36,689 nucleotides of DNA from Puniceicoccaceae bacterium. Its GTDB lineage: Bacteria; Verrucomicrobiota; Verrucomicrobiia; Opitutales; Coraliomargaritaceae. Positions 1-36,689 of the stretch are shown piece after piece. Location: assembly GCA_017854655.1 (NCBI GenBank), contig JAFMHF010000014.1, forward strand, positions 1-36,689, given 5' to 3'. The translations under genes were made by a program, and so were the position numbers. A model generated the notes under the pieces. It searched no databases. It was not told the origin of the DNA and saw only the letters and a list, made by a program, of their open reading frames with translations. The stretch's first letter is position 1. Every line of letters starts with the position of its first letter.

Positions 1-802
1 CTTGCGGCTGAAAGCGCTGCCAGACGGGGATCTTCAATTCCTCCTCTAGCTCGCGAATGCGATCTAGGATGATTGGCTTTTGCGCATAGGGATCATCAGG
101 CAAGTCGTTGTGCAACTGCTTTAGGAAGTCATACGCCTCGGCATTCTTGCCCTCTCGTCGCAGGAGTTCGCCATAAATACGGGCGGCGAAATACGGCGCA
201 TCGGGTTGCTGCGATGCGAGTAGAAACCACTTCGCGGCATTCGCAGTGTCTTTCAAGCGATTCAAATAAATCTGCCCAGTCTCCAAGTAGAGTTTCGCTT
301 TATTCGGGTGAAACTCGCGGGCGGTCGCCAACATCGCAAACGCTTGCTCGGCCTGCTCATGGTCGAGCGCCTGCTGACGACTCTCTGGCACATCCGTGTA
401 GCCCCCCTCTTCCTGGATACGCCAGTTCGGCACATCGTAAGCAATCATGCGCGCACCATTGATCCAGAAAAACTCAGGTCGTGGGTCGAGGGTCGTCACC
501 AGCCGCACCATCGCATCGAGCTTCACACGATCGCGTCGCTCCCAAATCGTGTTGGTCCGAATCCAGAGAAAGTCGGCCATCACTGCGCGAAACCCACCGA
601 GCACACCGACGATGAGTCCCTGTCCGAGCGCACCTTCGATCGCCTGCAGATTCATCTCTGGCTGGCGTGCCTTCACCACTTGCCATGCCGGCGCTTCGAT
701 CGGACGCGTGACCACACCGAGCACGACCATCACGAACAGCACGATACTCACACTGCGCGCGCGCAGAAATAATGGATGCTTGAGACAAGTACTGGCAGAC
801 AT
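1..802 (-). CDS. TPR-like membrane-anchored hypothetical protein, partial (runs off window start)
   Basis: Own translation of the minus strand from ATG at 802: MSASTCLKHPLFLRARSVSIVLFVMVVLGVVTRPIEAPAW...GGFRAVMADFLWIRTNTIWERRDRVKLDAMVRLVTTLDPRPEFFW...; open to the window edge, absent from the ORF track because there is no in-window stop. N-terminal TM plus TPR-like helical repeats. Confidence 0.8.
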   Translation of the reverse strand, partial: MSASTCLKHPLFLRARSVSIVLFVMVVLGVVTRPIEAPAWQVVKARQPEMNLQAIEGALGQGLIVGVLGGFRAVMADFLWIRTNTIWERRDRVKLDAMVRLVTTLDPRPEFFWINGARMIAYDVPNWRIQEEGGYTDVPESRQQALDHEQAEQAFAMLATAREFHPNKAKLYLETGQIYLNRLKDTANAAKWFLLASQQPDAPYFAARIYGELLRREGKNAEAYDFLKQLHNDLPDDPYAQKPIILDRIRELEEELKIPVWQRFQPQ

Positions 803-805
803 CAG

Positions 806-1648
806 CTAGATCTCCCGCTTTTTGAAGTTCACCTGCGCGAGCAGGATGAAGGCAACGGTATAAATCAATCCGTAGCCGACAATCTGCAGCACGGTGCCTA
901 TCGGCAGCGGAGTGCTGGAAGCGAACACCAGTTGATCGCCGACATTGAACAATTGAAAATTCGGAAAGATCAGCCCAAGCACACGCACCAACCACGCCCC
1001 GACGCCCTGCTCCATTGAGGAATACGCATCGCGTGCGATGTATTGCAGCTGGCAAATAATCAGCATGAAGAACGACACCACCACGGTGTACAGATTCGTA
1101 TTCGAGAAGCTGGCAATGAACAAAGCGATCGCGCTCAATATGCCAAACTTCATCCACTGCAGCAGCCCGAAGATAAATAAATCGCCATAACGGATCAAAC
1201 GCCCATCGACAAACTCCTCGCCGAGACGCGCCATCAGGGTCGTCTCGCGCCAATAGAGGATGCCGCTTAGCACTAGTATAATGACGGTGGTAAAGACCAG
1301 CATCAGCATGTGCGCACCAAGAAATTTACCGGCGAGAAACTCCAACTTGTAAATCGGCTTGGCCAGCATCGTCAACGCGGTGCGATTCTCGATCTCGCTA
1401 AAGAATAACTGCGTCGTGGCCGCAATCGACAGAATCGAGCCAAAGAAGAACAGCGCGCCAAAGCCAAAGTCGGTGACGAACTTGAGCTCGCCCGTGCCGA
1501 AGTCGAACTGCTGGAAGAAGGTCGAGCTGGCGACCAGCGCCACCGAAATCAGCAGCAGCGAGTTGAAAAACTTCTGCCGCACCGCTTCGAGAAACGTGTT
1601 GCCGGCGATCAGCCGAACACGAGAAATAGAATCAATTAATCCGCTCAT
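806..1648 (-). CDS. ABC-2 type transporter permease
   Basis: Protein from MSGLIDSISRVRLIAGNTFLEAVRQKFFNSLLLISVALV..., multiple TM segments; start trimmed from the tracked ORF, giving a 4-nt overlap with the upstream ATPase gene. Confidence 0.85.
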   Translation of the reverse strand: MSGLIDSISRVRLIAGNTFLEAVRQKFFNSLLLISVALVASSTFFQQFDFGTGELKFVTDFGFGALFFFGSILSIAATTQLFFSEIENRTALTMLAKPIYKLEFLAGKFLGAHMLMLVFTTVIILVLSGILYWRETTLMARLGEEFVDGRLIRYGDLFIFGLLQWMKFGILSAIALFIASFSNTNLYTVVVSFFMLIICQLQYIARDAYSSMEQGVGAWLVRVLGLIFPNFQLFNVGDQLVFASSTPLPIGTVLQIVGYGLIYTVAFILLAQVNFKKREI

Positions 1649-2535
1649 TGTACGCCTCCTTCTGTCTGTGATTCTGCGCTGCGCGCCGCTTCGCGTTGTT
1701 CGACTTCTTGTAAAAAGAACGAATCTAAGCTCAATCGCGGCTTCTCTACTCGGCAAAGCTGACCGCCCTGCTCGGCAATTGTCTTCTCCACCGCCGCACG
1801 CCCTGCGGCACTCAGACCTTGAACCACCAGCGACTGCGCATCTTTCTCCTGCACCAGATCGTCCACGCGGCCCTCGCGAACCAATTTGCCACGGTGTAAA
1901 ATCGCCACGCGGTCACACAGCCCTTCGATTTGAGCCAATAAGTGTGAGCAAAGCAGCACCGTCTTACCACGACGCTTCAGCTCACGAATGATCTCCGCAA
2001 TCGCCGCCGAACCGAGTGGATCAACGCCCGCAGTGGGCTCATCGAGAATCACCAGTTGCGGATCATGCACCAGTGCTTGTGCCAGTCCGATGCGTTGCAA
2101 CATCCCCTTCGAATACGTGCCGACGCGGCGATGTGCCGCTTCAGTCATGCCAACCAACTCGATCACCTCATCGACTTGTTTGGCGATTTTGCCACGCGAA
2201 ACACCACAAATCCGAGCGTAGAAGCGCACCAGCTCGCGGCCAGACAGGTAGCGGTAGAAATACGGTGCTTCGGGCAGAAAGCCCACACTATGCCGCGCGG
2301 CCACTGTGTGGCTGGGCTTGCCATAAATTTGGCACTCGCCCAGCGAAGCATCGAGTAGGCCGAGGACGACCTTGATCGTGGTGCTCTTGCCGGAGCCATT
2401 CGGCCCGATCAGGCCGAAAATTTCGTTATCGCCGACTTCGAGAGTCAAATCGTCGACCGCACGGAGCTTCACCCCACGCATGCCGACGGAAAAATCCTTG
2501 GTCAGGCCCTTAATACTAATCGCTGGATGACTCAT
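1645..2535 (-). CDS. ABC transporter ATP-binding protein
   Basis: Walker A GPNGSGKST, signature-like YSKGMLQRIGLAQAL, Walker B LVILDEPTAGVDP. Confidence 0.95.
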   Translation of the reverse strand: MSHPAISIKGLTKDFSVGMRGVKLRAVDDLTLEVGDNEIFGLIGPNGSGKSTTIKVVLGLLDASLGECQIYGKPSHTVAARHSVGFLPEAPYFYRYLSGRELVRFYARICGVSRGKIAKQVDEVIELVGMTEAAHRRVGTYSKGMLQRIGLAQALVHDPQLVILDEPTAGVDPLGSAAIAEIIRELKRRGKTVLLCSHLLAQIEGLCDRVAILHRGKLVREGRVDDLVQEKDAQSLVVQGLSAAGRAAVEKTIAEQGGQLCRVEKPRLSLDSFFLQEVEQREAARSAESQTEGGVQ

Positions 2536-2536
2536 A

Positions 2537-2818
2537 TTATTGTAAAATACGGAAACTTTGGCAGGTACGTGGGCCGCTGTCGGTCTTGATCTCAGTCTGG
2601 CGGATGTAGCTTTTCAACTCTTCGGCCACCGCCTCCTGAAAAGCCTGTACTTCGGACTCCTCGCCTTCGGCACAGAGATGCACACGCCCATCAGTGAGGT
2701 TTTGCACCGTGCCAGCCACCTCGAAGCCCTTCGCCACGCTCATGGTCTGATAGCGAAACCCGACGCCTTGGACGTGGCCCTCGAACCAACAGTTCATACG
2801 GAAAATACTTGAAGTCAT
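2537..2818 (-). CDS. acyP: Acylphosphatase
   Basis: MTSSIFRMNCWFEGHVQGVGFRYQT...VAGTVQNLTDGRV: acylphosphatase GxVQGVGFR motif; start trimmed by 12 residues. Confidence 0.9.
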   Translation of the reverse strand: MTSSIFRMNCWFEGHVQGVGFRYQTMSVAKGFEVAGTVQNLTDGRVHLCAEGEESEVQAFQEAVAEELKSYIRQTEIKTDSGPRTCQSFRILQ

Positions 2819-2991
2819 ACTTAGAAGATCGGGGAGAGCGTGCAGAATTGGCACAACGGATGCTTTAAAATTTTATAGTATATGCCTGCCTTCGCGATTC
2901 AATCAAAGCAAAATCAGCTCAAACTGAAAAGGGAGTTGATTTTTGAAATGAAAAATACAGATTCAGCAGCATCGGATCTGATCCGACAACT

Positions 2992-3684
2992 ATGAGCGAT
3001 CCAAATTTTGAGCATTCCGACGGTAACTGGGACGAAACACCCAGCGAGCCACATTGGAATGAATACCAATGGCGCAAGTATCTAAAAGGTTCAGACCAAG
3101 ATACCGCCAAGTTTCTTTCGATCTACAACACTCTCAAGCACAAGCCCAACCATCTCGATGAAGTCGCCGTGCAGATGGGCTGGGATGCTGAAGATATCTC
3201 GCTGACCGACGAATTTAGCACGCCGGAGTCCGCAGAAGAGGCCGAGGCGCGTTTCGATGCCAACGACAATGCCCCTTACACCCTGCATCGCCACCCTGTG
3301 ATTGTGGTGACCCGCGCCTTGTACCGCTATCTGCACCAGAGCTGGGAACACTACATGGCGCACAGCCAGAATTATCTCTCGCCGCAGCTCTGCTGGAACT
3401 ACGCCAACAGCCTGCATCAGGCAGAAATGAACGTCCTATTGTCCATTCAGGCCATCGACCTTGGTGATTTCGGTCTGACCATTTGCCATCTCAAGAATAG
3501 CCTGAGTGCGCTTAACCAAACTTTAGCCCTACTCGACCAAGTTACACATTCGGACCCAGAATTCCTCGCCAGCTTTCGCCAGGAAAACCAGATCCGGATA
3601 TTTGACCTGCGCGAGATGTGGATCCGTGTGATGAGCGACTGCCGTATTGAGTGCAAGCGTCGCCCTGGCGGAGACCAGGACTAA
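2992..3684 (+). CDS. Hypothetical protein, 230 aa
   Basis: Long ORF MSDPNFEHSDGNWDETPSEPHWNEYQWRKYLKGSDQD..., followed closely by a co-directional gene; no family recognised. Confidence 0.75.
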   Translation: MSDPNFEHSDGNWDETPSEPHWNEYQWRKYLKGSDQDTAKFLSIYNTLKHKPNHLDEVAVQMGWDAEDISLTDEFSTPESAEEAEARFDANDNAPYTLHRHPVIVVTRALYRYLHQSWEHYMAHSQNYLSPQLCWNYANSLHQAEMNVLLSIQAIDLGDFGLTICHLKNSLSALNQTLALLDQVTHSDPEFLASFRQENQIRIFDLREMWIRVMSDCRIECKRRPGGDQD

Positions 3685-3705
3685 TCCTTAATTTTCAAGA
3701 GAGTT

Positions 3706-4527
3706 ATGCGTAACATACGCCGTTTCTTTGGTTGGCTTAAGCGTTCAGATCCTGCTCGCAAGGCTGCACGTTCACAGCTCAAAGCAGCTAAACGCGGGGA
3801 TCGTGAGCAATATCTAGCACTGGCCTCCAACTACATCGATCTGGCGCAGACGTTTTTCGGCTGCTCCTTTGCCGAACCGACCGAGCTGCGCATCGCGCGC
3901 GTCACACAGTTATTCAATGAGCTATGGCAAAACCTGCCCTACTCAGAGCGGCTCTCCGACTTCGAGTTCATGCTCGCCCAAGCCTTGATCGAAAGCACTT
4001 CCGACCAAGCCCTAACCACCTCAACTGAAGCGCTTGTCATCAAGCTGCGCATGCTAAGCCCACAGTCCCGCTTCGCATTTCTCGCCTACGCTTTTGGCAA
4101 CTGGCCGCTACGCTGGATCGCCCTCGTCATGCGCATCAAGCCAGTAGCCCTGCACCGCCTACTCTCCGAGGCACGTTGCGAACTCTGCAGTATTAGTTGG
4201 GAGTCACTCGCAAATGAAGAGCGAGATTGCCTCGAAGCCATCAGCGCCAAACTCGAGACCTGCCCAGATATTCGCGCCAACAAATCGCTCAGTAAACGCA
4301 GTAGCGCTTATCCCCGCGTCAAGGAGATCAAAGCCCACTGGCTAGAGCTCCGTTCCGATCTCGTCGAAGTGCGCATGCGCTATGTACTCAACCAAGGCGA
4401 ACGCGAACAATTACTCTCGAACATACTCGACGTAATTGCCGACAGTTCGATGCAGCGCCCCGCGCTCGTCGATCGCATGGTCAACACCGTGCATTTCTCA
4501 CGTCACTCGAAAATCAAAGTCTCGTAA
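3706..4527 (+). CDS. Divergent sigma-70/ECF-like protein (tentative)
   Basis: Order of segments resembles sigma region 2 (AAKRGDREQYLALASNYIDLAQTFF...LFNELWQNLPYSERLSDFEFMLAQALIE) and region 4 (LRMLSPQSRFAFLAYAFGNWPLRWIALVMRIKPVALHRLLSEARCEL). Confidence 0.6.
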   Translation: MRNIRRFFGWLKRSDPARKAARSQLKAAKRGDREQYLALASNYIDLAQTFFGCSFAEPTELRIARVTQLFNELWQNLPYSERLSDFEFMLAQALIESTSDQALTTSTEALVIKLRMLSPQSRFAFLAYAFGNWPLRWIALVMRIKPVALHRLLSEARCELCSISWESLANEERDCLEAISAKLETCPDIRANKSLSKRSSAYPRVKEIKAHWLELRSDLVEVRMRYVLNQGEREQLLSNILDVIADSSMQRPALVDRMVNTVHFSRHSKIKVS

Positions 4528-4535
4528 AAGTTACA

Positions 4536-5873
4536 ATGTTTCCAACACCCCGACAGCTCACCGCATTATTTTTCCTCAGCTGCATCACTGCAAGTGCCTA
4601 CTTACGGGCCGACATCGTCGCCGGCCCCATGCTCGGCCATATCGACATGCGCGAAGCCACCATCTGGGTGCAGACCGATGCCCCCGCCATTGTCCGCGTC
4701 GCCTACGCCGAGCAAGGGCAAGCCAATGCGCTGCGCTGGAGCGATGCCGTCCAGACTAGCAACGCCCTCAATAACACCGCGACCTTAACACTCAACGCAG
4801 TCGAGCCTGGCAAGAAATACAACTACCGTATCGAGCTCGACGGCACGCTCACCGAAGAGCAAAATACCTTAAAGACACCGACCAACTATGTTGGCCGCAC
4901 CCCGCCCCCCGACCTGCGCATTGCCGTCGGCGGCGCACACTATGTCACCGAAGAAGGCTTCGAGCCGCCTTATCAAATCCTCGGCGGAGGTTATGGTATT
5001 TTTTCCAGTATTCTTAGCGAAAAGCCAGAACTCATGATCTGGACTGGCAACACCGCGCATTTGCGCGACAGTGACTGGGCCTCTCAAAGCGGTACGCTCA
5101 AACGATTTGGTAAAGCGCGCAGTGTCTCCGAACTTCAGCCCCTGCTCGCGCGCATCCCACACTATGCCACTTGGAGCAACTCCGATTACGGAACCGTAAA
5201 CGCTGGTAAGTTTTACTCTTACCGCCAAGACGTCGAAGATAGCTTCAATGCCTACTGGCCCAAGCCCGTCGAAGTCGCAAGTTTAGATGGCATCACCACA
5301 CGCTTCCGCCGCTCAGACGTCGATTTTTTCATGCTCGATACTCGTAGCTATCGAGACGATGCACCCGCCAGCGACCGCCTGCCACAAATGCTCGGAAAAG
5401 CGCAGATCGAATGGCTTCGGCAGGAAATTATCAACAGCAGCGCGACCTTTAAAGTCATCATCGCCGGCGCACCGATTCTCAACCCTGCAGACAATCGCAA
5501 CAATCTCAGCTACGCCGAACGCGAGCACGGGGAACTCCTGCAAATGCTCCGTAACGAACGTATCGCTGGGCTCTTTTTCATCAGCGGCGGCAAGTATTAT
5601 GGCGAGCTCACCCGACTCGTGCAGGCCAACAGCTACAATCTGTTCGACCTCACACTCGGACCGCTCACGGCCAATTCGATAAACAATCAGGATGAGCTCA
5701 ACTTCTTCCGGATGCCCGGCACCAGCACCTTCGAACGCCACTTTGCCCTACTCGACTTCACCGGCCCCGAAGAAGACCGCGCCATCAGCATTCGCGTCAT
5801 GAGCATGGCAGGCACAGAACTGTGGCAACGCACTATCAAAGCCAGCCAGCTCCAACCCGCCGAGGCTGAATAG
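4536..5873 (+). CDS. Secreted PhoD/alkaline-phosphatase-D-like protein, apparently catalytically degenerate
   Basis: Signal peptide-like N-terminus LTALFFLSCITASAYLRA, then fibronectin-like PhoD N domain IVAGPMLGHIDMREATIWVQTDAPAIVRVAY, then MIWTGNTAHLRDSDW, FMLDTRSYRD, MLGKAQIEWLRQEIINSSATFKVIIAG, LFFISGGKYYGELTRL. Confidence 0.85.
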   Translation: MFPTPRQLTALFFLSCITASAYLRADIVAGPMLGHIDMREATIWVQTDAPAIVRVAYAEQGQANALRWSDAVQTSNALNNTATLTLNAVEPGKKYNYRIELDGTLTEEQNTLKTPTNYVGRTPPPDLRIAVGGAHYVTEEGFEPPYQILGGGYGIFSSILSEKPELMIWTGNTAHLRDSDWASQSGTLKRFGKARSVSELQPLLARIPHYATWSNSDYGTVNAGKFYSYRQDVEDSFNAYWPKPVEVASLDGITTRFRRSDVDFFMLDTRSYRDDAPASDRLPQMLGKAQIEWLRQEIINSSATFKVIIAGAPILNPADNRNNLSYAEREHGELLQMLRNERIAGLFFISGGKYYGELTRLVQANSYNLFDLTLGPLTANSINNQDELNFFRMPGTSTFERHFALLDFTGPEEDRAISIRVMSMAGTELWQRTIKASQLQPAEAE

Positions 5874-6002
5874 AGCCTTGGCTTACCGAGCGCTGCGCGT
5901 CGTGCAGGAAACAGAGCCAGATTTCTTTCAATCGAGCGCGGCCGCCCTCAGCTTTAGGTGTCAGAGTCAACCATCACAACCAGAGCCTAATTGCTAAGTC
6001 AC

Positions 6003-6686
6003 ATGTTTCCAGACGCCTCCAACTCAACTCCAGCGCTCGACATCATCGACTGGGGACGCACCGAGTATCAAGCCGCGCTGGAGCGGCAAAAAGCCCTAGT
6101 CCTTCTGAGGCGTACAGGCGAGGCGCCTGACACACTAGTATTTACCGAGCACGCCCCCGTATTTACGATCGGCATGCGCAAGGGTGCCGAGCAACACCTG
6201 ATCTGGAACGAAGCGCAACTCAAAGCAAAAGGTCTGCAAGTGATCCGTAGCAACCGCGGCGGCGACATTACTTACCACGGCCCCGGCCAAATCGTCGGCT
6301 ACCCAATCATCTCTCTTCAAGCACGGCGTGACCTACACACCTACCTACGCGACCTCGAAGAAGTTGTCATCCGCACCCTCGCCACCTTCGGGCTGCAGAC
6401 TGCTCGACGCGACGGCCAGACAGGCATCTGGCTCGACACACGTAAAATATGCGCAATCGGCGTGGCTGTGCGCAGCTGGGTGACTTACCACGGCTTCGCA
6501 CTCAACGTGAATCCCGACATGAGTCATTTCGCTGGTATCGTGCCCTGTGGCATCACCGACGGCACCGTCACCTCGATGCAAGCTGAACTCGGCGAAACAA
6601 TAGACCTAGATGACGTACAAGCGCGATTAGCAGTTGAATTTAAGAACGTTTTTCGGAACACTGCCGCACCTCATGAACAATCGTAA
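6003..6686 (+). CDS. lipB: Lipoyl(octanoyl) transferase
   Basis: RGGDITYHGPGQIVGYPI, KICAIGVAVRSWVTYHGFALNVNPD: LipB motifs. Confidence 0.96.
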   Translation: MFPDASNSTPALDIIDWGRTEYQAALERQKALVLLRRTGEAPDTLVFTEHAPVFTIGMRKGAEQHLIWNEAQLKAKGLQVIRSNRGGDITYHGPGQIVGYPIISLQARRDLHTYLRDLEEVVIRTLATFGLQTARRDGQTGIWLDTRKICAIGVAVRSWVTYHGFALNVNPDMSHFAGIVPCGITDGTVTSMQAELGETIDLDDVQARLAVEFKNVFRNTAAPHEQS

Positions 6687-7596
6687 ACCAGAATGGCTCC
6701 GAGCGAAGCTGCCCACCAGCGTCGAATACAAGGCAGTACGCGAGATCGTTGACACCAACGACCTGCACACCGTCTGTAAAAGCGCTCAGTGCCCAAATAT
6801 GGGCGAGTGTTGGTCGCGGGGTACCGCGACTGTCATGATCCTCGGTAACATCTGCACGCGTTCGTGCACCTTCTGCGCGATTAACACAGGTCGCCCGACT
6901 GAGCTTGATCTCGGCGAGCCCGCCCGTGTCGCCGAATCAATTGCCAAGATGAATTTGAAGCACGCCGTGATCACCTCCGTGGCACGCGATGACCTAAAAG
7001 ACGGCGGCGCCGCAGTATGGGCCGCCACCATCCGCGCGATCCATCACCGCTCCCCCGAGTGTGCAGTCGAAGTACTCACCGCGGACTTCCGCGGACAGCA
7101 GGAATACCTCGACGTCGTGCTCGACGCTTGCCCCGATATTTTCAATCACAACCTTGAGACGGTCGAGCGCCTGCAACGCCCGATTCGTAAGACCGCCCGC
7201 TACGACCGCTCCCTCTGGGTGCTGAAACATGCCAAGTCTCGGGGCTTCACCACCAAATCCGGCATCATGCTCGGCATTGGTGAGAAGGAAGAAGAGATCA
7301 AACAAGTTCTCCAAGATATGCAAAAAGTCGGTGTCGATATTTTGACGATCGGCCAATACCTGCAACCCAGCAAAAAGCATCAACCAATCGATCGTTGGGT
7401 GACACCTGAAGAATTTGCCCAGTGGAAAGAATACGCCTTCAGTATCGGCTTCGGCGCCTGTGAATCGGGGCCACTCGTCCGCTCCTCTTATCACGCCGAA
7501 GAACAGTCTGCGATGTTTGACGTCCGCGCCCGCCGCAAAGCAATGCTCGACGCCCAACAAGCTGGAAAAGAAACCGCCGAAGTCGTCCCCGTCTAG
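6673..7596 (+). CDS. lipA: Lipoyl synthase (radical SAM)
   Basis: CKSAQCPNMGECW and CTRSCTFCAI cluster motifs; start chosen at MNNRKPEWLRAKLP, overlapping lipB by 14 nt. Confidence 0.97.
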   Translation: MNNRKPEWLRAKLPTSVEYKAVREIVDTNDLHTVCKSAQCPNMGECWSRGTATVMILGNICTRSCTFCAINTGRPTELDLGEPARVAESIAKMNLKHAVITSVARDDLKDGGAAVWAATIRAIHHRSPECAVEVLTADFRGQQEYLDVVLDACPDIFNHNLETVERLQRPIRKTARYDRSLWVLKHAKSRGFTTKSGIMLGIGEKEEEIKQVLQDMQKVGVDILTIGQYLQPSKKHQPIDRWVTPEEFAQWKEYAFSIGFGACESGPLVRSSYHAEEQSAMFDVRARRKAMLDAQQAGKETAEVVPV

Positions 7597-7702
7597 CGCT
7601 CGATCAATTAATTGATTTAACAGTCATCGCTTTTTTGTGCCTCAGCGCATATCATTGACAGTAATGATCTAAAACTCGTCAGCCGTTAGCACAAGAGGAC
7701 CT

Positions 7703-7759
7703 ATGAGTAGACCTAAAAAAACACGTGCAAGCCGACCCACGATGCGTATTGTTACGTAA
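7703..7759 (+). CDS. Putative 18-aa leader/small protein upstream of ACT gene
   Basis: atgagtagacctaaaaaaacacgtgcaagccgacccacgatgcgtattgttacgtaa = [18 protein letters not shown]; preceded by an AGAGGA Shine-Dalgarno-like sequence; stop is 2 nt before the next ATG. Confidence 0.45.
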
Positions 7760-7761
7760 CT

Positions 7762-8223
7762 ATGTCGACAGAAGTGATACGCAGACCAGGAGCTTTTCGC
7801 CCCGTCATTCAATTTTCGATCCACGCCGATAATAAAGTCGGCCGGCTCAACGAAATTATCGGCTTACTTTCTATCCACGAAGTACACATCATGGCACTTT
7901 CGATTCTCGACACAACAGATAGCTCAATCATTCGCATCATTGTCGACTACCCAGAAGAAGCACAAAAGTTACTCATCGAACATCAATTCTCTTTCGTGCA
8001 AAGTGAACTCCTCGCAGTTGAATTAACCAGTGAGGCAGATATTAAGAAAGTCACTGCGGCACTCGTGCAGGCGGAAATCAACATCCACTACACCTATCCT
8101 TTCGTCTCGCGCCCAAATAATCGCTCCGCGCTGGCAATCAGCCTAGAGGATAACGAACTCGCAGCTGAAACGATCACTCTGCATCAGCTAAAAATTATCG
8201 GCCAGGACGATATCGCTCGATAA
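7762..8223 (+). CDS. ACT domain-containing protein
   Basis: [50 protein letters not shown]: two ACT-like beta-alpha-beta segments. Confidence 0.85.
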
Positions 8224-8284
8224 AAACGATATTTCGGACGAGCAAGTCTTGCGGCCTGCAGTAAAACTCTAGTAAGTTCATCAA

Positions 8285-8911
8285 ATGCCCCGCACACGAT
8301 CTCGCGCTAATACCGAAGAAAAGTTTCTCAATGCTGTATTGGAGTTGGTTGCGCAGGATGGTTGCTGCGCCTTGGGAGTCAACGCAGTCGCACACAAAGC
8401 AGGTGCCGATAAAGTGCTGATATATCGCTATTTCGGGAATCTACAGGGCCTCTTACTTCGAGCTGCGGAGAGCCGACAATGGCTACCTTCGCTGGATGAG
8501 CTCCTGAACTCGGTCAAACTTGAAGCGGATCTGCCTGCCGCTGAAATCATTCATCCACTCGCTCGCGTATTAACCCACCACATCCGTGCCGACAGAGCCA
8601 CGCACCAGATACTTCGCTGGCGCAAGGCCGAGGCCAACCCACTCACTGAGCATTTCTCAAAGCAATGGAAAGAGATATGGCAAAAACTCTCTGAACATCT
8701 ATCGATTGGCTTGGACTACGATGCGCGCGAAAATTGGAAACGATTGACGGAACTGACTGCACTGATCATCGAAGCTGAGCTGTGTGATGAGCGCGTCAAC
8801 ACTGGTTGTATTGATCTCATCGCATGTGGCATTGTGACGGGTCGTGTGACACAGGAAGCAACGACCAATGAGTATCTAATCGAAGACCAGTTGCCGACCA
8901 ACTTACTTTAA
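8285..8911 (+). CDS. TetR/AcrR family transcriptional regulator
   Basis: N-terminal HTH FLNAVLELVAQDGCCALGVNAVAHKAGADKVLIYRYFGNLQGLL. Confidence 0.88.
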   Translation: MPRTRSRANTEEKFLNAVLELVAQDGCCALGVNAVAHKAGADKVLIYRYFGNLQGLLLRAAESRQWLPSLDELLNSVKLEADLPAAEIIHPLARVLTHHIRADRATHQILRWRKAEANPLTEHFSKQWKEIWQKLSEHLSIGLDYDARENWKRLTELTALIIEAELCDERVNTGCIDLIACGIVTGRVTQEATTNEYLIEDQLPTNLL

Positions 8912-8918
8912 GGCATCA

Positions 8919-10043
8919 TTAGCGAATTGATCGCATCGGCACCAACTCAATCAAAGTCATCTCAGTCGGGCAATTCAAGCGAAGTGGTGGCAGCCCTTCG
9001 AATCGATTCGAGCCAGCGCCAGCTGAAACATTCAAGTAAGGAATGCCAATTCGCCTAAAACCTCTCGCCCACTCCTTCGGCACTTCACTGTCGATCACCA
9101 GCGCTCCATACCACGGCAAGCGAACTTGGCCGCCATGTGTATGCCCTGCCAAACAGAGATCGATCGGTAAATCCACGACCTTCAGCGCATAATCTGGCGC
9201 ATGGCCAAATAAAATACGAAAGTCACCAGACTTGGTTTGATCCAACCATTGCTCTACCGTACGCGTGGCCCAGAGTTGATTCTTCGATTGGTATAAACTT
9301 AAGCCATGCAAATTTATAGTTCCCCCGCCTGTATCAATCTGTGCAGAGCGCGACGACAATACCTGTAGTGGCGCCAATTGGTCTGCGCGAATACTGTAGA
9401 GTTCACGCTCGGTATCGCCATACACCGCATACGTACCGAGTCGCGGATTCACCTCTTTGATCAGAGCCAACAACTTCGGAAATTCAGATGCAAAAGTCGC
9501 AGGCGGTACGACTTGAAGAAAATCGCCCGTGTTGAGAATTAAATCAGGGCTCAGTGCTTTGATCTGTTCAAAGATCTCTACCTCATAGTCGGAGATGCTA
9601 CCCGCTTGAATATCTGAAATATGTAGCAGGCGGATCGGTTGAGTCAGTTTCGGCGTCTCTAGTCGCACATGGTGCACGACGAGGCGCTGCGGCTCTAGGT
9701 TAGTCACATAATACCGCAAACCCAATAAATCGACCGCAATGAACGCATACAGCAGCGCAATCCAAATTAGTTCCTTGCGCAGACCGCGCCATGTCGCCGC
9801 CAACAACGCAAAAAATACAGCCACGCCGATCAATGTCATCGGCAATTCCCATAGGTTAAAATCATAGGCCTTATGAATCTCTGTAAAATTGGGCCTCAAC
9901 ATCCCCGCTTTCACATATAAGAAATTGCGAATCAGCACATAGCAGAACACTACCAGCACCGAGCAGACCCCCAAGCGCCACTGGCGGCCGCCTCGACCGC
10001 GAGTACCAATATCGGTCATCGCCAATTCAGTCAACTCCTTCAT
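8919..10043 (-). CDS. Membrane-anchored metallophosphoesterase
   Basis: N-terminal TM segments then LLHISDIQAG, LILNTGDFLQ, YAVYGDTE, GHAPDY, LAGHTHGGQVRLPWYG; start placed at MKELTEL (ATGA overlap with upstream gene). Confidence 0.88.
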   Translation of the reverse strand: MKELTELAMTDIGTRGRGGRQWRLGVCSVLVVFCYVLIRNFLYVKAGMLRPNFTEIHKAYDFNLWELPMTLIGVAVFFALLAATWRGLRKELIWIALLYAFIAVDLLGLRYYVTNLEPQRLVVHHVRLETPKLTQPIRLLHISDIQAGSISDYEVEIFEQIKALSPDLILNTGDFLQVVPPATFASEFPKLLALIKEVNPRLGTYAVYGDTERELYSIRADQLAPLQVLSSRSAQIDTGGGTINLHGLSLYQSKNQLWATRTVEQWLDQTKSGDFRILFGHAPDYALKVVDLPIDLCLAGHTHGGQVRLPWYGALVIDSEVPKEWARGFRRIGIPYLNVSAGAGSNRFEGLPPLRLNCPTEMTLIELVPMRSIR

Positions 10044-10498
10044 CTGATCGATTGACGCCTCAATAGTAAACGCACGACAAAAGGTACAAGCGCAGGTGCT
10101 CCCACCAACCAACAAAGCAGCAGCTCAATAGGTGCCCGAAAGCCTGAACGCAGGCTTTTCTGATACATCATGCTGCCAAGGGCTAAATTCATAATCTGAA
10201 AGTTACAATAAAATGACAGAAATGCGACAGGGTGGCGCGTCAGTCCTTGCGCTGCTGAATAACTGAGCTCTGCCATAGGGTCTGGAAACAGCGAAGCGTG
10301 ATACCACTTCCATAACAATACAAAAAGCACTGCGCAATAAAGCGGCGCCACTAGCAAAGGTTGCGCCAGCAACCGTACCAACCGCGCATCAGGCAACACA
10401 ATCATACCGAACCACAGCGGCAGCGTCATACACGCTAGGAACCAGAACGTACTATCCAGATGCGATGCAGCAAATATATCAATCAGCCAAATGGGCAT
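10040..10498 (-). CDS. Hypothetical integral membrane protein (DUF4281-like architecture, tentative)
   Basis: 152-aa hydrophobic ORF with about four TM segments; 4-nt overlap with downstream metallophosphoesterase. Confidence 0.7.
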   Translation of the reverse strand: MPIWLIDIFAASHLDSTFWFLACMTLPLWFGMIVLPDARLVRLLAQPLLVAPLYCAVLFVLLWKWYHASLFPDPMAELSYSAAQGLTRHPVAFLSFYCNFQIMNLALGSMMYQKSLRSGFRAPIELLLCWLVGAPALVPFVVRLLLRRQSIR

Positions 10499-10608
10499 GC
10501 GCTAAGAGAGTGAGAAGGTAGGAATGTGCGAAGGTATGACAGTAGCGTATATCAGGGAATTTCCACTTTTTCACTCTCACTCGACCGAAGGTCGTCTCAC
10601 TTTCACTC

Positions 10609-11526
10609 TCACTCATTGTTGGAAACAATGGTCGAGTAAGCTTCGATATAACGCTCTAGAGTGCCTGCGAGTACCGCTTCCGGCAATGCTGGCGGTGGTG
10701 GTGTTTTATCCCAATCCAACGACTCCAAGTAATCGCGCACAAACTGTTTATCAAACGACGGCTGCGCACCGCCCGGAGCGTAGCCCTCACGGGGCCAGTA
10801 ACGCGAAGAGTCTGGGGTCAAAATCTCGTCAATCAGGTAGAGTTCACCCGCTTCATCCAGGCCAAACTCAAACTTGGTATCGGCCAAAATCAAATTGGCC
10901 GCCTCCGCCCGCTCCACTCCCATTTGGTACAGGGCGATACTCAAATCGTGCACCCGCTGAAATAACTCCTCGCCGATCAACTTTGCCGCATCCGCACAAT
11001 CGATCGGCATATCATGGCCGCTCGCGACTTTAGTCGTCGGTGTAAACAGCGGCTTCGGCAGTTGGCTGCTGTCCTGCAGGCCTTGGGGTAATCCATATTC
11101 AAACAGCTTACCCGTCTCTTGGTAGACCTTCCAACCTGATCCAGACAGATAACCACGCGCCACTGCCTCAATTGGCAAGGGCTTGAGCTTCTTCACGATC
11201 ATACTTCGGTGCTGCAACTCTGGGTGAATCTTCCCCAGCTCGACGATCCGCGCCGCATGCTCATCGACTAAATGGTGCTGGGTAATCGCAGCCGCACGAG
11301 CGAACCAGTAGAGACTGATCTGCGTCAATAATACGCCCTTGCCCGCGAGGCCCTCATTCATAATTACATCGAAGGCCGACACACGATCGCTGGCCACCAT
11401 TAGCAAGGCATCGCCTAGATCAAACACGTCACGCACCTTTCCGGATGCGACCAGCGGATACGGCAATCCTTTGACCTCAAGGAGCGGTTCAACTGGCAGC
11501 GGAAAAGGCAAAGAATCAATATTCAT
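10609..11526 (-). CDS. purC: Phosphoribosylaminoimidazole-succinocarboxamide synthase
   Basis: GKVRDVFDLGDALLMVASDRVSAFDVIMNEG, ARGYLSGSGWKVY, DTKFEFGLD, LIDEILTPDSSRYWP. Confidence 0.97.
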   Translation of the reverse strand: MNIDSLPFPLPVEPLLEVKGLPYPLVASGKVRDVFDLGDALLMVASDRVSAFDVIMNEGLAGKGVLLTQISLYWFARAAAITQHHLVDEHAARIVELGKIHPELQHRSMIVKKLKPLPIEAVARGYLSGSGWKVYQETGKLFEYGLPQGLQDSSQLPKPLFTPTTKVASGHDMPIDCADAAKLIGEELFQRVHDLSIALYQMGVERAEAANLILADTKFEFGLDEAGELYLIDEILTPDSSRYWPREGYAPGGAQPSFDKQFVRDYLESLDWDKTPPPPALPEAVLAGTLERYIEAYSTIVSNNE

Positions 11527-11655
11527 ATTACTTTAATTAGTTCCTCAAAGCGCATGGGCAAACGGTTTCTCAACAGATTGGGAAAAAATGTATCATTTCT
11601 TAAAAAAGTCTTGCAGGCCGTGCGCTGAAACGTAGCTTCCGTGACTTCGCATCAC

Positions 11656-11736
<81 letters not shown>

Positions 11737-11793
11737 TAAAGCCCTTGGTCGCTTCAAGCACTGAGGGTTTTTTAATGCCTACAGACTCAAAAC

Positions 11794-11870
11794 GGGAGGG
11801 ACGACTTCCGTGTCGTCCGCATTAGCCCTGAACAGATAGAGCTGCAGTCCGCACGGAAGCGGTTCCTCCC
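11794..11870. repeat. Inverted-repeat/hairpin element A
   Basis: Arms 11794-11812 GGGAGGGACGACTTCCGTG and 11852-11870 CACGGAAGCGGTTCCTCCC (16/19 complementary); internal perfect hairpin GGACGAC-ttccgt-GTCGTCC at 11799-11818. Confidence 0.75.
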
Positions 11871-11899
11871 TTCCATGCGGAAGAGTTTTCCAAAATCCC

Positions 11900-12925
11900 C
11901 TACTTAAACCCAAACAGCTTCTTCAATGTACTCAGTGTGCCAGAGGAAATCTTTGGCTTTGTGCCGCCCATATCCAACACACGACGGCAATCCTGTTGCT
12001 TCAAAAGCGTCGGACTATAAGCCAATATTTTGACATCTCCAAGGCGACCGTCGATGGCTTCCTCCGCAAAACGCGGGGTCCACTCTTTCGGCACACCATA
12101 CTGCGAAAATGCGATATCCCAAGCCACCAACTGCTTGCCTGCATACGGGCGTGTGACCAAAGCTGGATACGCTTTGACAAAGTCAGGCACATCAGCGGTC
12201 TGCACCCGAATGCGCGCAATCGCCGGAATCAATTTTAGATATTCATACAGGTTGCTCACCTGCCCTTGGCGGATCGATTCATAGAAATCGAGCGGATTGA
12301 TGCTCACCAAGTTCATCCCATTCCACATGCCATGCCGGTTTTTACTACCGAACTGCTGGCGATCATACCACCCCTGAAAATCATTCGTCAGGCGAAAGCC
12401 GATTTCAAAATGCAGATGCGCCCGCGTGCGTGGAATCGAATACGACGCCGAACGACCCATAATGCCGAGCTTCGCGCCCGAATCAACCCGAGCTCCGACG
12501 ATGATGCCCTGCCCGACACTCGCCAAATGGGCGTAGAGCGTGTGGAACGCAGGCACCTGTTGATCATGCTCAACCACAATATAGCGGCCATAACTGCTAT
12601 GCCCAGCAGTTTTGCTCACATGCACAACACGCCCAGGTAAGACGGCATACACCGCATCGGTAGGTTCGCCGCGGCGATCCCGATCGATCGGAAACAGATC
12701 CAAGCCCTCGTGAAAGCGAGCGCCACTACTGCGCACACAGCCAAACAGGCCGGACTCTGGCACGCCCGAAGCAGTCGATTGGATAAATGTCTCGATAGAC
12801 TGACCATTTTGAAACGCTGGATTCGGCGTTGGCCAAATCAATCCCGCCTGTAGACACAATTGCGAGAGTAGCACAACCGCACCAATTGCCAGCCGTTGAG
12901 CTAGTCGTAAATACATAAACAACAC
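11900..12925 (-). CDS. M23 family metallopeptidase (LytM/peptidoglycan endopeptidase-like)
   Basis: FHEGLDLFPID...YAVLPGRVVHVSKTAGHSSYGRYIVVEHD...HTLYAHL...AHLHFEIG; signal-peptide-like N-terminus. Confidence 0.93.
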   Translation of the reverse strand: MLFMYLRLAQRLAIGAVVLLSQLCLQAGLIWPTPNPAFQNGQSIETFIQSTASGVPESGLFGCVRSSGARFHEGLDLFPIDRDRRGEPTDAVYAVLPGRVVHVSKTAGHSSYGRYIVVEHDQQVPAFHTLYAHLASVGQGIIVGARVDSGAKLGIMGRSASYSIPRTRAHLHFEIGFRLTNDFQGWYDRQQFGSKNRHGMWNGMNLVSINPLDFYESIRQGQVSNLYEYLKLIPAIARIRVQTADVPDFVKAYPALVTRPYAGKQLVAWDIAFSQYGVPKEWTPRFAEEAIDGRLGDVKILAYSPTLLKQQDCRRVLDMGGTKPKISSGTLSTLKKLFGFK

Positions 12926-12937
12926 AGTTCGTCCGAA

Positions 12938-13456
12938 TTAATACTTATAATGCGACTGCAGCTCTTGAATGCTCGCCTTTAGATCGATCACGAACTGACC
13001 TAGCTCATCATCAGGAATTTCCACAAAAGTATAGAACTGACCGTCTTCGATCGTACCACTTAAGCGTATCGCCCCTAAAGGTTGTCCATTGCAGGTAAAA
13101 ACGATGCGACTACCGCGATGAGTCACTGAGCGACGATACAGCTCACGACTGCCCTTATCCGTAATCTGAACCAGCAAAGCCATCCCCAGATCGACCTTCA
13201 CCATCTCAACATTAATAATATCATATTCTCCGACGACTGGCTCTCGCTCGAGTTTGATAGCCGTGCCCGAGATCGGCAGAGTGACCTTGCTACCACTGCC
13301 ACCCCCATAGTCGATGCCACGCGCCTCGATCATTAAGCGAGGCACTTGCATATTCTCAATTTCGTTTTTAAAGCCTTGGATGCTCTCAAAGCAGCCAGCC
13401 GAAAAGAACAGCGACATCAGTAGACTCGCGTGGGTCAAATATTTACGGAAAATCAT
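12938..13456 (-). CDS. Putative lipoprotein, hypothetical
   Basis: Signal and lipobox-like LLMSLFFSAGC; no family recognised; immediately upstream of the M23 peptidase gene. Confidence 0.75.
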   Translation of the reverse strand: MIFRKYLTHASLLMSLFFSAGCFESIQGFKNEIENMQVPRLMIEARGIDYGGGSGSKVTLPISGTAIKLEREPVVGEYDIINVEMVKVDLGMALLVQITDKGSRELYRRSVTHRGSRIVFTCNGQPLGAIRLSGTIEDGQFYTFVEIPDDELGQFVIDLKASIQELQSHYKY

Positions 13457-13471
13457 CGTATTGAATTGTAA

Positions 13472-13969
13472 TTATAAAATAATATCACCGAGCGTATCCT
13501 GAATCTTGAGCATCAAGTCCGTGGAGATTTCCACGATGGGCACCTCTATCTCCTGCTTGGTTTTTACATGTCGGTACAGTTGAGTGCCTGCTGTCTGCCG
13601 TTTACCTACGGCACGCACTACTCGTTTACGTTCTAGCATTAGCGCCAGTAAATGCTTCAAGGCATCGGTCTCTGCGAGGCCATCCGCTTGATCGTTCTGA
13701 TACAGCGACAGAAAAAAGTCTTCCGCAGAAGCGACTGTTTCGCGGACGTTCGTGCTCTCATCATCAGGATCTTTTACCACGCGCATCCAACGCCCAAGAA
13801 TCTCACCTGGTAGTTCATAAGTATCGACTTCATCCGGCAACACATCCGCACGGCCCATTTCACCAGCCTCGACATCTTTAAAAATCAAGCAGGCAACGCG
13901 ATTCCCCGGGGTAAAGGGAAGCTGTGAGAGCGAAGATTTACGTGCGATACTTTTAAAATGCCATTCCAT
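13472..13969 (-). CDS. Hypothetical protein
   Basis: Start placed at MEWHFKSIARKSSLSQLPFTPGNRVACLIFKD...; the tracked 43-residue extension looks non-coding. Confidence 0.7.
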   Translation of the reverse strand: MEWHFKSIARKSSLSQLPFTPGNRVACLIFKDVEAGEMGRADVLPDEVDTYELPGEILGRWMRVVKDPDDESTNVRETVASAEDFFLSLYQNDQADGLAETDALKHLLALMLERKRVVRAVGKRQTAGTQLYRHVKTKQEIEVPIVEISTDLMLKIQDTLGDIIL

Positions 13970-14299
13970 AAGAGCGTAACAATGAAAGCCGAAACAGTGC
14001 GACTGATTGCCTGCGATGCAATCAAAATGCCGATAACCTTCGAAGGCTATTTTCGTTGCAGGATTTCGACGATAATTGAAATTTAGAAAATCTCTCAATT
14101 CACTGAGATTGCAATCCGTTTATGCCTCGAAATATTGCCATAGGAGACGTGCATGGCTGCCTGTATTCTTGAGGATAAATCATTCGCCTAAGTTCGCGCA
14201 CGTAAAGCGCATGCCAACGCTAGCATATGCTCGATCCCGTCTGACGGGGATAAACTTCTAAATCTAGGCTGGTTCGATAACGTCAAAATGCTTGATCAC

Positions 14300-14367
14300 A
14301 GGAGCGAGGGCGACTCGCCCTTGTTTCCACCGGCATGACTCAACGTCGGCGAGTCGCCCACGCTCCT
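14300..14367. repeat. Inverted-repeat/hairpin element B
   Basis: Arms AGGAGCGAGGGCGACTCGCC (14300-14319) and GGCGAGTCGCCCACGCTCCT (14348-14367), 19/20 complementary, 28-nt loop; each arm contains its own palindrome (GGGCGA-C-TCGCCC; GGCGA-G-TCGCC). Confidence 0.85.
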
Positions 14368-14454
14368 ATAGCGGTCTAGATTTCGAAAAAAGATTCACTC
14401 TGACACATTCAAAGTTCGACCTCGTAAGTTCAATGTTCGACGCTCACTTCCACT

Positions 14455-15009
14455 ATGTCCAATCCAGCACAACATCTTGGCCTCCTTTTGATTGATTTCC
14501 AGGACCCTTTTCTCAACGCCATTCCGGATCGTGAGCGCCTGCTCAAGCGCACTAGCTTCGCGGTCGAGGCCGCTTCGCTCCTTGGTTGCTCGCTCGCAGT
14601 CACTGAACAACTCCCTGCAAAACTCGGCAACACCACTGCTACGCTCAAACAAATATTACCGGAAAACACACCCGTCTTCGACAAAAATACCTTTTCTGCG
14701 ATGGACGCCGATGGGCTAGGCCGCTGGATCGAGAGCAATCAAATTGACCACTTGCTATTGGTTGGGCTCGAAACTTCAGTTTGCATTTATCAAACCGCCG
14801 TCCAAGCGATCGGTGACGACATCGGCGTCACTCTCCTCTCGGACTGCATCAGCGAGCGGCGGCCGGAAGACCGCGAGCCAGTGCTCAAACAACTCCTCTC
14901 CATGGATGCGCACGTCCTACCCTCCGAGACGATCTTCTACAGCCTACTCGGCGGCGCAGCCCATCCACAGTTCCGCGAGTTCACGCAGATCGTCAAGCGT
15001 TACAGTTAA
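14455..15009 (+). CDS. Isochorismatase-family cysteine hydrolase
   Basis: GLLLIDFQDPFL, DKNTFSAM, LLVGLETSVCIYQTA: Asp-Lys-Cys catalytic set. Confidence 0.9.
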   Translation: MSNPAQHLGLLLIDFQDPFLNAIPDRERLLKRTSFAVEAASLLGCSLAVTEQLPAKLGNTTATLKQILPENTPVFDKNTFSAMDADGLGRWIESNQIDHLLLVGLETSVCIYQTAVQAIGDDIGVTLLSDCISERRPEDREPVLKQLLSMDAHVLPSETIFYSLLGGAAHPQFREFTQIVKRYS

Positions 15010-15217
15010 GCCGCCATCCCGTACTAGCACACATTGCCAGTGTCGCGACACTTCAGCGCCCCGAGCCACCAACGCAAAGCTGATTCCAGCGAAATATCGA
15101 TGACGCCGCAATATTGACTTTCGCCCAACCACACGTTGCATTTTAACTCTGTCACCCTAGTCATCGGTGGCGACCGCCTTTTCATTTTGCATTCTCCACT
15201 GACCACTCCTGACAATC

Positions 15218-16318
15218 ATGGGTAATTCCTTCGGCACACTTTTTCGTATTTCTACTTGGGGCGAGAGCCACGGCGGCGGCATCGGCGTCGTAATCGACGG
15301 TTGTCCACCGCGCCTACCGATTACAGTCGAAGAAATTCAATTCGAACTCGACCGTCGCCGCCCAGGCCAGAGCGACATTACTACGCCGCGCAAGGAGAGC
15401 GATGCCGCGACCATCGTATCTGGCGTCTTCGAAGGCCAGACCCTCGGCACCCCCATCGGCATTTATGTGCCCAATGGCGATCATCGCCCCTCCGCTTACG
15501 CGGAGATGAAGGATAAATTCCGGCCTTCACACGCCGACTTTACCTATCAAGCCAAATTCGGCATTCGCAACCATGAAGGCGGCGGACGTTCATCCGCACG
15601 CGAGACCATCGGCCGCGTCGCCGCTGGCGCAGTGGCCAAGAAAATCCTCAAGCTTGCCGGCGATATCGACGTGCGTGCCTACATCACACGCGTGCATGAT
15701 ATCGAAATGCCAGCCTCCGACGAATTTCCGACTCTCGAACAAGTCGAGGCTAGCCCAGTGCGTTGCCCACACCCCGCAACTGCTGAGAAAATGATCGAGC
15801 GCATTAAAGCCGTGCGTAACGAAGGCGACTCAGTCGGCGGCATTATCGAATGCCGCGTGCGTAACCTTCCAGTCGGACTTGGCGTGCCCGTATTTGATCG
15901 CCTCGAAGCAGATCTGGCCAAGGCCATGCTGTCCATCCCCGCGACTAAGGGCTTCGAGGTCGGCAGCGGTTTCGGCGGCTCACAGCAGCTTGGTTCGGAG
16001 CACAACGACATCTTTATCAACAAAGACGGCAAAATCGGCACCGAGACCAACCGTTCCGGTGGCGTCCAAGGTGGCATCAGCAACGGCGAAGAACTCATTT
16101 TTCGCATCGCCTTCAAGCCTACTGCCACACTGATTCAAAACCAACGTACCGTCGATACAGGCGGCACCGAAACGGAGCTCATGGGCCGCGGGCGCCATGA
16201 CCCTTGCGTCGTGCCGCGCGCCGTGCCGATCGTCGAGTCCATGGCCGCCCTTGTGTTAGTCGACCACTGGATGCGTCACCAAGCACACTGCCAAAGCTTC
16301 GATTTCGAAAGCAAATAG
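15218..16318 (+). CDS. aroC: Chorismate synthase
   Basis: [76 protein letters not shown]. Confidence 0.98.
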
Positions 16319-16384
16319 AACAACCAGAGGTTTTAGCCCTCCAATCTTATCCTGCAGGTTTCACGTTTCAGTTTCCCACCACCG

Positions 16385-17119
16385 ATGTCCGATCAAGCTC
16401 CACTGGTTTATCTTATTTACGGCATCCCCGGAAGCGGCCGACGCGACGTCCTGTTCGACCTGATCGACGGTGGTCTCGAAGGTAAAGAGCAAGTGCTCTA
16501 CTTCCACCCAGAAGGCGAAGCGACAAGCCCCTTTGATGAGCAACTTGAAGCGCTCGACACTGTCAGCATCGTCAATTGGAAGCTAAGCGATGCCAGCGTG
16601 GTCCACGACCAAATCGACGCCGCACCAGAAAAGATTATTTTTCTCGCCCCCGGCAACAGCGATCCAGCGGATGCCGCTGAAGCTATCAAGTCGTGGACCG
16701 ATCTCAATAACTGCCAGATCGCACGAATCATAACGGTTGTCCACTGCGCTTTCCTTTCTGAAAACAGCGCCGCAAAAGCGTGGTTCGATGCCTGTATTCA
16801 TTTCTCAGATGTCGTGCTGCTCAACCGTCGCGAAGGCGTGAACAATAAGTGGGTCAAAGACTTCGAAGTCGGCTACCGCAAACAATTCTCTCCCGCCCGC
16901 TTCCTAATGGTAAAAAAAGGCCGCGTCGCCAACCCGCTCGAAGTGCTCGAACCCGAAGCCCGACGGCTCTCACTCTATTTTGATGAACTCATCCCGATCG
17001 AGGACGATGAGTTCGAAGACGACGAGCAACCGCAGGACACTAAGCCCGACAAGTACATTGAGCGCAGAGAAAGCGGTCAGCGCGCCTATCCCGTGCCCGA
17101 TATCAAGCAACGGCTCTAA
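16385..17119 (+). CDS. CobW/COG0523-like P-loop protein with degenerate nucleotide-binding motifs (tentative)
   Basis: LVYLIYGIPGSGRRDVLFDLIDGG at the Walker A position; FSDVVLLNRREGVNN at the position of vvlNKxD. Confidence 0.65.
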   Translation: MSDQAPLVYLIYGIPGSGRRDVLFDLIDGGLEGKEQVLYFHPEGEATSPFDEQLEALDTVSIVNWKLSDASVVHDQIDAAPEKIIFLAPGNSDPADAAEAIKSWTDLNNCQIARIITVVHCAFLSENSAAKAWFDACIHFSDVVLLNRREGVNNKWVKDFEVGYRKQFSPARFLMVKKGRVANPLEVLEPEARRLSLYFDELIPIEDDEFEDDEQPQDTKPDKYIERRESGQRAYPVPDIKQRL

Positions 17120-17232
17120 GCAAAAGTTAAAGTGAACAGGCGTAGCAATAAGCTATAAATAAACATAGCAGAAATCAGTATTCTGATGGTCCTAACAGAC
17201 GGATCGGTTCCAAATGAATCACAAACGGCCTA

Positions 17233-18261
17233 CTATTCTACACGACTCAATCGCGCCACGTCCCGACCTTGAATCATCTCCCACAAGCGCACACGTGTGA
17301 GTTTGGACGAGTCTCGAAAATACATCATCTCGGCGTGCTGGTCCGCTCGTGCAGGATCAATACGAATCCCCCACAGTGGCACTACCGAGTCCGGCCACAT
17401 CGCATAACGAACATCTCCCACAACCAAAGGATCATCGGAATGCAGAGTCACATAACCCTGCGAGAAAAAGCGGAAGCGCTCAACGTCACTGCCCATTACC
17501 GAATCAGGATCAACCAGCGCGGCAGTGTCTTTGACCGTGAATACTTCGACTGATTGCCCCTCATAGAGTCGCGGAACTGCCCCTGGTCCGAGCCATACAG
17601 CATCGACGTAATAGCGCCCCTCAAAACGATAGATCATGCGCCACAGCATGGTATTCCCAAACGATGGACGAATCGAATACTGCTCGGGCTGATGGCCGCG
17701 CTCTGCAGCCAGAAGCTCGGCCACCTGCGTCGCCTTGAAATGCTGAAGGCCACAGAATCCAAAATAAAAGGCGCAGAAGATCAGCGCAGCCTGCGCAAAG
17801 CGCGGACGTCGCCAAGTAAACGCAAACAAGGTCAACAATACCAGCGGCAGCGTAAAAATGGGGTCGATCACCGAAATAATATCCCAAGACTCACGAATAT
17901 CACTGAATGGCCAATACAGCATAGTGCCATAACTAGTGCAGGCATCCAGCATGCCATGCGTCAATGCGCCCAGCACCGCAAAGAGTGCACACTGCCGGAA
18001 GGGAAGCTTCGATCGAAACAACAGGAGTTTAAACAGCACTGCTGTGCAGAGTCCAATCAGTGGTGCAACAATCAGTGCATGCGAAAAATGCCGATGATAT
18101 TGTAAGGTCAATAGCGGATCGGCAGCAGAGCGTATCAGCACATCAAGATCCGGAACCGCTCCTGCCACCCCACCAATAAGCACCGCCCAACGAGCTTGTT
18201 CACGCGAGCTAACCGCGACGGCAACCGCCGCTCCGATGCTGAATTGTGTGAGAGGATCCAT
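17233..18261 (-). CDS. YdjM/LexA-binding-like membrane-bound metal-dependent hydrolase family
   Basis: MDPLTQFSIGAAVAVAV...GGVAGAVPDLDVLIRSAADPLLTLQYHRHFSHALIVAPLIG...LGALTHGMLDACTSYGT; start at MDPLTQ. Confidence 0.88.
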   Translation of the reverse strand: MDPLTQFSIGAAVAVAVSSREQARWAVLIGGVAGAVPDLDVLIRSAADPLLTLQYHRHFSHALIVAPLIGLCTAVLFKLLLFRSKLPFRQCALFAVLGALTHGMLDACTSYGTMLYWPFSDIRESWDIISVIDPIFTLPLVLLTLFAFTWRRPRFAQAALIFCAFYFGFCGLQHFKATQVAELLAAERGHQPEQYSIRPSFGNTMLWRMIYRFEGRYYVDAVWLGPGAVPRLYEGQSVEVFTVKDTAALVDPDSVMGSDVERFRFFSQGYVTLHSDDPLVVGDVRYAMWPDSVVPLWGIRIDPARADQHAEMMYFRDSSKLTRVRLWEMIQGRDVARLSRVE

Positions 18262-18478
18262 ACCCGTATAAAATAGGAACTCTCCAAACAAGCGCCATCA
18301 TGAATTTGAACCAATCTCAATCAGCCATACGATTGCCTCTGAGCTATAGATAAAATGCTCGGCGACTGTTGTCGCTCGTGGCCATCAGAGGGCCAATATT
18401 CATCTCGCGAAACGGGCGCGACACCAACAAAAAATTGAGCGCGACATTGAGAATGGCTATGCGCCATCAGCATGACAG

Positions 18479-19360
18479 CTAGAACATTCCAGCCGCGCCA
18501 CTCGCATTCAAGCCATCGGGGAGTTTTTCGAGTGGATAAACATCATAGCGATTACTCTTCCCCTCTAGGACATGACTCGGGGATGGCCCAGCTAAAGCTG
18601 GCGCAATTCGTGGGCGTTTCACCACCACTCGATAACGCGCGCACGACAATGCCGCTTCCAGCAAGCCGTCTGCATCAGTATCTTGACCGACCAAAGAATG
18701 GAAGACACGCATTTCTTTCTTAACCATCGCACTCTTAGTACGCACTGGAAACATCGGGTCGAGATAAACCACATCGGGCCGTTCGGCCTCTGAGACTTCA
18801 CGTAAATAATTGAGTGAATCCGCTTCGACTAATGTCATACGCTCCAAGACCTCGACTAAACCTGCATCTTGCGCCACACCAAAACGACGGGCTTGGATCA
18901 TGCCATCCTCCAGCAATGCACGCACTGCTGGCACGCGCTCCAGCAATGTCATCCGGCAGCCTAGACTCGCCAGCACAAACGCATCACCACCGAGCCCCGC
19001 AGTCGCATCCAATACCCACGGATACACACCACTGCGCACCCCGACCGCCTTCGCAATCATTTGTCCTTTGCCGCCGCCTTGCTTGCGCCGATAGGTCACT
19101 GTTGGCCGATGGAAGTCAGCTCGAATACTCAACTGACTCTCGCCCCCAACTGCGTGTAACACCAAGCCATCACTGTCTAAAACAAAAACAAACACCTCAC
19201 CTACGCCAGCGCACTGAGCCGATAAGAATCGCTGCAACTCCTTTGGCTTAGCTGCCGCAACTGAGCAGCCATCGACACAGGGCAGTTCAAATCGATCGGC
19301 CCACTGCTGGGCAGTCGCCTGGTGCGCAGTATCTAAATATACGAGTGATGACAGTTTCAT
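18479..19360 (-). CDS. rsmJ: Class I SAM-dependent methyltransferase, RsmJ-like (16S rRNA m2G1516)
   Basis: KGQMIAKAVGVRSGVYPWVLDATAGLGGDAFVLASLGCRMTLLER...RPDVVYLDPMFPVRTKSAMVKKEMR. Confidence 0.92.
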   Translation of the reverse strand: MKLSSLVYLDTAHQATAQQWADRFELPCVDGCSVAAAKPKELQRFLSAQCAGVGEVFVFVLDSDGLVLHAVGGESQLSIRADFHRPTVTYRRKQGGGKGQMIAKAVGVRSGVYPWVLDATAGLGGDAFVLASLGCRMTLLERVPAVRALLEDGMIQARRFGVAQDAGLVEVLERMTLVEADSLNYLREVSEAERPDVVYLDPMFPVRTKSAMVKKEMRVFHSLVGQDTDADGLLEAALSCARYRVVVKRPRIAPALAGPSPSHVLEGKSNRYDVYPLEKLPDGLNASGAAGMF

Positions 19361-19758
19361 AGGACGATGCAGCTCACCTTGCTGCGCTGCTGCGAAATCT
19401 CCAAGTGCAAAATACCATTTACTCCATCAACTGGCATCAAGCGCACGAACTGGCTAAGTCGATTCATTCCCCTCAGTCGCAGCATCCACTGGGCCCTATT
19501 CGACATAGTCGAAAAACAGGAATTCGAGTTAATTTGAAGCCCAGACTCTTAATCAAGATCATCCAAGACTACTTTCTAAAGACTGACCCTAGCGACTCGC
19601 ACACTGTTGATTACATGATTTCTGCACCACGTCCGTGCCGATACAAAACTACCTATAAAGAGTGAGAAGTAACAACAAAAAAGGCATACCAAGGCTAACA
19701 CACAAATCATACCGCCACGCTCGACCCCTCGATCCTACATGCAAAAAGGTTGCGGCTC

Positions 19759-21060
19759 ATGATTCAACCAACTTATCTTGTCATTATGACTTTACTCGAA
19801 AACTGGCGCACGCTGCTCGTGCCGAGCGGGACCTTCCAACTCCAGGACCTGTGGCAACTCATTGTAGTCATCGCCCTGTTTGCCATCAGCACGAAAATAT
19901 TCGGAGCGAAGGCTAAATCAGTCGTCATCACACGCATTACTCCGGCGCTCTGGCTCAAGGGCAACCGCAGCTTTCTAGTACTATGGGCGACTCTCATCGT
20001 CGCATGGGGAATTTGTATTTTAATACCAATCGAAGCCCCCATCTTCAGCTTCTTCAGTTTCCTCGGCGTAATATGGTTAATCATCGGCCTGCTCACCAGC
20101 CTCATCCGTGCACCGTTCTGGTCGCAATCAGTCGCTGCAGTCTGCTATTTAACCTCGGCGATGCTAAGCCTCTCGTTGGTCGATGATGGTATTGATTCAT
20201 TACAAGACCTTCATGTTACAATCGGCACGTCGACCATCTCCGCCTGGGGAATTCTATCTGGTATACTTGCCTTTGCATTTACCATGTGGGCGTGCCTCGC
20301 CGTGGCACGGATCATCGAGACGCAAATCCAGAAAGTGCCTGGTCTGAGCCCCTCGCTAAAAGTACTGATCGCCAAGATTATTCGCATCGTGTTCATCGTT
20401 GTCGCCACCGCCGTCTCACTCAGTTCGATGGGCATCGATTTATCTGCTCTTACCGTGCTCGGTGGTGCCATCGGCTTAGGCCTCGGCTTCGGTCTGCAAA
20501 AAGTTGTTTCCAACTTTATCAGCGGCATTTTACTGCTAGTCGATAATTCAATCAAACCTGGCGACGTAATCGAAATCGACGGCACCTATGGCTGGATCAA
20601 TAACCTGCGGGCACGCTATGCGTCTGTTATCACACGCGACGGCACTGAACACCTGATCCCGAACGAAGATTTAATCACACAACGTGTGATCAATTGGACT
20701 TTTACCAATAACCTCGTACGCATGAAAGTACCCATCGGCGTGTCCTATGATTCAGACCCGCATCAATGCCTTAAGCTAGTCATAGCAGCTGCGCAATCGG
20801 TTGACCGCGTCTTATTGGAGCCCACACCTGTTTGCCATGTACTCGGATTCGGTGATAGCTCGATCGATCTCGAACTACGCTTCTGGATATCAGATCCCAC
20901 CAACGGTGTGGCCAATGTTAAAAGTCAGGTATTGCTCAATATTTGGGACACGTTTAAAGAAAATAATATCGAGATCCCTTACCCGCAAAGCGATCTACAC
21001 ATTCGCTCAAGCGATATCGCCATGCCCTCTACAGAGCCATGCATCAGCCCTGACAAGTAA
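19759..21060 (+). CDS. MscS-family mechanosensitive ion channel
   Basis: [76 protein letters not shown]. Start uncertain (19759 or 19786). Confidence 0.95.
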
Positions 21061-21094
21061 GACAGTCCTGCCGACGACACGCCTTCACATTCAC

Positions 21095-21850
21095 ATGCCC
21101 ACCGTTAAGAAAATCCGCCTCGACGAACTACTCGTCGCTCAAGGACTCGCCGACACTCGCTCGCGCGCCAAAGCGCTTATCCTCGCCGGCAAAGTCAAGC
21201 TCGGCACCGATCGCCTGGATAAGCCTGGTCGTAGCCTTCCAACCGATGCCCCTATTGAAGTCGAATCCCCTCCCCGTTTCGTCAGTCGAGGTGGAGAAAA
21301 ACTCGAAGGCTTTCTAGATCAATTTAAAATTGATGTCACCGGACTGCGCCACCTCGACGTAGGTGCCTCCACTGGCGGATTCACTGATTGCTGCCTCCAA
21401 CGCGGCACGATCAGCGCAACCTGTGTCGATGTCGGCCGCGCACAGATGCACAACCAGCTCATCCAAGACCAGCGCGTCACTAATATCGAGAAGACCAATG
21501 CACGCTACTTAAAGATCGGCGATTTACCTTTCGATAATTATCCACTGATCGTCATGGACCTTTCCTTCATTTCGCTCACCAAGGTACTGCCAGCAGTGTG
21601 GCAATTTCTCGCGCCTGAAGGTCGACTGATCGCGCTGGTAAAACCACAATTTGAAGCTGAAAAGCGCGAAGTCGATGCCGGTCGCGGCATCATCCGCGAC
21701 CAAGCAATCCAACAGCGTATCTTAGCTAGCATCCAATCTTTCGCCCTCGAGCAACTCGCAGGTGCCGCACTCATCGGCACGATGGACTCGCCGATCAAAG
21801 GCACTGATGGCAACCGCGAATTCCTAATGGGACTCACTCGACGAAGTTAA
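21095..21850 (+). CDS. tlyA: TlyA family rRNA (cytidine-2'-O)-methyltransferase/hemolysin-like
   Basis: S4-like [32 protein letters not shown] then [16 protein letters not shown]...[18 protein letters not shown]; tracked N-terminal extension inside mscS rejected. Confidence 0.95.
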
Positions 21851-21995
21851 TACTTTGGACATATCCTCAATAACACTGAGGGAGGCATACGTGAGACTGC
21901 GCTGCATACCACTGATTAATATTGATCGGTTTGCGGGCAAACATGCCATTCATTGAAAAGCCGCGCCGCGCGCCGCACACAGCTGCCAAATCAGC

Positions 21996-23045
21996 TTACG
22001 CTCGCACTGCCGGTTGATGCTGACTCATGCAATGGATCGCACCACCTTCGCGGACGATGTCGCGGCAATCGAAGCCGACAACCTCACGACTCGGATAACA
22101 ATCGGCGATAATCTCCAAGGCTTCGGCATCGCGCCGTGGCTGGCCATAAGTCGGCACGAGCACCGCGCCATTAAGAACTAGATAGTTCATATAGCTCGCG
22201 GCAAGGCGCGTACCATCCAGATAGATCGGTTCTGGCAAAGGCAGCGAAACGGTGGCATACGGCTGCCCCGTCGGCGTTCTGAAGGCTTGAATCCGCCGAG
22301 TGTTCTCACTCAACGCCGCGAAATTATCGTCTTCAGTATCAGTGACCGACGCCATCAAGATGCCGTCATCCTTAAAGAATCGAGCGAGATTATCGATATG
22401 CCCATCCGTATCATCCCCGACGAGACCGTCATGTAGCCAGAGCACTTCATTGATCCCCAGCCCAGCAGCGAGCCGTGCTTCGATCTGCTGTTTACGCATT
22501 TCACCGTTGCGATTTAAGTTCAGTAGTACCAGCTCGGTGGTCAAAAGCTGACCGGCTCCATTACTCTCGATCGCGCCCCCTTCGAGGACAGTATCGAAGA
22601 CGAACCGACGCACACCGACTTGATCGGCAATCCAAGCTGGCGCATTGTTGTCTCTTTGCTGCAATGGGTACTTGTTGCCCCAGGCATTATAGGTCCAATC
22701 AGTGATACATAGTTCGGTGCCGTCTTCGTTCAGTAGAAATAGCGGACCATAATCACGACACCACACATCGTCTGTCTGATAATTGTAGAGTGTCACGCCG
22801 CTGGCATCTCCAGCCTGCGCCATCAGAGCTTGCAGGTCGGCTTGCGCGGATTCTGGACAGAGCACACCCACTGGTTGAAAACGAGCGGCGAGTACGTACA
22901 GCGCGGCGAGTTGCTCACGCACCCGCGGTAAGACGCCCGCCCACAGATCGTCACGTGTCGGCCATGCAAACCAGACCGCTGCTTGCGGCTCCCAGTCAGC
23001 GGGGAAGCGATAGCCTAATTCTTTTGGCGTGCTCAAGGCATTCAT
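21996..23045 (-). CDS. aguA: Agmatine deiminase
   Basis: AVWFAWPTRDDLW, WCRDYGPLFLLN, GAIESNGAGQLLTT, terminal REGGAIHCMSQHQPA with catalytic Cys. Confidence 0.95.
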   Translation of the reverse strand: MNALSTPKELGYRFPADWEPQAAVWFAWPTRDDLWAGVLPRVREQLAALYVLAARFQPVGVLCPESAQADLQALMAQAGDASGVTLYNYQTDDVWCRDYGPLFLLNEDGTELCITDWTYNAWGNKYPLQQRDNNAPAWIADQVGVRRFVFDTVLEGGAIESNGAGQLLTTELVLLNLNRNGEMRKQQIEARLAAGLGINEVLWLHDGLVGDDTDGHIDNLARFFKDDGILMASVTDTEDDNFAALSENTRRIQAFRTPTGQPYATVSLPLPEPIYLDGTRLAASYMNYLVLNGAVLVPTYGQPRRDAEALEIIADCYPSREVVGFDCRDIVREGGAIHCMSQHQPAVRA

Positions 23046-23112
23046 GTAGAGATTCCTAAATGATGAGTGCTTTTACGCAAATTAATAACAGTAGCACAAA
23101 CAATCCGCGCGC

Positions 23113-24003
23113 TTAATCTTCGTCGATCATACGTTGAGTTAAGCCGCCGAAGCTATCAATTCGACGATCGCGGAAGAAGGGCCAGTTTCGGCGCATATCT
23201 TCCAGTGCTTTCAAATCGCAATCCGCCAAGACTAGCGCTTCCGCATCGGCTGGTGCGCGCTCCAGCACTTGCCCATAAAAATCGGACACGAAGGATTGCC
23301 CCCAAAATTCAGTGCCACCCTCGGTGCCAGTGCGATTGACCGCCGCCACGTAGCATCCATTGGCCACCGCATGTCCGCGTTGCACGGTTTCCCACGCGGT
23401 GTGTTGGGCTACACCTAGTTTGGCCTTCTCCTCGGCGAGCCAACCAATCGCGGTCGGATAAAATAAGATCTCCGCGCCTGCCAGCGCTGCCAGGCGAGCG
23501 GCTTCCGGATACCATTGATCCCAGCAAATAAGCACCGAAAGTTTACCAAAGCGTGTGTTCCACACCCTGTAACCCAGATCACCCGGCGTGAAGTAGAATT
23601 TCTCTTCAAAGCCTGGGTCCTGCGGGATGTGCATCTTGCGATACTTGCCGAGATACGAGCCATCGGCGTCAATCACCGCCGCCGTGTTGTGATATACACC
23701 TGAAGCACGTCGCTCAAATAACGATCCAATAATTACCACCTCCAATTCCGCTGCCACTGTAGCCAGCGCATCCGTAGTGGGACCAGGAACCGGCTCCGCG
23801 AGGTCGAAGCATTCTGCATCCTGAGTTCGGCAAAAATAAGCAGACGTAAACAACTCCTGCGTGCAGATAATCTGCGCGCCGCCAGCTGCAGCCTCCCGTA
23901 TTTTATCAATCGTATAGGCGAGATTGGCCGCAGTCGATCCTTGCTCACGAACCTGAATCAGTCCGATACGCACAGTGGAATCAGTTAAAGCCGCTGCTGC
24001 CAT
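23113..24003 (-). CDS. aguB: N-carbamoylputrescine amidase (nitrilase superfamily)
   Basis: CTQELFTSAYFCRTQD, YRKMHIPQDPGFEEKFYFTPGD, SVLICWDQWYPEAAR (Glu-Lys-Cys triad); adjacent to aguA. Confidence 0.95.
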   Translation of the reverse strand: MAAAALTDSTVRIGLIQVREQGSTAANLAYTIDKIREAAAGGAQIICTQELFTSAYFCRTQDAECFDLAEPVPGPTTDALATVAAELEVVIIGSLFERRASGVYHNTAAVIDADGSYLGKYRKMHIPQDPGFEEKFYFTPGDLGYRVWNTRFGKLSVLICWDQWYPEAARLAALAGAEILFYPTAIGWLAEEKAKLGVAQHTAWETVQRGHAVANGCYVAAVNRTGTEGGTEFWGQSFVSDFYGQVLERAPADAEALVLADCDLKALEDMRRNWPFFRDRRIDSFGGLTQRMIDED

Positions 24004-24012
24004 ATGCTGAAG

Positions 24013-24894
<882 letters not shown>

Positions 24895-24974
24895 AGGGGC
24901 AGAGAACTTGAGGCAGGATGTCGCTGGCACAAGGAAAATTTCCGATAATCAGACCACTGGAAATGAAATAAACA

Positions 24975-25010
24975 ATTGTAAAAACATCTTTTTAGCGGTA
25001 TTTTTACAAT
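24975..25010. promoter_or_regulatory. Perfect 10-bp inverted repeat in divergent hisG/bcp promoter region
   Basis: ATTGTAAAAA (24975-24984), 16-nt spacer, TTTTTACAAT (25001-25010). Confidence 0.6.
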
Positions 25011-25033
25011 CTGCAGCTTTCTGTTATTTTACC

Positions 25034-25510
25034 ATGCCTCCTCCCATCCCACTGACTTCAGGACAAAAAGCGCCCGCTTTCAGCTATACTGAAGACCAGG
25101 CGACGATTCATAGTAGTGAAATCACCAGCCCCTATCTCATCTATTTCTACCCTAAGGACGACACCCCGGGCTGCACGAAAGAGGCCTGTGCGATTCGCGA
25201 TGCTTGGGCAGAATTCGGCGCGGCTGGCCTGAAAGTTATTGGGGTGAGCAAGGATACTGAACGCTCACACCAAAAATTTCAGAACAAATACTCGCTCCCC
25301 TTCCCGCTTATTGCTGATACTGAGCTGCAATTGGCAAATGCCTTTGGCGTATTCGGCGAGAAGCAATTCATGGGCCGGACTTATGATGGCATCCATCGGA
25401 TGTCTTTTCTCATCGCCGCAGACGGCACCATCTTAACAAGCTACCCTAAAGTAAAACCCGAGGCACATGCCGCCCAAGTATTAGAAGACTTCTCTCTGCT
25501 AACTTCTTAA
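25034..25510 (+). CDS. bcp: Peroxiredoxin, Bcp/PrxQ type
   Basis: LIYFYPKDDTPGCTKEACAIRDAWAEF: PGCT-x3-C motif; start at MPPPIPLTSGQKAPAF. Confidence 0.94.
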   Translation: MPPPIPLTSGQKAPAFSYTEDQATIHSSEITSPYLIYFYPKDDTPGCTKEACAIRDAWAEFGAAGLKVIGVSKDTERSHQKFQNKYSLPFPLIADTELQLANAFGVFGEKQFMGRTYDGIHRMSFLIAADGTILTSYPKVKPEAHAAQVLEDFSLLTS

Positions 25511-25511
25511 T

Positions 25512-26258
25512 ATGAACAATCAACCCAAACCACTCATCGTCATTATTGAGGACGATAACGACCTCGCCACTGTAATCGCCACCCACTTGGAATTAGCTGG
25601 CATGCAAAGCCAGATCTGTAACGAAGCCGCACACGCTACGCGTTATCTAAAAAGTAACTTTGCGAACTTACTGCTACTGGATGTGCACTTGCCCGACTCG
25701 ACAGGCTTTGCCCTGATGGATGACTTACGCAAAAGTGGAATCAATACTCCGGTCATTTTTCTAACTGGAGAAAATGCTGAACTTAAAAAGGTAAAGGCCC
25801 TTGATATGGGCGGCGATGACTACATCACTAAGCCTTTTAGCTATCCCGAACTGATCGCACGTATTAATGCAGTGCTGCGTCGAGCCGAAACGATCAACGA
25901 TTCGAAGATCACTCAGAATGCAACGACCACAGATGAGCCATTTTCGTTCTGCGGAGCGGAAGTCAACCCACAGCGTTTGGAAGTACAATTTCCGGATGGT
26001 GCAGCCGAAAGTATCGGCCGTAAAGAGCTCGGCATATTCTCTTATCTCGCTGCGCACCCGAACAGCGTACTGACACGCAAGAATTTAATCCACTCAGTCT
26101 GGGGGATTCATGCCGATGTACGCAGTCGATCACTCGATCAATACATCGTAAAAATCCGTGACCTCTACAAGCGCCACGACCTCACCCTCGATGCGTTCCG
26201 TACTGTGCACGGCGTTGGTTACATCTACGATATTGAGGATAGTGCCCCTGAAGTATAG
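25512..26258 (+). CDS. OmpR/PhoB-family response regulator
   Basis: Receiver VIIEDDNDLATVIATHL...LLLLDVHLPDSTGF...VIFLTGEN...MGGDDYITKPF plus winged-helix FSYLAAHPNSVLTRKNLIHSVWGI...SRSLDQYIVKIRDLYK...FRTVHGVGYIY. Confidence 0.95.
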   Translation: MNNQPKPLIVIIEDDNDLATVIATHLELAGMQSQICNEAAHATRYLKSNFANLLLLDVHLPDSTGFALMDDLRKSGINTPVIFLTGENAELKKVKALDMGGDDYITKPFSYPELIARINAVLRRAETINDSKITQNATTTDEPFSFCGAEVNPQRLEVQFPDGAAESIGRKELGIFSYLAAHPNSVLTRKNLIHSVWGIHADVRSRSLDQYIVKIRDLYKRHDLTLDAFRTVHGVGYIYDIEDSAPEV

Positions 26259-26433
26259 CCGAATTCGAATCGATCTTCGATGGAAATTCAGTTCTGCAGG
26301 ATAATGCGATACCGTTGCGCGATTATGCTGTGCAAGCGATCAGACTTAGATACGGCGGCTACGCTTTTATCCTTCTGCTCGAGAAAAGAACTCCTCGACC
26401 ACATTTTTTAGAATACCTAAGGGCATCGTTCGA

Positions 26434-28143
26434 TTAGTTCTCATCAAGTATCCACTCAGTCGCAGTCTTAGATTCTATCTCTTCTAAGGTGGTAAAGCCA
26501 AGCAAAGCTTTTTTCAACGCATCATAACGCAACGGTCGATAACCAGCACGTCGGGCTGCAACTCCTAATTGATGATCTGAAGAGTTCGCCGAAATCAGCG
26601 TGCGCATCTCCTCAGTGATTAAAGCCAACTCATGAAAAGCGATACGACCGAAATAACCAGTCTGGCGACAGTGCCCACACCCGACTCCATGATACAGGAA
26701 CGGTAGATGCGCCGATTCGCAGTCATTAAAATAACGACCTAACACATCACGCTCCGGCATATACGCTTGTTTACAATTCACACAAATCCTAGCAGCGAGG
26801 CGCTGCGCCATGACCGCTAAAATTGATGGTGCCACCATGTAAGGTTCAATCCCTAACTCAATCAGACGAACCACCGCTTGGATCGCATTATTGGTATGCA
26901 GTGTCGAAAAGACTAAGTGCCCAGTCAAAGCTGCTTCAGTCGCAATTTTTGCAGTCTCAAAATCTCGAATCTCACCGACCAGCATCACATCCGGATCTTG
27001 GCGCAGTAACGAGCGCAGCAACGTCGAGAAATTTAGATCAATCTTTGCATTCACTTGTGACTGAATCACACCATCCATACGTGCCTCAATTGGGTCTTCA
27101 ATCGTACAAATATTAACATCCGGCGTATTGATCTCGTGCAAGGCGGCATACAAAGTCGTCGACTTACCAGACCCTGTTGGACCCGTTACAAACACCATAC
27201 CATTCGGGCTACGAATCACCTCTTTAAAAGGCTCCAAAATCGTTTGCGATATAAACATCTGATCCAACGACTGAAAATCTTTTTTGCCGGTCAGCGCTAA
27301 AATACGAAGCACGATTTTCTCGCCATAAATGGAGGGAATGACCGACACACGGAAACTCACACTTTCCGCACCCAGCGGAATCGAAAAACGACCATCCTGC
27401 GGGAAGCGGGATTCCGATATATTAAGATCACTCACGATTTTAATACGTGAATTTAGCGGCGCATGAAGCGCCGAAGCGATCTGAAAGACCTCCTGTAATC
27501 GACCATCCACACGAAACCGAATATTGGTATGCGACTCTAACGGTTCGATATGAATATCCGAGGCTCGCTCCTTAATTGCCAAATACAATATCGCATTACA
27601 CAAGCCGATGATCGACTCCGACCCTCCCATTCCCTCGAGATCTTCAGGATTGAGCTTTGCTAGGATCGTGCCTTGGCTACGCTCCAACTGAGCGATCAAT
27701 TCCTGCACAGATTGATCCGTACTATAATGTAGCTCGATCGCATCACGAACTTCATTACTTAAACAAAATACGGGACTAATTTGCTTACCTGAAATCGCAG
27801 CGAGACGTCGCACTAACACCTCATCATCTGGATCTGGCATCGCCACCGTAAGCCCGTCTTCTACCACATAAAGTGGCATAACATTACCCTTTCGAGCGAT
27901 TTCAATTGGCAGGCTGGCAATTGCCTCGTTGCTGATAATGGTCGAAAGTGGATTTACATATGCACGCCCCAGACGATTACTCCATAAATGACAAGCCACA
28001 TCCTTTGGAACCGCCTCCGATTCAATCAATGACTCCAACAAATCAAGTGAGTTCTCCTTCGCACTTGCCAGCGCGAGGCTATAGGCCTCATTTGAAATCA
28101 GAACATGCCTAGCCTCTAACTCTTCTCGGATTGTGATACTCAT
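26434..28143 (-). CDS. GspE/PilB-type secretion/pilus assembly ATPase
   Basis: Walker A GPTGSGKSTTLYAALHE, Asp box ICTIEDPIEARMDGVIQSQVN, Walker B-type DPDVMLVGEIRDFETAKIA, zinc tetracysteine CVNC...CGHC. Confidence 0.95.
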   Translation of the reverse strand: MSITIREELEARHVLISNEAYSLALASAKENSLDLLESLIESEAVPKDVACHLWSNRLGRAYVNPLSTIISNEAIASLPIEIARKGNVMPLYVVEDGLTVAMPDPDDEVLVRRLAAISGKQISPVFCLSNEVRDAIELHYSTDQSVQELIAQLERSQGTILAKLNPEDLEGMGGSESIIGLCNAILYLAIKERASDIHIEPLESHTNIRFRVDGRLQEVFQIASALHAPLNSRIKIVSDLNISESRFPQDGRFSIPLGAESVSFRVSVIPSIYGEKIVLRILALTGKKDFQSLDQMFISQTILEPFKEVIRSPNGMVFVTGPTGSGKSTTLYAALHEINTPDVNICTIEDPIEARMDGVIQSQVNAKIDLNFSTLLRSLLRQDPDVMLVGEIRDFETAKIATEAALTGHLVFSTLHTNNAIQAVVRLIELGIEPYMVAPSILAVMAQRLAARICVNCKQAYMPERDVLGRYFNDCESAHLPFLYHGVGCGHCRQTGYFGRIAFHELALITEEMRTLISANSSDHQLGVAARRAGYRPLRYDALKKALLGFTTLEEIESKTATEWILDEN

Positions 28144-28349
28144 TTTATAGTTCTTTTGATGTGGCGCTTGTCGGCAAACATTTTACCAATTTCATTGGCA
28201 TCCAAAAGTTCTCGCCGAGTATGGAGTTTACGCTCTTCCGCCACTTCGCCCAACATCTCATTGAGTGAATAACGCACGCCCTGCGCACGTGTTTTTTTAA
28301 CGACGCTTGGTGTATCCTGATTATTTTCTGCTGTCATTGAATCACTCAT
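28140..28349 (-). CDS. Small hypothetical protein, 69 aa
   Basis: 4-nt overlap with the GspE/PilB gene and tight spacing to upstream receiver gene; MSDSMTAENNQDTPSVVKKTRAQGVRYSLNEMLGEVAEERKLHTRRELLDANEIGKMF... Confidence 0.75.
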   Translation of the reverse strand: MSDSMTAENNQDTPSVVKKTRAQGVRYSLNEMLGEVAEERKLHTRRELLDANEIGKMFADKRHIKRTIK

Positions 28350-28361
28350 CTTAAAAAAATA

Positions 28362-28742
28362 TTACTCCCAAATATCATCGATCAAGGTATCCAGCTGATT
28401 TGCGATATCTTCTTTAGGCGTATCTTTGCGGATATAATAAGAAGCACCGAGCTCGACACTCTGTTCGACCGCCTGACGCGATGCCACGGAGGAAGTCACC
28501 ACAACTACCGCAGTGGGATCGAACTGCATGATCTCCTCAAGTGCCTCCATGCCCTCCTTCACCGGCATATTCACGTCAAGCAGCACTAAATCAGGCTGAC
28601 GCAACTTGTAGAGATCAATACCCTCTTGCCCGTTCTTCGCTTCTATAAAAGTCTTAAATCCAATCTTCTTCAAGATCAGCTTTAAATACATGCGTACGTG
28701 CGGTTCGTCATCGACAATCAATGCAGTATTAGGGCGTTTCAT
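28362..28742 (-). CDS. Stand-alone CheY-like response regulator receiver
   Basis: ALIVDDEPHVRMYLKLIL...LVLLDVNMPVKEGMEAL...VVVVTSS...YIRKDTPKEDI. Confidence 0.92.
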   Translation of the reverse strand: MKRPNTALIVDDEPHVRMYLKLILKKIGFKTFIEAKNGQEGIDLYKLRQPDLVLLDVNMPVKEGMEALEEIMQFDPTAVVVVTSSVASRQAVEQSVELGASYYIRKDTPKEDIANQLDTLIDDIWE

Positions 28743-28804
28743 GCAGATTAACCTTCTGGGTGTTGCACCGCATGTCGAGAAGAAATGACTAGAAACGAGC
28801 CGAC

Positions 28805-30361
28805 TTGACCTCCACGGACACGCTCACCTATATTCGATTTTTTCTTTTCACTGTGTTTGCGAAACTTACTCTCCTCGATGGTCTCATCGTCTTACTCTAC
28901 TTTGCGGCGGTTTTAGGCATCGGGCTCTATCATGCCCGTCGCAATAAAGGCGCGGACGACTTCATCTCTGCAAGCCGACAAATGCCGTGGCTCGCAGTGC
29001 TCGGTTCAATCGTGGCGACCGAAGTCAGCGCAGCGACTTTCCTCGCCACTCCTGGTGTCGGCTTCGCCGAGAATATGAGCTACCTACAATTTGGCGTGGG
29101 CTCCTTTCTGGCGCGTATTTTCATCGCCTTCGTCTTTTTAGGTGCCTTTTACGCGGCCAAGAGTTTAACCATCTATGAATTTCTAGCTAAACGCTTTGGT
29201 AATGGAACCCGTTATACCGCGACTCTTTTTTTCATTGTCACACGACTGCTAGCCTCGGCAGTGCGCTTGATGATTGCGGCGACAGGACTCAGCCTAATTC
29301 TGGATGTGCCCTTTGCCATCTGCCTAGCAGTATTTACTTTAGTCGCGATCATCTACACTGGCGGTGGCGGTATTCGTGGAATCATCTGGACCGATGTACT
29401 GCAGGCCATCGTCTTTATTAGTTGTGGACTGGCATTGATCCTATATATCGGCCAAAACATCGGTTGGAGCACGATCAGCGAAATCGGTGCAGCCAACGGG
29501 CGTTTTGATATTTTCCGCTTCAGTCCGACCGACAGCGATGCAGGTCTGCTCGGCTGGCTCAATGATCCGAAGCTGTTTTGGATCGCAGCAGTCTTCGGCT
29601 TCATCAGCACGACTGCTGCGTTCGGCACTGATCAGGATATGACGCAACGTATGCTCACCTGCAAAGATGTCGGCGCGGCACGGCGCAGTGTCATCCTCAG
29701 TGGATTCATTTCGATCCCGATCGCGGCACTCTTTCTCTTTGTCGGCGTGGCACTGTTTGCCTTTTATCAAGTACATGTTGATGCAAGCCTACCAATGACC
29801 GTGCTCGCGGATGGCAGTAGCTCAGTGACGGCCGATAAAGTCTTTCCTTGGTTCATTGGCACGCAGCTACCCAGCGGCCTCAGAGGACTATTACTGGTGG
29901 GCGTGCTCGCCGCAGCCATGTCGAGCCTCGACTCTACGATGGGCGCGCTCAGTTCATCCGCCTTGGTCGACCTTTACCGCCCGCTCTTAAAGAAGCAAAC
30001 CAGCAACCAAATCGGACTGCGTCTATCACGCATTTTCGTATCGATCTTTGGCGTGGCGCTCGCACTCACAGCATGGGCACTCAAAGATGCTACGGGCTTT
30101 CTATGGCTGACTTTCAAAATCGGCAGTATTACCTACGGTGCCATGCTCGGTGTCTTTCTGCTGGGAATTCTCACCACTCGTGGCTCTGACCGCGGCAACT
30201 GGATCTCAATGCTCAGCGGCAGCCTGATCTGCGGACTGCTCTTGGCATTGATTGAAACTGGAAATTTGGCGCTCGGTTGGACGTGGTTAATTGTGATCGG
30301 CACCGCATGGACCTTTGGAATTGGCTATTTGTGGCATGAAAAAGCCCCGCGGCCTAAATGA
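28805..30361 (+). CDS. Sodium:solute symporter (SSS family)
   Basis: Many TM segments; ASRQMPWLAVLGSIVATEVSAATFLATPGVGF, YEFLAKRFGNGTRYTATLFF, LLLVGVLAAAMSSLDSTMGALSSSALVDLYRPL. Listed start is TTG and may be wrong. Confidence 0.92.
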   Translation: MTSTDTLTYIRFFLFTVFAKLTLLDGLIVLLYFAAVLGIGLYHARRNKGADDFISASRQMPWLAVLGSIVATEVSAATFLATPGVGFAENMSYLQFGVGSFLARIFIAFVFLGAFYAAKSLTIYEFLAKRFGNGTRYTATLFFIVTRLLASAVRLMIAATGLSLILDVPFAICLAVFTLVAIIYTGGGGIRGIIWTDVLQAIVFISCGLALILYIGQNIGWSTISEIGAANGRFDIFRFSPTDSDAGLLGWLNDPKLFWIAAVFGFISTTAAFGTDQDMTQRMLTCKDVGAARRSVILSGFISIPIAALFLFVGVALFAFYQVHVDASLPMTVLADGSSSVTADKVFPWFIGTQLPSGLRGLLLVGVLAAAMSSLDSTMGALSSSALVDLYRPLLKKQTSNQIGLRLSRIFVSIFGVALALTAWALKDATGFLWLTFKIGSITYGAMLGVFLLGILTTRGSDRGNWISMLSGSLICGLLLALIETGNLALGWTWLIVIGTAWTFGIGYLWHEKAPRPK

Positions 30362-30374
30362 CCAACGGGGCTTT
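30341..30374. terminator. Hairpin shared by convergent symporter and Cys-rich gene; likely terminator for the minus strand
   Basis: AAAGCCCCG...CGGGGCTTT perfect 9-bp stem; on the minus strand followed by TTTTT-type tract (cggggctttttcat). Overlaps the 3' end of the symporter CDS. Confidence 0.7.
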
Positions 30375-30449
30375 GAATCAAGATAGTCTACTGCTTAACC
30401 TTATTGGTCAGCATACCTGCTTGCCACCAGTTACAGCGGCTGCGGCAGA

Positions 30450-30668
30450 CTATTTTGCGCAGCAAGATTTAGCACCGTCCGCTGCAACAGCATCTTTTGC
30501 GCAGCAAGATTTGGCACCGTCCGCTGGAACAGCATCTTTTGAGCAGCAAGATTTGGCAGCAGCACTATCTTTTGCATCAGCATCGTTATGAGCAGCACAA
30601 CTGCCACACGCGCTCGCTGAGATCGCACCAGCAATTAACAGAATCGGAATAAGTAGGAATTTTTTCAT
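30450..30668 (-). CDS. Small exported Cys-rich repeat protein, 72 aa
   Basis: [72 protein letters not shown]: signal peptide plus repeated KSCC(S/A)K motif. Confidence 0.75.
30453..30569. repeat. 42-bp tandem repeat inside the Cys-rich gene
   Basis: 30453-30494 TTTGCGCAGCAAGATTTAGCACCGTCCGCTGCAACAGCATCT; 30495-30536 nearly identical; 30537-30569 partial third unit TTTGAGCAGCAAGATTTGGCA... Confidence 0.9.
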
Positions 30669-30799
30669 TTTTATTTTTATGGTTAGGATTGAAGATATAT
30701 CATGAGTTCTACGTCTTGTCGAATCTTTCGATAGACTTTCTATTGGAGCCGCCTAACTTCTTCCTATTCCCATTTTTTCACACAAAGTTCGATAATTGC

Positions 30800-31828
30800 A
30801 TGCTCCCTTGGTTTCAAAACGGTCAATTCCCCCTCTATCTCGCTCCAATGGCGCGAGTTACGGACATCGTCTTTCGACAATTTTGTAAAGAGCAAGGTGC
30901 CGATGTCATGGTCACCGAGTTCGTTCAATCCGATGCGCTCATCCGTGAAGACCCTAAACTCTGGGAAACCGTCGACTTTACCGAACAACAGCGCCCGATG
31001 GGGGTGCAAATCTTCGGTGCCAACCCGGACTCGATGGCCGACGCCGCACGGCTGCTAGCCGATCGCCTGCAACCCGACTTTATTGATATCAATTTCGGTT
31101 GTCCCGCAGATCGCGTGATCTGTATGGACGCGGGCTCCTCGATGCTGCGTAATCCAGCCAAAATCGGCAAAGTTGTCGGCGCCGTGGTGCGCGCAGTCCC
31201 CGGCACCCCCGTGACCGCTAAAATCCGCACTGGCTGGGACGACGATACCATCGTTGCCCGCGAAGTCGGCCACATCGTTGAGAGCGAAGGCGCACAAGCA
31301 CTCGCCATTCACGGTCGCACTAAAATGCAAGGCTACAGCGGCGACGCCAATTGGCCACTCATCGCCGAAGTCGCGGCAGAGCTCACGATCCCCGTCATCG
31401 GCAATGGTAACATCCGCAGCGCGCACGATGTGATTCGTATCCGCGAACAAACCAACTGCGCCGGCTTGATGATCGGCCGCGCCGCACTAGGCTACCCGTG
31501 GATCTTTCGCGACATCAAGCATTACCTCGAGCACGGCGTAGTGCCCGAACCGCCGACAGTCGCCGAGCGCTGGCAAACCATTCTCGACTATACGCGCAGG
31601 CTAATGGCCCGTCCCTTTCGTCAACAAAAGCACACCGATCTGCGGTGGATGCGCCCCAAACTGATCGCACTCACCAAGAGTATGAAAAGTTCACGACAGA
31701 TCCGAGGCGCACTCGGCCACGTCATTCAATATGAAGACCTCGAACGCGTCGCCGCCGAGCACATCGCACAATTCGGCACAGATATTAACATCGGCGAACA
31801 AACCTCCGCCAGCAGTCACCACCAGTGA
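30800..31828 (+). CDS. dus: tRNA-dihydrouridine synthase
   Basis: [36 protein letters not shown]...[13 protein letters not shown]...[11 protein letters not shown]...[15 protein letters not shown]...[10 protein letters not shown]; start at [12 protein letters not shown]. Confidence 0.95.
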
Positions 31829-32292
31829 ACAAAATCCTCTTCCTCTGCATGGGCAACATTTGCCGCTCTCCCGCAGCTCACTGTGTCTTCCAACATCTAG
31901 TCGACCAAGCCGGACTCGCCGATCAATTCGAGATTGAATCCGCTGGCACCATCGGCTTTCACGTCGGCTCATCGCCTGACAAACGCATGCAGCACTCCAT
32001 GCGTGCACGCAATATCCCAATCATCGGCCATTCCCGTCAACTTCAGCCCAGCGACCTTGAAGTTTACGATCTGATTCTGGCGATGGATAACGACAACCTC
32101 ATCGATGCACGTGCCCTCGATCCCTCCGGTAAACTGCATCACAAAGTCCAGCTCTTCTGTGACTATTGCACCGCGCATAGCCAAACCGAAGTACCTGATC
32201 CGTATTACGGCGGTGACCGTGGCTTCGAACACGTGCTCGACCTAATCGAAGATGGCTGCGCGAATTTGCTTAAAAAGTTAAGTGCCGATTAA
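31825..32292 (+). CDS. Low-molecular-weight protein tyrosine phosphatase
   Basis: [13 protein letters not shown] (CX5R loop), terminal [11 protein letters not shown] start overlapping dus stop by 4 nt. Confidence 0.95.
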
Positions 32293-32388
32293 TATCCCGC
32301 GCGTAGCCGCCATTTGCGCCGCTGCCGAATCGCTTGACAGGCTCGCCAAGCACTGGAAGATCATTTTTTTCTAACACCACAAATACTT

Positions 32389-32946
32389 ATGGCATCTCCT
32401 ACAGACGTTCGCAAAGGCAAGGTCCTCAACTACCAAGGCACTCCGCACCTGGTTCTCGACGTGCAGCATCGCACACAAGGCCGCCAGGCTGGCTTCATGC
32501 AAGTCACCATGCGCAACCTGAGTTCTGGATCCAGCACCAACACCAAGATCCGCACCACGGACTCCGTCGAGATTATGCACACCGATATGGTGAAGCTTGA
32601 GTATAGTTACGTCGATGGCGACGGCTACCACTTCATGGATCCCGAAACCTTCGAAGATATTATCCTCGATACCTCTCTAGTCGAAGACTCAAAGGAGTTC
32701 CTCGTCGAAACTCAGGTATACAGCATTCTTCACGTCAACGACAAGCCGATCCAAATCGAGCTGCCAGCGTCGATCGAAATGAAGGTCATCGAATCCGCCG
32801 AAGGCATTAAAGGTGACACCGCCAGCAACGTGCAAAAGCCAGCTACACTCGAAACTGGCCTCGTCGTGCAAGTGCCCCTGTTCGTCAAAGAAGGCGACGT
32901 GCTCAAGATCAGCACCTCTGATAAGTCCTACATGGGCCGCGCGTAG
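32389..32946 (+). CDS. efp: Elongation factor P, Arg-tip variant
   Basis: KGKVLNYQGTPHLVLDVQHRTQGRQAGFMQVTMRNL...MDPETFEDI...IELPASIEMKVIESAEGIKGDTASNVQKPATLETGLVVQVPLFVKEGDVLKISTSDKSYMGRA. Confidence 0.93.
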   Translation: MASPTDVRKGKVLNYQGTPHLVLDVQHRTQGRQAGFMQVTMRNLSSGSSTNTKIRTTDSVEIMHTDMVKLEYSYVDGDGYHFMDPETFEDIILDTSLVEDSKEFLVETQVYSILHVNDKPIQIELPASIEMKVIESAEGIKGDTASNVQKPATLETGLVVQVPLFVKEGDVLKISTSDKSYMGRA

Positions 32947-32976
32947 ACGCCCCAGAACGACAGCATTTTAAACAAT

Positions 32977-33012
32977 AAAACGGCGGACGCTTTACGTGTC
33001 CGCCGTTTTTTT
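32977..33012 (+). terminator. Rho-independent terminator of efp
   Basis: AAAACGGCGGAC-gctttacgt-GTCCGCCGTTTTTTT: perfect 10-bp stem plus T tract. Confidence 0.9.
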
Positions 33013-33032
33013 GTGTGAATCAATCTTAGGCT

Positions 33033-33098
33033 GGCCTCCGTCGTAAGACGGAGGTGCGTCAGAGTTAGCCAATGCTCCCCCGTCTGACGACGGAGGCC
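33033..33098. repeat. Inverted-repeat/hairpin element C
   Basis: Arms GGCCTCCGTCGTAAGACGG (33033-33051) and CCGTCTGACGACGGAGGCC (33080-33098), 18/19 complementary; internal hairpin CCTCCGTC-gtaa-GACGGAGG (33035-33054). Confidence 0.85.
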
Positions 33099-33103
33099 AC
33101 GCA

Positions 33104-34102
33104 TTAGTGAATCGAAGTCACTGCCCAAGGGATCGTCTCGCCGGCACGATACGGCACCACATCACCATAGCTTTCTGGCACAAGCATGCCAACTTTCTCC
33201 AGCTTCACGGTTTTCGATAGCGGCGTAAAATCATGAATGCGCTGAGCATTGCCACTGACAAATGCCTGCAAATTATCCAACGCACCGTGCTCCTCAAATA
33301 GCTCGACCAGTGTCGGCAAACAAACCGGCGCGGTGAAGAGACCCGCCGCACAGCCGCAGCACTCCTTCTTGGAGATTGGGTGTGGCGCGGAATCGCTGCC
33401 AAACATCAATTTAGGATGAGCTTGCAAAGCGGCCGCCAACAACGCTTCGCGATCCTCCGGACGCTTCGCGATCGGCTTGCAGAACAAGTGCGGCTGCAAC
33501 ATGCCGCCCGCCACATCGTTCAGTGTAATGATTAGGTGGTGCAGCGTGACCGTGGCATATAGATTCTCGTAGCGATCCAGCATCTCGACCGCGTCACGGG
33601 TCGTGATATGCTCCATCGTGATCTTCAGTTTGGGAAATTTCTGCGCGAGATACTCATAACTGGCGAGAAACTCCTTCTCGCGATCCATCACGAAGCCATG
33701 TGTCTCGCCGTGGATCATCAACGGAATCCCCATTTCTTCCATTAACTTGAACGTGCCCTCGACTGCACTGAGCTCTTTGACGCCTGCTTCGCTATTGGTG
33801 GTCGCACCTGCCGGATAGAGCTTGATGCCAAAGATGTGTTCACGCGCGGCGGCTAGCTCGGCCTCACTGTAATTGCGAAAAAACAACATCATCAACGGGT
33901 CAAAGGTCGTGTCGCCCTTAGCCACATTGATCTGATCACGATACACTTGCAGGCGTTCCAAATTATCAACCGGTGGCACCAGATTCGGCATAATGATCGC
34001 TCCGGAAAAATGTTCCGCGGTGAGCGGCGTCACGCGCTCCATCATTGCCCCCTCGCGGAGGTGCAAGTGCATATCAAGTGGTGAATCAAAAACAAATTCC
34101 AT
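33104..34102 (-). CDS. pyrC: Dihydroorotase (class II/PyrC type)
   Basis: [70 protein letters not shown]. Confidence 0.96.
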
Positions 34103-34194
34103 ACCAGTACGCTACGCCGCCCCACCCTCAGCTGCAAAGCATAAAGCGACCGAGAGCGTGAAGAAATCATTCCTGGCACTCGAACCATTCGATC

Positions 34195-34255
34195 GCGGGA
34201 GTAAACCCGCTCGCTACGCTCTTAGCTATCATTCGTAGCGACTGGCTTATGCCAG
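34195..34255. repeat. Three-hairpin intergenic element E
   Basis: GCGGG-agtaaa-CCCGC (34195-34210); TCGCTACG (34211-34218) pairing with CGTAGCGA (34234-34241); CTGGC-ttat-GCCAG (34242-34255), directly abutting. Confidence 0.8.
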
Positions 34256-34324
34256 CAGTCATTCAAGTAAAAATACTCGATTCACACCCACTTCTCTTCA
34301 CAGCAAAAGGATCCCGTTTGTCAT

Positions 34325-34924
34325 TTATTTTTCCAAGATACTGCACATCAACTCGACCGCTTTCGCGCGATGGCTGAGCTGGCTCTTCACCGTATCACCG
34401 AGTTGCGCGAAGCTTTCACTATAGCCATTCGGAATAAAGATCGGGTCATAACCGAAGCCGCCGTCGCCATGGACTTCGGTATCGATGCGACCTTCGCAAC
34501 ATCCATCATAATGCGTGATGTAGCCATCATGGTCGATCACACACAACACACAGCGGAAGCGTGCAGTGCGCTTGGCCTTCGGCACATCCTTCAACGCGTC
34601 GAGCAGTTTCACTACATTGTCTTGGTCGCTCGCGTCCACCCCGGCGTAACGTGCAGAATAGATCCCTGGCACCCCGTCGAGTGCATCCACTTCAAGACCG
34701 GAGTCGTCCGCCATCACCCAAGCATCTGCAGGCGCCAGCTTGCGCAGCGCCTCGGCTTTGATTTGCGCATTCGCGGCAAAGGTCGAACCGTTCTCATCTA
34801 CATCTGGCATGCCGCCACAGGCTTTTGCAGAAACCACTTCGAATTCGAGCCCCTTGAGTAGTAGTACGAATTCTTCGACCTTGTGAGCGTTGCCAGTGGC
34901 GATAATGAGAGAATGTTGGGTCAT
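34325..34924 (-). CDS. rdgB: XTP/dITP diphosphatase (non-canonical purine NTP pyrophosphatase)
   Basis: [82 protein letters not shown]; start at MTQHSLI. Confidence 0.96.
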
Positions 34925-34959
34925 AATTGTAGTTCGTAATTTTAAAGCTGTAGTTTTGT

Positions 34960-35036
34960 GGAGGGCAACGCTCCGTCGTTGCCGCCGATCAGAGAGAGCG
35001 AAACCTACGCATGGCAATGACGGAGCATTGCCCTCC
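34960..35036. repeat. Inverted-repeat/hairpin element D
   Basis: Arms GGAGGGCAACGCTCCGTCGTTGCC (34960-34983) and GGCAATGACGGAGCATTGCCCTCC (35013-35036), 22/24 complementary; both differences would be G-U-type pairs in RNA in one orientation. Confidence 0.85.
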
Positions 35037-35062
35037 AAGTTTTTTGATTATTCTAAGCACTA

Positions 35063-36178
35063 CTAAAAACTGCCGCGGGTGAGAATATCTTCCCCTAAAA
35101 TTGCGTGACGCACATGATTGAGCTGCAGCGCGTCGCGCATCGACTGCGTATCGCGCGCACTACCGATACCCGGGGTCGCGCAATCGCTCATAAACTTCGG
35201 CGCTTGATAAATAAAGGCATAATCGACCAGCTGCCGTTCCAGTAAACTGGAGGCCAGCGTCGGCCCAGTCTCGACATACACGCCGCAGATTTCCTCCTCT
35301 GCGCAACGCTTACGAAAAGCCTCCCAATCTAAATGCCCATCGACTTCTGGCAATTCCCAGACGCTCACGCCATGAGCAGTGAGTTGACCGCGCAGATCAA
35401 CATCCGCTGCCGGGCCACACAGCACAGTCGTGCGCCCCTTGTGCGCGTCGGTATACAGCTGCGGCCAGCGCGTTTCACGCACAGTGCGCAAACTCCGATC
35501 AAATACAAAACGCCGCGGACACCAGGTCGACTCGCCAATCCGGCTCGTCAGGCTCGGGTCATCGCGCAGCACCGTATTCGCTCCCACTGCGATCGCCGGA
35601 AAATAGCGCCGCCAACGCATCACATCCGCCCGTGCCGCCTCCCCCGTCACCCATTGCGAGTGCCCCGAAGCCGCCGCAAATTTACCGTCCAATGTAAGCG
35701 CCATCTTCGCCGCGATCAACGGACGATGACTCACAATCCAATGGTTGAAAATTAAATTCAGATCAGTGCAATCCTGCGCCAGCAGCCCTTCGACCACATC
35801 GACGCCCGCTGCGCGTAACAGCGCGAGCCCTTGTCCGGCATGGTCTGGGTTCGGATCGACTGCGCCGACGACCACATTCCGTAAGCCCGATTCAATAATC
35901 GCAGTCGTGCAAGCGCCCGTACGACCGCAGCTGCTGCAAGGCTCTAAAGTCACATAAATCGTCGCACCTTCGGCCGGCTTACGTCCCAGCGCTTGCAGTG
36001 CTTCGATCTCAGCGTGCGGTTGCCCCGCCGCATGATGCCAGCCTTCAGCCACGATCTGCCCCCGCTCGACGATCACCGCACCGACCATTGGGTTCGGGTG
36101 CGTTTGCCCCCAAGCTCGCTGCGCTAATTTAAGCGCATGCGCCATAAAGGCTTGGTGCGACTGGTCAGCTGAACTCAT
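35063..36178 (-). CDS. ribD: Bifunctional riboflavin deaminase/reductase
   Basis: AQRAWGQTHPNPMVGAVIVERGQIVAEGWHHAAGQPHAEIEAL, VTLEPCSSCGRTGAC, MALTLDGKFAAASGHSQWVTGEAAR, GANTVLRDDPSLT. Confidence 0.95.
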   Translation of the reverse strand: MSSADQSHQAFMAHALKLAQRAWGQTHPNPMVGAVIVERGQIVAEGWHHAAGQPHAEIEALQALGRKPAEGATIYVTLEPCSSCGRTGACTTAIIESGLRNVVVGAVDPNPDHAGQGLALLRAAGVDVVEGLLAQDCTDLNLIFNHWIVSHRPLIAAKMALTLDGKFAAASGHSQWVTGEAARADVMRWRRYFPAIAVGANTVLRDDPSLTSRIGESTWCPRRFVFDRSLRTVRETRWPQLYTDAHKGRTTVLCGPAADVDLRGQLTAHGVSVWELPEVDGHLDWEAFRKRCAEEEICGVYVETGPTLASSLLERQLVDYAFIYQAPKFMSDCATPGIGSARDTQSMRDALQLNHVRHAILGEDILTRGSF

Positions 36179-36689
36179 ACGCGCACAAATGGATTACCGC
36201 CTTTTTCTTGGGCGACCGAGGTATTTGGGCCATGCCCTGGATAGATAACCGTCGCATCCGGCAGCGTATAAACCTGTGTTTTGATCGATTGCTCGAGCAC
36301 TGAGAAGTCGCCGCCTGGGAAATCGTAACGCCCGACGCTCCCAGCAAAAATTACATCGCCAACGATCGCCGCCTGTGCGCTAGCCACATAGACTAAGATA
36401 TTACCTGGGCAATGGCCGGGCACGTGACGGATCTCCAACTGGTCGCCCAGTAGATCGAGCGTATCGCCCGCTTTGATCCAGTGCTCAATCGGCACAGGCA
36501 ACAACTCCAGCCCTGGAATCGCATAGCTCGCCATTTTCGAAGGAGCCGCAAACATTTCAGTGTCGGCCAGATGCCCATAGGTCGGAATCCCCGCTGCGGC
36601 AAACTTGTGGCCATCCAAAATATGATCCCAGTGTCCATGTGTTAAAATCAGCGCCACAATCTGGCAGCCATGCTGCTGCGCAACTTGCA
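36175..36689 (-). CDS. MBL-fold metallohydrolase (glyoxalase II-like), partial at window end
   Basis: Reading frame continues to the window edge: ...QVAQQHGCQIVALILTHGHWDHILDG; HxHWDH-type motif, RHVPGHCPGNI, GDVIFAGSVGRYDFPGGD, YPGHGP. 4-nt overlap with ribD. Confidence 0.92.
   Translation of the reverse strand, partial: QVAQQHGCQIVALILTHGHWDHILDGHKFAAAGIPTYGHLADTEMFAAPSKMASYAIPGLELLPVPIEHWIKAGDTLDLLGDQLEIRHVPGHCPGNILVYVASAQAAIVGDVIFAGSVGRYDFPGGDFSVLEQSIKTQVYTLPDATVIYPGHGPNTSVAQEKGGNPFVRV

Follow-up and report, generated by a model that had tools for sequence, protein, structure and literature searches.

In the structure of B. subtilis PhoD, one Fe3+ and two Ca2+ ions are bound, and the ligands are C180, D207, D265, D266, N271, N272 and D436 (PMC4223295). 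Activity is abolished by changing C180, D265, N271, N272 or D436, and drastically reduced by changing D207 or D266 (PMC4223295). A phosphatase fold can also persist in an inactive form, as in VPS29 of the retromer, which serves as a protein-interaction scaffold (PMC7539009). The window studied here, i.e. the whole analysed stretch of 36,689 nucleotides (contig C124 of a 2.3-Mb genome), carries a gene, c0, whose product is like B. subtilis PhoD (PF09423; 2YEQ) in its fold, N-terminal Ig-like domain, secretion and framework residues around the motifs, but has all of the strictly invariant Fe and Ca ligands replaced; it is also shorter, and its model is without the long C-terminal helix over the site.

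Three other groups of proteins frame the comparison. Intact DUF7800-PhoD proteins of Bacteroidota/Ignavibacteria and Opitutales (L065-L071, L110-L131) have the same architecture as c0, and those numbered L065-L071, with 33-37% identity to it, are its nearest active-type relatives; they keep GSC, GDNxY, WDDHDYGPND and GDxH where c0 does not, and their genes, unlike most pseudo-PhoD genes, were in no case found to adjoin the gene c1 described below. Purple acid phosphatases (1XZW, 4DHL) are structurally similar to c0, but they are active dimetal enzymes with Asp, Tyr and His ligands that c0 is without. VPS29 is the nearest functional precedent, as a phosphoesterase fold retained as a scaffold, although it is eukaryotic, cytosolic and of another subfamily, and we claim no specific relationship to it.

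Fold and metal-ligand positions of the protein

The gene, its domains and the four motifs in which the PhoD ligands lie are as follows, each substitution being given as PhoD residue and c0 equivalent.

4536..5873, + strand: pseudo-PhoD gene (c0), open reading frame of 445 aa
4536..4613, + strand: predicted signal peptide, residues 1 to ~26, from the sequence, orthologue N-termini and an AlphaFold helix
4608..4865, + strand: N-terminal DUF7800/PhoD_N-like domain, residues 25-110 (PF25077, 3.6e-16, 59.5 bits)
4923..4943, + strand: motif 1, AVGGAHY, residues 130-136; Fe-ligand Cys C180 to A134
5040..5078, + strand: motif 2, WTGNTAHLRDSDW, residues 169-181; D207 to N172, Y210 to H175
5166..5201, + strand: motif 3, ATWSNSDYGTVN, residues 211-222; D265/D266 to S214/N215, N271 to V221, N272 to N222
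5286..5696, + strand: PhoD match (PF09423), residues 251-387 (43.5 bits, cut-off 27)
5583..5606, + strand: motif 4, SGGKYYGE, residues 350-357; D436 to G352, H438 to Y354

The PF09423 score lies above the Pfam cut-off, which places c0 in the PhoD family by descent, and the PF25077 score is likewise above its cut-off. The N-terminus is hydrophobic and forms a helix (residues 5-21) in the AlphaFold model, at low confidence; a conserved lipobox Cys was not found among the orthologue N-termini, in which C16 varies. A search of the PDB with the single sequence gave no useful match, and a profile search was needed to reach the PhoD structure. The AlphaFold model, made with 17 relatives (pLDDT 83.1, pTM 0.86, with the lowest confidence, pLDDT about 60-75, in the pocket loops), had 2YEQ as its top Foldseek match (E 9.9e-22, TM 0.70), followed by the purple acid phosphatases, and thus predicts a PhoD fold for c0.

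Ligand equivalences were obtained by aligning a profile of c0 and its relatives to the 2YEQ chain (chain offset 56). The N271/N272 pair was placed by motif, a shift of one residue relative to the ungapped alignment, and Y210 and H438 of PhoD were assigned as ligands through the motifs and by analogy with the ligand set of purple acid phosphatases. At the Fe3+ positions, occupied in active PhoD by Cys/Asp, Asp, Tyr and His, c0 has A134, N172, H175 and Y354; at the Ca2+ positions it has S214, N215, V221, N222 and G352, N222 alone being kept. The earlier note, made from the letters of the DNA, had proposed a PhoD-like scaffold with substituted motifs. The open reading frame is as it described, and the strings that it quoted are all present, namely GNTAHLRDSDW (residues 171-181), WSNSDYG (213-219), SGGKYYGE (350-357) and the well-kept surrounding residues, LPQMLGKAQIEWLRQEIINSSATFKVIIAGAPILNP. 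Its family motifs, given as GD-[NDT]-x-Y, W-D-D-H-D and SGDRHxxE, proved right and are substituted in c0, and the scaffold that it proposed is borne out by the PF09423 score and the 2YEQ fold match. To its three motifs we add a fourth, that of the Fe-binding Cys, in which the GSC of intact proteins is GGA in c0.

The losses are not spread evenly over the protein. Among 33 intact full-length homologues, invariance reaches at least 95% in 52 columns; c0 keeps none of the 7 ligand columns vs 33 of the 45 others (Fisher p = 4e-4), and over the window's whole family 6/231 ligand cells are kept vs 1113/1485 others. Ligand columns were thus lost while most other invariant columns stayed, so the changes cluster at the metal site. 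Judged by this alignment, essentially all of the residues that hold the catalytic metals are gone from the window's protein, a homologue of an enzyme without the essential catalytic residues, and we strongly infer that PhoD-type metal-dependent catalysis has been lost. A protein without the known ligands may still have some activity, and some annotated pseudoenzymes have turned out to be active (PMC12037411).

Distribution, origin and selection

A search of relatives found c0 orthologues in 34 of the 37 genomes of the window's family (f1), and the search was extended to the whole order (273 Opitutales genomes). We read 61 orthologues: 33 of f1, all full-length, 10 of f20, 15 of f16 and f23, and 3 of f21 and f3; the genomes are mostly metagenome-assembled. 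All 61 keep 0-2 of the nine ligands, vs 8-9 in 41 intact homologues. The loss is therefore seen in 33/33 full-length orthologues of the window's family, in three further families and in some genomes of two more. The earlier note had suggested looking for orthologues with the same substitutions, and had named intact D/N/H ligands at shifted positions as evidence that would tell against its reading: ligand loss is indeed found across the order, and no shifted set was found in the alignment. Parts of family f20 look intermediate, in that the Tyr or the His of motif 3 survives in several members (GNNIYLR, WSSHDYG). Searching the whole class gave one further divergent pseudo form (genome G088), adjoining c1, and, outside Opitutales, intact homologues only (genomes G327, G355 and G469).

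When the ligand columns are left out of the tree, a single branch sets all of the pseudo forms apart (SH-aLRT 97 for the full set of 102 rows); support for this clade was 99/97 with 83 rows, after removal of the longest branches, and 200 bootstrap trees recovered the clade in 100% of cases. The longest branches themselves (G063d, G056, G197) are placed less surely. Intact homologues fall outside the clade, and since the distant intact PhoD types of Opitutales also lie across the branch, the root was taken to be outside the pseudo forms. By this phylogeny, the pseudo-PhoDs descend from one ancestor that lost the ligands, and they are spread at the level of the order, over at least six families. 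This single ancient origin, the order-level spread and the linked operon partner described below go beyond the earlier note. Together, the intact proteins, the sister families and the window's family form a natural series for a three-metal enzyme that lost its metals once and was kept for another use.

Two other histories were considered. A loss in the window's family alone was rejected, the sister families being without the ligands as well, and several independent losses are not supported by the tree.

Within the genus, pairwise dN/dS is about 0.04-0.19, and change is slower in the former motif segments than elsewhere (pN 0.053 vs 0.082), which bears out the purifying selection that the earlier note had supposed. 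With frames open in dozens of species, the gene is one that selection maintains. Across f1, f20 and the intact homologues, 31 positions are at least 90% conserved in common, and the pseudo clade has invariants of its own (P317, G356-E357, T359 and E412, and mostly K353). The position of the motif-4 Asp is now a fixed G in f1 and f20, and on the evidence of this conservation K353 and G356-E357 of motif 4 are new constraints of the pseudo clade. At the former Fe site, the window's family conserves H135 (33/33) and H175 (30/33). In one genome of the same genus (G002), the pseudo-PhoD is split over two frames (L038, C197:3673-4954), either through an assembly error or as a broken copy.

The linked genes c1 and c4

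The pseudo-PhoD gene is the last of three genes in a tight, operon-like arrangement, with gaps of 21 bp between c1 and c4 and 8 bp between c4 and c0.

2992..3684, + strand: c1, first operon gene, 230-aa uncharacterised Opitutales core protein
3706..4527, + strand: c4, second operon gene, 273-aa protein, weakly similar to sigma-70 region 4

Gene c1 lies directly upstream in 51 of the 60 pseudo-PhoD loci with enough flank vs none of the 39 intact PhoD loci; the other nine pseudo loci have no c1 nearby. The gene is single-copy in 223/273 Opitutales genomes and present in 77/88 genera, and its product gave no Pfam or PDB match. The c1 model (pLDDT 70, from a shallow alignment) is helical and comprises an HTH-like N-terminus and a four-helix bundle; even its best fold match (E 0.11) is not significant. 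The similarity of c4 to PF08281 (0.0042) is below the cut-off; c4 occurs in 45/273 genomes scattered over Opitutales families and adjoins c1 at the loci inspected, and in the window's genus this degenerate sigma-like gene stands between c1 and c0. A promoter scan gave no informative result.

The linkage to c1 identifies the distant pseudo forms, at the level of gene order, as positional orthologues. It also suggests a functional link between c1 and c0, although it may reflect only the common ancestry of one locus. Because c1 is probably cytoplasmic and c0 is secreted, direct contact between the two is unlikely. The idea that c1 is exclusive to pseudo-PhoD was rejected: c1 is order-wide and occurs also where no pseudo-PhoD was found, and in families without the pseudo form, the 20 loci inspected showed no PhoD relative downstream of c1.

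Some arrangements depart from that of the window. In genus g28 of f20 (L036, L105, L145, L146, L218) the pseudo-PhoD lies away from the c1 locus, and in genome G055 it is ~170 kb from c1. Divergent from c1, the window carries genes for an acylphosphatase, an ABC-transporter ATPase and an ABC-2 permease (806-2854, - strand), and these neighbours of c1 recur in several other families.

Proposed role and alternative readings

We consider it likely that c0 is an ancient secreted PhoD-fold pseudophosphatase used for binding or scaffolding. Since six families owe the ligand loss to one ancestor while selection has preserved the remainder of the protein, c0 most likely works by binding or scaffolding and not as an enzyme. 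The earlier note, too, had put forward a periplasmic or outer-membrane binding or regulatory role. In this reading, a gene for a PhoD-like enzyme, already at the c1 locus or moved to it, lost its Fe and Ca ligands in one Opitutales ancestor, and at least six families then retained the metal-free fold under purifying selection. The remodelled pocket, which in the window's family contains the basic residues H135, H175, R177 and K353, may bind a ligand without cleaving it, perhaps an anionic or phosphorylated molecule of the envelope or extracellular space, or a partner protein. The protein would be a binding or scaffold component of the periplasm or extracellular space, expressed together with c1 (and c4).

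A re-purposed enzyme, in which the pocket has been rebuilt as another catalytic or metal site (e.g. from H135, H175, E143 and D180), would accommodate both the new histidines at the former Fe site of the window's family and the slow evolution of the former motif segments. We find it unlikely, however, given that f20 and f16, sister families with a different pocket, do not conserve H135 and H175, and that no new clade-wide set of D, H, C or E residues was found near the pocket. The protein could instead regulate an active PhoD, through a heterodimer with an intact paralogue or by competing for substrate; two intact PhoD-family paralogues are encoded in the same genome (L001 on G000:C1 and L002 on G000:C2), and pseudoenzymes often regulate their active kin (PMC11266112). 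Yet these paralogues are distant (about 23-25% identity) and unlinked, dimerisation is without support, and in several of the family's small genomes the matches comprise the pseudo form alone, which makes such regulation quite improbable.

A dying pseudogene family under relaxed selection would explain the lost ligands, some long branches in f16, f21 and f3, and the gene in two frames in G002. It is very improbable in view of frames that are open in all of the other genomes, dN/dS values near 0.1, well below 1, which contradict it within the genus, and the shared conserved positions and new clade-specific invariants. The idea of a still-active PhoD whose ligands have shifted or been mis-aligned could appeal to D217 and N222, which remain near motif 3, and to the invariant D180, but it is scarcely credible: the motif flanks are gap-free and conserved (W169, G171, W213, D217 and G351), so that the ligand columns are unambiguous, and in most rows nothing nearby replaces the Cys, the Tyr, the tandem Asp pair or the GD and His of motif 4.

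The binding or scaffold reading can be taken further, although we hold the following form of it to be rather doubtful: an ancient secreted receptor or scaffold, peculiar to Opitutales and derived a single time from PhoD through the loss of all three catalytic metals, might work in one pathway with c1 (and c4), in an envelope-sensing or envelope-assembly module without a described counterpart. The linked, uncharacterised core gene c1 is in any case a lead to the function of c0. We found no PhoD-type pseudoenzyme in the open-access literature, and an earlier description may exist.

The gene phoD is a marker of phosphatase potential in environmental surveys. The Pfam PhoD-like phosphatase profile matched 18 of 18 diverse members of the pseudo clade tested (E <= 0.001), and the top PhoD match of some Opitutales genomes is the pseudo form, so that counts made from the profile alone would overstate phosphatase capacity.
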